Below, one piece after another: positions 1 through 64,000 of a stretch of DNA of 64,000 nt. The position numbers were made by a program, and so were the translations under genes. The notes under the pieces were generated by a model that saw only the letters and a program-made list of their open reading frames with translations, did no database searches and had not been told where the DNA came from. Source of the stretch: Paracandidimonas soli (GTDB lineage Bacteria; Pseudomonadota; Gammaproteobacteria; Burkholderiales; Burkholderiaceae_B); assembly GCF_004342005.1 (NCBI RefSeq), contig NZ_SMBX01000002.1:434001-498000 (forward strand). Reading direction: 5' to 3'. The stretch's first letter is position 1; each line of letters starts with the position of its first letter.

Positions 1-109
1 ACAGGACAGCGCCAGCGAAGCCGGAAATGTCGCGGCCGCCACGGTCGACGTCGGCAACCAGCTGTTCGAGTTCTTCGTTCGTTGCGCTGGCGTTGGGTTT
101 ATTGCTCAT
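1..109 (-). CDS. TRAP transporter fused permease, N-terminal fragment
   Basis: Only the first 36 codons are in the window; the gene runs off the left edge. The reading starts MSNKPNASATNEELEQL and continues through an acidic segment with a VDRGGRD stretch. That is how the cytosolic N-terminus of fused DctQM-type (4TM/12TM) TRAP permeases commonly begins. The gene lies directly downstream of a TAXI-family solute-binding protein on the same strand, the usual partner of such fused permeases. It would form the inner-membrane, sodium-driven permease. The assignment rests on the short N-terminus and the neighbour, so the family is likely but not proven here. Confidence 0.7.
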   Translation of the reverse strand, partial: MSNKPNASATNEELEQLVADVDRGGRDISGFAGAVL

Positions 110-160
110 GATTCGTCTCGATCTTGGTTATGCCGGGGCATTGCACCCCGGAGGATCTGC

Positions 161-189
161 TCGGTCCCGGCGGAGTGCGCCGGGACCGA
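161..189. other. Perfect 12-bp stem-loop between binding-protein and permease genes
   Basis: TCGGTCCCGGCG (161-172) pairs exactly with CGCCGGGACCGA (178-189) around a 5-nt loop. It lies between the stop of the solute-binding protein gene and the start of the permease gene, both transcribed leftward. No T-tract follows, so it is not a clear terminator. By analogy with other transporter operons it could stabilise the upstream message or dampen read-through, giving more binding protein than permease. That role is inference. Confidence 0.6.
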
Positions 190-248
190 TACCGAATTGT
201 CCGCGCGCAGGCCCGTGGAGCCTGGTTGCGCGGATCTCTGCGAGCTGA

Positions 249-1256
249 TTACAGGAGACCCTGTTCCTTGAAGTACTTCTCGGCGCCCGGATGCAGCGGA
301 GCGGACAGGCCGTTCTTGACCATCTCTTCCTTCTTCAGATGGGCGAAGGCGGGGTGCAGCTTCTTGAAGTCCTCGAAGTTTTCGAAGACAGCCTTCACGA
401 TCTTGTAGACGGTGTCATCGGGAACCTTGGCCGATGTGACCATGGTGGCGAGCACGCCGTAGGTTTCAGTGTCGTTGGGATTGTTGGGATACAGGCCGCC
501 GGGGATGGTTGCCTTGGCATAGTAGGGGTACTGCTCGACCAGCTTGTCCACGGCTTCGCCGGTGATGGAAACCAGCTGCGCGCCGCAGGTGGTGGTGGGG
601 TCCTGGATGTTGGCGGACGGGTGACCCACACCGTAGAAGAAGCCGTCGATCTTGCCGTCGCAAGTGGCGGCGCCATGTTCATCGGGGCGCAGTTCGGAGG
701 CCAGTGCGAAGTCCTTCAGCGTCCAGCCCTTGGCGGCGATCAACTGCTCCAGCGAGGCGCGAGTGCCCGAACCAGGGTTGCCGACGTTGAAGCGCTTGCC
801 CTTCAGGTCGTCGAATGTCTTGACGTTGGATTCTTTGCGGACCACTGTGGTGAAAGGTTCGGGGTGCAGGGAAAAGACGGAGCGGAGGTCCTTGTAGGCG
901 CCCGAATCCTTGAACTGGCCTTCGCCATTGTAGGAGTTGAACCCTACGTCGGACTGCACGACGCCCAGATCCAGTTCGCCAGCCTTGATGGTGTTCACGT
1001 TGAAGACGGAACCCCCGGTGGATTCGACGGAGCAGCGCACGCCGTGCTCCGCGCGGTCCTTGTTGACCAGACGGCAGATGGCGCCGCCGGCTGCGTAATA
1101 GACGCCCGTCACGCCGCCGGTGCCGATGCTAACGAATTTCTGCTGGGCCTGCGCGGGCTGGTGGAATACGCCCATTGCGCCGATGACTGCAGTAAGAGCC
1201 GCAGTGACGACGAAACGTTTGCCTTTCAGGGGGGATTTGAGCAGAGCTGCTGTCAT
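249..1256 (-). CDS. TAXI-family TRAP transporter solute-binding protein
   Basis: Periplasmic binding protein of 335 residues for a TRAP transporter. The start is the ATG after AAGGAG plus a short spacer; an upstream in-frame extension of 21 codons lacks a ribosome site. Residues 1-38 form a signal peptide (basic KGKR, hydrophobic core, cleavage near AQA-QQ). The mature part has the TAXI signature [20 protein letters not shown], a conserved [10 protein letters not shown] loop and a C-terminal [15 protein letters not shown] end typical of the family. The fused permease follows downstream. The substrate cannot be read from sequence; TAXI systems are often linked to C4-dicarboxylates, glutamate or other carboxylates, and the aminotransferases upstream hint at an amino-acid-like compound. 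Confidence 0.9.
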
Positions 1257-1367
1257 GGTGTTGTACTCCTTGGTCATTGTTGTAAACCGGTTTGTGGCCG
1301 GATGGATTATGGCGCACATGGCGCCGAAAACCGAATCCTGCTGGACAACGTGTCGGTCTGGGCCTGG

Positions 1368-2708
1368 TCAGGCCGGCAGACTTTCGATGGCAGCCTGGAT
1401 GGCGGCCGCCAAGCGTTGCACGAGCATGTCTATTTCGTTTTCCGTAATAATAAACGGAGGCGCAAGCAAAATGTGGTCTCCTTGACGTCCATCAATAGTT
1501 CCCCCCATAGGGTAAACCATGAGGCCACGGGCAAAAGCCTCGCGTTTGACGCGCGCATGCAGTTGCAGGGCGGGGTCGAATACCTGTTTCGTTGCGCGAT
1601 CTTTCACCAGTTCCAGGCCGAAGAACAGCCCGCGGCCGCGTATGTCCCCGACATGGGGATGGCCGCTGAAGCGTTCGCGCAGCTCTTGCTGCAGCACCAG
1701 GCTCAGCTGGCGTACGCGCTCCAGCAGGTTTTCGTCGCGGATGACGTTCTGCACGGCCAGCGCGGCGGCGCAGGCCGTGGCATGGCCAATGTAAGTGTGT
1801 CCGTGCTGGAAGAAGCCGGTGCCTTTCTGCATGGCATCGGCAATGCGCTTTTGCACGACGACGGCGCCGATGGGCTGGTAGCCGCCGCCCAGGCCCTTGG
1901 CGATGGTGATGAGATCGGGGACGATGTCTTCCTGTTCGACGGCATACAGCGTGCCGGTGCGGCCCATGCCGCACATGACTTCGTCGGCGATCAGCAGGAT
2001 GCCGTATTTGTCGCAGATCTCGCGCACCCCCTTGAAGTAGCCGGGCGTGGGCGGGAGGGCGCCGGCGGTGGCGCCGACGATGGGCTCGGCGCAGAAGGCG
2101 ATGACCTTGTCCGCGCCCAGCTTCAGGATCGTGTCTTCGAGCTCGCGCACCAGCCGCTGGCTGTACTGCTCGGCTGTTTCGTTTTCGTGCCTGTCGCGGT
2201 ATTCATAGCAGGGCGAGACATGTGCGACGTCGATCAGCAGTGGGGCGAACTGCTGGCGGCGCCATTCGTTGCCTCCCACGGCGAGCGCGCCGAGCGTATT
2301 GCCGTGATAGCTTTGACGGCGGGCGATGATGTGCGTGCGCTGGGGCTGGCCGATTTCGACGAAATACTGGCGTGCCATTTTCAGCGCGGCTTCGATCGCC
2401 TCGGAGCCGCCGGATACGAAGTAGGCATGCGAGGCGTCCCCCGGGGCGTCGTCGACCAGGCGCTGGGCGAGCGTTTCTGCCGGCTCCGTGGTGAAGAAGC
2501 CGGTATGGGCGTAGGCAAGCTGGTCGATCTGCCTGTGCATGGCGTCGATGACGGCCGGATGGCCGTGGCCGAGGCAGGAGACCGCCGCGCCGCCCGAACC
2601 GTCGAGCCAGGCGTTGCCTCCGGCGTCGTAGAGCCATACGCCTTTGCCACGGGTGGCGACTGGCGGCGTGTTGCGCAGGGAGCGGTGCATGACGTAAGTG
2701 GAGCTCAT
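1368..2708 (-). CDS. Class III PLP-dependent aminotransferase (first of two)
   Basis: A 446-residue fold-type I aminotransferase of class III (omega-aminotransferase superfamily). Visible motifs are the GHGHP cofactor loop near 47-51, FVSGGSEAIEAALKMAR near 97-113, RQSYHGNTLGALAVGG near 131-146, the ADEVMCGMGRTG metal-like Asp loop near 241-252, and the PLP lysine at about K271 in TIAKGLGGGYQP. It would move an amino group from an amine or omega-amino acid to pyruvate or 2-oxoglutarate in the cytosol. The start ATG overlaps the stop of the RpiR gene by ATGA, so the two are translationally coupled. The exact substrate is unknown; a homologue at 4043-5389 is clearly a different subfamily. Confidence 0.9.
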   Translation of the reverse strand: MSSTYVMHRSLRNTPPVATRGKGVWLYDAGGNAWLDGSGGAAVSCLGHGHPAVIDAMHRQIDQLAYAHTGFFTTEPAETLAQRLVDDAPGDASHAYFVSGGSEAIEAALKMARQYFVEIGQPQRTHIIARRQSYHGNTLGALAVGGNEWRRQQFAPLLIDVAHVSPCYEYRDRHENETAEQYSQRLVRELEDTILKLGADKVIAFCAEPIVGATAGALPPTPGYFKGVREICDKYGILLIADEVMCGMGRTGTLYAVEQEDIVPDLITIAKGLGGGYQPIGAVVVQKRIADAMQKGTGFFQHGHTYIGHATACAAALAVQNVIRDENLLERVRQLSLVLQQELRERFSGHPHVGDIRGRGLFFGLELVKDRATKQVFDPALQLHARVKREAFARGLMVYPMGGTIDGRQGDHILLAPPFIITENEIDMLVQRLAAAIQAAIESLPA

Positions 2709-3646
2709 GATGATGTCCTGGAGATTGTGCGAGGGAATTCTCTGGGAATACTGGCCTCCCAGTAGGCCTGGGTCTGGTGCAGGCGCCTGCCGATCTCGGC
2801 GGCGCGCCGCTGCACTGCGCCGCCGCCGAGCGCGGCGATGCGGGCAAGCAACTGTTCGATCAGCGCAGTCGCGCCGGTCACGGTATGGAAGAAGGTGGCG
2901 GGAGCCTCCATGGCTTCGGAGCTGCGAGAGGACGCGGCTCCGAACAGCAGCGTGTGCTTCGCGATCTGCGCCAGGGGAGACTGGCTGCTGTCGGTCAGGG
3001 CGATCAGGCAGGCGTCCTGCTGGCAGGCAAGGCGCGCCGCCTCGATGGTCGAGCGGGAATAGGGATTCAGCGCGATGGCGACGACGACGTCCCGGGACTG
3101 CATGGCATGGATCTGTTCGGACAGCGTGCCGCCGACGCCGTCGATCAGGCTGCCGTTGCCCTTCAGGAGGTGATAGGAGTAGTTCAGGTGAAAGGCCAGG
3201 GCATGGCAGATGCGCGATCCGAGGAAGCCGACATGGCTGGCCTGGAGGATGGCGCGGGCGGCCGCGTCGATGGCCTCGGACGTATTCAGGCCTGCCGCCG
3301 CCGAAACGGCCTGGCGCTGGATGTCGGCAAGCTGGTCGCGCTGCATCGGACCCGCGTGGCGATGCGTGCGCTGCACATGCTGGACGCTGGCGGCAAGGGG
3401 CTCGGTCAGCGCCTTCTGAAAAGGCAGACGGAAACTGTTGTAGCTGGGATAGCCGACGGAGCGGGCGAGCCTGAGCATGGTGGCGGGTGAGACGGAAAGC
3501 GCCATTGCCTGGCGGCGCATGGACCACAGTCCGACCTCCGCAGGATGAGACATGACCCAGTCTGCGGCGCGCTGAAGTTCCGGAGACAGCGCATGATAGT
3601 GCTGCCGCAGTCGGTCTTCAGGAAGATGCTTTTCTTTTGCCGGCAT
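2705..3646 (-). CDS. RpiR/MurR-family transcriptional regulator
   Basis: A 313-residue regulator with an N-terminal RpiR helix-turn-helix (about 1-80; SVSPATMLRLARSVGYPSYNSFR is the recognition region) and a SIS domain (about 125-265; VGFLGSRICHALAFHLNYSY, then VVVAIALNPYSRSTIEAARLA). SIS domains usually bind phosphosugars, but RpiR-type regulators with this architecture in beta- and alphaproteobacteria also sit next to aminotransferase and transporter genes. It overlaps the downstream aminotransferase by four bases and probably controls the aminotransferase/TRAP locus. The effector is not evident. Confidence 0.9.
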   Translation of the reverse strand: MPAKEKHLPEDRLRQHYHALSPELQRAADWVMSHPAEVGLWSMRRQAMALSVSPATMLRLARSVGYPSYNSFRLPFQKALTEPLAASVQHVQRTHRHAGPMQRDQLADIQRQAVSAAAGLNTSEAIDAAARAILQASHVGFLGSRICHALAFHLNYSYHLLKGNGSLIDGVGGTLSEQIHAMQSRDVVVAIALNPYSRSTIEAARLACQQDACLIALTDSSQSPLAQIAKHTLLFGAASSRSSEAMEAPATFFHTVTGATALIEQLLARIAALGGGAVQRRAAEIGRRLHQTQAYWEASIPREFPRTISRTSS

Positions 3647-3818
3647 GGGGGGTACGTCCTACTCCTGCTTTCTGCTGCAAGGCCGTCGGGCCCTGAAATA
3701 AAACAAATGATACTTAAGCTTTGCCGGGAAAAACAAATGTTTCTTGCCGGGGTTTTCCCCATGCGCACGCATCCGGGGCGCAAAGGGCCGTGTATTGCAC
3801 CAATCCGGAGTAAGTATG

Positions 3819-3988
3819 AAAAAAAGGCCCCCACGCTGCGCAGGCTGGCGCCCGCTTGCGCTCCACCGCGCGGCCTGCAGGCCGCTTGGATTCGCCAGGC
3901 ATAAGACAGTCCGCAGTGGACTGTCTTATGTCCGGGCTCATCCCCAAGGGGACGCTTTTTGCCTAGGGGCGGCCCGGCGGCAAAAAAA
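3819..3988 (-). repeat. Modular intergenic repeat, copy A (long form)
   Basis: Read on the minus strand it runs from a T-tract followed by GCCGCCGGGCCGCCCC, through AAAAAGCGTCCCCTTGGGG, a perfect 12-bp hairpin (3901-3929, ATAAGACAGTCC / GGACTGTCTTAT), then GCGGCCTGCAGGCCGC and a GCGCAGCGTGGGGG end with a second T-tract. The same modules recur at 19731, 23053, 30816 and 31902. It sits between the stop of the 4043-5389 aminotransferase and the rpiR gene. No open reading frame is convincing inside it. The remaining parts of the 3647-4042 gap show nothing else I can name. Confidence 0.85.
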
Positions 3989-4042
3989 CGCCCTATGCGA
4001 GGCACAGGGCGGATTGCGATGCTGCTTTTTCCAGCGCTGGTA

Positions 4043-5389
4043 TCAGGCGATCTGCTGCAGGGTATCGCCCACAGCGCTGAACAGCCGGTCCAGTTCCTCG
4101 GCTGTCGTGGTGAAGGGCGGCCCGAACTGCAGCGTATCTCCGCCGAAGCGGACGTAGAAGCCCGCCTGCCAGAGCTTCAGCCCCGCCTCGAACGGCCGGA
4201 CCGCGGCGTCTCCATCGCGCGCTTCGAGCTGCAATGCGCCGGCCAGCCCGCAGTTGCGGATGTCCACGATGTGTTTGCACCCCCTGAGCCCATGGATGGC
4301 GGATTCGAATACGGGCGCCAGTTCCGCCGCTTGCGAGACCAATTGTTCGTCGCGCAGGATGTCCAGGGATGCGAGGCCGGCGGCGCAGGCGACGGGATGG
4401 GCCGAATAGGTATAGCCGTGACTGAATTCGATGGCGTGCCTGGGCAGGTCTTGCTGCATGAAGGCATCGTAGATGTCGCGGCTGGCGACGACGGCCCCCA
4501 TGGGGACGGCGCCGTTGGTGATCTGCTTGGCCAGCATCATCAGGTCGGGAGAGACGCCGAATTTCTCCGCGGCGCTGTAGGCGCCGAGACGGCCGAAGCC
4601 CGAGATGACCTCATCAAAGATCAGCAGGATCTGGTGCTTATCGCAGATTTCCCTGAGCCGTTGCAGATATCCTTGCGGCGGAACCAGCACGCCGGCGGAT
4701 CCGGACATGGGTTCGACAATGACGGCGGCAATGGTGGAGGCATCATGCAGCTCTATGAGCCGCAGGAGTTCGTCCGCAAGTGCGACGCCGCCGGTTTCCG
4801 GCATGCCGCGCACGAATGCCTGCCCGGCCTGCAGGGTGTGGGGAAGATGGTCCGCGTCCAGCAACTGCCCGAACATCTTGCGGTTGCCGCCGATGCCGCC
4901 CAGGCTCGTCCCGCCAATGTTCACGCCGTGATAGCCGCGGGCGCGGCCGATCAGCCTGGTCTTGGCGGGCTGGCCCTTGATGCGCCAGTAGGCGCGCGCC
5001 ATCTTCAGCGCGGTATCGGCCGCTTCGGAGCCCGAGTCCGTGAAAAAGACGTGGCCGAGATTATCGGGAAGGTGAGAGACAATGCGCTCGGCCAACTGGA
5101 AGGACAAAGGGTGGCCGAAATGGAATGCGGGTGAGTAATCGAGCGAGCCGAGCTGGTCGGACACCGCCTTGCGGATGCCTTCGCGCGAATGCCCTGCGCC
5201 GCAGGTCCACAGACCCGACAGGCTGTCGAATACCTGGCGTCCGCTGCTGTCGACCAGCCACTTGCCATGGGCGCCCACGATGAAGCGCGGGTCCTGCTGG
5301 AATTGGCGGTTGGCGCTGAAGGGCATCCAGTGAGCCCTGAGATCGAGGTCTGCCGTGACAGCGGGCCGGCCTGGGGTGGGCATATCCAT
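4043..5389 (-). CDS. Omega-amino acid:pyruvate (beta-alanine-type) aminotransferase
   Basis: A 448-residue class III aminotransferase. The N-terminal LRAHWMPFSANRQF and SGLWTCGAGH motifs are typical of the omega-amino acid:pyruvate transaminase group; FFTDSGSEAADTALKMAR, DEVISGFGRLG and the PLP lysine at about K288 (LAKQITNGAVPMGAV) complete the fold. Such enzymes convert beta-alanine or related omega-amines with pyruvate to a semialdehyde and alanine. I chose the ATG at 5389, preceded by TGGAG, over longer starts because family members begin a few residues before this point. It may be the amine-degrading partner of the TRAP uptake genes to its left. Confidence 0.88.
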   Translation of the reverse strand: MDMPTPGRPAVTADLDLRAHWMPFSANRQFQQDPRFIVGAHGKWLVDSSGRQVFDSLSGLWTCGAGHSREGIRKAVSDQLGSLDYSPAFHFGHPLSFQLAERIVSHLPDNLGHVFFTDSGSEAADTALKMARAYWRIKGQPAKTRLIGRARGYHGVNIGGTSLGGIGGNRKMFGQLLDADHLPHTLQAGQAFVRGMPETGGVALADELLRLIELHDASTIAAVIVEPMSGSAGVLVPPQGYLQRLREICDKHQILLIFDEVISGFGRLGAYSAAEKFGVSPDLMMLAKQITNGAVPMGAVVASRDIYDAFMQQDLPRHAIEFSHGYTYSAHPVACAAGLASLDILRDEQLVSQAAELAPVFESAIHGLRGCKHIVDIRNCGLAGALQLEARDGDAAVRPFEAGLKLWQAGFYVRFGGDTLQFGPPFTTTAEELDRLFSAVGDTLQQIA

Positions 5390-5487
5390 CTCGCATGCTC
5401 CATGAAGTGGTTGGCGATATCCCTGATTATGGAGGATATGCCCGGCAAGAGCCATGGGGGACCCGCCCGGCGGACGTTTCGCCGGGT

Positions 5488-6144
5488 TCAGGCAAATCTG
5501 CGTATGGCTGGATGCAGGTCGATCGGTCTGGATGCGATGCAGTCCGCCTGCCATTGCGCCGCAGAGGCGGGATCGCAATAACCGTAGGTGGCCGCAATGG
5601 TCGGCATGCCCGCGGCCTTGCCGGCGATGATGTCGCGCTCGTCGTCGCCGATGTAGAGGGAGGCTTCGCAAGCAAAGCCGGCCGTGCGCGCGGCGTATTG
5701 CAGCGGCTCCGGATGCGGCTTGCTGTATCCGGTGGTGTCGCCGCCGACGATGACGCGAGTGCGGCCGGCCAGGCCCAGGTGTTCTATCAGCGGCAGGGCA
5801 AGATAGCTGAGCTTGTTGGTGACGATGCCCCAGGCCAGGCCTTCGGCGTCCAGCGCGTCCAGCAGTTCGGCAATACCGGGAAACAGCGACGTGCGGGACG
5901 TCATGTCGCCGGCGTAGTCGTCCAGGAATTGCTGGCGCGTCTTGTCGTATTCCGGGTGCGAAGAGTCCATGTCCAGCGCCACCTTGAGCAGGCCGCGCGC
6001 GCCGTGCGAGGCATGGGGGCGATAGGCCTCATAGGGCAGGGGCGGCAGTCCGCGCCGCTCGCGCTGCCTGTTGGCGGCCAGGGCGAGGTTGGGAGCGCTG
6101 TCGACCAGCGTGCCGTCGAAATCGAAAAGTACCAGTCGTGTCAT
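5488..6144 (-). CDS. gph: Phosphoglycolate phosphatase (HAD family)
   Basis: A 218-residue HAD phosphatase with motif [10 protein letters not shown] (nucleophile and acid/base Asp), motif II VTNK, and motifs [13 protein letters not shown] and IGDDERD. The helical cap lies between motifs I and II. It removes phosphate from 2-phosphoglycolate formed during DNA repair and oxidative metabolism, though HAD enzymes of this size are often promiscuous. Its start overlaps the ubiG stop by ATGA, an arrangement common in this group of bacteria. Confidence 0.85.
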
Positions 6145-6869
6145 GCGGAGCGTGCCGGCTTGCGCGCGGCCATCAGGTAGTTGACCGAAACATCGCCGGA
6201 CAGGCGATAGGTTTTGCTGAACGGGTTGTACTCCAGGCCTTTCATGCCGCAAGTCTCCAGGCCGGCCTGGCGGGCGGCCGATGCCAGCTCGCTGGGCTTG
6301 ATGAAGCTTTCGTAGCTGTGCGTGCCCTTGGGCAGCAGCTTGAGCACGTATTCAGCGCCGATGATGGCAAACAGGAACGATTTGGGGTTGCGGTTCAGCG
6401 TGGAGAAGAAGATCCAGCCGCCGGGCTTGGCCATGTCGGCGCAGGCACGGACGATGGAGGCGGGGTCGGGGACGTGTTCCAGCATTTCCATGCAGGTAAC
6501 GACGTCGAACTGCTCTGGCTCTTCCTGGGCCAGCTGTTCGGCGCTGACGGCGCGGTAGTCCACCGACACGCCGGACTCCAGGCCGTGCAGGCGCGCGATC
6601 TTGAGCGAGCGCTCGGCAAGGTCGATGCCCGTTACCTGGGCGCCGGATGTGGCCAGGCTTTCGGACAGTATGCCGCCGCCGCAGCCGACGTCCACGACGC
6701 GCTTGCCGGACAGGTCTCCGGTATGGGAGATGATCCAGCCCAGCCGCAGCGGGTTGATGGCATGGAGCGGTTTGAATTCGCTTTCGGGATCCCACCAGCG
6801 CGAGGCAAGCGCGCTGAATTTGTCGAGCTCGGCCTGGTCGGCGTTGCTGTGTGTGGTCTGGCTGGTCAT
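6141..6869 (-). CDS. ubiG: Ubiquinone biosynthesis O-methyltransferase UbiG
   Basis: A 242-residue SAM-dependent methyltransferase doing both O-methylation steps of ubiquinone synthesis. The N-terminus ([23 protein letters not shown]) is diagnostic of Ubi[14 protein letters not shown] is the SAM-binding motif I and [11 protein letters not shown] motif II. The ATG at 6869 gives the usual family N-terminus; a 15-codon upstream extension does not fit the family. It is translationally coupled to gph. Confidence 0.95.
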
Positions 6870-6934
6870 GACTGATGCATCCGGGGGGGACAGAAAACGC
6901 CATTGTACCTGCACGAGTGCCTGGCGCAGGCAAA

Positions 6935-6967
6935 GAAAAATCCCCTGACCGAGGGTGCAGGGGATTT
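6935..6967 (-). terminator. Rho-independent terminator of ompA
   Basis: AAATCCCCTG (6938-6947) pairs with CAGGGGATTT (6958-6967) around a 10-nt loop. On the minus strand the stem is followed by a T-tract (ATTTTTC). It lies about 60 bases after the ompA stop codon and before ubiG. Confidence 0.85.
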
Positions 6968-7030
6968 CGCGGCTTCCAGGGCAAGCCCTGAAGCGAAGGA
7001 GGGCAGCGTCAGGCTGCCTTCCGGTCGAAA

Positions 7031-7621
7031 TTAGCGGCGGGTGCCGACGATTTCGATTTCCACGCGACGGTTTTGTGCGCGGCCTTCGCGAGTAGCGTTG
7101 GAAGCGACGGGGCTGGTTTCGCCCTTGCCTTCAACGTAAACGCGGTCAGCGGGCACGCCCTTGCCGACCAGGTAGTCCTTGACGGCGTTTGCACGACGCT
7201 CGGACAGGCCTTGGTTGTAGGCTTCAGGACCAGTGGAGTCCGTGTGGCCGGTGGCGATCAGCGTTTCCAGGTTGATGGAAGCGGCTTGCGATGCAACCTG
7301 ATCCAGAATCTGACGGCCTTCGGGCTTGATGGTGGCCTTGTCGAAGTCGAAGAACGTGTCGGCGTTCAGGACAACTTTGGAAGCCGTGGGGGCGACAACC
7401 TGGGGAGCGGGAGCAGCCTGGGCAACAGGAACACCGTCGCAGCCGGCGATGCCGGTGGCAGGCGTCCAGAAGTTGTTGCGCCAGCACAGTTCGTTGGTGC
7501 CGTTCTTCCAGACGTCACCAAAGTTGCCGCGCCAGTTGTCGACGGTTTGTGCGGAAGCCGAGCCGGCTGCCGTAGCAGCAGCAAAGGCAAGAGCGAGAGC
7601 GATTTTGGAGGGTTTGTTCAT
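7031..7621 (-). CDS. ompA: OmpA-family outer-membrane protein with peptidoglycan-binding domain
   Basis: A 196-residue protein with a signal peptide (cut near SASA-QT), a short N-terminal segment containing [18 protein letters not shown] and two cysteines, an Ala/Pro linker, and an OmpA C-terminal domain (about 85-195). [33 protein letters not shown] and NRRVEIEI mark the peptidoglycan-binding site. It lacks the 8-strand beta-barrel of enterobacterial OmpA; this short form is usual in Bordetella and relatives. It anchors the envelope to the cell wall. It has its own promoter and terminator. Confidence 0.93.
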
Positions 7622-7695
7622 GTTTCTCCTCGTTTGAGCTTAATGCTGGTAAGTGACCGCAGCGAACCCCCGCCGCATATCAAGAAAACGGAACC

Positions 7696-7723
7696 AGTAT
7701 AGCAACGCCATGAGGTTGATCAA
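7696..7723 (-). promoter_or_regulatory. Sigma-70 promoter of ompA
   Basis: On the minus strand TTGATC (7718-7723) and TATACT (7696-7701) are 16 bases apart, and the -10 is preceded by TGC (extended -10). It lies about 75 bases upstream of the ompA ATG, as expected for a strongly expressed porin-like gene. Confidence 0.65.
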
Positions 7724-8022
7724 GGTATTGCGCTGGGCTTCATGCGTGTTAGGGCGAATCTTACGGCATTTACGCTGGCTTCGTTAAGCTTGTTTGGCCC
7801 ATATCCCGCAGATAATTGGATTTCCAGGACATCTTTGACAATATTGTTGGTTTTTGGCTACACACGAGTGTTGCGCAAATGCGCATTTTTATCTCATTCC
7901 GCCTGTCTTTTTAGCGCCAGGCAAGCCTTATATAAAACATCCGTCCCGGATGGAGGCGCTGATGCGAAGCATCAGGCATGAGGGTGTTTTTCTCGCGGCG
8001 AGCCCCGGCCTTCAACGCGGTT

Positions 8023-8051
8023 CGGGATTAATCCGGCCGGGGTGCTAGAAT
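8023..8051 (+). promoter_or_regulatory. Putative gyrA promoter
   Basis: TGCTAGAAT (8043-8051) is an extended -10 about 55 bases upstream of the gyrA ATG; the matching -35 is weak. The rest of the 7724-8022 gap between ompA and gyrA is A+T-richer non-coding DNA, including a small CTGATGC/GCATCAG hairpin near 7960-7977, with no gene I can support. Confidence 0.4.
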
Positions 8052-8105
8052 TTCTCCTTTGCCCGCGGGCCTCTCTTACCAGTATTTAGCGAGTTTCTGA
8101 GCCAT

Positions 8106-10786
<2,681 letters not shown>

Positions 10787-10790
<4 letters not shown>

Positions 10791-11917
10791 CACGAGCATG
10801 GAATTTTTCGGCGGGTCCTTCGACCCTGCCGCTGGAAGTACTCGAACAGGCGGCGGCCGAACTGACCGATTGGCAGGGAAGCGGCATGTCCGTCATGGAA
10901 ATGAGCCACAGGGGCAAGCATTTCACGCGCATCTACCAGGAAACGGTGGCGGATCTGCGCGAGCTGCTGTCCGTACCCGACGATTTCGCCATCCTGTTCA
11001 TGCAGGGCGGCGGCAGCGGGCAGAACGCGCTTGTGCCGCTGAACCTGATCGCGCGCAAGCCCGCCCGCAAGGCCGACTACATTCTGTCGGGCCACTGGTC
11101 GAACAAGTCCTACAAGGAAGCGCAGCGCTACGGCGACATTGCCATAGCAGCCTCCAGCGGCGATGAGATCGTCGTCGACGGCGCGCGCCAGGATCCCTGG
11201 ACCTGGTATCCGACCCCGGACCTCTGGCGCGTGCGTCCCGACGCGTCCTACCTGCATCTGTGCAGCAACGAGACCATCGGCGGGCTGGAGTTCGCCGATT
11301 GGCCGGAGATGCGCGAGCTCGGCGCGCCCGACGTGCCCCTGGTCGTCGATGCTTCTTCGCATATCCTGTCGCGTCCCATCGACTTCTCGAAAGCCAGCGT
11401 CATCTACGCCGGCGCGCAGAAGAACGCCGGCATCGCCGGCGTCACGATGGTATTCGTGCGCAAGGATCTGCTGGGGCATGCCTTGCCCGAATGCCCGTCG
11501 GTGCTGAACTACCAGCCCGTGGCGGAAAACGACTCCATGTTCAATACGCCGCCGACCTACGCCATCTACATCGCTGGATTGGTGTTCAAATGGATCAAGG
11601 CGCATGGCGGCATCGCGGCCATGGAAGAACTGAACTGCCGCAAGGCCGAGCTGCTGTACAGCTACCTGGACAGCTCGAAGCTGTATGTCAGCCGCGTGCA
11701 TCCCGCGTCGCGCTCGCGCATGAACGTGCCGTTCTTCCTGCGCGACGAAACCCTGAACGCGGAGTTCCTGGCGCAATCGGAAGCAGCGAACCTGCTCCAG
11801 CTCAAGGGCCACAAGGCCGTGGGCGGCATGCGCGCATCCATCTACAACGCCATGCCCCTGGAAGGGGTCGAGGCATTGATCTCCTTCCTGCAGGACTTCG
11901 AACGTCGCCATGGCTGA
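10787..11917 (+). CDS. serC: Phosphoserine aminotransferase
   Basis: A 376-residue class V aminotransferase converting 3-phosphohydroxypyruvate to phosphoserine (serine synthesis), and also acting in pyridoxine synthesis. It begins with a GTG that overlaps the gyrA stop (GTGA); the start [15 protein letters not shown] is the family hallmark. The PLP lysine is about K212 in [12 protein letters not shown]. It opens the aromatic/serine supraoperon seen in pseudomonads and Bordetella. Confidence 0.97.
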
Positions 11918-12995
11918 TTCCCTGAAAGACAAACTGCTTCCGCTGCGCGAGAAGATCGATTCCATCGACGAGCAGATCCTAGGCCTGCTGAACGAGCGGG
12001 CGAAGGCGGCATTGGCCGTCGGCGACGCCAAGAAAGAATTCGATGCCAACGATCCCATCCTGAAGCCTGAGCGCGAGGCCCAGGTCATACGGCGGCTGCA
12101 GGAGCTCAATCGCGGCCCGTTCACCTCGCAGGCGCTCGAAGCGGTCTGGAGCCAGATCATTTCCACGTGCCGCGGGCTGGAGAGCGAGCTGGCGGTCGCC
12201 TATCTCGGGCCGCAGGGATCCTTCTCCGAGGAAGCCGCGCTGCAGCACTTCGGGCACGCCATCCGGCGCGTCCGGTGCGATTCGTTCGACGAGGTCTTCC
12301 GGGCCGTCGAGGCGGGCCAGGCCAATGCGGGCATGGTTCCCGTCGAGAATTCGACCGAAGGCGCTGTCAACCGCACGCTGGACCTGTTGCTGAACTCTCC
12401 GCTCAGGGTGCTGGGCGAGCGCTCCATGTACATCCGCCACAACCTGCTGACGCAATCGGGCACCCTCGAAGGCGTGACCCGGGTCATGGCGCATCCGCAG
12501 GCGCTGGCGCAATGCCAGGACTGGCTGACGCGCAACCAGCCGGGGCTGCTGCGCGAAACAGCAGCGAGCAATGCCGAGGCGGCCCGCATCGCATCGCAGG
12601 ATCCGACGGTTGCCGCCATTGCAGGCGAAGGCGCGGCGCTGGCCTGGGGGCTGGGAATCACCGTTCCGGGCATTCAGGACGATGCGCAGAACCGTACGCG
12701 CTTCCTGGCCATCGGCAATATCGAAACGCTGCCCAGCGGGGACGATAAGACCAGCATCATTCTGGCCGTACCCAACAGGCCCGGCGCGGTCTACGACATG
12801 TTGTCGCCGCTGGCGGCCAACGGCGTATCGATGACGCGTCTCGAATCGCGTCCCGCGCGCACGGGGCAGTGGGAGTACTACTTCTATATCGACCTCCTGG
12901 GCCACAGGGAGGAGCCTTCGGTCAGGCAGGCATTGACGGACCTGAAGAAGCAGGTGGCATTTTTCAAGGTGCTGGGCTCCTATCCCAGGCAATGA
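11910..12995 (+). CDS. pheA: Bifunctional chorismate mutase / prephenate dehydratase
   Basis: A 361-residue P-protein of phenylalanine synthesis. Domains in order are AroQ-type chorismate mutase (about 5-90; [20 protein letters not shown]), prephenate dehydratase (about 95-275; [13 protein letters not shown] and the NRTRF motif), and an ACT domain (about 285-361; ESRP motif) that binds phenylalanine for feedback inhibition. The start overlaps serC by eight bases. Confidence 0.97.
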
Positions 12996-13005
12996 GGACG
13001 AGACA

Positions 13006-14145
13006 ATGACGACGCAAGCAACGGCGGCTGTCGGCGAAGCGCCGACGGTTGCAGCGCATATCCTGTCGATTGCGCCATACCAGCCGGGCAAGCCCATTTC
13101 GGAACTGGCGCGGGAATTCGGCCTGGATCCCGCCGGTATCATCAAGCTGGCTTCCAATGAAAACCCGCTGGGCATGCCGGAATCGGCAAAGATGGCCATT
13201 GCGCAGGCTGTGAGCGACCTGGGACGCTATCCCGATCCCAACGGTTTCGAACTGAAGGCGCTGCTATCGAAGATCTACGGCTTGCCCGCCGCCTGGATCA
13301 CACTGGGCAACGGCTCGAACGATCTGCTGGAACTGGCATCGCTAGCCCTGCTCGGTCCCGGGACCTCGGCCGTCTATTCGCAATATGCGTTCGCCGTCTA
13401 TCGCCTGGCGACCCAGGCGCGCGGCGCGCGCCACCTGATGACGCCCGCCAGGAACCACGGGCATGACCTGGATGCCATGTTCGACGCCATCGAGCCGGAC
13501 ACGCGGCTGGTGTTCATCGCGAATCCCAACAACCCCACGGGCACCTACCAGCCGGGCGAGGCCGTGACCGCGTTCCTGGAAAAGGTCTGGAATACGCATG
13601 GGGAGCGCGTCACCGTATTGCTGGACGAAGCCTACAACGAGTACCTGGATCCGGAGCTGCGTTTCGACAGCGCCAGGCTGGTCGAGCGTTTCCCCAATCT
13701 CATCGTGTCGCGCACCTTGTCCAAGGCCTATGGCCTGGCGGGACTGCGTGTGGGATTCAGCCTGGCGCAGCCGCGCCTGACCGACCTGCTCAACCGCGTG
13801 CGCCAGCCCTTCAATGTCAACAGCCTGGCGCAGGCGGCGGCCATCGCAGCCTTGCAGGACAAGGCGTTCCTGCAGCGAACCTACGAACTGAACCGCGACG
13901 GCAAGAAGGTCCTGTCGAGCGCCTTCGAGGAAATGGGGCTTGAGTATGTGCCCAGCTACGGCAATTTCGTGCTGGTGCGTGTCGGCGATGCCGCGCGGTT
14001 GAACCAGGCGCTGCTGCGCCGAGGAGTCATCGTGCGTCCCGTCGTCGGCGATGGCCTGCCGGAGTGGCTGCGCATTTCGATCGGCCTGCCGGAAGAAAAC
14101 GCCAGGCTGATCGATGCGCTGAAAGACAGCCTGGCGGAACGATGA
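13006..14145 (+). CDS. hisC: Histidinol-phosphate / aromatic aminotransferase
   Basis: A 379-residue class I/II aminotransferase of the HisC group; LASNENPLG, NPNNPTGT and the PLP lysine at about K240 (SRTLSKAYGLAGLRVG) are visible. In this supraoperon position (pheA-hisC-tyrA) the paralogue is thought to serve mainly aromatic amino-acid transamination, with another hisC in the histidine operon. That division of labour is inferred from context. Confidence 0.92.
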   Translation: MTTQATAAVGEAPTVAAHILSIAPYQPGKPISELAREFGLDPAGIIKLASNENPLGMPESAKMAIAQAVSDLGRYPDPNGFELKALLSKIYGLPAAWITLGNGSNDLLELASLALLGPGTSAVYSQYAFAVYRLATQARGARHLMTPARNHGHDLDAMFDAIEPDTRLVFIANPNNPTGTYQPGEAVTAFLEKVWNTHGERVTVLLDEAYNEYLDPELRFDSARLVERFPNLIVSRTLSKAYGLAGLRVGFSLAQPRLTDLLNRVRQPFNVNSLAQAAAIAALQDKAFLQRTYELNRDGKKVLSSAFEEMGLEYVPSYGNFVLVRVGDAARLNQALLRRGVIVRPVVGDGLPEWLRISIGLPEENARLIDALKDSLAER

Positions 14146-15044
14146 GCGCAGCGCTCGATGCGGCTCCCGGGCGGGAGCTTCCTGTCCTTGCCGTCGTTGG
14201 CGTCGGGCTGATCGGAGGTTCGTTCGCCGCGGCGTTGCGCAGGGCGGGCAAGGTCGGCAAGGTGATTGGCGCCGGCCGCAGCAGGGATGCATTGGTCCGC
14301 GCGAAAGGCCTGGGACTCATCGACGAGGCCGTAGCGTTGGAGGATGCCGCGCGGCAGGCGGACATCATAGTCCTGGCGACGCCGGTGGGCGCCATTCCGG
14401 CGATTCTTTCCCGCCTGCTGCCGTTCCTGAAGCCGGATGCCTTGCTGACCGATGTCGGCAGTACGAAGGCGGATGTCGTGAAAGCGGCCAGGAGCGCGCT
14501 GGGAGATCGATCGGAATGTTTTGTTCCGGGGCATCCCATCGCGGGCGCCGAGAAGACGGGCCCGGAGGCGGCGAGCGCGGACTTGTTCGTGGGACGCACC
14601 GTCGTGCTGACGCCGCTGGAAGAAAACACGGAACAGTGCAGGACGCTTGCCATCGACCTGTGGAAAGCCTGCGGCGCGCGCGTCGTGCTGATGGAGCCTG
14701 ATGCGCACGATGCCGCGCTGGCGTCGGTCAGCCACGTGCCGCATTTCCTGGCGTCGGTATTCATGGCGCAGGTCTCCGGCGCGGACGACGCCGATCTGCG
14801 GCTTTCCCTGGCGGGCAGCGGCTTCAGGGATTTCACGCGCATCTCGGCCGGCTCGGCGGAGATGTGGCAGGACATTTTCATGGCGAACCGGGATGCGGTG
14901 CTGCAGGAGCTGAAAGCGTTCCGCGCGCTTCTCGAGCAGACGGAAAGCGCGCTGGCGCAAGGGGATGCGCGGGAATTGCACGAGCTGCTGGAACGCGCCG
15001 CCGTGGCGCGCCGGTTCTGGGGAAGCAGGAGCGGACACGAATGA
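14142..15044 (+). CDS. tyrA: Prephenate dehydrogenase
   Basis: A 300-residue NAD(P)-dependent dehydrogenase of tyrosine synthesis. The Rossmann glycine motif [16 protein letters not shown] is near residues 18-33, and [12 protein letters not shown] is the substrate-binding signature. The start ATG overlaps the hisC stop by ATGA. There is no fused chorismate mutase and no ACT domain, so feedback must act elsewhere or through the catalytic core. Confidence 0.95.
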
Positions 15045-16360
15045 GCAAGACAACAATGCTGCCGCTTGCGCCGGTGGCGCAGGCGGCAGGGCAAATGAAC
15101 CTGCCGGGATCCAAGAGCATTTCCAACCGCGTGTTGCTGCTGGCGGCGCTGGCGCAAGGTGAAACGCGCATCTCGGGCCTGCTGGATTCCGACGATACGC
15201 GCGTCATGCTGCAGGCGCTGGACCAGTTGGGCGTCCGGGTGGATCGCATTGCCCAGGACGAGGTCGTCGTCCATGGCGGCAGTGCGCTGCGGCCGGGGCC
15301 GGAGGATATCCATCTCGGCAATGCGGGCACCGCATTCCGGCCCCTGACGGCCGCCCTGGCGCTGAGCGGCGGGGAATACCGCCTGTCGGGCGTGCCGCGC
15401 ATGCACGAGCGCCCGATCGGAGACCTGGTCGACGCCCTGCGCAGCATGGGGGCCGACATCCTCTACGAGGGCAATGAAGGCTATCCGCCGCTCAGGATCG
15501 GCATGCCCGATCTGAAGTCCGGCATGCCGGTGCGCGTCAAGGGCTCTGTTTCCAGCCAGTTCCTGACGGCGCTGCTGATGGCTGCGCCGCTGCATACGGC
15601 GGCCACGGGCCAGCCCCTGACCGTCGAAGTCGAGGGCGAGCTGATATCCAAGCCCTACATCAATATCACGCTGAACCTGATGGACCGCTTCGGCGTCAAG
15701 GTGACTCGCGAAGGCTGGCAGCGCTTCGTCATCGGCGCGGATGCGGCCTACCGTTCGCCTGGCGATTTGCGCGTCGAAGGAGATGCCTCCACCGCTTCGT
15801 ATTTCATGGCGCTGGGAGCCATCGGCGGCGGTCCCGTCGTCATCCACGGCGTGGGCGGGGAAAGCATCCAGGGCGACATTACGTTTGCGGACGTGCTGGA
15901 GCGCATGGGCGCCAAGGTTCGCCGGGAGGCGCATGCGCTCGAAGTCTCGGGCGTGCGTGTCGCGCAGGGCGGCACGCTGCGCGCCTTCGATGAGGACTTC
16001 AACCTGATTCCCGATGCCGCCATGACGGCCGCCGTGCTGGGGCTGTTCGCCGACGGTCCGTGCACGCTGCGCAATATCGGCAGCTGGCGGGTCAAGGAAA
16101 CAGACCGCATCCATGCCATGCACACCGAGCTGGAAAAGCTGGGCGCCACGGTCGCGTCCGGCGATGACTGGCTGACCGTCCACCCCTTGTCCAGGGACGG
16201 CTGGAAGGAGGCCGAGATCGCCACCTACGACGATCACCGCATGGCCATGTGCTTTTCACTGGCGTCCTTCGGACCGAAAACGGTGACCATCCTTGATCCG
16301 GAGTGCGTGGGCAAGACGTTCCCGGGCTACTTCCCCGTGTTCCAGGGCATGGTTTCCTGA
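15041..16360 (+). CDS. aroA: EPSP synthase (3-phosphoshikimate 1-carboxyvinyltransferase)
   Basis: A 439-residue enzyme joining shikimate-3-phosphate and PEP, the sixth shikimate-pathway step. [45 protein letters not shown] and [11 protein letters not shown] are the class I signatures. It starts at an ATG overlapping the tyrA stop (ATGA), so translation of hisC, tyrA and aroA is coupled. Confidence 0.97.
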
Positions 16361-16375
16361 AGGAGGGCGATCGTT

Positions 16376-17062
16376 ATGGTGAATCAGACAAGCCAGGCTC
16401 CGGTCATCGCGATCGACGGGCCCACTGCATCGGGGAAGGGGACGGTCGCACACCGCGTGGCGGACGCCCTGGGCTGGCATGTGCTCGACAGCGGGGCGCT
16501 GTACCGCATCGTTGCGCTGATCGTGCAGGAGTCGGGCACGGATCCCGAGGACAAGGGTACGGTCGCAGCCATCGCCGCCAGCATGGAAGTGCGCTTTTCC
16601 GCGGGCGCCGTCCTGATGGGCGAGCGGGACATCTCGGCCGATATCCGCCAGGAATCGGTGGGAAACCTGGCTTCCAGGATCGCCGCCTATCCGTTGCTGC
16701 GCGAGGCGCTGCTGCAGCGCCAGCGCGCATTTCGCCGCTCGCCGGGGCTGGTCGCGGACGGCCGCGACATGGGGACGGTGGTCTTCCCGGACGCGCCGCT
16801 GAAGATCTTTCTGGAGGCCAGTGTGCAGGCCAGGGCGGAAAGGCGCTGTAAGCAGTTGATGGAGAAAGGAATTTCTGTTAATCTTGAGAGCTTGGCAGAG
16901 GATATGCGCCTTCGGGACGAGAGAGACCGCATGCGCAGTGTCGCGCCGCTTGCCGCGGCGCCCGATGCCAGGGTAGTGGATTCTTCGACGCTGACCATCG
17001 AGGAAACCGTTGCAGCAGTGCTCGATCTCTGGTCGGGCTTGGGGATCCGGAACGATTCGTAG
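16376..17062 (+). CDS. cmk: Cytidylate kinase
   Basis: A 228-residue kinase phosphorylating CMP and dCMP. The P-loop [11 protein letters not shown] is near the N-terminus, followed by DSGALYR, the [15 protein letters not shown] active-site segment, and [11 protein letters not shown] strong AAGGAGGG ribosome site precedes the ATG. The aroA-cmk-rpsA order is conserved in many proteobacteria. Confidence 0.97.
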
Positions 17063-17191
17063 GGTGGTTTGGCAATTCCATCTTCGAAGAAGCATCCGGG
17101 TCATGTTTTGACTCCACCGCAGCGGCAGGCGCCGCCCAGGTGTGTTTTTCACTTTTTACCGAGCGCAGTACTGGCTCATGGATCTCATTTA

Positions 17192-18910
17192 ATGTCTTCC
17201 ACTTCCACCAATACCGCCGCTTTTGGCGGTGAAAGTTTTGCCGATCTGTTTGCCGAAAGCATCAAGAACCAGGACATGAAGTCCGGTGAAGTCATTTCGG
17301 CCGAAGTCGTGCGTGTCGATCACAATTTCGTCGTCGTCAACGCCGGCCTCAAATCCGAGGCTCTGATTCCTCTGGAAGAATTCCTGAACGACCAGGGCGA
17401 ACTCGAAGTGCAGGCCGGCGATTTCGTCTCGGTCGCCATCGACTCCCTGGAAAACGGCTACGGCGACACCATCCTGTCGCGCGACCGCGCCAAGCGCCTG
17501 TCGGCCTGGCTGTCGCTGGAGCAGGCGCTGGAATCCGGCGAACTGGTCACCGGCACCATCACCGGCAAGGTCAAGGGCGGCCTGACGGTCATGACCAACG
17601 GCATCCGCGCGTTCCTGCCCGGTTCGCTGGTCGACCTGCGTCCCGTCAAGGACACCACGCCGTACGAAGGCAAAACTCTGGAATTCAAGGTCATCAAGCT
17701 GGACCGCAAGCGCAACAACGTCGTGCTGTCGCGCCGCTCCGTCCTTGAAGCCAGCATGGGCGAAGAGCGCCAGAAGCTGCTCGAAACGCTGGCCGAAGGC
17801 GCCATCGTCAAGGGTATCGTCAAGAACATCACCGACTACGGCGCGTTCATCGACCTGGGCGGCATCGACGGCCTGCTGCACATCACCGACATGGCATGGC
17901 GCCGTGTCCGCCATCCTTCCGAAGTCCTGCAAGTGGGCCAGGAAGTCGAGGCCAAGGTGCTCAAGTTCGACCAGGAAAAGAGCCGCGTTTCCCTGGGCGT
18001 CAAGCAGCTGGGCGAAGATCCCTGGATCGGCCTGGCCCGCCGCTACCCGCAAGGCACGCGCCTGTTCGGCAAGGTGACCAACCTGACCGACTACGGTGCG
18101 TTCGTCGAAGTCGAAGCCGGCATCGAAGGTCTGGTGCACGTCTCCGAAATGGACTGGACCAACAAGAACGTCGATCCGCGCAAGGTCGTCACGCTGGGCG
18201 AGGAAGTCGAAGTCATGGTCCTGGAGATCGACGAAGACCGTCGCCGCATCTCGCTGGGCATGAAGCAGTGCCGCGCCAATCCGTGGGAAGAGTTCTCCAT
18301 CAACTTCAAGCGCGGCGACAAGGTTCACGGCGCCATCAAGTCGATCACCGATTTCGGTGTGTTCGTCGGCCTGCCCGGCGGCATCGACGGCCTGGTCCAC
18401 CTGTCCGACCTGTCCTGGACGGAAACCGGCGAAGAAGCCGTTCGCAACTTCAAGAAGGGCGACGAAATCGACGCCGTGGTCCTGGGCATCGATACCGAGA
18501 AAGAGCGCATCTCCCTGGGTATCAAGCAACTGGAAGGCGACCCCTTCAACAACTTCGTTGCAACACATGACAAGGGCGCCGTCGTTCCCGGCGTGATCAA
18601 GTCCGTCGAAGCCAAGGGCGCCGTTGTCACGCTGTCCGTCGATGTGGAAGGCTACCTGCGCGCTTCGGAAATCTCCACCGGCCGCGTCGAGGATGCAACC
18701 ACCGTCCTGAAGGAAGGCGAAAACCTCGAAGCCATGATCATCAACATCGACCGCAAGACGCGTTCGATCCAGTTGTCGATCAAGGCGCGCGAAACCGCAG
18801 AAACCGCCGATACCATCCAGCGCATGTCGGAAGCCAGCGCCTCCTCGGGCACCACCAACCTTGGTGCGCTGCTCAAGGCCAAGCTCGACCAAGCGCGCGA
18901 CGACGGCTAA
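17192..18910 (+). CDS. rpsA: 30S ribosomal protein S1
   Basis: A 572-residue protein with six S1 RNA-binding repeats, each with a DYGAF- or DFGVF-like core (for example [20 protein letters not shown] and [20 protein letters not shown]). It brings mRNA to the ribosome. I chose the ATG at 17192 because [23 protein letters not shown] matches the family N-terminus. There is no Shine-Dalgarno sequence before it (CTCATTTA). That fits the known case of rpsA in enterobacteria, where S1 controls its own mRNA, but autoregulation here is inferred. Confidence 0.97.
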
Positions 18911-18915
18911 TCGGC

Positions 18916-19230
18916 GTGACGAAGTCCGAATTGATCGCAATTCTGGCCAGTCGTTATCCGCAGTTGGCGGGGCGCGACATGGACTATGCAGTCAAGACCC
19001 TGCTCGATGCCATGACCCAGGCTTTGGCCGACGGCCAGCGCATCGAGATAAGGGGCTTCGGCAGCTTTTCCCTGTCGTCCCGGCAGCCCAGGGTAGGGCG
19101 CAACCCGAAGTCCGGCGAAAAAGTGATGGTGCCTGGTAAGCAGGTGCCGCATTTCAAGGCCGGCAAGGAATTGCGCGAACGGGTGGATCCCGAGCAGGCG
19201 GAGAAGCCCGCAACCATGGTTGCGGAATGA
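18916..19230 (+). CDS. ihfB: Integration host factor subunit beta
   Basis: A 104-residue HU/IHF-family DNA-bending protein. [31 protein letters not shown] and [10 protein letters not shown] are the beta-subunit signatures, with the intercalating proline in the arm. It starts with GTG five bases after the rpsA stop. It pairs with IHF-alpha to bend DNA; the sigma-54 glnA promoter in this window is a type often helped by IHF. Confidence 0.96.
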
Positions 19231-19267
19231 CTCTGGTGCGATTGCGGTTCGTCACACGAAGGTAAAA

Positions 19268-19294
19268 ACAGGCCCCCTCATCCAGGGGGCCTGT
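19268..19294. terminator. Terminator hairpin after ihfB
   Basis: ACAGGCCCCCT (19268-19278) pairs perfectly with AGGGGGCCTGT (19284-19294) over a 5-nt loop. The T-tract is poor on the plus strand and good on the minus strand (TGTTTTTAC), but its place right after ihfB argues that it ends the gyrA-ihfB transcript. Confidence 0.75.
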
Positions 19295-19404
19295 CTGTTC
19301 AGGCTTCCATGTTTGCGCAAGCCGTGCGGCCTGGGTCCGTATCCGGGGAAAATGCAATTACAATGCGGACATTGCCTCAAAAATAATTGAACGGAGATTT
19401 CACC

Positions 19405-19728
19405 ATGCGTTATGTCGTCTGGCTGGTGCGGCTGTTGGTGTTTGTGCTGGTACTCATGTTCGCGCTGAACAACACAGGCGCAGTCGATGTCCGTTTCTAT
19501 GGAGACTACTATCTGACGGGCGTTCCGCTGATCGTGGTGATGCTGGTCGTGTTTGTGCTGGGCGCCGTCTTCGGGCTGCTGCTGGCGATGGGCTCCGTCA
19601 TGCGGCGCAACCGCGAAATCAAGCGCCTCAAGCGCGAGATCACCCGCCTGGAAGACGAGATCCGCTATCCGGCGGGCACGACGAGCCCGGAGGCCCCGGA
19701 AACCGTTGCGCCCCTGGCGCCGCTGTGA
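19405..19728 (+). CDS. lapA: LapA-family inner-membrane protein (DUF1049)
   Basis: A 107-residue protein with two membrane segments (about 4-22 and 39-62), a short periplasmic loop (NNTGAVDVRFYGDYYLTG) and a basic coiled-coil region (RNREIKRLKREITRLEDE) in the cytosol. This is the LapA/YciS layout, a partner of LapB in control of lipopolysaccharide synthesis. ACGGAG lies eight bases before the chosen ATG. It is separated from lapB by a repeat element. Confidence 0.9.
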   Translation: MRYVVWLVRLLVFVLVLMFALNNTGAVDVRFYGDYYLTGVPLIVVMLVVFVLGAVFGLLLAMGSVMRRNREIKRLKREITRLEDEIRYPAGTTSPEAPETVAPLAPL

Positions 19729-19730
19729 AA

Positions 19731-19809
19731 TTTTTTGCCGCCGGGCCGCCCCAAGGCAAAAAGCGCCCCCTTGGGGGCAGCAAGCCGAAGGCGCAGCGTG
19801 GGGGTTTTT
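19731..19809 (+). repeat. Modular intergenic repeat, copy B (short form)
   Basis: It has the two end modules of the family (T-tract plus GCCGCCGGGCCGCCCC, AAAAAGCGCCCCCTTGGGGG, then CAGCAAGCCGAAGGCGCAGCG and GTGGGGGTTTTT) but lacks the roughly 90-bp centre with the large hairpin found in copies A, C and D. It fills the gap between lapA and lapB; the lapB ribosome site AGGA follows at once. Confidence 0.85.
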
Positions 19810-19822
19810 ACAGGAATGATCT

Positions 19823-21064
19823 GTGGATTTTCAACCGTGGTGGCTGATTTTTCTGCCGTTGCTGTTCGCGCTGGGCTGGATTGCCGCACGCGTCGACATA
19901 CGGCAATTGCTGTCCGAGACGCGCACTCTGCCCAAGTCCTATTTCAAGGGACTCAATTTTCTTCTCAATGAAGAGCCCGACCGCGCCATCGATGCCTTCA
20001 TCGAAGTTGCGCGGCTGGATCCGGAAACGACGGAACTGCACTTCGCCCTGGGCAGCCTGTTTCGCAGGCGAGGCGAAATGGAGCGCGCCATCCGTGTTCA
20101 TCAAAGCCTGCTTTCGCGCGCCGATCTGCCGGAGGCGGAACGCGAGCATGCCTTGCATGAGCTGGGGCAGGACTTCCTGAAGGCGGGCCTGCTCGACCGC
20201 GCGGAGCAGGCGTTCGAGCAACTCCTCGATACCCGCTTCGCTGTGCCGGCCGTCAAGGCGCTGATTCGCATCTACGAGTCGGAGCATGACTGGATCCGCG
20301 CCATCGACGCTGTCAAGCGGCTGAGGGCGCTGGTGGACGAGCCCGTGCCGCAATTGGCGCACTATCAATGCGAGCGCGCCCATGCCGCGCTGACGGCGCG
20401 CCCTCCGCAGCCCGATCAGGCGGACGAAGCGCTGGACGCGGCGGAGCACGCGGTGCAGTCGCTGCGTGCGCACGGCGGTGACACGGAGGGCGCAGAAGCC
20501 CGTATCGCCATGCTGCGCGCCTTGCAGGCGCGCCTGCGCGAAGACAACGGCCTGGAGCGTACGTATCTCGGCTCGGTGCTGCGCAACGCGCCTACCTACG
20601 CCAGCCTGATTGCCTCCGGGCTGCTGGAAAGCTGGCGCAAGGCGGGGGATCCGGAAAGGGGGCTGCAGCTCTTGCAGGAGCATTACGCCTCTCATCCGTC
20701 GCTGGATGTGTTCAGCGTGCTGTTCCGGGAACTGAGGGAAGCCCGGGGCAGGCAGGTCGCCTGGGACTTTGCGCGCGATGCCCTGAGCCGGCATCCCTCG
20801 CTGCTGGGGCTGGATCGCGTGCTGGATGTGGAAATCGGCAAGGCGCAGGCGGCCAGCGCGCCGCTCGACGGAACCGATATGCCGCCCCTGACGGGCGGGG
20901 CGGATTTCGGCCTGCTGCGCTCGCTGATCCATCGGCACACCCAGCGCCTGGACCGCTATTCGTGCAAGGTTTGCGGGTTCGAGGCCAAGACGTATTATTG
21001 GCAGTGCCCGGGGTGCAATTCATGGGAAACCTATACACCCCGCCGCGTGGAGGAACTGCGATGA
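19823..21064 (+). CDS. lapB: Lipopolysaccharide assembly protein LapB (YciM)
   Basis: A 413-residue protein with one N-terminal membrane anchor (about 3-20), a series of TPR repeats on the cytosolic side, and a C-terminal rubredoxin-like knuckle (SCKVCGF ... WQCPGCNSWETY, four Cys). LapB presents LpxC to FtsH for degradation and thus limits lipid A synthesis. The start is GTG after AGGA. It is followed without a gap by the heptose kinase gene, tying LPS control to core synthesis. Confidence 0.95.
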   Translation: MDFQPWWLIFLPLLFALGWIAARVDIRQLLSETRTLPKSYFKGLNFLLNEEPDRAIDAFIEVARLDPETTELHFALGSLFRRRGEMERAIRVHQSLLSRADLPEAEREHALHELGQDFLKAGLLDRAEQAFEQLLDTRFAVPAVKALIRIYESEHDWIRAIDAVKRLRALVDEPVPQLAHYQCERAHAALTARPPQPDQADEALDAAEHAVQSLRAHGGDTEGAEARIAMLRALQARLREDNGLERTYLGSVLRNAPTYASLIASGLLESWRKAGDPERGLQLLQEHYASHPSLDVFSVLFRELREARGRQVAWDFARDALSRHPSLLGLDRVLDVEIGKAQAASAPLDGTDMPPLTGGADFGLLRSLIHRHTQRLDRYSCKVCGFEAKTYYWQCPGCNSWETYTPRRVEELR

Positions 21065-21990
21065 GCCGATTCCCCGAAGAGGCGGTGCGCAAGACCAGGA
21101 TTCTGGTCATCGGCGATCTCATGCTGGATCGCTACTGGTTCGGGGATGTCGATCGCATCTCTCCCGAGGCGCCGGTGCCGGTCGTGAAGATCGCCAAGCG
21201 CGAGGATCGCCTGGGCGGCGCGGCCAACGTGGCGCGCAATATCGTGGCCCTGGGCGGGCATGCCACGCTGCTGGGCATCGTCGGCAGAGATGAAGCGGGG
21301 CGCAGCGTCGCCGCGCTGGCGTCGGAGTCCGGCATCGAGGCGGACTGCGTCGAAGACGAGAGCCTGCCGACGACGCTGAAGATGCGGGTGCTGGGCCGGC
21401 AGCAGCAGTTGCTGCGCGTCGATTTCGAAGAGCATCCTTCGGCGGCAAGCCTGGATGCCTTGTCCCGCCAGGCGGAGAGCCTGATCGCCTCGCACGATGT
21501 ACTGGTGCTGTCCGATTACGCCAAGGGTGCGCTGGACCGCGTCGAGCAACTGATCGCCCATGCCAGGCAGGCGGGCGTACCGGTGCTGGTGGACCCCAAG
21601 GGGGCGACATACGAACGCTATCATGGCGCCACGCTGGTCACGCCGAATCGCGCGGAACTGATCGAGGCCGTGGGGCGCTGGAAATCGGAAGAGGACCTGC
21701 AGCAGCGCGCCCAGGAACTGCGCCGGAAGCTGGAGCTGGAGGCGTTGCTGGTGACGCGTTCCGAGCAGGGCATGACGCTGTTCACGGCGCATGGCCGGGA
21801 GCATTTCCCGACACATGCGCAGGAAGTATTCGATGTGTCCGGCGCTGGAGATACCGTGCTGGCGACGCTTGCCGTCATGCGGGCGGCCGGAGAGGACTGG
21901 ACCCGGTCCGCGGACTGGGCCAACCGCGCGGGCGGCATCGTCGTAGGAAAACTGGGTACGTCGATTGTGACGGCGGAGGAATTGAAATGA
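21061..21990 (+). CDS. hldA: D-glycero-beta-D-manno-heptose-7-phosphate kinase
   Basis: A 309-residue ribokinase-fold enzyme ([30 protein letters not shown], catalytic loop [15 protein letters not shown]). It phosphorylates heptose-7-phosphate for ADP-heptose and LPS inner core. In enterobacteria this is the N-terminal half of HldE; here it is a stand-alone kinase, and the nucleotidyltransferase half must be a separate gene outside the window. It overlaps lapB and hldD by ATGA at both ends. Confidence 0.94.
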
Positions 21991-22970
21991 TTATCGTAAC
22001 TGGCGCGGCGGGCTTCATCGGAAGCAATATCGTGCGGGGGCTGAATCGTCGCGGACACAAGGACATCCTGGTGGTCGACGATCTGACTCAGGGTGACAAG
22101 TTCGTCAATCTCGTCGATCTGGACATTGCGGACTACATGCACAAGGATGAGTTTCGCGCGCGCGTGCTGGGCAATACTTTGCCGCGCGTCGAAGCCGTCC
22201 TGCACCAGGGGGCATGCTCCGACACGACGGAACGCAACGGCCACTACATGATGGACAACAACTACAGGGTGACGCTGGAGCTGTTCCAGTTCTGCCAGCA
22301 GCATCGCACGCCGTTCCTGTATGCGTCTTCGGCGGCCGTCTATGGGGCTGGTCCGAACTATGTGGAAGATATCCGCAACGAAGCGCCATTGAACGTCTAC
22401 GGCTATTCCAAGTTCCTGTTCGACCAGGTGCTGCGCCGCCACCTGGATGCGCTTTCCGCGCCGGTGGTGGGCCTGCGCTATTTCAATGTCTATGGCCCGG
22501 GCGAGCAGCACAAGGGGCGCATGGCATCCGTTGCCTTCCATAATTTCAATCAGTTCCGCGAGCAGGGCAGCGTGCGTCTGTTCGGCGGCTGGGACGGTTA
22601 TGCGGACGGGGGCCAGATGCGGGATTTCATTCACGTGGACGATGTGGTGGATGTGAATCTGTTCTTCCTGGGAAATCCGCAGGTTTCAGGGGTGTTCAAT
22701 TGCGGCACGGGCAGGGCGCAGCCTTTCAATGACGTGGCCCAGACCGTGGTCAATACGCTGCGCACGCACGGGGGGCAGGCGGTCTTGCCGCTGGAGGACC
22801 TGGTCGGGCAGGAGCAGCTTGAATACATTCCTTTCCCGGACGATCTGAAGGGCCGCTACCAAAGCCACACGCAGGCCGATCTGACGGCATTGCGCGCCGC
22901 GGGATATGACAAGCCTTTCATGGATGTCCAGCGCGGCGTGGAAAAATACGTCACGCATTTGCTGGGGTAG
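21987..22970 (+). CDS. hldD: ADP-L-glycero-D-manno-heptose 6-epimerase
   Basis: A 327-residue short-chain dehydrogenase-fold epimerase ([22 protein letters not shown](P) motif; [10 protein letters not shown] with the catalytic Tyr and Lys). It converts ADP-D-D-heptose to the L-D form, the last step of ADP-heptose synthesis. It is translationally coupled to hldA. Confidence 0.96.
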
Positions 22971-23052
22971 TTTCCGAAGTGGCTATTTCCGCCTCTTTGG
23001 CGGGAACGGACTGGGGTTCTGTCGCATGATGGTGGGGACGTGTCGCGCTGGC

Positions 23053-23213
23053 TTTTTTGCCGCCGGGCCGCCCCTAGGCAAAAGCGTCCTCCCTGGGATG
23101 AGTCTGGACACAGGACAGCCCCTGCGGGCTGTGCGGTGCCTGACGAATCCGAGCGGCATGCAGGCCGCGAGGTGGGATGCAGCAAGCCGAAGGCGCAGCG
23201 TGGGAGGCATTTT
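23053..23213 (+). repeat. Modular intergenic repeat, copy C (long form)
   Basis: Same order of modules as copies A and D: T-tract and GCCGCCGGGCCGCCCC, GGCAAAAGCG, the central hairpin (inner stem CAGCCC / GGGCTG), GAATCCGAGCGGCATGCAGG, and AGCAAGCCGAAGGCGCAGCG. It is the most diverged long copy. It fills most of the hldD-comEA gap; the ribosome site AAGGAG of the next gene lies 30 bases downstream. Confidence 0.85.
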
Positions 23214-23256
23214 GCTGCCGGGCGCGTCTTCTTTCCAATCTGCAAGGAGCTCAGCC

Positions 23257-23712
23257 ATGAATCCATTCACTCAATCGACCGTTGCCAGTCCCGCTTCAGC
23301 GGAGAGTCCGGCAGGTGCGCCTTTCGCTGTCCGGTGCATCGGCGGCAGGGCGGCGTTTTCCCGGCGGATCCGCGGGCCAGCCAGGCTGCTGAGATCACTG
23401 GGGCTGGCGGTGGCGCTTGCGGCGTCGGGCGCGGCGCTGGCGGTCGATGTCAATCAGGCGACGCTGGAGCAGTTGCAGGGTGTGCGCGGGATCGGACCGA
23501 AGACGGCCCAGACGATACTGGATGAGCGCGGCAGGGGCGGTCCTTATGCTTCGTTCGAGGATCTGTCGGATCGTGTGAAGGGGATCGGGAGTAAAAAAGC
23601 GGTCGCACTGCAGGAGGCGGGGCTGAAGATCGGCGGGCAGGGTGCAGCCGAACTTGCGAAGCGGGGGACTACCGAGACGGGGCAACAGAGATCGGCTCGG
23701 GCGCAGCGCTAG
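23257..23712 (+). CDS. ComEA-like helix-hairpin-helix DNA-binding protein
   Basis: A 151-residue protein. A long N-terminus leads to a hydrophobic signal or anchor segment (about 45-63, LGLAVALAASGAALA), followed by a double helix-hairpin-helix ComEA domain (VNQATLEQLQGVRGIGPKTA ... FEDLSDRVKGIGSKKAVALQ). Such proteins bind DNA non-specifically in the periplasm and act in DNA uptake where other competence genes exist; none are visible here. AAGGAG precedes the ATG. Confidence 0.85.
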   Translation: MNPFTQSTVASPASAESPAGAPFAVRCIGGRAAFSRRIRGPARLLRSLGLAVALAASGAALAVDVNQATLEQLQGVRGIGPKTAQTILDERGRGGPYASFEDLSDRVKGIGSKKAVALQEAGLKIGGQGAAELAKRGTTETGQQRSARAQR

Positions 23713-23767
23713 GGTGCTTTACTTTTGCGTTGGCGGTTTTGTTTGATGCAAGGCTAAGTGCTAACCC

Positions 23768-23891
23768 GCCCGCTGTCGCACAGTCTCATCCAGGCCCAGT
23801 CAGTCGGCTCGGGCGCGCCAGCAGGCGCCCTCGGCCCCTTCGGGGCTACCCTCCCTCCAATGTGCCTGGATGAGACTGTGCGGCAGCGGGC
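23768..23891. repeat. Near-perfect 28-bp inverted repeat, loop 68 bp
   Basis: The arms 23768-23795 and 23864-23891 are reverse complements with one mismatch (arm core GCACAGTCTCATCCAGGC). The loop contains further G+C-rich palindromes (GGCGCGCC, GGCCCC/GGGGCT). There is no T-tract, and the gap holds no gene. It lies between two convergent genes, comEA-like and the BenE transporter, so it could end transcription from both sides or be a mobile-element remnant. Confidence 0.75.
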
Positions 23892-23997
23892 TGGGCATTG
23901 GCGCTCAGGGGGAGCAGCAGGCGCTCATTGGCATCAGGCATGCAGGCTCATGATTGTTAGCCATGGCTAATAGGGGGGCTTTGCGGATCGCGCGGCC

Positions 23998-25155
23998 TTA
24001 CCTGCGCCTGGCGGTCAGCAGGTGCAGCGCGAACCCCAGCAGCATGCCCCAGAATGCGCTGCTGATGCCTGCGAATGAAATTCCCGATGCCGTGGCCAGG
24101 AATGTGATCAGGGCCGCATCCCGGCCCTTTTCGTCGGACAGGGCTGTGGCCAGGCTGTTGCCGATGGTGCCTAGCAAGGCAAGGCCGGCGATGGCTGCGA
24201 CCAGGGCGGGCGGGAAGGCCTCGAACAGGCCTGCGACGGTGGCGCCGAAGATGCCTATCACCAGGTAGAAGATGCCGGCCCAGACGGCGGCGAGATAGCG
24301 TCGGGAGGGGTCGGGGTCGGCGTCGCGGCTCATGCAGATGGCGGCGGTAATGGCGGCCAGGTTGTAGGAGTATCCGCCGAAGGGGGCCAGCAGGACGCCC
24401 GTGAATCCGGTCCAGCTGATCAGCGGCGATGCGGGTGTCTGGTAGCCGTTGGCGCGCAGTACCGCCAGGCCGGGGACGTTCTGCGACGTCATGGTGACGA
24501 TGAATAGGGGCAGGCCGACGCCCAGCAGGGCGGAGAGGGAGAATTCGGGCATCATCAGAACAGGGCGGGCAAGCTCCCATTCGAGCCGTTCCAGGCGCAG
24601 TTGCCCCAGCATGGCGGCGGCCGCGATCCCTGCGGCGAGAGCCAGGGGGATGGTGTAGCGGGGCAGGTAGCGGCGAGCCAGCAGAAAGGCGATGAACATG
24701 GTCCCCACCATCAGCCACTGGTTCTGCATGGCGATGAACAGTTCGGCGCCGAAGCGGAACAGGACGCCCGCCAGCATGGCGGAGGCGATATGGTGCGGCA
24801 CGCGCTGGACGATGCGCTGGAAGGCGCCGGTCATGCCGCTGATAGTGATGAGCAGCGAGCAGAACAGGAAGACTCCGATGGACTGGCCGATACCCAACCC
24901 GGGCAGGCTGGTGGCCAGCAACGCAGCGCCCGGAGTGGACCATGCGGTGAGGATGGGGGCGCGGTAGCGCAGCGACAGGCCGATGCAGGTGGCGCCCATG
25001 CCCAGGCCCAGGGCCCACATCCATGAACTGATCTGTTCGGTGGTCGCTCCCGCGGCTGTGGCGGCCTGGAATACGATGGCTACCGAGCTGGTGTAGCCGA
25101 CCAGGACGGCGATGAAGCCGGAAGAGATGAGTGAAAGCCTGAACCAGTTCTGCAT
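23998..25155 (-). CDS. BenE-family (benzoate:H+ symporter type) transporter
   Basis: A 385-residue inner-membrane protein with about 11-12 hydrophobic segments. The N-terminal GFIAVLVGYTSSVAIVFQAA, the AWSTPGAALLATS motif and the GGYSYNLAAITAAICM segment are characteristic of the BenE group, related to nucleobase transporters. The start was set at MQNWFRLSL; an upstream 26-codon extension has no hydrophobic or family-like character. Substrate is probably an aromatic or other carboxylate, but no catabolic gene is adjacent, so benzoate is not certain. Confidence 0.85.
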   Translation of the reverse strand: MQNWFRLSLISSGFIAVLVGYTSSVAIVFQAATAAGATTEQISSWMWALGLGMGATCIGLSLRYRAPILTAWSTPGAALLATSLPGLGIGQSIGVFLFCSLLITISGMTGAFQRIVQRVPHHIASAMLAGVLFRFGAELFIAMQNQWLMVGTMFIAFLLARRYLPRYTIPLALAAGIAAAAMLGQLRLERLEWELARPVLMMPEFSLSALLGVGLPLFIVTMTSQNVPGLAVLRANGYQTPASPLISWTGFTGVLLAPFGGYSYNLAAITAAICMSRDADPDPSRRYLAAVWAGIFYLVIGIFGATVAGLFEAFPPALVAAIAGLALLGTIGNSLATALSDEKGRDAALITFLATASGISFAGISSAFWGMLLGFALHLLTARRR

Positions 25156-25233
25156 GTTTTGGTGATTGTCTGATGCGCGGGCGCCGGTATGGAACGCAGA
25201 GGCGATGCTACCACTTGTTGCGCATGCCGGCAC

Positions 25234-25491
25234 TCATGACGGGGCTGTCGCCTTTTCCAGGTCGGCGAGCCAGGCGATGGCGTGTTCGCGCGTCATGCCG
25301 CACATGTCGGCGGCCGGCTTCAGGCCGCCGCAGAAGGCTGGTCGTTCGGGTTTGTCGAACAGCTTGCAGCGGTAGTCTTCATCCAGCTGGATGCAGGGCA
25401 CGCCTGCGGGTTTGCCGCGAGGCATGCCGGGAATGGGGCTGGCAATGGACGGCGCAATGCAGCACGCGCCGCAAAGGGGACGGCATTGCAT
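25234..25491 (-). CDS. YkgJ-family cysteine-cluster protein
   Basis: An 85-residue protein with eight cysteines, arranged CRPLCGACC near the N-terminus, then [14 protein letters not shown] and MCGM. This is the putative zinc- or iron-binding YkgJ/UPF0153 pattern. Function unknown. The ATG lies nine bases after the stop of the PBP7-type peptidase gene, and the two are probably co-transcribed. Confidence 0.8.
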
Positions 25492-25499
25492 GCTCAGAC

Positions 25500-26765
25500 T
25501 CAGAGCATGGCCAGGGTGCCCTGGCTTTCGATCAGGCGCCGCACCCTGACGGCGTCCGCGAAACGGGTGAGGCTGCCGTTGGAGTTCAGCAGTATGACGG
25601 CGACCTCGCGATCCTGCAGGCGCGTCAGCATGACGAGGCAGCGTCCGGCTTCCTTGATGAAGCCGGTCTTGGATACCTGGATGTTCCATTCGTCATTGCC
25701 CAGGAGCCGGTTGGTATTCTTGTAGGTCAGCTGGCTGCCGTTCTGGAGCGAAATATCGTGCGACGGCTCGGTCGTGTGGCGGCTGATGAGCGGATGCGCG
25801 CTGGTCGCCTTCAGGAGCTTGACGAGGTCGTAGGGGGTAGACACGTTTTCGCTGGACAGCCCGGTGGGGTCCGCGAACCGGCTCTGGCTCATGCCGAGCT
25901 CCGCCGCCTTGCGGTTCATGGCCTTCACGAATGCGGTGATGCCGCCGGGATAATTGCGGCCCAGCGCATGTGCCGCGCGGTTTTCCGAAGACATCAGCGC
26001 AAGCAGCAGCAGTTCTTCGCGAGTGAGCGTGGCGCCTGTGGGCAGCCGCGAGCCGGAGTTGCGCAGGCGATCGATATCGTCGCTGGTGACGTCCAGTTTT
26101 TCCGACAGCGGCTGGCCGCCTTCGAGCACGACGAGCGCCGTCATGAGCTTGGTGATGGATGCGATGGGGCGGACTTCGCTGCTGTTTTTCTCATACAGCA
26201 CGCTGGAGCTTTCCAGGTCGATGACCAGGGCGACTTCGGAGCGGGGCGGCTCGAGGGAGTCCGCGCCGGCGTGGGCGGAAGGGCTGTACGCGGCCGTCAT
26301 GACAGCGCCCGAGCCCGCGGCGCGCTGGCTCAGCCTGGCGCGCGTATTGACGCCGGATTTGGCCACGCTGGCCTTGGCCGCACCCGATTTCTTGGCTGTG
26401 ACTGTCTTGGTCGGGCTCGTTTTTTTGGTGCTTTTTGCCTTGGCAGTACTTGTCTTCTTGGCCGAGGCTTTCTTCGAGGCTGTTTTTTTGGAAGGGCTTG
26501 CCTTGGCAGTGCTTTTCTTGGCGCTGCCAGCCGCGGCGGTTTTTCCTTTGCCGCTTTTTTTGGTCTTGGCTACCGCCTTTGCATCCGTCTTTTTGGCCTT
26601 GGTGGATTTTGCCTTGCTGGCACTGGCCGAGCCTGAGGCGCTGGCCTTGAGCGAGGATTGCGAGGCGGCGACGGCCGATTGGGCGCCTGTCAGGCAGAAC
26701 AGCGCCAGCAGCATGGCAAGCAGCAATGGCCTGATGGCGGGAAATGCCGGAAGGAATGTGGACAT
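25500..26765 (-). CDS. pbpG: D-alanyl-D-alanine endopeptidase (PBP7/PbpG type) with Lys/Ala/Ser-rich linker
   Basis: A 421-residue S11-family penicillin-binding peptidase. A signal peptide (cut near AVAA) is followed by about 115 residues (35-150) almost wholly K, A, S and T, then the catalytic domain: SITK (Ser203, Lys206), SEN (260-262) and KTG (366-368). It cleaves D-Ala-mDAP crosslinks in peptidoglycan. The basic low-complexity linker resembles histone H1-like tails and could bind anionic wall or LPS. It is much longer than in E. coli PBP7 (about 310 residues). Confidence 0.9.
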
Positions 26766-27070
26766 GGTTCGACCAGGAAGAATGGGGCTGAGCGGCAGCG
26801 ACAGGTTGACGGTTGCGATAATATCAGAAAAATCTTATTTGTATTAGTGGTTTACCCTGTTTTTATAAACAAAATTCTAGCTATGGCAGAAAATTTGCGC
26901 CCTTGTGCAAGAACGAGCCAGTCACAGTAATGTGAAGCATTGTGAATAACCCTGAAGTTAATGGCTGTATTCGGTAACGATTGACCTATCATGCGCTCCA
27001 GGCTGGATCGAAATATCGCCCAGCGGATGATTTTTCCTGTTTTTGATTATCCTGTTCAAGGAGTACTCTC
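26766..27070. other. A+T-rich divergent promoter region of pbpG and aqpZ
   Basis: A 305-bp gap between divergent genes, visibly A+T-richer than its surroundings (especially 26820-26960). It must hold promoters for both genes. I see TATTAT- and TAGAAT-like -10 candidates on the minus strand but no well-spaced -35, so no promoter is called. There is no open reading frame worth listing. AAGGAG stands 10 bases before the aqpZ ATG. Confidence 0.6.
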
Positions 27071-27775
27071 ATGTCATTGAGCAAACGCGCATTGGCCGAA
27101 TTGATCGGTACATTCTGGCTTGTCCTCGGCGGTTGCGGCGCCGCGGTTCTGGCTGCCGGGTTCCCCGGTTTCGGCATCGGCTTTGCCGGTGTCGCACTGG
27201 CATTCGGTCTGACCGTGCTGACCATGGCCTATGCAATCGGCCATATTTCCGGCGCCCACCTGAATCCCGCGGTATCCATCGGCCTGGTTGTCGGCGGCCG
27301 GTTCGATGCCAGGGATCTGCCGGCCTATATCATCGCGCAGGTCGTGGGTGCAACGCTGGCGGCCGGCGTGCTGTATCTGGTGGCAAGCGGCAATCCCGAT
27401 TTCAGCCTGGCGGGAGGCATGGCCTCCAATGGCTATGGCGAGCACTCTCCCGGCGGCTATACGCTGCAGGCAGGCTTCCTGCTCGAGGTCGTATTGACGG
27501 CGGGATTCCTTATTGTCATTCTCGGGGCGACCGACAAGCGGGCTCCGGCCGGTTTCGCGCCCATCGCCATCGGTCTTGCGCTGACGCTGATCCACCTGAT
27601 CAGCATCCCCGTGACTAATACCTCCGTCAATCCCGCCCGCAGCACGGGGCCGGCCCTGTTCGTGGGCGATTGGGCCTTGTCGCAGCTCTGGATGTTCTGG
27701 GTTGCGCCGATTCTGGGCGGCATCATCGGCGCCATCGTCTACAAGGCGGTGGCTGGGAACGCCGACAGAACCTGA
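27071..27775 (+). CDS. aqpZ: Aquaporin Z, water channel
   Basis: A 234-residue six-helix major intrinsic protein with both NPA motifs (65-67 and 187-189). The selectivity-filter positions read Phe45, His175, Thr184 and Arg190, matching the water-selective AqpZ set rather than the wider GlpF set. It lets water cross the inner membrane rapidly. Its place beside the ectoine genes fits a role in osmotic adjustment. Confidence 0.96.
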
Positions 27776-27855
27776 TCGCGCAGGGAGGCGGTCCAGATCC
27801 GCGCCTCCGTCCCCGGTTTTCTCGAGCGCGCTGCAGTCTGCGGCGTATTTCCCGG

Positions 27856-27886
27856 GCGGCCTGGCTCCTTGAGTCAGGCCGCTTTT
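27856..27886 (+). terminator. Rho-independent terminator of aqpZ
   Basis: GCGGCCTG (27856-27863) pairs with CAGGCCGC (27875-27882) and is followed by TTTTCCTTTCGTTTT. It lies 80 bases after the aqpZ stop and before ectR, so aqpZ and the ectoine genes are separate transcripts. Confidence 0.8.
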
Positions 27887-27938
27887 CCTTTCGTTTTCGT
27901 TATTTGACCTGCCGCATGATGGGTGCAATAATTTGCTC

Positions 27939-27955
27939 TCGTATCATTTGAATAG
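27939..27955 (+). promoter_or_regulatory. Candidate EctR operator upstream of ectR-ectABCD
   Basis: TCGTATCATTTGAATAG lies about 30 bases before the ectR ATG in an A+T-rich stretch. The same motif, matching at 13 of 17 positions, occurs on the minus strand upstream of ehuB (35465-35481). A shared site in the promoters of both ectoine operons is what a common MarR-type regulator would need. No biochemical site for this exact sequence is known to me. Confidence 0.4.
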
Positions 27956-27984
27956 AAATCAATTTTCTGCAGGGTGTCATCATC

Positions 27985-28527
27985 ATGACGGACTCAACCG
28001 GCGTACAGCAATCCTATGATCTGCGCATTCTCAGCGCATTGCGCCGCATTACCCGCTCGGTCGCGCTGCATTCCAGGCAGTTGGCGGCTTACAGCAACAT
28101 CACGGCGCCGCAGCTGATCTGCCTGCGTGCGGTCATCAAGCATGGTCCGATGACTGCCACGGCGATCAGCCGGGAGGTGCATGTCAGCCCCAGCACGGTG
28201 GTCGGCATTCTTGACCGCCTGGAGGACAAGGGCCTGATCCGCCGGGAAAGGGGCAAGCAGGACCGCCGCATCGTGTTCGTGACGGCAACCGAAACGGGCA
28301 TTCAGCTGGCCCAGGATACGCCGTCTCCCTTGCAGAAAAAGCTGGCGGATGCGCTCAATGCATTGCCGGAGCTCGAGCAGGCGACCATCACGCTGTCGCT
28401 GGAGCGCATCGTTGACCTGATCGATGCCAACGGAACGGTGTCCGCAGAGGCTGGGCAGGATAGCGCAGCGCCCATCCTGGATGTGCCTCTGGGCGAGGTA
28501 CCGCCGGAGTCGGGGCTTGCGGTTTGA
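27985..28527 (+). CDS. ectR: MarR-family regulator of ectoine genes (EctR-type)
   Basis: A 180-residue winged-helix protein. The recognition part TATAISREVHVSPSTVVGILDRLEDKGLIRRERGKQDRRIVFVTATE shows the MarR helix-turn-helix and the DR-containing wing. The C-terminal ~30 residues are acidic and Pro-rich. EctR-type regulators repress ectABC in halotolerant bacteria. Here its stop codon lies two bases before the ectA ATG (or overlaps a TTG start), so regulator and biosynthesis genes are one transcript, implying autoregulation. Confidence 0.88.
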   Translation: MTDSTGVQQSYDLRILSALRRITRSVALHSRQLAAYSNITAPQLICLRAVIKHGPMTATAISREVHVSPSTVVGILDRLEDKGLIRRERGKQDRRIVFVTATETGIQLAQDTPSPLQKKLADALNALPELEQATITLSLERIVDLIDANGTVSAEAGQDSAAPILDVPLGEVPPESGLAV

Positions 28528-28529
28528 AC

Positions 28530-29042
28530 ATGGATACCGACACAGTACGCGATGAAGCACTGATCCTGCGACGTCCTTGCGCAAACGATGGCGCGCGAAT
28601 CCATGCCCTCATCGCGGCTTGTCCCCCTCTCGACACGAATACCGTCTATGCCTATCTGCTGCTGGCGCAATATTTCCAGGATACATGCATCGTAGCCTGC
28701 CGTCAGGAAGATGATGATCTGGCGGGCTTCATCTCCGGCTTTATCGTGCCGCAGCGCGCGGACACGCTGTTCATCTGGCAGGTTGCCGTGCATCCTTCGC
28801 AGCGAGGACGAGGGCTGGCTGCGACCATGCTCGACCGTTTGCTGCAGGAACAGATTTCCAGGGGCGTGCGTTTCATCGAGACCACCGTCAGCCCCGACAA
28901 CCAGGGTTCGCGCGCATTGTTCAACGCGCTGGCCCGCCGCCGGGGCGCAGTCCTGTCGGAAACCCCGATGTTCGACCGTTCGCTTTTCGGCGGGCAGTCG
29001 CACGAGGACGAGCCTTTGCTCAGGCTAGGTCCATTCCAATGA
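28530..29042 (+). CDS. ectA: L-2,4-diaminobutyrate acetyltransferase
   Basis: A 170-residue GNAT acetyltransferase. ILRRPCANDGARIHALIAAC, the acetyl-CoA loop VAVHPSQRGRGLAATML and TTVSPDNQGSRALF match EctA. It makes N-gamma-acetyl-diaminobutyrate, the second committed step to ectoine. A TTG six bases upstream (28524, overlapping the ectR stop) is an alternative start; the ATG is preferred although neither has a strong ribosome site, which suggests coupling to ectR translation. Confidence 0.93.
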   Translation: MDTDTVRDEALILRRPCANDGARIHALIAACPPLDTNTVYAYLLLAQYFQDTCIVACRQEDDDLAGFISGFIVPQRADTLFIWQVAVHPSQRGRGLAATMLDRLLQEQISRGVRFIETTVSPDNQGSRALFNALARRRGAVLSETPMFDRSLFGGQSHEDEPLLRLGPFQ

Positions 29043-29108
29043 ACCGGCGCCATCCGCCATGCGGATGAGAATGATCCAATGCGCCACTTACATGAGAGGT
29101 AACCGAGA

Positions 29109-30413
29109 ATGAAATTAAAAATATTCGACCGGATGGAGTCAGAGGTTCGTGGGTACATCCGGTCCTTCCCAGTGATATTCAGCCAGGCCAGAGGTTCCCT
29201 GCTGATTGACGACACGAACAAGGAATATGTTGATTTCTTCAGCGGAGCAGGAACGCTGAATTACGGCCATAACAATCCTGCACTGAAAGAGAGACTGATC
29301 GAATACCTGAATACCGACGGTATTGTGCATGGCCTCGATATGGCTACCGAGGCAAAGAAATATTTCCTTGAAACAGTCGAGCGCGTCCTGCTGAAGCCCC
29401 GCAACTGGCGCTATACCCTGCAATTCACGGGCCCGACAGGCACGAATGCCGTCGAAGCGGCCCTGAAGCTTGCCCGCCAGGTAAAAGGACGCCAGAACAT
29501 CGTCAGCTTCACCCATGGTTTCCACGGCGTCAGCGGCGGTTCGCTTGCCGTGACTGCCAACGCCAAGTTCCGCAATGCGGCCGGCGTTGCACTGGCCAAC
29601 ACGACCTTCATGCCTTTCGATGGCTATCTGGGTCCGGACGTCGATACCATCAGCTATTTCGAGCGCATGCTCGAGGATCCCAGCAGCGGGCTGGACCATC
29701 CAGCGGCTGTCATCGTGGAAACCGTGCAGGGAGAAGGCGGGGTCAATGTCGCTACATGGCGCTGGCTGCGCGAGCTGGAGCGCCTCTGCCGCAAGCACGA
29801 CATGCTGCTGATCGTCGACGACATCCAGGTCGGCTGCGGGCGCACGGGCAGCTTCTTCAGCTTCGAGAACGCCGGCATCCAGCCCGACATCATTACGCTG
29901 TCGAAATCGCTTTCCGGATTCGGCCTGCCCATGTCGCTGGTCATGTTCAAGCCCGAGCTCGACATCTGGAAGCCTGGCGCGCACAGCGGCACTTTCCGCG
30001 GCAACAACCTGGCCTTCGTCACGGCGGCGCACGCGCTCGAGCGCTACTGGAGCGATGATATCTTCGCGGGTGAAGTCGCCAGGAAAGAGCGCATCGTGCG
30101 CGACTGGCTGGAAAACCTGGTGCACAGCTATCCCGGAACAGGCCTGAGCGTGCGCGGACGCGGCTTGATCCAGGGTCTGGTCATGAATCAGGAAGGCATG
30201 GCGGGACGCGTGTCGCAGGAAGCCTTCCTGCAGGGTCTGGTCATCGAGACTTCGGGCGCGAACGACGAAGTACTCAAGCTGCTGCCCGCGCTGACCATCG
30301 AAGACACCTATCTGCTGCAAGGCCTCGAAGTCATCGAGCGCAGCGTGGCGCAGGTCCTGAGCGAGTCCAGGCACTCCGCCAGCGTCGTTCGACTGGGGAG
30401 GAAAGCAGGATGA
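29109..30413 (+). CDS. ectB: Diaminobutyrate-2-oxoglutarate aminotransferase
   Basis: A 434-residue class III aminotransferase, first ectoine-specific enzyme, turning aspartate semialdehyde into 2,4-diaminobutyrate with glutamate as donor. The N-terminus (FDRMESEVRGYIRSFPVIF) is specific to EctB. VDDIQVGCGRTGSFFSFE and the PLP lysine at about K266 (LSKSLSGFGLPMS) are clear. The codons at the 5-prime end are more A+T-rich than in neighbours. Confidence 0.97.
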   Translation: MKLKIFDRMESEVRGYIRSFPVIFSQARGSLLIDDTNKEYVDFFSGAGTLNYGHNNPALKERLIEYLNTDGIVHGLDMATEAKKYFLETVERVLLKPRNWRYTLQFTGPTGTNAVEAALKLARQVKGRQNIVSFTHGFHGVSGGSLAVTANAKFRNAAGVALANTTFMPFDGYLGPDVDTISYFERMLEDPSSGLDHPAAVIVETVQGEGGVNVATWRWLRELERLCRKHDMLLIVDDIQVGCGRTGSFFSFENAGIQPDIITLSKSLSGFGLPMSLVMFKPELDIWKPGAHSGTFRGNNLAFVTAAHALERYWSDDIFAGEVARKERIVRDWLENLVHSYPGTGLSVRGRGLIQGLVMNQEGMAGRVSQEAFLQGLVIETSGANDEVLKLLPALTIEDTYLLQGLEVIERSVAQVLSESRHSASVVRLGRKAG

Positions 30414-30811
30414 TCGTACGCAATGTCAACGATGTGATCGGCACCGAGCACGAAGTCAGGACCGACAACTGGGTAAGCCGCCGCGTGCTGCTGAAGAAGG
30501 ACGGCATGGGGTTTTCTTTCCATGAAACCGTCATTTTTCCGGGCACGGAAACCTACATCCGCTATGCCAACCATCTGGAGGCCGTGTGGTGCGTCGAAGG
30601 CGACGGTGAGATCGAGACCACGGCGGATGGCAAGCGGTATGCATTGGGACCGGGCGTGGTGTATGCGCTGGACCAGCACGACGCTCATTACCTGCGCGGC
30701 GGCGCCGCGCCGCTGCGCGTCATTTGCGTATTCAACCCTCCGCTCAGAGGCGACGAGGTACATGACGCCGACGGAATCTATCCAGCCAGCATCGACACGG
30801 CGGAGGCCTAG
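30410..30811 (+). CDS. ectC: L-ectoine synthase
   Basis: A 133-residue cupin that closes the ring of N-acetyl-diaminobutyrate to ectoine. MIVRNVNDVIGTEHEV, WVSRRVLLKKDGMGFSFHET, YANHLEAVWCVEGDGEIE and LDQHDAHYLRGG are family signatures, with metal-binding Glu, Tyr and His in the barrel. It overlaps ectB by ATGA. Confidence 0.97.
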   Translation: MIVRNVNDVIGTEHEVRTDNWVSRRVLLKKDGMGFSFHETVIFPGTETYIRYANHLEAVWCVEGDGEIETTADGKRYALGPGVVYALDQHDAHYLRGGAAPLRVICVFNPPLRGDEVHDADGIYPASIDTAEA

Positions 30812-30815
30812 GAAC

Positions 30816-30917
30816 ACGCCCCGTGCCGCGCCTTGGCTTGCGCTCCATCCCGCGGCCCGCACGCCGCCGGGATTCGCCGGGGAGACGCATTTTGCCTTGG
30901 GGCGGTCCGGCGGCAAC
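30816..30917 (-). repeat. Modular intergenic repeat, copy E (medium form, inside the ect operon)
   Basis: On the minus strand it reads GCCGCCGGACCGCCCC, GGCAAAATGCG, GGCGAATCC, a GGGCCGCGGGATGGAGCGC stretch and AAGGCGCGGC. It keeps both ends and the middle module but lacks the large central hairpin. It occupies the ectC-ectD gap; AAGGAG for ectD follows directly. It is the most diverged copy. Confidence 0.75.
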
Positions 30918-30934
30918 AACAAGGAGATGACATC

Positions 30935-31852
30935 ATGAGTCTAGTTCATGAACGCTATCTTTCCCGCACGGAACGCGCCGTCGCCATCATGGCCAGGGAA
31001 GAACCTGTAGTCTATGAAGGCGGGGCCTATGCAGATGCGCTGGATGCGCAGACGCTGGCCTCCTACGAGAAAAACGGATTCCTGGTGCTGGACGGTGTTT
31101 TCGACGACACCGAAACGCAGGCGCTGCTGGACGAGGTTGTCCGCCTGTCGAACGACCCAGTCATACGCCGCAGGGAAGAGGCAGTGACAGAGCGCGGCAG
31201 CGATGTCGTGCGCTCCGTCTTCGCCGTGCACAAGCTCAGCCAGAAACTGGCGGCCCTGGCGCGTGATCCGCGACTGCTCGATGTGGCGCGCCAGATACTG
31301 GGGTCCGAAGTCTATCTGCACCAGACCCGCGCCAATCTGAAGCCTGGCTTCACCGGCAAGGAGTTCTACTGGCACTCGGACTTCGAGACCTGGCATGTGG
31401 AGGACGGCATGCCGCGCATGCGCGCGCTGAGCTGCTCCGTGCTGCTGACCGATAACACCGCCTGCAACGGTCCGCTGATGCTGATGCCGGGTTCGCATCT
31501 GCACTTCATTTCGTGCAAGGGGGAAACCCCCGAGGAGAACTACAAGAGTTCTCTCAAGAAGCAGGAAACGGGCATACCGGACGAGCTCAGCCTTCAGTTG
31601 CTGGCGGAGCAGGGCGGCGTCCATGCCGCGACCGCCCGGCCGGGCTCGGTCATATTCTTCGATTGCAACACCATGCATGGGTCGAGCAGCAATATCTCGC
31701 CGTGGCCGCGCGCCAATGTCTTCATGGTCTACAACAGCATGGAGAACACCCTGGGCGATCCCAAGTACGGGCTGGCTCCACGGCCGGAGCATATCGCGAC
31801 GAGGGAGGCGTTCGAGCCCCTGAAACCCCTGCGGCAGCCCGAGTACCAATAG
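30935..31852 (+). CDS. ectD: Ectoine 5-hydroxylase
   Basis: A 305-residue non-heme Fe(II)/2-oxoglutarate dioxygenase making 5-hydroxyectoine. The iron triad is His147 and Asp149 (FYWHSDFETWH) and His248 (CNTMHGSSSN), very near the positions known for EctD. LHQTRANLKPGFTGKEFYWH is the family signature. Residues 206-214 form the loop that is disordered in crystal structures of relatives. It is separated from ectC by the repeat but preceded by a good AAGGAG at eight bases. Confidence 0.97.
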   Translation: MSLVHERYLSRTERAVAIMAREEPVVYEGGAYADALDAQTLASYEKNGFLVLDGVFDDTETQALLDEVVRLSNDPVIRRREEAVTERGSDVVRSVFAVHKLSQKLAALARDPRLLDVARQILGSEVYLHQTRANLKPGFTGKEFYWHSDFETWHVEDGMPRMRALSCSVLLTDNTACNGPLMLMPGSHLHFISCKGETPEENYKSSLKKQETGIPDELSLQLLAEQGGVHAATARPGSVIFFDCNTMHGSSSNISPWPRANVFMVYNSMENTLGDPKYGLAPRPEHIATREAFEPLKPLRQPEYQ

Positions 31853-31873
31853 GCTCGGGCATGGCGTGAATCG

Positions 31874-31907
31874 TATCCCGGTACCTGATGGTATCGGGAT
31901 ATTTTTA
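31874..31907 (+). terminator. Rho-independent terminator of ectD
   Basis: TATCCCG-G-TACC (31874-31884) pairs with GGTA-T-CGGGATA (31890-31901) with one internal mismatch, followed by TTTTTA. It lies 22 bases after the ectD stop; its T-tract is also the left border of repeat copy D. Confidence 0.8.
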
Positions 31908-32066
31908 CCGCCGGGCCGGCCCAAGGTAAAAACGCCCCCTTGGGGATGAGCCCGGGCACAGGACAGTCCACTGCGGACTGTCCTGTGCCTGGCGAATCCA
32001 AGCGGCCTGCAGGCCGCGCGGTGGAGCGCAAGCAGGCACTAGCCTGCGCGGCGTGGGGGTCTTTCC
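31902..32066 (+). repeat. Modular intergenic repeat, copy D (long form)
   Basis: It shows the T-tract, CCGCCGGGCCGGCCC, AAAAACGCCCCCTTGGGG, a perfect hairpin of 15 bp (31955-31989; GGACAGTCC / GGACTGTCC core), GAATCCAAGCGGCCTGCAGG and a GCGCGGCGTGGGGG end. It is very like copy A, with paired substitutions in the hairpin arms. It lies between the convergent ectD and ehuA genes and stops within two bases of the ehuA stop codon. Confidence 0.88.
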
Positions 32067-32067
32067 T

Positions 32068-32907
32068 TCATCCTTCCGGATTGATGAACCCCTTCAGGAA
32101 CTCTTGTGTCCGCGCCTCTTGAGGCTCGGTGAACACCTGTTCGGGCGGTCCCTGTTCCACGATCACGCCCTTGTCAAAGAAGCAGACGCGGTCGGAGATC
32201 TGCTTGGCGAACTGCATCTCGTGCGTCACAAGAAGGATGGTCAGATCGTCCTGGTCGGCCAGGCGCTGGATGACGTTGAGCACTTCGCCGACCAGCTCGG
32301 GATCCAGGGCGGACGTGGGTTCGTCGAACAGCATGATGTTGGGTTTCATGGCCAGCGCCCGCGCAATGGCCACCCGCTGCTGCTGGCCGCCCGAAAGCTG
32401 GCTGGGAAACTTGTCGGCCTGGTCGGAAAGCCCCACCAGCTCCAGATAGGTTTCCGCGCGCGCATTGGCTTCTTCTTTGCCCAGTCCCAGGACATGGACC
32501 GGCGCCTCGGTGATGTTGCGGCGCACCGTCATGTGCGGGAACAGATTGAACTGCTGGAACACCATGCCCATTTCCTTGCGCATTTCACGCAGGTGTTCTT
32601 CCGAGGCAGGCTGCAGCTCCCCATTTTTCTCTTCGTGCCACAGCGGCTTGCCGGCGACGTGAATGACGCCTTCGTCGATGTTCTCCAGTGTCATCAGTAT
32701 GCGCAGCACGGTGGATTTGCCCGAGCCCGAAGGGCCGATGATCGTGACTTTCTCGCCCTTGCGCACGGAGAAATTCAGGCGGTCGAGAACCGTCACGTCG
32801 CCGAATCGTTTGACGACATCCTTGAACGTGATGATGTCGACGGGTTCGGATGCCTGCGCGGCGGGAGATGCGGCGGAAACCGGAAGGGAAGTATCGCTTG
32901 TGTTCAT
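32068..32907 (-). CDS. ehuA: Ectoine/hydroxyectoine ABC transporter, ATP-binding protein
   Basis: A 279-residue polar-amino-acid type ABC ATPase: Walker A GPSGSGKST, Q-loop FQQFNLFPH, signature LSGGQQQR, Walker B LFDEPTSALDP, H-loop VTHEM. An insertion HEEKNGELQPASEEHLREMR before the Q-loop is seen in EhuA-type proteins. The start overlaps the ehuD stop (ATGA). The specificity assignment rests on the operon's place beside ectABCD. Confidence 0.88.
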   Translation of the reverse strand: MNTSDTSLPVSAASPAAQASEPVDIITFKDVVKRFGDVTVLDRLNFSVRKGEKVTIIGPSGSGKSTVLRILMTLENIDEGVIHVAGKPLWHEEKNGELQPASEEHLREMRKEMGMVFQQFNLFPHMTVRRNITEAPVHVLGLGKEEANARAETYLELVGLSDQADKFPSQLSGGQQQRVAIARALAMKPNIMLFDEPTSALDPELVGEVLNVIQRLADQDDLTILLVTHEMQFAKQISDRVCFFDKGVIVEQGPPEQVFTEPQEARTQEFLKGFINPEG

Positions 32908-33596
32908 CGCAGGGGGATTCCTTGTTTGGGCAGCCGCCGGTCCAGATAGCGCACGCCGGCCGCGGCGATCAGCGTCATGACCAGATATAGCGCTCCGACC
33001 ATGGACAGCGGCACCAAGTAGTTGAAGGTGCGGTCGCCGATGATTTTGGCGACGCTCAGCATTTCGATGACGGATACGACGGACAGGATGGGAACATCCT
33101 TCATGATGGAGACCAGGTAGTTGCCGAGCGCGGGAATGATGCGGGGGATGGCCTGGGGAACGATGATGGTGCCGAAGGTGCGCAGCGGAGGAATGTCCAG
33201 TGCGCACGCCGCCTCGGTCTGGCCACGGGCGACGGACTCGATGCCCGCGCGGTAGACCTCCGAAGTATAGGCGCTGTATTGCAGCCCGAGCGCCAGGGCG
33301 CCCGTCAGGAAGGCCGGCAGCACGATACCGTATTCCGGCAGCACGTAGTACAGGAAGAACAGTTGCGCCAGCAGCGGTGTATCGCGGACGAATTCGGTGA
33401 ACAGCCGCGCCGGCCAGGAAATGATGCGCAGGCGGGCTGCCTTCAATGCGGCCAGGATCAGGCCCAGCACGGCTGCAATCAGGAAGCCGACGACGGTGGC
33501 CTGCAGCGTGACGACCATGCCCCTGAGCAGTATGGGCAGTATGGAGGCGGCGAACAGCCAGTTGTTGGTGGTGTCCCACTCGATTCCGAACATCAT
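32904..33596 (-). CDS. ehuD: Ectoine/hydroxyectoine ABC transporter, permease EhuD
   Basis: A 230-residue membrane permease of the His/Glu/Gln family, with about five hydrophobic segments. The coupling loop EAACALDIPPLRTFGTIIVPQAI matches the EAA motif that contacts the ATPase. It begins one base after the ehuC stop codon; two ATGs in a row are possible starts. Confidence 0.87.
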   Translation of the reverse strand: MMFGIEWDTTNNWLFAASILPILLRGMVVTLQATVVGFLIAAVLGLILAALKAARLRIISWPARLFTEFVRDTPLLAQLFFLYYVLPEYGIVLPAFLTGALALGLQYSAYTSEVYRAGIESVARGQTEAACALDIPPLRTFGTIIVPQAIPRIIPALGNYLVSIMKDVPILSVVSVIEMLSVAKIIGDRTFNYLVPLSMVGALYLVMTLIAAAGVRYLDRRLPKQGIPLR

Positions 33597-33597
33597 G

Positions 33598-34269
33598 TCA
33601 TGTCCTCCCTGCGCGCCAGCGGCCTACGGAGCGTTCGAGCAGCTTCATGATTGCCGTGAGCACCAGCGCCATGCCAAAGTACATGAGCAGCAGCATGCTG
33701 TAGACAGTCGTGCTGTCCTGAGTGAAGTTGCGGATCTGCTCGGCGCGGAAGGCCAGGTCTCCCAGGCTGATCAGGGAGACCAGGGCCGTGTCCTTGAGAT
33801 TCTGGACGGCCAGGTTGCCGAAGCTGGGCATCATCTCGGGGATGGCCTGGGGCAGGGCAATGCGCCACAACGTCTGGCGCGGCGTGAAGTCCAGCGCCTT
33901 GGCCGCCTCGTATTGCGATGGCGCCACCGACTGGATGGCTCCCCTGACGACTTCCGCGCCATAGGCGCCGATGTTCAGGCTCAGCGCGAGCACCCCGGCC
34001 ACGAGCGGCGGCAGGCGCAGGTCCACGCCGATCCACTGCCCGAATACGGGCAGGGCGAAGTAGAGCCAGAACAGCTGGACCAGCAGCGAGGTGCCGCGAA
34101 AGACTTCGATGAAGCTGATCGAGACCCAGCGCAGCAGGGGATTGTGCGCCAGCTTTCCTATGCCGAAGGCAAAGGCGCACAAGGCGCCGAGTATCGTCGA
34201 GTAGAACGTCAGTTGGGCGGTCAGCCATGCCCCTTGCAGCAGGGGAGGCAGATATTCAGTCCAGCTCAT
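33598..34269 (-). CDS. ehuC: Ectoine/hydroxyectoine ABC transporter, permease EhuC
   Basis: A 223-residue permease paralogous to EhuD; the EAA loop is YEAAKALDFTPRQTLWRIALPQAIPEMMPSFGN. I prefer the ATG at 34269; an in-frame GTG four codons upstream is possible, and neither has a strong ribosome site. With EhuD it forms the heterodimeric channel. Confidence 0.87.
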   Translation of the reverse strand: MSWTEYLPPLLQGAWLTAQLTFYSTILGALCAFAFGIGKLAHNPLLRWVSISFIEVFRGTSLLVQLFWLYFALPVFGQWIGVDLRLPPLVAGVLALSLNIGAYGAEVVRGAIQSVAPSQYEAAKALDFTPRQTLWRIALPQAIPEMMPSFGNLAVQNLKDTALVSLISLGDLAFRAEQIRNFTQDSTTVYSMLLLMYFGMALVLTAIMKLLERSVGRWRAGRT

Positions 34270-34411
34270 GCGGGATACCACCGTTGGTCATGACGGGATC
34301 GTGCTCCCGGGGAGAGAACCGGACACGACACGGCCCGCAGGAGCTTGCGCCGCGTCTGGCGGATCCGGGCGGCATTCGAGCCGTGGGGAGAGAGTGCGAA
34401 TCGCCTGAGGC

Positions 34412-35308
34412 TCAGCCCGAGCAAAGGTCTTCCGCCGTCTTGGTGAACGAGCCTTCGAGGTCGGCGGCGCTGAAGCCGTACTGGGTCAGGATTTCCTTCC
34501 AGGCATCGGTCTTCTTGAACTCGGCCAGTTGTTCATTGACGGCGTCGCGCAGGCTTTCCGAATCTTTGGAGAACGTGAATCCGCCCCAGCTGCGCACGGG
34601 CTCGCCGTCGACGACCGGATCGGAGAAGTTTTCGGCGGCCTCTACGCGATCGCTCTTGCCGGCAAGCTCGCTGACCGTAAGACTGGTAGCGGCATATGCG
34701 CTCGCCCGTCCTGTGGATACCGTGGAGATGGCATCGGCATTATTGGCGATGGTAACCATTCTGTCGGCTGGGACGCCCAGGGCCTGGAACATCTCCAACT
34801 GGTCCGCGCCCGCCATGATGGCGACCTTTTTGTCGGAATCTGCGAAGTCTTCGTAGCGATGGACGTCGTCGGGATTGCCCTTGGCCACCAGCAGGCCTTC
34901 GCCATAGGAACTGTTGGGGTTGGAAAAGTGCACCTGCTGGCAGCGCTGCGGCAGGATGGCCATCTCGGCGGCGACCATGTCGAAACGGTTGGCCTGCAGT
35001 CCTGGAATGAGAGAGCTGAAGCTGGTGGGAATCCACTCGATGTTGGCTATGCCCAGTTCCTTCACGATGTGCTTGGCCACATCTGGGCCCGCGCCCTTGG
35101 CCTCGCCGCTGATGTCCATGTAGCCGTAGGGAATTTCATTGGCGACGGCGATGCGGATCGTGCCCTTGGATTTGATGGCGTCCAGATCGGCCGCTTGGGC
35201 GGCGTACGGCGCGGTTGCGGCGAGGGAAACGAGCGTCGCGGCTGCCAATGCCTTAGAGAATGAGTTGTTGGGGCGGATACCCGCTTTGCTGGAATGATGT
35301 CTGGTCAT
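34412..35308 (-). CDS. ehuB: Ectoine/hydroxyectoine-binding protein
   Basis: A 298-residue periplasmic binding protein of family 3. A long signal peptide (cut near AAQA-AD) is followed by LDAIKSKGTIRIAVANEIPYGYMD, then GAGPDVAKHIVKELG, and FDMVAAEMAILPQRCQQVHFSNPN. This agrees with EhuB, which binds ectoine and hydroxyectoine through aromatic side chains. A 142-bp gap separates it from ehuC, which would allow higher expression of the binding protein. I chose the ATG after a GAGG-like site. Confidence 0.88.
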   Translation of the reverse strand: MTRHHSSKAGIRPNNSFSKALAAATLVSLAATAPYAAQAADLDAIKSKGTIRIAVANEIPYGYMDISGEAKGAGPDVAKHIVKELGIANIEWIPTSFSSLIPGLQANRFDMVAAEMAILPQRCQQVHFSNPNSSYGEGLLVAKGNPDDVHRYEDFADSDKKVAIMAGADQLEMFQALGVPADRMVTIANNADAISTVSTGRASAYAATSLTVSELAGKSDRVEAAENFSDPVVDGEPVRSWGGFTFSKDSESLRDAVNEQLAEFKKTDAWKEILTQYGFSAADLEGSFTKTAEDLCSG

Positions 35309-35464
35309 GGAGTCTGCCTCTGTCTGTTGTGTTCGCCGGAATCCGGCCTGGAGGAAGCTGCCGGACTCCTCGGCAATCTTGCGCCAGCGCATACCGTAGT
35401 GTTCAGCGGGCATGCCGATGCGATGAAGCGTATGAGCCCTGGCTGTTTCTCAGTCTAATCATAG

Positions 35465-35481
35465 CTAAAGAAATCATACGA
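35465..35481 (-). promoter_or_regulatory. Candidate EctR operator upstream of ehuB
   Basis: On the minus strand TCGTATGATTTCTTTAG, next to a TATGAT that could be the ehuB -10 (35458-35463). It matches the motif upstream of ectR at 13 of 17 positions. The rest of the 35309-35514 stretch is A+T-rich leader DNA with no gene. Confidence 0.4.
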
Positions 35482-35514
35482 CAATAAATCATTTCTATGC
35501 AAACTAATTAGGGA

Positions 35515-35641
35515 CTGACCACGGGCCAAAGCGAAAGTCTCGGCCTTCAGACCGAGGTCGAGCGAGGTAATATCCGTACGGCGCCGCAGGCGCCCCCGTA
35601 TGGTGACGAGGAAGCTCTCGACTTCAGGCGGGAATGACTCA
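35515..35641 (+). repeat. TnpB-less IS200/IS605 right-end-like element, copy 1
   Basis: A 127-bp unit with three hairpins: TCTCGGCCTTCAGACCGAG, then CCGTACGGCGCCGCAGGCGC and its partner through GTATGG, and a final CTCTCGACTTCAGGCGGGA-type stem followed by ATGACTCA. The last stem and tail resemble the right ends of IS200/IS605-family elements, where the omega-RNA scaffold lies. It aligns without gaps to the inverted copy at 39751-39877 (16 differences in 127). The plus-strand frame stays open up to TGA near the end in both copies, as expected if it once was the 3-prime end of a tnpB gene. No transposase body is present. Confidence 0.65.
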
Positions 35642-35748
35642 TCAATGGCTGTCTGGCCGGTTTGCGGATGAGGGGCGGGTCGATTACATTGCGTCTTGAT
35701 GCTCGATTTTCAGAGCGTTTTGATTGTTTTGTTTGGTTGGGTGATATC

Positions 35749-36531
35749 GTGGTGAACAAAGACTCCGGAAGTGATTCGTTGGTCCAGCGGCTCGATGCGA
35801 TCCGTCGACGCATGGACGAGGCAGCCTTGCGCTGCGGCCGCGAGGCGGGCTCGGTCGTGCTGCTTCCCGTTTCCAAGACGTTCGGCGAGCAGGCCATCAG
35901 AGAAGCCGTTGCGGCGGGAGAGCGCCGTTTCGGCGAGAACAAGGCGCAAGAGATCCGCGAGAAGTTCGAGCCCTTGTCCGATTGCGGAATCGACTGGGTC
36001 ATGATCGGCCATCTGCAGACGAACAAGGCCAAGGATATCGCCCGGATGGCTTCCGAGGTCCAGTCGCTGGACCGCAAGGATCTGGCCATCGCTCTGGACC
36101 GCAGGTTGCAGCAGGAAGGGCGGGCCATCGACGCCCTGGTGCAGGTCAAGACCTCCTCGGAACCGACCAAATACGGCATGGATCCGGCGGAAGTCGCGGA
36201 TTTCCTGAGGTTTCTCGCGCGCGACATCTCCACGATCCGGGTGCGCGGCCTGATGACGCTGGCCATCAACGAAAGCAACGACGCCGCGGTACGCTCGTGC
36301 TTTCGGCAGTTGCGCGAATTGCGCGACCGCCTGCGCGACGAGACCATCGACGGCGTATCCCTGGACCGCCTTTCCATGGGAATGAGCGGCGATTTCGAGA
36401 TCGCCATCGAAGAAGGCTCGACGGAGGTGCGGATTGGAACCGCGATCTTCGGCGCGCGCAACTATGGTTCGGACTATTACTGGCCCGAAAACACGAAATC
36501 GGGCGCAAAAGACGCCGGAGACGCAGAATGA
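35749..36531 (+). CDS. yggS: YggS/PLPBP-family pyridoxal phosphate homeostasis protein
   Basis: A roughly 260-residue single-domain TIM barrel binding PLP through the lysine in LPVSKTFGEQAI. FGENKAQEIREKF, WVMIGHLQTNKAKD, VQVKTSSEPTKYGM, RGLMTLA and LSMGMSGDFEIAIEEGSTEVRIGTAIFG are family motifs. It keeps cellular PLP in balance and has no known enzymatic activity. The start is uncertain: two adjacent GTGs (35749, 35752) precede NKDSGSD; a farther ATG at 35662 would reach almost into the repeat. Confidence 0.88.
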   Translation: MVNKDSGSDSLVQRLDAIRRRMDEAALRCGREAGSVVLLPVSKTFGEQAIREAVAAGERRFGENKAQEIREKFEPLSDCGIDWVMIGHLQTNKAKDIARMASEVQSLDRKDLAIALDRRLQQEGRAIDALVQVKTSSEPTKYGMDPAEVADFLRFLARDISTIRVRGLMTLAINESNDAAVRSCFRQLRELRDRLRDETIDGVSLDRLSMGMSGDFEIAIEEGSTEVRIGTAIFGARNYGSDYYWPENTKSGAKDAGDAE

Positions 36532-36953
36532 CGACGCACGATACTCCCGGCATCGAAGACTATCCGTTCACGATAACAGAGCGGGTCCGCTACCGCGACA
36601 CGGATGGCCATGGCCACGTCAACAACGCTGTGTTCGTCACTTACCTGGAAACCGCCCGGGTCGTCATGGTGCAGGAACGCGAAGACCGGCTGCTGGACGA
36701 AGGGTGCCAGTATGTCGTGGCGCGGCTGGGCATCGATTTCCTGCGCGAGATTCTCTGCCCGGGAGAAGTGGAGATCGGCATCCGCATGCAAAAGATCGGG
36801 CGCAGCTCCTTTACGCTGGACCAAGCTATTTTCCAGGATGGAAAATGCGCCGCGCGGGCAGAAGTGGTCATTGTGCAGATCAATAAGGCGCAGCGCAGGT
36901 CTCAGCCGTTCAGCGAGGCGCTGCGTGCCAGACTGCTGGAGTTGCAGCCATAA
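36528..36953 (+). CDS. Hot-dog fold acyl-CoA thioesterase (YbgC/FadM-like)
   Basis: A 141-residue 4HBT-type thioesterase; RYRDTDGHGHVNNAVFVTYLE carries the catalytic Asp and the HVNN motif. It hydrolyses acyl-CoA thioesters in the cytosol; the natural substrate is unknown. It overlaps yggS by ATGA, and the gene ends 14 bases from the convergent nickel/cobalt transporter gene. Confidence 0.88.
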   Translation: MTTHDTPGIEDYPFTITERVRYRDTDGHGHVNNAVFVTYLETARVVMVQEREDRLLDEGCQYVVARLGIDFLREILCPGEVEIGIRMQKIGRSSFTLDQAIFQDGKCAARAEVVIVQINKAQRRSQPFSEALRARLLELQP

Positions 36954-36967
36954 GGCCCAGGCCGTTG

Positions 36968-37954
36968 CTACAAGATGGGATGAGGCACTGCGCTCAGCCC
37001 TTGCTGGAGCAGGCCGATCCCCATGAGACCGATCGCCGTTCCGCCGATGAGGCCCAGTATGTCGAAAATGGTGGCAGTTCGGTGCCCGGACGCCGTCCCG
37101 CGTTGGAAAAAGCGCAGCGCGAGATGTCGAAACGACACGGCCGCCGTGGCCAGGAGGCTCACAGTTGCTGCGGTACCAAGCGACATGGCCAGTACGGCGG
37201 CAATGCCGACCCAGCGCAAGTCCAGGGAATAGGCAACAAGCAGTACGAGTATGGCGCCGGTACATGGCCGCATCCCGATGGCTAGGATGATGGGCAGTCC
37301 GGTACGCCATGTCAGGGGCTGGTCTATATGCTCGTCCGACAAGCGGTGCGGGCCGCCGCATTCGGCGCAATACGCCCGCATCTTGCCATCGCCTGAAAAC
37401 AGGGAGCCCTTGGGGCGCTTCGCATGGTGCCAGCGGCGATAGAGCGCTCTTGCGCTGCGCAGGGCCAGCACGGCTCCGAGTAGCGCAACCAGGGCGAAGC
37501 TGAGGTTTTCCAGCTGGCCTGCGGCGCCCTGGGTGCGCCGCAGCGAGAAGCTCAGCAGATTGGCCACGACTTCGACGAGAAGCACCGCCACGATGCCCTG
37601 GATGATGGCCGACGAGATCGACAGGATCAGGCCGCGCCGCAAACGCATCCTGCTGGTACCCAGGTAGGTAGCAATCACCGCTTTGCCGTGGCCGGGGCCG
37701 GCCGCATGGAAAATGCCGTAGAGCAGGCTGATCCCGATGAGCGGCCACGTCGCGGCCCATCCTTGCCGGGAGACCTGGCGCATGGCAGAGGCAAGTTGCT
37801 GGTGCAAGTCGGCCTGTGTCGTCATGATCCAGGCCAGAAGCCTGTTCCATGCGTCGTAGCGGTCCAGCAGCCCCCATGCCAGGACGACCAGGATGCCGGC
37901 CAGGGCGCATCCGGCCAGCATGCGAGCGCTCCTCTTGCCACGTATCATTTGCAT
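36968..37954 (-). CDS. NicO-family nickel/cobalt (divalent metal) transporter
   Basis: A 328-residue inner-membrane protein with about seven hydrophobic segments. YGIFHAAGPGHGKAVIATYL is the RcnA/NicO metal-path motif, repeated in part by GMRPCTGAILVLLVAYSL. A hydrophilic loop with YCAECGGPHRLSDEHID has Cys and His residues that could bind metal. It overlaps the DUF1007 gene by ten bases; this pair is common and is usually assigned to nickel, cobalt or zinc export or import. Direction cannot be judged. Confidence 0.85.
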   Translation of the reverse strand: MQMIRGKRSARMLAGCALAGILVVLAWGLLDRYDAWNRLLAWIMTTQADLHQQLASAMRQVSRQGWAATWPLIGISLLYGIFHAAGPGHGKAVIATYLGTSRMRLRRGLILSISSAIIQGIVAVLLVEVVANLLSFSLRRTQGAAGQLENLSFALVALLGAVLALRSARALYRRWHHAKRPKGSLFSGDGKMRAYCAECGGPHRLSDEHIDQPLTWRTGLPIILAIGMRPCTGAILVLLVAYSLDLRWVGIAAVLAMSLGTAATVSLLATAAVSFRHLALRFFQRGTASGHRTATIFDILGLIGGTAIGLMGIGLLQQGLSAVPHPIL

Positions 37955-38571
37955 CGGATATGCACCTTTTCCGCGAAGAGATCGCCCAGCGTGTCGTCGG
38001 GCGAGGCTCCGCGGTCCAGGGCGAACGCGCGCGCAATGGTTGCTGGAGACGGATTGGGCGGTTCGACGTGGACCCGGCAATGATTTTTTTCTTTGCTCTT
38101 GATGGAGGGCGGATCGTCTGGACGATGGACCATCCGAATGAAATAGGTGGGGTCGTACACGGAGAACTGGACGGCGTGGTGCTGGGGATCCACGGGCCTG
38201 GCAAGGGGAGCGGTAAAGGACAGCAGCAATTGCTCGCCCTTCATTTCGCTTTTGAACTGCGTGACGGTGTCTATCTGGACCGGACGGCCATCCTCGGCGA
38301 CCTTCATGAAATAGCCATAGGGGCCAAGGTTCCCGATGACCTCGGCGGCGAAGTCGCGAACGGCCACCTCTTTCTCCGCGCCATTATCGGCCAAGCCCTC
38401 GAGAATGGCCGAGCTGTACATATCGTCGAACAGCCACTCCTCCTCGATGGCTGAAATCAGACCCTCGGCCGACATGACGATCGTGCTTCGCACATCGATC
38501 CATGCGTGAGGGTGGGCATGCAGGCCAAGTGGAACAAGCGCCAGGACAAGCGCGGCAAGTCGTCTATTCAT
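37945..38571 (-). CDS. DUF1007 periplasmic protein, partner of NicO transporter
   Basis: A 208-residue secreted protein. The signal peptide ends at LHA, and the mature chain starts HPHAWID, so a His-rich N-terminus is exposed after cleavage, typical of DUF1007 and fit for metal binding. The remainder has a WLFDDMYSS segment and a conserved FSVYDPTYFIRM segment. Probably delivers metal to, or takes it from, the NicO channel. Confidence 0.85.
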   Translation of the reverse strand: MNRRLAALVLALVPLGLHAHPHAWIDVRSTIVMSAEGLISAIEEEWLFDDMYSSAILEGLADNGAEKEVAVRDFAAEVIGNLGPYGYFMKVAEDGRPVQIDTVTQFKSEMKGEQLLLSFTAPLARPVDPQHHAVQFSVYDPTYFIRMVHRPDDPPSIKSKEKNHCRVHVEPPNPSPATIARAFALDRGASPDDTLGDLFAEKVHIRCK

Positions 38572-38656
38572 GCTGCTGTTGCGGCCTCTCGGCAGTACCG
38601 ATGCTCGCTTGTAGCGTTGGGTGCCTTTCGGGTGGTGCATCAGGCGTGCTGGAGTC

Positions 38657-39610
38657 CTACTCGATATTCTGCGCCTGTTCCCGCAACTGCTCGATCAGCA
38701 GCTTCAGGTCGATGGCGGCGCGGGTTACGGTCAGGCTGGCTGATTTCGAGCCCAGGGTATTGGCTTCGCGGTTCATTTCCTGGAACAGGAAGTCCAGGCG
38801 CTTGCCTGTGCTGCCGGCTTTTTTCGCGGGAGCAGCGGAAGAGTGCGAGCCATTGCTCCGAGACTCGGCGGGCGCCAGCAGATGGCGCAGTTCACTGATG
38901 TGCGAACGCAGCCGGGCCAGCTCTTCCGCAATGTCCACGCGCAGCGAGAACAGCGATGATTCCTGGGCGATGCGCGCCGACAGTTCTGCGCCGCTGATCT
39001 GCGCGAACCCTTCGGGGCTGACGGCATTGAGGGCGTCCTGCAGCTTGCGCGCGATCTTGGATCGATGCTCCTCCAGCAGGGCGGGCTGCTCTTGCTCGAT
39101 CTGATCCACGATTTGCTGCATCTGCCCGGCCTGTTCGAGCATGGCGGTTGCCAGCCTGGCGCCTTCGCGCAGCCGGTTGGCCTGCAGCTCGGCCAGGGCC
39201 TGTTCCGCGGCCTGCAGGCACATGGGAACCCAGGTGTCCGGCTCCATGCCCCTGCCATCGTTTCCGCCCGAGGACGCCTGAAGCAATTCCTCGAGCCGGG
39301 GCGCGGGTGTATCGGGGATGACGGACCTGGCCTGCGCGAGCAGGTCCGCCTGATCCTCGAGAATGCCGGCGTCGAGCGTGCGCACAGTGCGCGCGACCGC
39401 CAGGGAGTAGCTCAGACGTGCATCGATCTTGCCTCGGTTCAGTGTTCTGCCGATCAGTTCGCGCAAGGGTTGTTCGGCGGCGCGCAAGTCGTCGGGCAGC
39501 CTGAGGCTGACGTCGAGAAAGCGGTTGTTGACGGTGCGAAACTCCAGGCTGACGCTGCCCGCTTCGTTTTCGACGCGGGCACTGCCAAACGCTGTCATGC
39601 TGGAAATCAT
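38657..39610 (-). CDS. yicC: YicC-family endoribonuclease
   Basis: A 317-residue protein with the YicC N-terminal domain (MISSMTAFGSARVENEAGSV, FRTVNNRFLDVSLRLP) and the C-terminal DUF1732 domain (GKRLDFLFQEMNREANTLGSKS ... LKLLIEQLREQAQNIE). YicC in E. coli is an endoribonuclease acting on small RNAs. Here the two parts are separated by an extra low-complexity insert (ESRSNGSHSSAAPAKKAG). AGGA stands seven bases before the ATG. Confidence 0.92.
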   Translation of the reverse strand: MISSMTAFGSARVENEAGSVSLEFRTVNNRFLDVSLRLPDDLRAAEQPLRELIGRTLNRGKIDARLSYSLAVARTVRTLDAGILEDQADLLAQARSVIPDTPAPRLEELLQASSGGNDGRGMEPDTWVPMCLQAAEQALAELQANRLREGARLATAMLEQAGQMQQIVDQIEQEQPALLEEHRSKIARKLQDALNAVSPEGFAQISGAELSARIAQESSLFSLRVDIAEELARLRSHISELRHLLAPAESRSNGSHSSAAPAKKAGSTGKRLDFLFQEMNREANTLGSKSASLTVTRAAIDLKLLIEQLREQAQNIE

Positions 39611-39750
39611 GTGTGTTCCTGATTCGATGTGAAAAAGATGCCTGGGCGCGGGGCCTTCATCCCGGGACGACCCGGCGATGAGAACGGCGGCCTCCATTAT
39701 CGCCCACGGCGCGCGCAATCGTGCAGTCATGCGGGACAAGGTTTACACTG

Positions 39751-39877
39751 TGAGTCGCTCCCGCCTGAAGTCGGGAGCTTCCTCGCCACCATACAGAGGC
39801 GCCTGCGGCGCCGTATGGACACTGCCTCGCTTGACCTCGGCCTGAAGGCCGAGGTTTGCGCTTTGGCACGTGGTCAG
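39751..39877 (-). repeat. TnpB-less IS200/IS605 right-end-like element, copy 2 (inverted)
   Basis: Reverse-strand copy of the element at 35515-35641, about 87% identical. Hairpins on the minus strand: ACCTCGGCCTTCAGGCCGAG (10-bp perfect stem), CATACGGCGCC / GGCGCCTCTGTATG, and CTCCCGACTTCAGGCGGGAG, then CGACTCAC. The minus-strand frame is open for 44 codons and ends at TAA just past the element. It fills the gap between yicC and rph; the remaining bases of 39611-39923 hold nothing else recognisable apart from the rph ribosome site. Confidence 0.68.
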
Positions 39878-39923
39878 GCTTTACGGCGCCCCATGCGGCG
39901 CAGGCAGTTTGCGGGAGTTTCTT

Positions 39924-40670
39924 TTGCCAGAAAATACTTTTCAGCGTCCTTCCGGACGCGCGCCCGACCAGCTTCGCAATATCTCCCTGGAGCCGGGCTT
40001 TACGCGCCATGCGGAAGGATCCGTGCTCATTCGCGCCGGCGATACACATGTGCTTTGCAATGCCAGCGTGCTGGAGAAGGTGCCTCCTTTTTTGAAGGGA
40101 AAAGGCCAGGGCTGGGTCACGGCGGAATACGGCATGCTGCCCAGGTCGACGCATACTCGCTCCGACCGTGAAGCGGCCAAGGGCAAGCAGTCGGGACGCA
40201 CCCAGGAAATCCAGCGGCTCATCGGCCGCAGCCTGCGCGCGGTATTCGATCTGTCCTTGCTGGGCGAGCGCACGCTGCATATCGATTGCGATGTCCTGCA
40301 GGCCGACGGCGGTACGCGCTGCGCCAGTATCACGGGCGCCTGGCTGGCAAGCGCCATCGCGGTGCAGCGATTGATGCGCGAGGGCATCCTGCAGCAGGAT
40401 CCAATCATCGGCAGCGTGGCAGCCGTTTCCACGGGGCTGGTCGATGGCCGGGCGGTGCTCGACCTGGACTACCAGGAGGACTCGTCCTGCGATGCCGATA
40501 TGAACATTGTCATGACGGGCGAGGGCGGCTTCGTCGAGGTACAGGGCACGGCGGAAGGCAGGGCGTTCGACCGCCAGGCGCTGGACAGCCTCATGGACCT
40601 GGCACGGCAGGGCATCGCATCGCTGACGCGGCTGCAGCTGGAGGCGCTGGGCAAAGCGTCCGGCCGCTGA
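39924..40670 (+). CDS. rph: Ribonuclease PH
   Basis: A 248-residue phosphorolytic 3-prime exoribonuclease that trims tRNA precursors. [64 protein letters not shown] and the [18 protein letters not shown] active site are all present. No ATG gives the usual N-terminus; TTG at 39924, six bases after GGGAG, yields [12 protein letters not shown], and is my choice. The upstream ATG at 39870 would start inside the repeat element. Confidence 0.93.
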
Positions 40671-40709
40671 GACCGCGCTCGTTCGCAACATAATGGAGAT
40701 CATGGAAAC

Positions 40710-41693
40710 ATGGTGAACAACAAACGGGTTTTCGCGACTCTGACTCCGGAAGCCGACAGCGACTGGAAGCTTCAGGAACTCGTGAGCGCGCTGCGGCACT
40801 CGCGCGAGCAGACGCACCACATCCGCCATCGGGGCGGCGTACGCGAGCTGCCCTCCCTGGAAGCGCTCGAGGTCATCCTGGGCGATCTGTCCTCCTCGCT
40901 GTTTCCCACGCACTACGGCCCGTCCGACCTGACGGACGGCAGCATCGATTATTTCGTGGGCAATACGCTGGGCAATGCGCTCAATGCGCTGGCTGAGCAA
41001 GTCAGGCGCAGCCTGCGGTTCCGTCCGCAGGCAGAAGAGCGCAGTCCCTATCCGCTGGACGATGAAGAGCTTCTGCGCGACAAGGCGCTGGAATTGACGG
41101 CCCGTTTTGCTGCGCAACTGCCGGAAATCCGCAACCTTCTGGTCAGCGACGTGCGCGCCGCCTATGCTGGAGACCCCGCGGCGTCGCACATGGCCGAAAT
41201 CCTGCTGTGCTATCCGGGCATGCGCGCCATCATGTGCCATCGCATGGCGCATGCGCTGTACCGGATGGATCTGAAATTCCTGGCCAGGATGATCGCCAGC
41301 CTGTCGCAGCGGGAGACGGGCATCGACATCAACCCCGGAGCACAGATCGGCGCAAGCTTCTTCATCGATCACGGCATCGGCGTGGTCATTGGAGAAACCA
41401 CGATCATCGGCGAGCGCGTACGCCTCTATCAGCATGTGACGCTGGGCGCCAAGAGCTTTGCGGCGGACGAGAAGGGGATGCTGATCAAGGGGCATCCACG
41501 CCACCCCATCGTCGAGGACGATGTGGTCATCTATGCTGGCGCCACGATCCTCGGCAGAGTGACGATCGGCGCAGGTTCCACCATCGGGGGCAATGTCTGG
41601 CTGACGCAGAGCGTGCCGCCGGGAAGCTCTGTGACCCAGGCGCAGATGCGCAGCGTCTGCGAAGACGATGGCGCGCGCGCGGCGCAGCCCTGA
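40710..41693 (+). CDS. cysE: Serine O-acetyltransferase (EpsC/SrpH-type CysE)
   Basis: A 327-residue left-handed beta-helix acetyltransferase with an N-terminal helical domain of about 180 residues. INPGAQIGASFFIDHGIGVVIGETTIIGERVRLYQHVTLGAKS is the hexapeptide-repeat active site with the catalytic His and Asp. It makes O-acetylserine for cysteine synthesis. The length and the C-terminus (SVPPGSSVTQ) match the longer EpsC-type rather than enterobacterial CysE. Feedback control by cysteine is likely but not visible. Confidence 0.88.
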   Translation: MVNNKRVFATLTPEADSDWKLQELVSALRHSREQTHHIRHRGGVRELPSLEALEVILGDLSSSLFPTHYGPSDLTDGSIDYFVGNTLGNALNALAEQVRRSLRFRPQAEERSPYPLDDEELLRDKALELTARFAAQLPEIRNLLVSDVRAAYAGDPAASHMAEILLCYPGMRAIMCHRMAHALYRMDLKFLARMIASLSQRETGIDINPGAQIGASFFIDHGIGVVIGETTIIGERVRLYQHVTLGAKSFAADEKGMLIKGHPRHPIVEDDVVIYAGATILGRVTIGAGSTIGGNVWLTQSVPPGSSVTQAQMRSVCEDDGARAAQP

Positions 41694-41717
41694 ACAAGTA
41701 TTGCCTACGGTATCTTC

Positions 41718-42362
41718 ATGTCCGAAACTCTATCTTCCACACCTCTCCCCGACGGCAAGGACATTGTTCTGGCCTCCAATAACGCAGGCAAGCTGCGCGA
41801 GTTTTCCGCCATTCTCGGCACGGCGGGGTTCCGCATGATCGCCCAGGGCGAGCTTGGCGTTCCGGAAGCGGAGGAGCCTTATTTCACGTTCCTGGAAAAT
41901 GCGCTGGCCAAGGCCCGCCATGCCAGCCTCCTCACCGGCCGGCCGGCGCTGGCGGACGATTCAGGCCTGTGCGTCGATGCGCTTGCAGGAGCTCCCGGCG
42001 TCATGTCGGCACGCTACGCCATGCTTGCCGGCGGAGAGCGCTCCGATGCCGCCAACAATGCGCATCTGGTGCGCGAACTGCAAGGCCAGCCCAACCGTAA
42101 GGCGCGCTATGTCGCTGTCCTGGTCTATGTCGGCCATGTCGACGATCCCTGTCCCATCGTGGCGCAGGGAGAGTGGGCGGGCGAGATCGTGGACGAGCCC
42201 AAGGGTGGAAACGGTTTCGGCTACGACCCCCACTTCTATATTCCCGCGCAGGGCATGACGGTGGCCGAGCTGGCTCCCGAGGCAAAGAACCGCATCAGCC
42301 ATCGCGGCCAGGCCTTGCAGGCGTTGCTGACGGCCCTGAAAGCCCGGGAAGGAGCAGTCTGA
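41718..42362 (+). CDS. rdgB: dITP/XTP pyrophosphatase (RdgB/HAM1)
   Basis: A 214-residue non-canonical purine NTP pyrophosphatase. LASNNAGKLREF, FLENALAKARHAS, ADDSGLCVDALAGAPGVMSARYA and GGNGFGYDPHF are the substrate- and metal-binding motifs. It removes dITP and XTP from the pool to prevent mutations. It is immediately followed by hemW; the rph-cysE-rdgB-hemW set is co-directional. Confidence 0.95.
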   Translation: MSETLSSTPLPDGKDIVLASNNAGKLREFSAILGTAGFRMIAQGELGVPEAEEPYFTFLENALAKARHASLLTGRPALADDSGLCVDALAGAPGVMSARYAMLAGGERSDAANNAHLVRELQGQPNRKARYVAVLVYVGHVDDPCPIVAQGEWAGEIVDEPKGGNGFGYDPHFYIPAQGMTVAELAPEAKNRISHRGQALQALLTALKAREGAV

Positions 42363-43589
42363 GTGTCAGCCCGGGCAGATTCCCAGATGAAAGCGCGTCC
42401 CAAGGTCAGGGCGCGTGATCCCTCCATGCTGTCGGGCAGGCCGCAGTTCTCGTCCTTGCCGCCTTTGTCCTTATATGTGCATGTGCCCTGGTGCGTGCGC
42501 AAGTGTCCTTATTGCGATTTCAATTCGCACGCCCTGTCGGGCGAGATTCCCGAGCAGCAGTACCTGCAGGCCCTGAGCGCCGATCTGGAGCAGGCGCTGC
42601 CGCTGATCTGGGGGCGCCAGGTCATTTCCGTCTTCATCGGAGGCGGAACGCCGAGCCTGCTGTCGGCTTCGGCCATGGATCAGTTGCTGGCGATGCTGCG
42701 CGCATGCCTCAACCTGCTGCCGGACGCGGAGATCACGATCGAGGCGAATCCCGGAGCGACGGAAGCGGGGCGGCTGCGGGACTACGCCGCCAGCGGCGTC
42801 AACCGGGTTTCGCTCGGCATACAGTCGTTCGACGACAGGGCGCTGAAGACGCTGGGCCGCATCCACGACGCGGACCAAGCGCGCAAGGCCATCGCCATTG
42901 CGCAGCAAGCCGTCTCCCGGATCAACCTGGACATCATGTTCGCACTGCCCGGGCAGGATATGCATGCCATGGAGCGCGATCTGCGCGAAGCCATGTCGTT
43001 CGGCACGGAGCATCTCTCGTTCTACCACCTGACGCTGGAGCCGAATACCGTATTCGCCAAATATCCACCCAAGATTCCCGATGACGACCTGGGCGCGGCC
43101 ATGCAGGAGCGGGGCGCCTTGCTGCTGGAACAGGGCGGATGGCGGCGCTACGAGGTGTCCGCGTACGCCAGAGACGGGGCGGAGTGCCGGCACAACCGCA
43201 ACTATTGGGAATTCGGCGACTATCTCGGCATCGGTCCCGGAGCGCACGGCAAACTTACCTTTCATGACCGCATCGAACGCCATGCAAAGCTGCGCAATCC
43301 CGACTCCTGGATGCGCAGTGCAGTGCTGCGCGACGGCAGCCACATTGCGGAAACACGCCAGGTGAGTGCGGAAGAAATCACCTTCGAGTTCATGCTGAAT
43401 GCCTTGCGCCTCAGGGAGGGCGTGCCCACCAGCTATTACCCCGAGAGGACGGGCTACCCGCTGCTGCAGGCGGAGCAGGCCATCCGGAAGGCAGTGGCCC
43501 GGGGCCTGATGGACCCTGGCGTGGGCAGGCTGCAGGCCACGCCGCTGGGATGGCAGTTTCTCAACGATCTGCAGGAATCCTTCCTGTAA
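42363..43589 (+). CDS. hemW: Heme chaperone HemW (radical SAM)
   Basis: A 408-residue radical SAM protein. LYVHVPWCVRKCPYCDFNSH has the CxxxCxxC cluster motif plus the extra Cys-less F/H pattern of HemW rather than HemN. FIGGGTPSLLSA, IEANPGATEAG and GVNRVSLGIQSFDD follow. HemW delivers heme to respiratory enzymes and is often misnamed coproporphyrinogen oxidase. Start GTG at 42363 directly after the rdgB stop, with AAGGAG eight bases upstream; an ATG eight codons later is less likely. Confidence 0.93.
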   Translation: MSARADSQMKARPKVRARDPSMLSGRPQFSSLPPLSLYVHVPWCVRKCPYCDFNSHALSGEIPEQQYLQALSADLEQALPLIWGRQVISVFIGGGTPSLLSASAMDQLLAMLRACLNLLPDAEITIEANPGATEAGRLRDYAASGVNRVSLGIQSFDDRALKTLGRIHDADQARKAIAIAQQAVSRINLDIMFALPGQDMHAMERDLREAMSFGTEHLSFYHLTLEPNTVFAKYPPKIPDDDLGAAMQERGALLLEQGGWRRYEVSAYARDGAECRHNRNYWEFGDYLGIGPGAHGKLTFHDRIERHAKLRNPDSWMRSAVLRDGSHIAETRQVSAEEITFEFMLNALRLREGVPTSYYPERTGYPLLQAEQAIRKAVARGLMDPGVGRLQATPLGWQFLNDLQESFL

Positions 43590-43611
43590 GCTGTCCAACT
43601 GTTGCGTAAGC

Positions 43612-43633
43612 GTGCGGGCCCATCGGCCCGCAC
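43612..43633. terminator. Terminator-like hairpin after hemW
   Basis: GTGCGGGCC (43612-43620) pairs perfectly with GGCCCGCAC (43625-43633) over a CATC loop. No T-tract follows (CGGAAAAACG), so it may slow or stabilise rather than end transcription. Confidence 0.5.
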
Positions 43634-43726
43634 CGGAAAAACGCTCTGTTTGAGGGCGAGAGCCCCGCGCACAAGGCGCGCCACGGGGAGCTTCCGCACC
43701 ATGACGAGCCATGTTTTGGTGCATAA

Positions 43727-43743
43727 TGCACCATAAGAGTGCA
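43727..43743 (+). promoter_or_regulatory. NtrC-binding site upstream of glnA
   Basis: TGCACCATAAGAGTGCA fits the NtrC consensus TGCACC-N5-GGTGCA with one mismatch. Its left half also belongs to a perfect palindrome TGGTGCA-TAA-TGCACCA (43717-43733), so there may be more than one half-site. It lies about 55 bases upstream of the -24/-12 promoter, a normal enhancer distance. Confidence 0.75.
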
Positions 43744-43796
43744 TCCATCCATAGTCAGACTGCCTGTGTCCCGCGCAGTTCAGGGCGGGAACCCGC

Positions 43797-43812
43797 TGGC
43801 ACGGGTTTTGCT
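43797..43812 (+). promoter_or_regulatory. Sigma-54 (-24/-12) promoter of glnA
   Basis: TGGCACGGGTTTTGCT matches the sigma-54 consensus TGGCACG-N4-TTGCW at every fixed base; the GG and GC are exactly 12 bases apart. Transcription should begin near 43823, about 43 bases before the glnA ATG. With the NtrC site upstream and ntrBC downstream this is a complete nitrogen-regulated unit. Confidence 0.9.
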
Positions 43813-43865
43813 TTATGGTTCATGCAACGCCACTTATTTTCGACTCTATCCAGGCAGGAGCCCCC

Positions 43866-45275
43866 ATGTCCACAAATGAAGATGTCATCAAACTGATCGC
43901 CGAACGCGAAATCGCTTTCGTGGATCTGCGCTTTACCGATACGCTGGGCCGCGAGCATCACATGACCCTGCCTGCGCACACCGTAGACGAAGAAAAACTC
44001 GAATCCGGGCAGGCGTTCGACGGTTCGTCGCTGCCGGGCTGGAAGGGTATCGAAGCCTCCGACATGGTCCTGATCCCCGACGCAAAGACGGCACGCATGG
44101 ATCCGTTTCGCGAAGAGCCCACGCTGATCCTGACGGCCGACGTGGTCGAGCCTTCCGATCTCAAGGGCTATGAGCGCGATCCTCGTTCGCTGGCCAAGCG
44201 TGCGGAAGCCTACCTGAAGTCTTCCGGCCTGGGCGATACTGCCTATTTCGGTCCGGAACCTGAATTCTTCGTCTTCGACGGTGTCAGCTGGAACGACGAC
44301 ATGTCGGGCAGCTTCGTCAAGATCCATTCGGACGAAGGGCCGTGGTCTCGCGCCAACGACGAGAAGAACAATCTGGGCCATCGTCCCACCGTCAAGGGCG
44401 GCTATGTGCCGGTTCCTCCTGTCGATTCGTTTCATGACATGCGCTCCGAAATGAGCCTGCTGCTGGAACAGCAGGGCGTACCCGTCGAAGTGCACCACCA
44501 CGAAGTGGCCGGCGCCGGACAGCTGGAAATAGGCACGAAGTTCAGCACGCTGGTCGAGCGCGCCGACTGGAACCAGATCCTGAAGTACACCATCCTGAAC
44601 GTTGCGCATGTCTACGGCAAGACCGCCACATTCATGCCCAAGCCCATCGTCGGCGACAACGGTTCGGGCATGCACGTGCACCAGTCCATCTGGAAGGATG
44701 GCCAGAACCTGTTCGCGGGCAACGGCTATGCAGGCCTGTCGGAATTCGCGCTGTACTACATTGGCGGCATCATCAAGCACGCGCGCGCGCTCAATGCCAT
44801 CACCAACCCGGCGACCAACTCGTACAAGCGCCTGGTGCCTCACTACGAGGCTCCCATCAAGCTGGCGTATTCGGCCCGCAATCGCTCGGCATCCATCCGT
44901 ATTCCGTACGTGAGCAGCCCCAAGGCGCGCCGCGTCGAGGCCCGCTTCCCGGATCCCATGGCCAATCCGTACCTGGCATTCTCGGCATTGATGATGGCGG
45001 GCCTGGACGGCGTGCAGAACAAGATCCACCCCGGCGATCCCGCCGACAAGAATCTGTACGATCTGCCGCCGGAAGAGGATGCGAAGATCCCGACCGTCTG
45101 CGCGTCGCTGGAAGAGGCCTTGGCGGCCCTGGATGCGGACCGCGAGTTCCTGACCCGCGGCGGCGTATTCACGAACGATCTGCTGGATGCCTACATCGCC
45201 CTGAAGATGGGGGAGGTCACTCGCCTGCGCATGACGCCGCATCCGGTCGAGTTCGACATGTACTACAGCCTCTGA
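43866..45275 (+). CDS. glnA: Glutamine synthetase, type I
   Basis: A 469-residue glutamine synthetase of the GSI-beta class. [48 protein letters not shown] and [15 protein letters not shown] are active-site motifs. The adenylylation tyrosine is about Tyr398 in [10 protein letters not shown], so activity is switched off by GlnE. It is transcribed from the sigma-54 promoter above and followed by ntrB. Confidence 0.98.
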
Positions 45276-45405
45276 TCCGACGGCCGCTCGCGGCTCAGGA
45301 TATTGCAGCCCGGTGCGACATGCGTCGCGCCGGCGGCTTCCTGCCGCCTTGGCTGGGGCGGGAAGCCATGAATGAGGCCCGACAGCATTCTGCACGGAAC
45401 ATGCC

Positions 45406-46497
45406 ATGGATCTTGCCGCCTACGATGTGCTTTCCACCGCCGTCCTGATGCTGGGCGAGCAGGGCGCCGTGGCGCATGCCAATGCCGCGGCGGAAGAGCT
45501 GTTCGGCGTCTCGCGCAAGGTGCTGCAGGGCGTGCTGGCGCAGGACCTGTTCGAGCCGGACGAGGTGTTGCAGAACCGGCTTCCCGGCGCGCTACGGGGC
45601 GAATACGGCACGCTGCATTATGCGCTGATCGCCAGGCGCAGGACTGGCGACGTGCCGGTCAACATGACGCTGTTGCCGCTTGCGGGAGCGCCATGGGCGG
45701 CAGTGCTGGAACTGCGCACGCCGGAACGTGAGCAGTTGCTCGACAGGCATCACGCCATGACGCGCGAGCGCGAATCCCAGCGTTCGCTGTTGCGCAATCT
45801 TGCGCACGAGATCAAGAATCCGCTGGGCGGGATACGCGGCGCGGCGCAACTGCTGGACGGGGAACTGGCCAGTCTGGAGCGCACGGGCGGCGATCCTTCG
45901 CTGCGCGACTATACCCGGGTCATCGTGGCCGAAACGGGGCGTCTGTCGGCGTTGATCGATCGCCTGATCGCGCCGCAGGGAGAAGCGCTGCAGCTGTCGA
46001 CCTTCAATATCCACGAGGTCTGCGAGCGAGTCTACACCCTGGTGCGCTCGGAGTTCGCCGACCGGTTCGAGATCGTGCGCGACTACGACTCCTCGGTGCC
46101 GGACGTGAGCGGCGATTTCCAGCGCCTGGTCCAAACCTTGCTGAACATGGCGCGCAATGCGGGGCAGGCGCTGACGGAAGGCCGCCGCAGCGAGGCTGGC
46201 CGGGAGTACGGCGAGCCGCGGCTGACGCTGCGCACCCGGATCGGGCATTGCCTGTATCTGCCGCACAGCCATGGCGGCCTGGCCGTCATTCTGTCGGTCA
46301 TTGATAACGGACCAGGCGTGCCAGAGTCCCTGAAGGAAACGATTTTTCATCCGCTGGCGACCGGCCGGCCCCAGGGAACCGGCCTGGGGCTCAACCTGGC
46401 GCAGGAGTACGCGCAGCAGCACGGCGGCCTGATCGAGTTCGAGTCACGGCCGGGCCACACGGAATTTCGGCTGATATTGCCGATGGAGATGTCTTGA
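45406..46497 (+). CDS. ntrB: Nitrogen regulation sensor kinase NtrB
   Basis: A 363-residue soluble histidine kinase. PAS domain (about 8-105), phosphorylated His134 in NLAHEIKNPLGGIRGAAQLL, N-box NMARNAGQAL, G1 DNGPGVPE and G2 GTGLGLNLAQEY. It phosphorylates NtrC in low nitrogen and, with PII bound, dephosphorylates it. No membrane segment, as expected. Confidence 0.96.
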   Translation: MDLAAYDVLSTAVLMLGEQGAVAHANAAAEELFGVSRKVLQGVLAQDLFEPDEVLQNRLPGALRGEYGTLHYALIARRRTGDVPVNMTLLPLAGAPWAAVLELRTPEREQLLDRHHAMTRERESQRSLLRNLAHEIKNPLGGIRGAAQLLDGELASLERTGGDPSLRDYTRVIVAETGRLSALIDRLIAPQGEALQLSTFNIHEVCERVYTLVRSEFADRFEIVRDYDSSVPDVSGDFQRLVQTLLNMARNAGQALTEGRRSEAGREYGEPRLTLRTRIGHCLYLPHSHGGLAVILSVIDNGPGVPESLKETIFHPLATGRPQGTGLGLNLAQEYAQQHGGLIEFESRPGHTEFRLILPMEMS

Positions 46498-48023
46498 TGA
46501 GCGCAGTCTGGATTGTCGATGATGACCAAAGCATCCGCTGGGTGCTCGAAAAGGCGATGGGGCGCGTGTCCCTGCCGGTGCGCAGCTTCGCCTCTGGCGA
46601 CGAGGCGCTGCTGGCGCTGCAGGGCGCCAGGCCTGCGGTGCTCGTGACCGATATCCGCATGCCGGGCCGCGACGGCCTCAGCCTGCTGAACCGGATTCGC
46701 AAGGATTACCCCGAGATCGCTGTCATCGTCATGACGGCATTCAGCGATCTGAGCAGTACGGTCGCCGCCTTCCAGCGCGGCGCCTACGACTACCTGACCA
46801 AACCGTTCGATATCGATGCCGCCGTGGCGCTGATCCAGCGGGCCGTCAATGAGCACGGGCAGAAAGCGCCGCCCGTGCCGCAGGCCGAGGATGATACCCT
46901 GCTGGAGTCGGCTTCGAACCCGGAGGCATATCCGGCCGCAACGCAGGGCATCGCAAAGAAAGCGCTGCTGCAGTCCGCATCGCCCGCCATGCAGGATGTC
47001 TACAGGGCCATCGGGCGCCTGGCCGGCTCCAGCGCGACGGTCCTGATAACAGGAGAGTCCGGCACAGGCAAGGAGCTAGTGGCCAGGGCGCTGCACGAAC
47101 ACAGCGCGCGGGCCAAGGGGCCTTTCGTCGCGTTGAATGCGGCCGCCATACCGAAGGATCTGCTCGAGGCTGAGCTGTTTGGCCACGAACGCGGCGCCTT
47201 CACCGGCGCGGCGCAATCGCGCCGGGGCCGCTTCGAGGAGGCGGATGGAGGCACGCTGTTCCTGGACGAAATCGGCGACATGCCTTTCGAATTGCAGACG
47301 CGTCTGCTGCGAGTATTGGCCGACGGCTGTTTCTACCGCATCGGAGGCTCGCAGGCTGTGAAGGTGGATGTCCGCATCGTGACCGCCACGCACCAGCCGC
47401 TGGAGCAGCGCGTGGCGCAAGGCCAGTTCCGCGAAGACCTGTTCCATCGCCTGAACGTGATTCGCCTGCGGCTGCCAGCGCTGCGCGACCGGAAAGAGGA
47501 CATCCCGGCCCTGGCCCGCCTGTTCCTGCAGAACAGCGCCGGCAGCCTGGGCGTCCCGGTACGCATCCTGGAGGACGACGCCATGCGGGCCCTTCAGGCG
47601 TTCGACTATCCGGGCAATGTACGTCAGCTCGAGAACATCTGCCAATGGCTGAGCGTGATGGCGCCGAGCCAGCGCGTGCATGCCAGGGATCTGCCTCCGG
47701 AAGTCCTGGAGAAGGATGTCCGGCAGCCTGGCGAGCCGTTCTCCGATGCAGCTCCCGGAGCCACAGCCGCGGGCGCGGCCGGAGGTGAACCGGAGCAGGG
47801 CGGTGCGGGATGGCTGGCGTTGCTGGAGGAGGATGTGTCCGGCAGGCTGGCATGCAATGAGCCCGCCCTGATGAGCTCCATGCTGCGGGATTTCGAGAAA
47901 GTGCTGATCGCCGCCGCCTTGCGGCATACGCACGGTCGCAGGGCGGAAGCGGCCATGCGGCTTGGGATCGGCAGGAACACGCTGACGCGCAAGTGCGCCG
48001 AACTGGGGCTGGATGATCGCTGA
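46497..48023 (+). CDS. ntrC: Nitrogen response regulator NtrC
   Basis: A 508-residue sigma-54 activator. Receiver domain with phospho-acceptor about Asp52 (VTDIRMPGRDG), AAA+ domain with Walker A GESGTGKE and the sigma-54 contact GAFTGA, and a C-terminal Fis-type helix-turn-helix (GRRAEAAMRLGIGRNTLTRK). It activates the glnA promoter. I chose the ATG overlapping the ntrB stop (TGATG); a TTG one codon earlier is possible. It converges with the iron transporter operon seven bases downstream. Confidence 0.96.
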   Translation: MSAVWIVDDDQSIRWVLEKAMGRVSLPVRSFASGDEALLALQGARPAVLVTDIRMPGRDGLSLLNRIRKDYPEIAVIVMTAFSDLSSTVAAFQRGAYDYLTKPFDIDAAVALIQRAVNEHGQKAPPVPQAEDDTLLESASNPEAYPAATQGIAKKALLQSASPAMQDVYRAIGRLAGSSATVLITGESGTGKELVARALHEHSARAKGPFVALNAAAIPKDLLEAELFGHERGAFTGAAQSRRGRFEEADGGTLFLDEIGDMPFELQTRLLRVLADGCFYRIGGSQAVKVDVRIVTATHQPLEQRVAQGQFREDLFHRLNVIRLRLPALRDRKEDIPALARLFLQNSAGSLGVPVRILEDDAMRALQAFDYPGNVRQLENICQWLSVMAPSQRVHARDLPPEVLEKDVRQPGEPFSDAAPGATAAGAAGGEPEQGGAGWLALLEEDVSGRLACNEPALMSSMLRDFEKVLIAAALRHTHGRRAEAAMRLGIGRNTLTRKCAELGLDDR

Positions 48024-48030
48024 CGCGGTC

Positions 48031-48933
48031 CTAAGGGTGGCGGCTGCCGGTCGAAGCGCCGCGCATCGAGGCGTTCGCGCGGCTGCTCATCAATGATTCC
48101 CGACGAATGAATTCGGCCACGAAGTCGTTGGCGGGATGATGATGCAGCCGCCATGGGCTGTCCCACTGCTCGATTTTTCCTTCTCGCATGATGCCTATCT
48201 GGTCGGCTATGGCGAAGGCTTCGGCCTGGTTGTGCGTGACCAGCAGCGCGGTGTGGCCGGTGCGCTTGAGGATATCGCGCACTTCGTAGGCCAGGCGTTC
48301 GCGCGTGTCGACGTCCAGGTTCGAAAACGGCTCGTCCAGCAACAGCAGTTCCGGTTCCGGCGCCAATGCCCTGGCCAGGGCGACGCGCTGCTGCTGCCCT
48401 CCGGATAATTCGTGCGGATAGCTGCGCGCCAGCGCCGAAAGTCCTACCAGCTCCAGCATTTCGGCGGTGCGCCGGAGGCGCTCCGCTGCGGGCCGCTTGC
48501 GCAGGCCGAAGGCCACGTTGCCCTCCACCGTCAAATGGGGGAACAGAGCATAGTCCTGGAACATCATGCCCACGCGGCGGCGCTCCGGAAGCACCTGGAT
48601 GCCATCGCCGGACAGCGTTTCGCTGCCCAGGCGGATGACCCCCGAACGCAACGGCTCGAAGCCGGCGATGGCGCGCAATATCGTGGTTTTGCCGCAGCCC
48701 GAAGAGCCCAGCAGGCAGCCGATGGCGCCTTGCTCCAGAGTCAGGGACAAATCGTCGACGACGGCGCGGTAGCCGTTGCGGCTTTCGTAGCCGAGGGATA
48801 TGCCGTCCAGCACAAGCCGATCGGGCGTAGAGACGGAAGGCGCGTCCGGCGCGGCGCTGAGAGCGGGCGGCATTCCGCTCCTTGGCGAATCGGAGCCACT
48901 ACTATGGCCGGTGGGCGACGATGTTTCGATCAC
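48031..48933 (-). CDS. Ferric-iron-type ABC transporter, ATP-binding protein
   Basis: A 300-residue ABC ATPase of the FbpC/PotA-like group. Walker A GSSGCGKTT, FQDYALFPHLTVEGNVAFGL, LSGGQQQR, LLLDEPFSNLD and VTHNQAEAFAIADQI. The N-terminal 35 residues are a Ser/Pro-rich extension. The start GTG overlaps the permease stop (GTGA). FbpC proteins often have a C-terminal regulatory domain; here only a short tail (about 30 residues after the ATPase core) remains. Confidence 0.88.
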   Translation of the reverse strand: MIETSSPTGHSSGSDSPRSGMPPALSAAPDAPSVSTPDRLVLDGISLGYESRNGYRAVVDDLSLTLEQGAIGCLLGSSGCGKTTILRAIAGFEPLRSGVIRLGSETLSGDGIQVLPERRRVGMMFQDYALFPHLTVEGNVAFGLRKRPAAERLRRTAEMLELVGLSALARSYPHELSGGQQQRVALARALAPEPELLLLDEPFSNLDVDTRERLAYEVRDILKRTGHTALLVTHNQAEAFAIADQIGIMREGKIEQWDSPWRLHHHPANDFVAEFIRRESLMSSRANASMRGASTGSRHP

Positions 48934-50591
48934 GTTTTCTTTTCCATGGAAAACTGGGTTCTTGCCAGCAGGATCACGGGCAGGAGGCCGGCCAGCACGA
49001 TGCCGAGCGCGGCAATCGCTCCTTCTTCATAGGTGCCGCGCGCCGCCTCCGCGTAGAGCCAGGTGGCCAGAGTCTCGAAGTTGACGGGCCGCAATAGCAG
49101 CGTGGCGGGCAATTCCTTCATGGCGTCGACGAATACCAGCAAAGCGGCGGCGCCGATGGCCGGCCGCAGCAGGGGCAGATGCACGCGCCTGAGCGTGCCT
49201 GCCGAAGTCTCGCCCAGCAGGCGGGAGGATTGTTCCAGCGAGGGCGGAATCCTTGCCAGCCCGGCTTCGAGGCCGCCTACGGAAATCGCCAGGAAACGAA
49301 TGGCATAGGCAATGACGAGGGCGGTGAAGGATCCCGTCAGCCAGAGCTGGGGACTGATCCGGGAAAACAGCGACAGGATATGGTTGAACAGTCCGTCGAC
49401 CAGGACGAACGGCGTCAGCAGTCCGATAGCAAGCACAGTGCCGGGAATCGCGTAGCCTATGGTAGAGAAGCGCGCAGCGATGCCGAACAGCGCGGATGGG
49501 CGCCGGGACGGCCTTGCCACCCACACCACCAGCAGGCCGCAGAGAATTGTCAGCAATGTAGCGCTCAGCGAGACGGATACGGTATTGACGGCGCTGGAGA
49601 TCAACTGGCTGGACAACTGGCCGGCCGAGCCCAGCCGTTTGACGGTTTCGTTCAACAGGTACAGGGCTGGAGCGACGAAGCCGATCACGATCGGCGTCCA
49701 GCCGAGCAGGGCGGCCAGGAGGGACCGGGCGGGGGAGAGCGTCTGGGGCCGCAAGGGACGCGAGCGCTGCGTGAGCGCGTAGCGCTGATGTCTCCTGCCA
49801 TGGCGCTCCAGCAGGATCAGTCCGGCCACGAGCACCAGCATGGCAAGCGAGATCTGGGCTGCGCCAGCCAGGTCGGATCGCGTCACCCAGGTCGTGTAGA
49901 TGGATACCGTCAGTGTCTGCACGCCGAGGAATTCCGATGCGCCGATGTCGTTGAGAGTTTCCAGCAAGGCCAGGCTGACTCCTACGGCAATGGCGGGGCG
50001 CGCCATGGGCAGCGCGATCCGGAAGAACACGCTGCGGCGGGTTTCTCCAAGGATGCGGCCGGCCTCCAGCAGGCTGGCTGCCTGCGAGGAGAACATGATG
50101 CGTGTGGTCAGGTAGACATAGGGATACAGCACGAATCCCAGCAGGAACACGGCCCCGGGCAGGGAACGGATGTCAGGCAGACGAAACTGCCGGGGACTGT
50201 CGTAGCCCAGGATGTCGCGGACCAGCGTCTGGATGGGGCCGATGGGATGCAGAAGGTCCAGATAGGCGAATGCGATGATGTAGGTGGGAACCGCCAGCGG
50301 CAGCAGCAGCGCCCAGGAGAGCACGCGGCGGGTAGGAAAATCGTAGGCAGTGACCAGCCATGCGCTGCCCACTCCGAGGCAGGATACGAGAACGCCCACG
50401 CCCGCCAGCAGCAAGGCGGTATTGCGCAAGGCTACTGGCAGGACGTATTGCGCCAGGTGGGCCCAATGCTCGAATGAGCCGTGAAGCGCGTGCCACAGTA
50501 GAGTCGCCACCGGGGCCATGACGCAAAGCGCAACGAGCAGGGCGGCAAAAGGCGTGGCCGCCCCGCCGGGAAGAAGACGCAGGTATCGCAA
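48930..50591 (-). CDS. Ferric-iron-type ABC transporter, fused permease (FbpB-like)
   Basis: A 553-residue membrane protein made of two ABC permease halves, each about six segments. The coupling loops are EAGRILGETRRSVFFRIALPMARPA and EQSSRLLGETSAGTLRRVHLPLLRPA. The double-length single-chain permease is the hallmark of FbpB/SfuB. The only in-frame start after the preceding stop is TTG at 50591, with a weak GGGTC ribosome site. Confidence 0.88.
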   Translation of the reverse strand: MRYLRLLPGGAATPFAALLVALCVMAPVATLLWHALHGSFEHWAHLAQYVLPVALRNTALLLAGVGVLVSCLGVGSAWLVTAYDFPTRRVLSWALLLPLAVPTYIIAFAYLDLLHPIGPIQTLVRDILGYDSPRQFRLPDIRSLPGAVFLLGFVLYPYVYLTTRIMFSSQAASLLEAGRILGETRRSVFFRIALPMARPAIAVGVSLALLETLNDIGASEFLGVQTLTVSIYTTWVTRSDLAGAAQISLAMLVLVAGLILLERHGRRHQRYALTQRSRPLRPQTLSPARSLLAALLGWTPIVIGFVAPALYLLNETVKRLGSAGQLSSQLISSAVNTVSVSLSATLLTILCGLLVVWVARPSRRPSALFGIAARFSTIGYAIPGTVLAIGLLTPFVLVDGLFNHILSLFSRISPQLWLTGSFTALVIAYAIRFLAISVGGLEAGLARIPPSLEQSSRLLGETSAGTLRRVHLPLLRPAIGAAALLVFVDAMKELPATLLLRPVNFETLATWLYAEAARGTYEEGAIAALGIVLAGLLPVILLARTQFSMEKKT

Positions 50592-50638
50592 GATTCAGAC
50601 CCGATCCGCTCCGTGGGTGGAAACTGGCGGGATGGACA

Positions 50639-51679
50639 TCAATTGTTGAAGCCTACCTTGTCCACCAGTTCGCTGGCCTGCTTGCGATGCTTGGCGATTT
50701 CCGTCAGGGGAAGGGAGTCCACTTTCAGGGGGCCGAAGCTTTCCACTACCGGATCGAGCGTCACGCCGGCCTTGACCGGGTATTCGTAGTTGGCCTTGGC
50801 GTAGAGATTCTGCGCCTTGTCCGAAACCAGGTATTCCAGCAGCTTGACGGCATTGTCCCGGTTGGGCGAGTGGCGCGCCACGGCGGCGCCCGAGATGTTC
50901 ACGTGCGTGCCCTGGCCGTCGGCGCTTGCGAAGGTCGGACGGACTACTTTGATGGCGTCGCCCCACTTGCGCGCGTCGGTGCCGGGCTCGGCATTCTTCA
51001 TGTGGCCGACGTAATAGGCATTGGCAAGGCCGATATCGCAGATGCCGCCCAGGATGTCGCGGGCGACGTCGCGATCGCCGCCGGCCGCCTTGCGGGCCAG
51101 GTTGTTCTTGAGATTGCGCAGCCACGCCTCGGTGGCCTCGGCGCCATTGTGGGCGATCATGGCCGCGATCAGCGCGGTATTGTAGGGATGCTGGCCGGAC
51201 CGGATGCAGACTTTGCCTTTCCAGCGGGGGTCGGCAAAGGCCTCATAGGTGATGGCATCGACTTTCAGGTCGGCGGCGACATAGGCCACGCGATCGCGCA
51301 GGGACAGGGTGTACCACTGGTTGTCGCTGCCGCGCAGGTTTTTGGGGATGGCTTCCTGCAGCACCTTGGATTCGACGGGCTGTGTCACGCCGGCCTCGAC
51401 GAGGTCCAGCAGGTTGCCGATATCCACGGTCATGAGGATGTCGGCGGGGGATTTTTCGCCTTCGGTCCTGACACGCTCGATCAGGCCGTCCTTGACGAAA
51501 ACGGTATTGACCTTGACGCCGGTATCCTTGGTGAACTCCTCGATCAGAGGCTGGATGAGCTTGGGCTCGCGCGTCGTGTAGACGGTGACGTCGTTGGCAG
51601 CGGCGAAGGCGGGAAGGGCGATGAGTCCGGACAGCGCAAGGCCGCGGATCAGTGGCAGTAGTGCGGAACCTGTTCGCAT
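50639..51679 (-). CDS. Ferric-iron-binding periplasmic protein (FbpA/FutA-like)
   Basis: A 346-residue periplasmic binding protein. Signal peptide cut near AFA-AN; the mature chain begins DVTVYTTREPKLIQPLIEEF. The paired tyrosines in LANAYYVGHM match the iron ligands of FbpA-type proteins. NNLARKAAGGDRDVAR and GGICDIGLAN are also family features. AGGAGACCCCC precedes the ATG. It leads the three-gene operon, separated from the permease by 47 bases. Confidence 0.9.
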   Translation of the reverse strand: MRTGSALLPLIRGLALSGLIALPAFAAANDVTVYTTREPKLIQPLIEEFTKDTGVKVNTVFVKDGLIERVRTEGEKSPADILMTVDIGNLLDLVEAGVTQPVESKVLQEAIPKNLRGSDNQWYTLSLRDRVAYVAADLKVDAITYEAFADPRWKGKVCIRSGQHPYNTALIAAMIAHNGAEATEAWLRNLKNNLARKAAGGDRDVARDILGGICDIGLANAYYVGHMKNAEPGTDARKWGDAIKVVRPTFASADGQGTHVNISGAAVARHSPNRDNAVKLLEYLVSDKAQNLYAKANYEYPVKAGVTLDPVVESFGPLKVDSLPLTEIAKHRKQASELVDKVGFNN

Positions 51680-51792
51680 GGGGGTCTCCTGTGTGGAATC
51701 GTGATGGCGCCGATGCCGCATGAAGATGAGGCTTCCTGGGTGGAAACAGGTCTCGCGAGCGGCGCATGTTTGCCAGTGGCGGGGCAACAGCT

Positions 51793-51823
51793 ATTCTAAC
51801 TCATCAGAAATGATTCTTATCAA
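51793..51823 (-). promoter_or_regulatory. Putative promoter and Fur box of the iron transporter operon
   Basis: On the minus strand TTGATA (51818-51823) and TAGAAT (51793-51798) form a promoter with a long 19-base spacer. GATAAGAATCATTTCTGAT (51803-51821) between and across them resembles a degenerate Fur box (about half of the 19 consensus positions). A Fur site would repress the operon in iron-rich cells. Confidence 0.5.
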
Positions 51824-51991
51824 CAAGCTGCTGTAGAATGACGAATCTTGCGATTGCTGCTTCGATGGCGCGCAGCCATTCGTTTCACCATCCGGGATCC
51901 ATGCGCTTACAACAGCGTAAATCCTTGATCCATATTAAGGTCCTTGTCGATGGCAGAAGGCCTTGCGGAAAGAGCAAGCGCCTGCTGGCGA

Positions 51992-51997
51992 TATAAT
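51992..51997 (+). promoter_or_regulatory. Putative -10 element of fpr
   Basis: A perfect TATAAT about 95 bases upstream of the fpr ATG in the 51680-52092 gap. No good -35 is at the right distance, so it may rely on an activator. The rest of this gap shows no gene. Confidence 0.45.
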
Positions 51998-52092
51998 CCC
52001 CTGGACTTGCCTGCCGCCCGGCGTCGTTTTTTTGCTGCGTGGCATACCTAATTTTTCGATCTTTTCAGATCCCGACGGATAATTTTTTCTTC

Positions 52093-52872
52093 ATGGCTGC
52101 ATTCAATACCGAGAAGGTTCTCAGTGTGCATCACTGGAACGACACGCTCTTTTCCTTCACTACGACGCGCGATGCTTCCTTGCGTTTCCATAACGGCCAT
52201 TTCGTCATGCTCGGTCTGGAAGTCGACGGCAAGCCGCTGATGCGCGCCTACAGTATCGCCAGCCCGAACTACAGCGAAAACCTCGAGTTCCTCAGCATCA
52301 AGGTGCAGGACGGTCCGCTGACTTCCCGCCTGCAGCACCTGAAGGTCGGGGATTCCGTCCTTGTGAGCAGGAAGCCGGTGGGCACGCTGGTCATCGACGA
52401 TCTGAAACCCGGCGCCAGGAACCTTTACCTGTTCGCTACCGGCACGGGCTTGGCTCCCTTCATGAGCATCATCCAGGATCCCGAGACCTACGAAAAGTTC
52501 GAAAAGGTGGTGTTGCTGCATGGCGTGCGCTTCGTCAGCGAACTGGCCTATGCGGATTTCATCCAGAACGAGCTGCCGCAGAACGAATACTTCGGCGACG
52601 TCGTCCGCGAAAAGCTGATCTACTATCCCACGGTCACGCGCGAGCCTTTCCGCAACCAGGGCCGCATCACCGAGCTGGTGGAAAGCGGCCAGTTGTTCAC
52701 CGACATCGGCTTGCCGCCGCTCAACCCCGAGACAGATCGCGGCATGATCTGCGGTAGTCCCGCTATGCTGGCGGACATCAGCAACATGCTCAACAGCCGC
52801 GGTTTCACCGTCTCTCCCGGCGTCGGCCAGCCCGGCGACTACGTCATCGAGCGCGCGTTCGTCGACAAGTAA
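52093..52872 (+). CDS. fpr: Ferredoxin--NADP+ reductase
   Basis: A 259-residue FAD-containing reductase of the bacterial FPR class. RAYSIASPNYSENLEFLSIKV is the FAD-binding motif, GTGLAPFMSI the NADP site, and MICGSPAML the C-terminal NADP part. The chain ends in VERAFVDK-like IERAFVDK, the signature tail of this subclass. It supplies reduced ferredoxin or flavodoxin for Fe-S assembly and oxidative defence, fitting the neighbouring iron and OxyR genes. Confidence 0.95.
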   Translation: MAAFNTEKVLSVHHWNDTLFSFTTTRDASLRFHNGHFVMLGLEVDGKPLMRAYSIASPNYSENLEFLSIKVQDGPLTSRLQHLKVGDSVLVSRKPVGTLVIDDLKPGARNLYLFATGTGLAPFMSIIQDPETYEKFEKVVLLHGVRFVSELAYADFIQNELPQNEYFGDVVREKLIYYPTVTREPFRNQGRITELVESGQLFTDIGLPPLNPETDRGMICGSPAMLADISNMLNSRGFTVSPGVGQPGDYVIERAFVDK

Positions 52873-52913
52873 AGTCGTCGCGCCATCCCGGCGCCGTACC
52901 AGCCCGATCCATT

Positions 52914-52946
52914 AAAGCCCTGCGGCCAACCCCGCGGGGCTTTTAA
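52914..52946 (+). terminator. Rho-independent terminator of fpr
   Basis: AAAGCCC-T-GCGG (52914-52925) pairs with CCGC-G-GGGCTTT (52932-52943), followed by TTAATT. It lies 41 bases after the fpr stop. Confidence 0.85.
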
Positions 52947-53101
52947 TTCCGGCTATAGATGTATACACTCCGATAGTCCTTATTCCATTTCCATATCGAA
53001 CGTGCGCTTTGCCGGCTTCGCTTGCCATGCCAGCGTTTCGCCTTCGCGTTCACGCACGATCCGGAACTGGAGCTATTTGAAAAATCCATCGGAGGTGTCA
53101 C

Positions 53102-53488
53102 ATGGGCAAATCAGTCATACATACGGAAGCCGCGCCGGCGGCAGTCGGGCCTTATTCCCAGGCCATCGTCGCTCCGCAGGGCCGGACCGTCTACCTGTCC
53201 GGCCAGATCGGACTGGAACCCGAGACCGGCGAGCTGGTTTCCGAGAATTTCGAAGCCCAGGTGCGCCAGGCTTTCTCCAATATGAAGGCCGTCATCGAAG
53301 AAGCGGGCGGCACGCTGGAAAGCATCGTCAAACTGACGCTGTTCCTGACGGACCTGAGTAAGTTCGCCAGCGCGAATGCCATCATGGCCGACCTGATTCC
53401 GCAGCCGTTTCCGTCACGCTCTACCGTTGGAGTGGCCAGCCTGCCCAAAGGGGCGCAGTTCGAAGTGGAGGCCATCATCGTCATCTGA
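53102..53488 (+). CDS. ridA: RidA-family reactive enamine/imine deaminase
   Basis: A 128-residue YjgF/RidA protein: AAPAAVGPYSQAIVA, VYLSGQIGLEPETGEL, VRQAFSNMKAVIEEAG and FPSRSTVGVASLPKGAQFEVEAI, with the catalytic Arg in PSRSTVGV. It hydrolyses 2-aminoacrylate and similar imines released by PLP enzymes. GGAGG precedes the ATG. The 229-bp gap before it contains the fpr terminator and an A+T-rich TATAGATGTATACA stretch (about 52954-52968) that may hold its promoter. Confidence 0.93.
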   Translation: MGKSVIHTEAAPAAVGPYSQAIVAPQGRTVYLSGQIGLEPETGELVSENFEAQVRQAFSNMKAVIEEAGGTLESIVKLTLFLTDLSKFASANAIMADLIPQPFPSRSTVGVASLPKGAQFEVEAIIVI

Positions 53489-53493
53489 CGCGC

Positions 53494-55575
53494 ATGCCCA
53501 CGACTTCGGACAGGCGGGCGTCCCGTTCCGGCGCGCCCGCGCGACCCGACGGGTTGACGCCGTCCGAGCGCAAGCTGCTGCAGCTGGGGCTTAGGACGCC
53601 GCAGGACCTGATCGTGCACCTGCCGCTGCGCTATGAAGACGAAACGCGCATCCACGCGGTCGGTGGGTTGGTGCCGGGGCAGGCGGCGCAGGTGGATGTG
53701 ACAGTCATACGCAGCGAAGTCCAGCTCAGGCCTCGCCGCCAGCTCCATGCCGTGGTCGAGGACGGTACCGGGCGCATCGCGCTGCGCTGGCTGCATTTCT
53801 ATCCCAATCAGCAAAAACAGCTGCAGGCGGGTGCGGCCCTGCGAGTGCGCGGAGAGGTTCGGCGAGGCTTCGACGGCCTGGAAATGGTGCATCCGCATAT
53901 CGGACGCCAGGAAGAGCCGCTGCCTTCTTCGCTGACCCCGGTCTATCCATCGACGGCCGGACTGACCCAGGGCTATCTGCGCAAGGCGATTGCGCGCGCG
54001 CTGGACATCGCCGACCTGTCCGACACGCTGCCGGAAGCGCTGCGCGAGCAGCACGGACTGATGCCGTTTCGCGATGCCATCCGCTTGCTGCACAATCCGC
54101 CACCCGATGTGTCGGAAGCCTCCTTGCGCGAGAAAGGGCATCCGGCCTGGAAGCGCATCAAGTTCGACGAGCTTCTGGCCCAGCAGCTTTCGCTGGCCAT
54201 TGCCCGCGAAGAGCGCATGAGACAGCATGCGCACCAATTGTCCGTGCGCAACGGCGCGCTGGAACAGGCATTGCGCTCCAGCCTGCCATTCCAGCTGACC
54301 GAAGCGCAGGAGCGCGTCATCGCTGAAATCGGTGCAGACCTCACGCGTGCCCATCCCATGCACAGACTGTTGCAGGGAGATGTCGGCAGCGGCAAGACCA
54401 TCGTCGCCGCATTCGCAGCTACCCAGGCCATTGACAGTGGTCAGCAGGTCGCCATCATGGCGCCGACGGAGCTCCTGGCTACCCAGCATTTCGACAAGCT
54501 GATGGGCTGGCTGGCTCCGCTGGGCATCAGCGTGTGCTGGCTGACGGGGAGCCTGACGGGCAAAAAGCGCAAGGAAGCCTTGCAGGCGATAGAGTCCGGG
54601 TCGGCGCAACTGATCGTAGGCACGCAAGCCCTGATACAGGAAGGGCTGTCGTTCGCCCGGCTGGGGCTCATTATCCTGGACGAACAGCATCGTTTCGGCG
54701 TGGGCCAGCGCCTGCAGCTGAGCCGCAAGGGAGAGGAGGTGGCGACCACAATCATCCCGCATCAGTTGCACATGAGCGCCACGCCTATCCCGCGCACGCT
54801 GGCCATGACTTTTTTCGCCGACCTAGATGTGTCCGTGATCGATACGCTTCCGCCGGGACGCACGCCCGTCGTGACCAAGTTGGCGGACAACGCCCGCCGC
54901 GACGAGGTCATCCAGCGGGTGGTGGCAGAAGTCAGGCAGGGCAGGCAGGCGTACTGGGTGTGCCCGCTGGTTCAGGAGAGTGAAGCGCTGCAGCTGCAGA
55001 CAGCGGAAGATACCTTTCAGTCCCTGGCCGGGCTTTTGCCCGACCTGCGCATCGGACTGATCCACGGCCGTCTGCCGACGGCGGAGAAATCCAGGGTCAT
55101 GGATGCCTTCCGCTCGGGCGAGTACGACGTTCTGGTGGCGACGACCGTGATCGAAGTGGGCGTGGACGTCCCCAATGCCTCGCTGATGGTCGTCGAGCAT
55201 GCGGAGCGCTTCGGCCTGGCGCAACTGCACCAGCTGAGGGGCCGGGTGGGGCGGGGCAGCGCTCAGTCTGTCTGCGTGCTGATGTACCAGTCGCCGCTGT
55301 CGCTCATTGCCAGGCAGCGCTTGCGCGCCATGTACGAAACCACGGATGGCTTCGAAATCGCGCGGCGTGATCTGGATCTGCGCGGGCCGGGGGAGTTTCT
55401 GGGCATCAGGCAATCGGGAACCGATATCCTGAGGTTCGCCAGCCTGGCGGAGGATACGCAACTGGTGGAAAAGGCGCAGGAGGCGGTTGGGCTGATGCGC
55501 AGCAGGTATCCAGGGCATGCGCGCAGGCACATGCACAGGTGGATGAAGGGCAAGCAGGATTTCCTGCGCACATGA
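53494..55575 (+). CDS. recG: ATP-dependent DNA helicase RecG
   Basis: A 693-residue superfamily 2 helicase that remodels stalled forks and Holliday junctions. Wedge/OB domain (about 20-160), Walker A GDVGSGKT (295-302), DEQHR motif (396-400), HMSATPIPRTLA, and the C-terminal helicase motifs ATTVIEVGVDVPNA and LRGRVGRGS. The TRG-like C-terminal region FEIARRDLDLRGPGEFLGIRQSG is intact. It starts five bases after ridA. Confidence 0.97.
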   Translation: MPTTSDRRASRSGAPARPDGLTPSERKLLQLGLRTPQDLIVHLPLRYEDETRIHAVGGLVPGQAAQVDVTVIRSEVQLRPRRQLHAVVEDGTGRIALRWLHFYPNQQKQLQAGAALRVRGEVRRGFDGLEMVHPHIGRQEEPLPSSLTPVYPSTAGLTQGYLRKAIARALDIADLSDTLPEALREQHGLMPFRDAIRLLHNPPPDVSEASLREKGHPAWKRIKFDELLAQQLSLAIAREERMRQHAHQLSVRNGALEQALRSSLPFQLTEAQERVIAEIGADLTRAHPMHRLLQGDVGSGKTIVAAFAATQAIDSGQQVAIMAPTELLATQHFDKLMGWLAPLGISVCWLTGSLTGKKRKEALQAIESGSAQLIVGTQALIQEGLSFARLGLIILDEQHRFGVGQRLQLSRKGEEVATTIIPHQLHMSATPIPRTLAMTFFADLDVSVIDTLPPGRTPVVTKLADNARRDEVIQRVVAEVRQGRQAYWVCPLVQESEALQLQTAEDTFQSLAGLLPDLRIGLIHGRLPTAEKSRVMDAFRSGEYDVLVATTVIEVGVDVPNASLMVVEHAERFGLAQLHQLRGRVGRGSAQSVCVLMYQSPLSLIARQRLRAMYETTDGFEIARRDLDLRGPGEFLGIRQSGTDILRFASLAEDTQLVEKAQEAVGLMRSRYPGHARRHMHRWMKGKQDFLRT

Positions 55576-55618
55576 CAAGAACGGATGATGCCGGCATCGG
55601 CATCGCAAGAGAGCGGAC

Positions 55619-56572
55619 ATGACACTTACCGAATTGAAATACATCGTCGCAGTCGCCCGCGAACGGCATTTCGGCAGGGCGGCCGAAGCTTGTTTCGTCA
55701 GCCAGCCGACGCTGTCGGTCGCCATACGCAAGCTGGAGGACGAACTGGGCGTCACCTTGTTCGAGCGAGGCGGGAACGAGATAGGCGTGACGCCCATCGG
55801 CATGCGCGTCGTGGAACAGGCCCAGAGGGTGCTGGAGGAAAGCGCCAATCTCAGGGAAATCGCGAGACAGGGGAATGATCCGCTGGAAGGCCCGCTGCGC
55901 GTGGGTGTCATCCACACCGTGGGGCCGTACCTGCTGCCCAGGCTGGTGCCGGAGCAGATACGCATGACGCCGCAGATGCCGCTGCTGCTGCAGGAAAACA
56001 TGACGCAGCGCCTGCTTGAGCTGCTGCGGCAGGGGGAAATAGACTGCGCGATCGTCGCGTTGCCGCTGCCGGAAGTGGGGTTGACGGTGCGTCCGCTCTA
56101 TGACGAGCCTTTCGTTGTATCCGTTCCGTCCCAGCATCCGCTTGCGCAAAAAGAGCAGATCGACGCCGCCGAACTGAAAAACGAGACCATGCTGCTGCTG
56201 GGTACGGGGCATTGTTTCCGAGACCAAGTTCTGGGCGTATGCCCGGAACTGGCGCGCTTCTCGGCCGCGAGCGAGGGCATCCAGCGTACTTTCGAAGGCT
56301 CCTCACTGGAAACCATACGCCATATGGTCGCGGCGGGGATCGGCGTCACGGTGCTGCCTGCCAGCGCCATCGCCACGAACAGCGCGGAAAGCCAATACCT
56401 GACCTATGTCCCGTTTTCCAGGCCCATTCCCGACCGCAGGATCGTGCTGGCATGGCGCAAGAGCTTCCCCAGAATCAACGCCATCGACGCATTGACGCAG
56501 GCGATCCGGGCCTGCGGCCTGCCCGGCGTGCAGTATCTGGATGACGACGGCAACCCTGTGGGCAAAGGCTGA
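55619..56572 (+). CDS. oxyR: Hydrogen peroxide sensor OxyR
   Basis: A 317-residue LysR-type regulator. The N-terminal helix-turn-helix reads HFGRAAEACFVSQPTLSVAIRKLE. The redox cysteines are exactly Cys199 and Cys208 in GTGHCFRDQVLGVCPE, which form a disulfide on contact with peroxide. It activates antioxidant genes; the next gene is dps, a classic OxyR target. Confidence 0.97.
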   Translation: MTLTELKYIVAVARERHFGRAAEACFVSQPTLSVAIRKLEDELGVTLFERGGNEIGVTPIGMRVVEQAQRVLEESANLREIARQGNDPLEGPLRVGVIHTVGPYLLPRLVPEQIRMTPQMPLLLQENMTQRLLELLRQGEIDCAIVALPLPEVGLTVRPLYDEPFVVSVPSQHPLAQKEQIDAAELKNETMLLLGTGHCFRDQVLGVCPELARFSAASEGIQRTFEGSSLETIRHMVAAGIGVTVLPASAIATNSAESQYLTYVPFSRPIPDRRIVLAWRKSFPRINAIDALTQAIRACGLPGVQYLDDDGNPVGKG

Positions 56573-56665
56573 CGCCGCGGCCGTGCTCCGGGGTGTGATA
56601 TTGCCGTGCGCCGTGCTATCCTGAAGTCGTTATCTTCATTGAATGACTGACGGAGATTGTTCATC

Positions 56666-57184
56666 ATGACCAAAGCTCGCAAAACAAGCAAAACCACGGC
56701 CATTCCCAGCGAGGGCCTCCGGATCGATATCGGCATCAGCGAAAAAGACAGGGCGGCAATCGTCAAGGAACTATCCAAGTTCCTGGCGGATTCCTACACA
56801 CTGTATCTGATGACGCACAATTTCCACTGGAACGTCACCGGGCCGCTGTTCAATACGCTGCACGTAATGTTCATGGACCAGTACAGCGAAGAATGGCAGG
56901 CGCTGGACGAGATCGCCGAGCGCATCCGCGCTCTGGGTCACTATGCTCCCGGTACCTATGCGCAGTACGCCAGCCTGAGCTCCATCGCGGAACCCAAGAA
57001 CGTGCCAGACGCCACCGAGATGGTGCAACTGCTGGTCAAGGGCAACGAAGCCGTCGCCAAGACCGCCCGCGCCGCGCTCAAGCGCGCCGACGAGGCCGAC
57101 GATGCGCCGACCGCCGACCTGCTGACGCGCCGCCTGGACGTGCACGAGAAAAACGCCTGGATGCTGCGCAGCCTGCTGCAGTAA
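56666..57184 (+). CDS. dps: Dps ferritin-like DNA-protection protein
   Basis: A 172-residue mini-ferritin. The ferroxidase residues are in LMTHNFHWNVTGPLFNTLHVMFMDQYSEEWQALDEIAERI. The short N-terminus is Lys/Thr-rich (TKARKTSKTTA), able to bind DNA. It stores iron using H2O2. CGGAG precedes the ATG by 10 bases. The region before it has a TATCCT -10-like box near 56617, with no good -35, as in activator-dependent promoters. Confidence 0.95.
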   Translation: MTKARKTSKTTAIPSEGLRIDIGISEKDRAAIVKELSKFLADSYTLYLMTHNFHWNVTGPLFNTLHVMFMDQYSEEWQALDEIAERIRALGHYAPGTYAQYASLSSIAEPKNVPDATEMVQLLVKGNEAVAKTARAALKRADEADDAPTADLLTRRLDVHEKNAWMLRSLLQ

Positions 57185-57229
57185 CGCGTTTCAGGGCTGC
57201 GCAATAGCGCAACCGCGCCAGCGCCAGCA

Positions 57230-57261
57230 CAGCATGCCCGGCCTCGAAGCCGGGCATGCTG
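57230..57261. terminator. Perfect 13-bp hairpin after dps
   Basis: CAGCATGCCCGGC (57230-57242) pairs exactly with GCCGGGCATGCTG (57249-57261) over CTCGAA. There is no T-tract, but the position 46 bases after dps suggests transcript end or stabilisation. Confidence 0.6.
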
Positions 57262-57330
57262 CATTCAGGGGCTTGGCGTGCAAGGCGATGGGCTTCGGTG
57301 TATCCTTCGCAGGTCTACAAGGAGGCACAC

Positions 57331-58461
57331 ATGAACATCAAATCTCACCTCACCCCTCTGGTTGCCGCATTGAGCATGGTTGCGGGCCTGGCCGCCGCGC
57401 CGGTCGCCCATGCCGACAGCATCCGTATCGCCATCGCCGGACCTTTCACGGGTTCGCTCACGCAATACGGAGACATGGTGAAGCAAGGGGTTGATACCGC
57501 CGTCGAGGTCATCAACGCCGGAGGCGGCGTACTGGGCAAGACGCTGGAAGTCGTCACGATCGACGACGGTTGCGAGCCCAAGCAAGGGCCTGTCGTCGCC
57601 AACCGTGTCGTCAATGACAAGATCGGCTATGTCGTCGGCCACGTCTGCTCCGGCGCGACCATCGCCGCCACCGACGTCTACGACAACGAAGGCGTACTGA
57701 TGATCACGCCCTCGGCCACGGCGCCGGCCGTCACAGACGGCAAGAACTACGAAATGATCCTGCGCACCATCGGGCGCGACGATCAGCAGGGCCCGGCCGC
57801 GGCCAAGTTCATCATCGACAAGATCAAGCCGCAGCAGGTCGCCGTGCTGCACGACAAGCAGTCCTACGGCCAGGGCATCGCCGCCGCGGTGAAGCGCGAT
57901 CTGGAAGCCGCGGGCATCAAGGTCGCCATCTACGAAGGTATCAATGCGGGCGACAGCGATTACTCCGCCGTGATTACCAAGCTCAAGAGCGCCGGCGTCG
58001 ACTTCGTCTATTTCGGCGGCTATCACCCCGAAGCCGGACTGCTGCTGCGCCAGGGTTCTGAGCAGGGCCTGAAGAATGTGCGCTTCATGGGCCCCGAAGG
58101 CGTGGGCAATCCCGACATCAACGCCATCGCAGGCGAAGCCGTGGAAGGCCTTCTGGTGACACTGCCGGCCGACTTCACCAAGGATCCCGACAATGCAGCC
58201 ATCGTCAAGGCATTCGCCGACAAGAAGCGCGACGCCAGCGGAGCCTTCCAGATGACGGCGTATGCAGCCACGCAGGCCATCGCCGAAGGCATCAAGGGCG
58301 CTGGCGTCAACGATCCCGCCAAGGTCGCGCAATACCTGCACGCCAACTCAGTCAAGACGCCAATCGGCACGATCTCCTGGAACGAGCAGGGCGACCTGAA
58401 AGACTTCCGCTTCGATGTCTTCAACTGGCACAAGGACGGCAGCAAGAGCCTGTACGAGTAA
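57331..58461 (+). CDS. Branched-chain amino acid ABC transporter binding protein (LivJ/LivK-like)
   Basis: A 376-residue periplasmic binding protein. Signal peptide cut near AHA-DS, then IRIAIAGPFTGSLTQYGDM, GGVLGKTLEVVTIDDGCEPKQ, GHVCSGATIAATDVY and LMITPSATAP with the family's ligand Ser/Ala/Thr loop. The two Cys at about 79 and 105 match the conserved disulfide. It stands alone without permease genes, so the rest of the transporter is elsewhere, as is common for LivJ. AAGGAGG precedes the ATG. Confidence 0.92.
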   Translation: MNIKSHLTPLVAALSMVAGLAAAPVAHADSIRIAIAGPFTGSLTQYGDMVKQGVDTAVEVINAGGGVLGKTLEVVTIDDGCEPKQGPVVANRVVNDKIGYVVGHVCSGATIAATDVYDNEGVLMITPSATAPAVTDGKNYEMILRTIGRDDQQGPAAAKFIIDKIKPQQVAVLHDKQSYGQGIAAAVKRDLEAAGIKVAIYEGINAGDSDYSAVITKLKSAGVDFVYFGGYHPEAGLLLRQGSEQGLKNVRFMGPEGVGNPDINAIAGEAVEGLLVTLPADFTKDPDNAAIVKAFADKKRDASGAFQMTAYAATQAIAEGIKGAGVNDPAKVAQYLHANSVKTPIGTISWNEQGDLKDFRFDVFNWHKDGSKSLYE

Positions 58462-58510
58462 GTAGGGTGGTCGGCCCCGGGGCATGCATCGCCTGATCGG
58501 GCCGACGCAA

Positions 58511-58551
58511 AGAAAAAGGCGGGGCGGTTCTGAACCGTCCCGCCTTTTTTT
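58511..58551. terminator. Bidirectional terminator between livJ-like and carboxylase genes
   Basis: AAAAAGGCGGG-G-CGGTTC pairs with GAACCG-T-CCCGCCTTTTT (58513-58550), with T-tracts on both strands. It separates convergent genes and can end both transcripts. Confidence 0.93.
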
Positions 58552-58572
58552 GGCGTCCCCGCAAGTCCGGCC

Positions 58573-60585
58573 TCAGGACAGGGCGGACAGCCTCAACAGT
58601 ACATCTCCCGAGCCGGCTCTTTGTCCCGGCTGGAAATTGACCTCCGTCACCCGGCCATCGGCCTGCGCTGTGATGGCATGCTCCATTTTCATGGCCTCCA
58701 CGACACCGACCACGTCGCCGGCATGGATTTCGTCGCCTTCCTTGACGGCGATGGACAGCAGGACGCCGGCCATGGGCACGGAGATCCGCAGTCCGCCGTC
58801 TTTGGATTCGGGCGCAGGCATATACAGCAGCGCCTGATGGCTGGCCTGGGACAGGACGCCCAGATCCAGGCGCAGGCCGGCCTGCTGGAGCCGGTATTCA
58901 TAGCCTTTGGCGCCGGGCAACTGGACTATCTGCGCCGCCAGGGGCTTGCCATCCGCTTCGGCACAGAGCAGGCCCGCGACCTGCCCGCGCGCAATCGCAA
59001 TGCGGATCTGCGTTCCGGCCTTCGTCCGCACGGTAAAACGAATGCGCGCATCGTTCGTATCCGGGTTTTCCCGCTTCAGCGCCAGCAGGCGGCATGTCTT
59101 CGGATCGGCAACCGAGTAGACCGCCAGACGGATTTCCTCGTCCCGGGCGGCATGCAGGGATCCGTCCAGGCAATGCTTTGCCGCGACCAGCGCCGCCAGG
59201 GCGTCGGACATACCGTCGAACTGAACGTCGGCCCGCAGCCCGGCGGGGTAGTGCGCCTGCAGGAAGCCGGTATCGAAGTCGCAGGCGGCGAAGGCCGGAT
59301 GGCGGATCAGCTCGGCCTGCAGCGGCAAACTGGAATCCACCCCGCGTATGACGAAGCGGTCGATGGCCTCCGCCATGCGCGCGATGGCCTGCTTGCGGTC
59401 CGGCGCATGCACGATCAGCTTCGCCATCATGGGATCGTAGTGCACGGGGATATCGGAACCGTGCGTCACGCCGCTGTCCACCCGGACGCCGTCCATGCCT
59501 TCCGGCGGCTGGAACAGGGTCACGCGGCCTGTGGACGGCAGATTATCGTGATAGGGATCCTCCGCATTGATGCGGCACTCGATGGCCCAGCCATTGCGGG
59601 GGATATCCTCCTGCCCGAAAGTCAGGGGCTCGCCCGCGGCGGCGCGCAGCATCCATTCGACCAGGTCGAGGCCTGTGATGGCTTCGGTGACGGGGTGCTC
59701 TACCTGAAGCCGTGTGTTCATTTCGAGGAAATAGAAAGACTGGTCCTTGCCGACTACGAACTCCACTGTGCCCGCGGTGAGATAGTCGACGGCGTGCGCC
59801 AGCGCCACGGCCTGTTCTCCCATGGCCTTGCGGGTGGGCTCCGACAGGAAGGCGCTTGGCGCTTCTTCGATCAGCTTCTGGTGGCGGCGCTGCAGGGAGC
59901 ATTCGCGTTCCCACAGATAGACGGCATTGCCATGCGCATCGGCCAGCACCTGAATTTCGATATGACGGGGCTGCTCGATGTATTTCTCGATGAAGATCCG
60001 GTCGTCGCCGAAGCTGCGCATGGCCTCGCTGCGGCACGACTGGAAGCCGCTCAGGGCCTGGGCGTCGTCGTAGGCCACGCGCAGGCCCTTGCCTCCGCCG
60101 CCCGCCGAGGCCTTGATCATGACCGGGTAACCGATACCGCGGGCGATTTCGACCGCTTCTTCCGCGGAGTCGATGACCGCGTCATGGCCGGGAATGGTGT
60201 TGACGCCGGCTTTTTGCGCGACCAGGCGGGAGGCGATCTTGTCGCCCATGGCGCGGATGGCGTCCGCTCGCGGCCCTACGAACACGATGCCGGCGTCTTC
60301 CAGCGCCTGCGCAAAGGCCGCATTTTCCGAAAGAAAGCCGTAGCCCGGGTGGACGGCTTGAGCGCCGGTTTGCCTGCAGGCCTGCAGAATGGCTTCGATA
60401 TTCAGGTACGAATTGCGCGAAGGAGCCGGCCCGATGCGAACGGCTTCGTCCGCCAGGCGCACGTGTTGCGCATGCCTGTCGGCATCGGAATAGACGGCTA
60501 CGGTGGCGATCCCCAAGCGCCTGGCCGTGCGCATGATGCGGCAGGCGATTTCTCCGCGATTGGCGATCAGGAGCTTAGTGAACAT
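58573..60585 (-). CDS. Acyl-CoA carboxylase biotin carboxylase/BCCP subunit
   Basis: A 670-residue fused protein. Biotin carboxylase domain (about 1-450): LLIANRGEIACRIMRTARRLG, the ATP-grasp glycine loop KASAGGGGKGLR, EMNTRLQVEHPVTE. A middle beta domain follows, and a C-terminal biotin-carrier domain with the biotinylated lysine at about K633 in EAMKMEH. This is the acetyl/propionyl/methylcrotonyl-CoA carboxylase alpha layout. The acyl-CoA substrate is not clear. It overlaps the carboxyltransferase gene by 11 bases and is the last gene of the pxp operon. Confidence 0.9.
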   Translation of the reverse strand: MFTKLLIANRGEIACRIMRTARRLGIATVAVYSDADRHAQHVRLADEAVRIGPAPSRNSYLNIEAILQACRQTGAQAVHPGYGFLSENAAFAQALEDAGIVFVGPRADAIRAMGDKIASRLVAQKAGVNTIPGHDAVIDSAEEAVEIARGIGYPVMIKASAGGGGKGLRVAYDDAQALSGFQSCRSEAMRSFGDDRIFIEKYIEQPRHIEIQVLADAHGNAVYLWERECSLQRRHQKLIEEAPSAFLSEPTRKAMGEQAVALAHAVDYLTAGTVEFVVGKDQSFYFLEMNTRLQVEHPVTEAITGLDLVEWMLRAAAGEPLTFGQEDIPRNGWAIECRINAEDPYHDNLPSTGRVTLFQPPEGMDGVRVDSGVTHGSDIPVHYDPMMAKLIVHAPDRKQAIARMAEAIDRFVIRGVDSSLPLQAELIRHPAFAACDFDTGFLQAHYPAGLRADVQFDGMSDALAALVAAKHCLDGSLHAARDEEIRLAVYSVADPKTCRLLALKRENPDTNDARIRFTVRTKAGTQIRIAIARGQVAGLLCAEADGKPLAAQIVQLPGAKGYEYRLQQAGLRLDLGVLSQASHQALLYMPAPESKDGGLRISVPMAGVLLSIAVKEGDEIHAGDVVGVVEAMKMEHAITAQADGRVTEVNFQPGQRAGSGDVLLRLSALS

Positions 60586-61867
60586 GAGGAACTTCCGAGG
60601 GTGATTCCGTGAATTTGCCGCTTGCGTCCCGGGACAGCAGGCGTGCGAGCGATTGGGCGGTCAGTGCCGGAGCGATGCGCGTTATGCCGTCGTCCCCGGC
60701 GGGTATGCCGCGCCTGCCGCCGGCGCTTATTCTGGCCCCGTTCCAGGCCAGGCAGGTCCGGCGATCCAGGCTGGCGGACAGCCCCATGGCTAGGCCTGCC
60801 GCGCCCAGCGCATCGCGAAGGACCAGCGTGACGATTTTGCCATGCCGCTGCCATTGTTGCATGAGGCGCGCGGCCAGGGCTGCGATGCCCGCACGCTCCT
60901 GCGCCTCTCCGGGGACGAAACCTGGCGCATCGATCAGGCTGACGACGGGCATGCGGCGTCTGACGCATAGCGCGAGGAAGCGGCTGGCCTTCTCCAGAGC
61001 GGCGGCATCCAGGCAGCCGGCCAGGATGCCGGGATCGCTGGCCACGATGGCGCATGCCTGTCCGCGCAGGCGGGCGAACCCCGTGATCAGCGAGGTTTCC
61101 CTGCCGGCCTGCAGCTCCAGGAAGCTGCCGGGATCGAGGACTGCCTCCAGCAGCACACGGATATCGTAGGCTCCATTGCCATCGTCCGGCGGCAGCAACT
61201 CGTCCAGGCAGGCCAGCGCCGCGTCTTCCTGCGCGCGAAGCTGATCATGGAATGACGGTGAACTATCCGATGTCGCCAGCAGATAGCGCCTGGCCTGGAG
61301 CACGGCATCGAGCAGGTGCGGGCATGCCCGGCAGGCGATGCCGCCGGCGCGGGCATGGGCCAGTGCTCCGCCCAATTGCTCCGGGTCCTGGCGCACGCCG
61401 CAGACGGCTTCCACCGCATCGGCCGCGCTCAGCGCCAACCTGCCGGAACCCTGCACGAAGAAGGCCGCATCGGCAAGGCAGGGCAGCGTGGACAGGAAGC
61501 CGCTGGTATCGGCAGCCACAATGGAAAGCAGGCAGCGATTCTCGGCAGATTCCGACAGGGCGAGAAAGAGCGCCGCCTGGGCCCCGGCCAGGCCCGGATC
61601 GTCGCGCAACATGACGTTGCCGCCCAACGCCAGCACGATGGTATGCCCCTCGCCGGAGGCTGCGCGTATCTGCCCGGCCAGAAGACGCAGGTCGCCGGCG
61701 GAAACACCGTCCACGCTCGACAGCAGGAACAGGCTGACAGGGGTTTCGGCGATCCGACCCTGAATACCGGATACCGCCGCGCCATGGCGAACCATGGCAG
61801 ACGCTCCGGCGGATGCGCTGCCGTCGTCGAACAGCAGCGGCAGCACCTGGTTGTCCGCGAGGCTCAT
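60575..61867 (-). CDS. Acyl-CoA carboxylase carboxyltransferase-like subunit, unusual
   Basis: A 430-residue protein with carboxyltransferase features: VRRRMPVVSLIDAPGFVPG near residue 300, VTLVLRDALGAAGLAMG, and AWNGARISAGG at the place where the family has a WP-ARI-VMG motif. The N-terminal half is shorter and less like known subunits, and normal beta subunits are near 510 residues. It should pair with the biotin carboxylase encoded next. It overlaps pxpA by ATGA. Activity on an acyl-CoA is likely but the divergence leaves room for a special substrate. Confidence 0.7.
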   Translation of the reverse strand: MSLADNQVLPLLFDDGSASAGASAMVRHGAAVSGIQGRIAETPVSLFLLSSVDGVSAGDLRLLAGQIRAASGEGHTIVLALGGNVMLRDDPGLAGAQAALFLALSESAENRCLLSIVAADTSGFLSTLPCLADAAFFVQGSGRLALSAADAVEAVCGVRQDPEQLGGALAHARAGGIACRACPHLLDAVLQARRYLLATSDSSPSFHDQLRAQEDAALACLDELLPPDDGNGAYDIRVLLEAVLDPGSFLELQAGRETSLITGFARLRGQACAIVASDPGILAGCLDAAALEKASRFLALCVRRRMPVVSLIDAPGFVPGEAQERAGIAALAARLMQQWQRHGKIVTLVLRDALGAAGLAMGLSASLDRRTCLAWNGARISAGGRRGIPAGDDGITRIAPALTAQSLARLLSRDASGKFTESPSEVPHVH

Positions 61868-62649
61868 GCAAGGCCTTTCAGCGTATAGCCTTCGGCGCGC
61901 AGCGAGTCGCGCAGCAACCTGGCGGTATTCACCGCATCGGGGCCGTCGCCGTGCACGCAAATGCTGTGGATGGGAGTGGAGAGCACCTTGCCCGACGCGG
62001 AAATCAGTCCGCCGCTTTCCAGCATGCGCTTGACGTGCGCAAGCGAGGCTTCGGCGCCGTGGATCATGGCGCCGGGCTTGCTGCGCGAGACCAGCGAACC
62101 GTCTTCCTCATAGGCGCGGTCGGCGAAGGCTTCCTCGGCGACGCGCAGCCCTTGCTCCTTTCCGGCGCGGCTGAGCTGCGACAGGGCGGGCGACAGCAGG
62201 ACCAGCGACGGATCGTAGGCGTGGATGGCCCTGGCCACGACCTGGGCCAGCGCATAGTCGGCCGCGGCCATATTGTTCAGCGCGCCATGCGCCTTGACGT
62301 GGACGACGCGGGCGCCTTCCGCCTTCGCCATGCCGTCGAGCGCGGCGATCTGGTAGATGATGGCGGCTTCGAGCTCATCGGGCGCCATGACCATGTTGCG
62401 GCGTCCGAAGCCCTGCAGGTCGGGAAAGGAGGGATGAGCGCCGATATCGACGTTGTTTGCCTTGGCTGTCCGTATGGTGTTGCGCATGACGAGAGGATCG
62501 CCTGCGTGGAAGCCGCATGCGATATTCGCCGAGTCGATAATCTGCAGCAAGGCTTCGTCCATGCCCATTTTCCATGCGCCGAAGCTTTCGCCCAGATCGG
62601 CGTTCAGTCCAACAGTCGGTGTCTCAGTGTGTGTGCTGTTCGTTGCCAT
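61864..62649 (-). CDS. pxpA: 5-oxoprolinase subunit A (LamB/YcsF family)
   Basis: A 261-residue protein: VGLNADLGESFGAWKMG, NIACGFHAGDPLVM, IGAHPSFPDLQGFGRR and VKAHGALNN are the LamB/YcsF signatures. With PxpB and PxpC it opens 5-oxo-L-proline to glutamate using ATP. AGGAG precedes the ATG. The gene order here is pxpBC, pxpA, then the two carboxylase genes. Confidence 0.94.
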   Translation of the reverse strand: MATNSTHTETPTVGLNADLGESFGAWKMGMDEALLQIIDSANIACGFHAGDPLVMRNTIRTAKANNVDIGAHPSFPDLQGFGRRNMVMAPDELEAAIIYQIAALDGMAKAEGARVVHVKAHGALNNMAAADYALAQVVARAIHAYDPSLVLLSPALSQLSRAGKEQGLRVAEEAFADRAYEEDGSLVSRSKPGAMIHGAEASLAHVKRMLESGGLISASGKVLSTPIHSICVHGDGPDAVNTARLLRDSLRAEGYTLKGLA

Positions 62650-62686
62650 GCGAGGCTCCTTTTAGCGGTAACAGGCCCTAAGCCTG

Positions 62687-64000
62687 TCATTCATTCGAAG
62701 AAGAAATAATGATGCCGCTGGCCAGGTTGGCCCTGCGCAGCCGGGATTCGTCCGGAGCGCCCGCCACGGCGAGGCGCTCGATGGCATCCAGCCTGCGACG
62801 GAATGCGGCGGCGGCTTCATGTTGGACCCGTCGGGCTTCCTGCATGCCGATCTCGACGAAGCGGATGCGATCCCCGGGAACGAGCCGGCCCAGCAGCGGC
62901 ATGTCCGCGCGGATGACGACGCAAGGCTTGGTGTAGCCGCCCGTGGTCTGCGCATCGGAAAGCAGGATGATGGGCATGCCGTCCGCGGGCACCTGTATGG
63001 CGCCGGGCACGATGCCGTCGCTGGGAATGTCGGCGCCGAGCTCACCGTGCTCGAGCGCGGGCCCGTGCAGGCGCAGGCCCATGCGGTCCGCCTGCGGGGA
63101 TACGGTATAGACGGTGGAGTAGAACTGTTCCAGCGCCTGCGGCGTAAAGTGATCGCGCTGCGGGCCGGCGATCACGCGCAGCTCGACGGGCGCTGCGTCG
63201 TCCGCCGGCTCCCGGGCCGGATCCGGCCCTAGCAGGAGGTCGCAGCCCTGTTCGCTGGCCGGCAGGCTTCCGGTTTCCAGCCGGTCGCCCGTCTGCAGCG
63301 TGCGCCCCTCCAGGCCGCCCAGGCGGGAGCGCAGATAAGTGGAGCGGCTGCCCAGGACCGGATCGAGCTGGATGCCGCCGCTGAAAGCCAGATAGGCAGG
63401 GCGGGGCGAATGGCAGACGACGCTGGCGACATCCCCCGGCTTCAGGACGGTTCCGCGCCCTGAGGGAATCTCCAGGGATTCGCCGCTAGCCCGGGAAACC
63501 TTGAGCAGTGCGTCTCCGGCCAGACCGCAGCGCACGGCGGGGCCTGCGACGCGGAACCGGGGGCCGCCGCCCAGGAGCTCCAGCGCGGCCGAGCCTTCCG
63601 GCGCGCCGGCAAGCGCATTGGCGATCCGGAAGGTTTCGGGATCGTGCGCGCCGGCCAGGGGAACGCCCAGATAGCGCCAGCCGCTGCGTCCTTCATCCTG
63701 CACGGAGACGCCCCATGCGCCATCCAGGATTTCCAGGCATGAGCGGGACTCTGCGACGGCGGCCGGCGCACATCCTTCGCTGTCCAGGCTGAAGCGCGCG
63801 GATGGCGTCTGCGCCTGCGTCTGTGCGTCGGCCAGCAGGCTTTCCGGCTGCCAGTCGGCAGCGGCGCAGGCTTGCTCGAGTTCCAGGTATTCGTCCACGG
63901 AGATGGGGCGCCAGCGCACCGAGTCTCCCGGAGCGAGCAGGGCGGGCCGGCTCTTCCAGTTCAGGCTGAACAGGGGGACGGGTGTACGTCCCAGCAGGTG
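62687..64000 (-). CDS. Fused 5-oxoprolinase subunits B and C (PxpB-PxpC), N-terminus outside window
   Basis: At least 438 codons; the frame is open to the window edge. The first part in the window (LLGRTPVPLFSLNWKSRPALLAPGDSVRWRPIS) is the C-terminal end of a PxpB/KipI domain. After a linker, the PxpC/KipA domain follows: LEILDGAWGVSVQDEGR, GVPLAGAHDPETFRIANAL, LGSRSTYLRSRLGGLEGR and SDAQTTGGYTKPCVVI. In many bacteria pxpB and pxpC are separate; here they are one chain, keeping the subunits in fixed ratio. Confidence 0.9.
   Translation of the reverse strand, partial: HLLGRTPVPLFSLNWKSRPALLAPGDSVRWRPISVDEYLELEQACAAADWQPESLLADAQTQAQTPSARFSLDSEGCAPAAVAESRSCLEILDGAWGVSVQDEGRSGWRYLGVPLAGAHDPETFRIANALAGAPEGSAALELLGGGPRFRVAGPAVRCGLAGDALLKVSRASGESLEIPSGRGTVLKPGDVASVVCHSPRPAYLAFSGGIQLDPVLGSRSTYLRSRLGGLEGRTLQTGDRLETGSLPASEQGCDLLLGPDPAREPADDAAPVELRVIAGPQRDHFTPQALEQFYSTVYTVSPQADRMGLRLHGPALEHGELGADIPSDGIVPGAIQVPADGMPIILLSDAQTTGGYTKPCVVIRADMPLLGRLVPGDRIRFVEIGMQEARRVQHEAAAAFRRRLDAIERLAVAGAPDESRLRRANLASGIIISSSNE

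Follow-up and report, generated by a model that had tools for sequence, protein, structure and literature searches.

Two repeats of Paracandidimonas soli belong to a dispersed, gene-less family that is likely an IS200/IS605-type miniature element

What are the two similar repeats on opposite strands of the 64-kb stretch of Paracandidimonas soli DNA analysed here (the window), and what could have brought them there? The original prediction, made from the letters of the window, had described two 127-bp units with three stem-loops and a GACTCA tail each. Both units were found where it had placed them: 35515-35641 on the plus strand and 39751-39877 on the minus strand align without gaps over 127 bases at 87.4% identity, i.e. 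with 16 differences, and both carry the three hairpins and the tail. Likewise, neither tnpA nor tnpB is present, as PF01797 and PF07282 returned zero matches in the window. The true unit, however, measures 123 bp rather than 127 bp, since the leading TGAC belongs to the target (Table 1). Rfam gave nothing at gathering score in the window; three sub-threshold matches within a 4.8 kb region were taken as chance.

Table 1. Coordinates of the two copies in the window and of their parts
Feature	Position	Strand	Evidence
Copy 1, TGAC target (flank, outside the element)	35516..35519	+	Base counts over 47 copies; empty sites with a single copy
Copy 1, element body, 123 bp, CAC...CAT (3' base C -> T)	35520..35642	+	
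Copy 1, left-end hairpin (stem 1)	35538..35557	+	Covariation (helix 4); resembles haloarchaeal IS200/IS605 left ends
Copy 1, middle hairpin GGCGCC/GGCGCC	35580..35594	+	Covariation of helix 5
Copy 1, right-end hairpin, with 8 nt between it and the 3' end	35615..35634	+	Covariation of helices 6 and 7
Copy 2, TGAC target	39873..39876	-	End counts over 47 copies
Copy 2, element body, 123 bp, CAC...CAC	39750..39872	-	
Copy 2, left-end hairpin (stem 1)	39835..39854	-	Covariation
Copy 2, middle hairpin	39798..39812	-	Covariation
Copy 2, right-end hairpin	39758..39777	-	Covariation

The two repeats are members of one gene-less mobile family that is dispersed dozens of times in the genome, far more often than chance would allow. 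A sequence search of the P. soli genome, in which 40 of 99 candidates were scored, yielded 40 matches (E 3e-61 to 7e-28). The covariance search that had been proposed at the outset, with a model built from 38 of these 40 copies and 150 of 3419 candidates scored, retrieved 79 matches at E<=1e-3 and 67 at E<=1e-6, partial copies included; the latter figure is a lower bound on the family count of this genome. Two end patterns found 45 right and 79 left ends (reversed-pattern control 0), counts that are not directly comparable because the patterns differ in strictness. Each full copy combines a left and a right end, which differ from each other and stand in direct order. Within a set of 47 own copies, which omits 32 of the 79 covariance-model matches as partial, aberrant or not fetched, 33 are 123 bp long (range 114-129), a length too short for a transposase gene. 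L037 and L043, whose ends are aberrant, were left out of alignment A2. Three copies (L217, L219, L220) differ at 2 positions, and this near-identity suggests recent spread.

Many copies are shortened or lack the core, as seen in 28 partial loci, and ends-only forms of 45-50 bp occur (L197, L199, L200, L207). Besides, there are head-to-tail dimers (L135, L142) whose junction reads ...TTCAC/CACGCGCC with no bases in between, and a decayed dimer in L218. When the 28 partial loci (L185-L212, about 3.2 kb each) were scanned for a right end, as expected of composite elements, the finds were limited to short deletion forms (L197, L209), L212's own right end and reversed matches, which comprised a separate full copy in L190 and a piece in L195.

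The ends are sharp. Positions -4 to -1 of the 47 copies read TGAC (T46 G44 A47 C44), the 3' end is CAC, and beyond the ends no position exceeds 0.23 bits (upstream of TGAC, 0.2 bits). The left end is laid out as TGAC/CAC..AGCGCAAG-hairpin-GGTCAAGCGAGGCA and the right end as GTGGCG-hairpin-..TCAC; terminal inverted repeats are lacking, and palindromes lie near both ends. The comparison of empty sites that had been put forward for sister strains could be made in a relative genus (ten genomes), where sister species hold, at four insertion loci, an empty site with one target copy. The empty junctions are clean in 3, 7, 6 and 4 sister loci, respectively; the empty L306 and L314, for example, read CGTAGTTGAC/CCAAGG, and the filled counterpart reads CGTAGTTGAC/element/CCAAGG. 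This reading left out L328 (not placeable) as well as L308 and L318 (junction too diverged), and L133, lying in the joined flanks, was cut from the empty-site query. Insertion thus takes place 3' of a fixed tetranucleotide, TGAC, and at the four loci it left no target duplication. The element is absent from the yicC-rph regions of 75 named relatives, which are too distant (YicC identity 43-64%) to show how copies 1 and 2 join their flanks.

The hairpins covary strongly. Among 79 matches from 77 loci outside the model, chosen without partial and duplicate loci and none of them used in model building, 92.5% of cells were paired and 26 of 31 pairs showed double changes, as against 37.5-45.7% of cells and 12-17 pairs in slid controls. 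All six pairs of the middle hairpin (helix 5) change on both sides, with 95.5% of cells paired. Pairing between CAC and GTG at the ends is nearly invariant, a double change being present in one of three pairs and in one sequence.

When copy 2 and its short flanks were compared with 72,556 plasmid records, the sole matches were six haloarchaeal records, and in four of them the annotation places an IS200/IS605 tnpA immediately downstream. Haloarchaeal elements such as ISNma12 (L331) and those in L330, L332 and L333 share the left end TGAT/10 nt/AGCGCA-hairpin-GGTCRAGCG...AGGCA, with the archaeal boundary deduced from the alignment, and in all six archaeal loci TGAT lies as far from AGCGCA as TGAC does in this family. 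The match is short, at 36-44 bases (best E 8e-4); at the right end, the likeness is confined to layout: both groups carry a right-end hairpin and a short tail, which reads GGTCAA or GGTTAA in the haloarchaeal elements and CAC here. Unlike this gene-less family, the haloarchaeal elements contain tnpA, followed downstream by a transposase/TnpB gene. A gapless left-end profile scored best at the right place in five of the six loci (not in L331); however, the score of L333 was below the shuffled maximum, so the likeness of the left ends is possibly due to convergence. An IS200/IS605 right end had originally been proposed; the kinship of architecture stands, while the restriction to a right end falls, given that both ends are present and that it is the left one which matches known DNA.

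Taken together, the sharp ends, the TGAC target without duplication, the covarying hairpins, the tnpA-linked left-end similarity and the dispersal make it likely that the family is a PATE-type miniature element of IS200/IS605 kinship, gene-less and present in high copy number. As far as the available part of their description goes (PMC3119063), the PATEs of Haloquadratum walsbyi agree with it in lacking terminal inverted repeats, in palindromes near both ends with a longer 5' spacer, in a target oligonucleotide 5' of the element without duplication, in a length too short for a transposase, in IS605-type end kinship (here, a short match on the left and layout only on the right) and in ends-only core deletions. 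Our family differs from those PATEs (PMC3119063) in that it is bacterial, 123 bp long and targeted to TGAC, has a conserved middle hairpin that is absent from the PATE definition, and occurs in genomes in which no Y1 enzyme was detected. The BRE of Bordetella, judged by description only and from part of the source (PMC3110155), is a mostly intergenic Alcaligenaceae repeat with mobile features and partial copies as well, yet measures 75-91 bp and forms tandem arrays of up to 8. In the open literature we found no description of the present family; PATE, REP and BRE work came nearest. Betaproteobacteria would thus harbour a large PATE family of defined structure, whose target, ends and empty sites are established well enough for the missing transposase to be sought and tested.

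Many copies sit directly behind long open frames. Of the 30 best own copies, 18 have as their target triplet (17 TGA, 1 TAA) the stop of a frame open for at least 100 codons. Any such frame occurs in 20 copies, and in 18 of these the stop-ended one is the longest, against an expected 1/3 (p 2e-7). By comparison, 11 of 63 intergenic TGAC sites in the window lie at stops as judged from rough gene calls. Stop-codon targets were also seen in other genomes (G255, 7/12; G234, 4/12; G251, 3/8; G113/G114, 2/8), with a weaker bias in three of these four sets. With upstream genes read as open frames, this is best explained by copies often persisting where they are harmless, so that the hairpin block then begins the 3' UTR. 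That selection keeps the block as a functional 3'-UTR module for mRNA stability or termination, mobility being its origin only, seems unlikely to us: the stop codons speak for it, but many copies are partial or lack the core, the loss by selection of copies that land in genes and promoters could explain the bias in part or in full, the bias itself is based on open frames and crudely called genes, and most of the other sets are less biased. Either way, the niche offers many natural tests of a hairpin block placed directly after a gene.

As to the mover, the PATE-type element is probably mobilised as single-stranded DNA by a Y1 enzyme acting in trans, an enzyme and an intermediate that we infer; mobilisation in trans, already raised by the original prediction, is thus the likely route. 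A Y1 (HUH) transposase would bind the hairpins of both ends in the single-stranded DNA, cleave behind TGAC on the 5' side and behind the terminal CAC on the 3' side, and join the ends; the excised strand would then re-insert 3' of a different TGAC. The GTG that precedes the right hairpin could pair with either terminal CAC and may guide the choice of TGAC/TCAC. Y1_Tnp (PF01797) was detected neither in the P. soli genome nor in the high-copy genomes G234, G251, G254 (81% complete) and G255; we therefore class the family as a non-autonomous IS200/IS605 relative, not as an IS. Three of 30 carriers have the domain (G131, G133, G210) versus 61 of 238 other genomes (Fisher p 0.07). None of 30 fetched Y1 loci held an autonomous element with these ends (21 were printed, at least four of them with a frame other than the Y1 gene). 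Y1 loci of the family were considered as a source and rejected, as their left ends do not match. Searches of phages, of plasmids and, with four exact patterns, of viral contigs gave neither the element nor an autonomous form with these ends.

Five high-copy genomes without a Y1 protein, together with the surplus of left ends in this genome (found with patterns of differing strictness), could point to another class of mover on these ends, e.g. an IS91-kind HUH rolling-circle enzyme or an unrecognised nuclease; given the left-end resemblance to tnpA-linked IS200/IS605 elements, we regard this as distinctly improbable. Should recent copies have arisen in genomes devoid of a Y1 enzyme, they would have been moved by something not yet known. 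As a speculation to which we give little credence, the PATE lineage may have outlived its own IS, be spreading still through an unrecognised enzyme without Y1 TnpA or TnpB, and have had its three-hairpin body recruited behind stops as a portable 3'-UTR structure.

It is highly improbable that the repeats are of the REP/BIME type moved by RAYT, with a GTGG tag and palindrome as in fluorescent pseudomonads. The right end GTGGCGAGGAAGCTCCC... does resemble the REP GTGGCGAGGGAGCTTGCTCCCGCT of P. fluorescens SBW25, and the tag before the palindrome and the high copy number are common to both, as far as the part of the source at hand tells (PMC2817692). Unlike the REP/BIME system of that account (PMC2817692), however, the family has no RAYT: the P. 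soli genome lacks PF01797, which should catch RAYTs (E. coli rings in the control), and hence a cognate RAYT flanked by the repeat. Moreover, the unit consists of two different ends in fixed order and at fixed length rather than of inverted REPs, and it is the full 123-bp unit that the boundaries delimit.

Finally, it is extremely improbable that the copies are stand-alone omega-RNA genes, the element providing a TnpB scaffold and the 3' DNA the guide for a TnpB in trans: the covarying multi-stem structure, the right-end hairpin adjoining a variable flank and three tnpB genes in the P. soli genome, all outside the window, would suit it, but those genes are followed by GGGAGGATGTCAA rather than by this family's right end, 26 of 31 carriers, including the high-copy G234, G251, G254 and G255, have no TnpB match, and no Rfam family reaches its gathering score in the window. 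In the other five carriers, none of 22 TnpB loci has the family sequence as its own 3' end in the fetched stretch (L031 and L032 merely have separate copies nearby), a comparison set beforehand as a refuting test of the proposed derivation from the 3' end of tnpB. The open sense frame behind that proposal is real in both copies and means little: a given frame is open in 50% of dinucleotide-matched random sequences, and at least one of three frames in 89%, the last three codons being excluded. Within this frame, variability is lowest at the third codon position (0.104 versus 0.161 and 0.142), the reverse of coding, and the length of nine of 47 copies is not divisible by three. An in-frame protein role was therefore rejected in general, as was descent from tnpB. 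The frame one more base over is open in 28 of 30 copies, with the third position most variable in raw values. One in-frame insertion exists, in L131.

The two 127-bp units were confirmed at the positions where the original prediction had placed them, and they differ from one another at 16 of 127 positions. They belong to a family of real, mobile and structured repeats of an already known kind, most likely the palindrome-associated transposable elements (PATEs) related to IS200/IS605, whose definition and core deletions are covered by PMC3119063; PMC7290912 reports one PATE-like sequence in a bacterium. BRE repeats, as characterized in PMC3110155, are shorter and tandem, and may or may not share the sequence of the present family.

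At least 40 BLAST matches to the unit (40 of 99 candidates scored) were found in the own genome (G000; 3.89 Mb, 23 contigs, completeness 100). A covariance model retrieved 79 matches at E<=1e-3, of which 67 reach E<=1e-6; partial copies are included in both counts, and the 38 own-genome copies from which the model was built match by construction. The nearest pair of copies differs at 2 positions. At locus L219, one full and one truncated copy stand back to back in opposite orientation. Besides, in certain own-genome subfamilies (L042, L044, L216-L222) the 3' end mostly reads ...TTCTTCAC or ...CTCTTCAC, not ...TGACTCAC, with both kinds coexisting and the stem preceding the right hairpin varying in step with the 3' end.

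Coordinates of repeat copies and own-genome tnpB genes
Feature	Location	Strand	Remark
Copy 1	window 35515-35641	plus	
Copy 2	window 39751-39877	minus	
L131 element	1001-1128 of G114:C1:2352543-2354670	minus	in frame inside gene
L219 copy pair	G000:C1:11657-12067		
tnpB gene	G000 C5:74698		
tnpB gene	G000 C8:138934		
tnpB gene	G000 C1:702286		

Among 47 near-full copies out of the 79 matches, the body measures 123 bp in 33, ends in CAC and is immediately preceded by TGAC (T in 46, G in 44, A in 47, C in 44), with each flanking position carrying at most 0.23 bits of information. It contains a left hairpin inside a nested stem and a GC-rich middle hairpin, and 8 nt separate its right hairpin from the end. 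In a set of 79 matches from 77 chosen loci, none used in model building, 92.5% of cells were paired and 26 of 31 pairs showed double-sided changes, against 37.5-45.7% and 12-17 pairs in a slid-partner control; shuffles gave 0/500, which is not readable as a probability because the copies share ancestry and were aligned by fitting them to the structure. A GTG 5' of the right hairpin could also pair with the 5'-end CAC of the element, where variation (a single double change) is too low for covariation to bear on the pairing.

Signs of movement came from a genus with ten genomes, in which joined flanks used as queries revealed contiguous empty sites in sister species for four insertions (L127, L128, L129/L132 and L131). 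For L129/L132, the empty sites (L306, L314) hold a single TTGAC, which in the filled site is followed immediately by the element, no base being lost or gained. TTGAC is likewise present in the empty counterparts of L127 (L304, L316), which are one base shorter than the filled site immediately upstream of it, and of L128 (L324), whose filled site has drifted to TTATC; that of L131 (L322) reads CTGAC. The remaining clean empty sites lack TGAC (TTAAC, CTAAC, CTTAC, TGAAC or TCGAC, the last sharing its final three letters). Furthermore, dimers (L135, L142) join a 3' CAC directly to a 5' CAC, and short forms have lost the core and kept both ends.

As to kinship, copy 2 matched only six haloarchaeal sequences in a plasmid database, over the left hairpin plus TCAAGCG. 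With a longer archaeal query, an IS200/IS605 tnpA is annotated just downstream in four of the six; in L035 a disrupted tnpA-like frame appears, from the sequence, to be present by its beginning alone, and no tnpA annotation was found near L034. The spacing is equal in archaeal TGAT followed by ACAGACCGATAGCGCA (6/6 loci) and family TGAC followed by CACGCGCCCAAGCGCA, and a gapless left-end profile scored the archaeal loci variably. Since the match is short and cross-domain and the profile scores are mixed, it lends good support to the element type, not proof of descent. The original prediction had made a good guess at the family (IS200/IS605), but erred on the part of the element and on its function: a guide-RNA-like role is unlikely, as each of the three own-genome TnpB genes is followed by a right end unlike the family's, and none of 22 fetched TnpB loci terminates in the family right end. 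TnpB matches occurred in 5 of 31 carriers. The right ends after the own tnpB genes contain GGGAGGATGTCAA or GGGGAGGATGTCAA, and the gene on C8 is a 282-codon remnant with an apparently broken N-terminal part. A search with PF01797 found no Y1 protein in the own genome and was positive in 6 of 14 control genomes. Y1 occurs in 64 of 268 genomes of the taxonomic family and in 3 of 30 carriers; at p 0.07, its absence from carriers is suggestive only.

Regarding placement, the target triplet (17 TGA, 1 TAA) lies in frame with at least 100 open codons in 18 of the 30 best own copies (1.5 kb flanks), and this frame is the longest in 18 of the 20 having any such frame. By crude gene calls, 394 TGAC points of the window fall within genes and 63 outside, 11 of the latter at stops (18/30 versus 11/63, Fisher p 8e-5). 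Shares in other genomes were 7/12, 4/12, 3/8 and 2/8. The bias may reflect tolerance alone, or use as well. Both window copies are exceptions, each within a divergent spacer; presumably one adjoins yggS and the other lies between yicC and rph. On the element strand, none of the 30 best copies falls within a frame that extends more than 60 open codons to either side, and two do on the opposite strand (L019, L022). With the body omitted, long frames span the site in several further copies on either strand; many are chance in DNA so G+C-rich, and single copies may have inserted into genes. At L131, a 708-codon frame, which we take to resemble a UvrD/RecB-type helicase, stays open right through the element; the sister locus L310 encodes a nearly identical protein without the 41-residue insert, and in G113 the match is split at the corresponding position.

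The distribution is patchy, like that of a mobile element. Carriers at E<=1e-6 comprise 30 of 268 genomes and 14 of 43 genera of the taxonomic family, the highest loads (at least 12 copies; 12 candidates scored per genome) being in G000, G234, G251, G254 and G255. When 399 genomes were sampled evenly across the order (E<=1e-5, 8 scored per genome), three had matches: the own genome, G028 and G348, the last from another family. In G234, similar flanks are common to three copies (L115, L116, L118), so the element seems to be carried there on a larger repeat. Eight genomes from a single genus (L106, L107, L111, L112, L113, L130, L134, L080) have one copy at an identical position, adjoining a terminator-like hairpin; its TGAC has drifted, yet its middle hairpin is changing, and it is possibly a domesticated copy.
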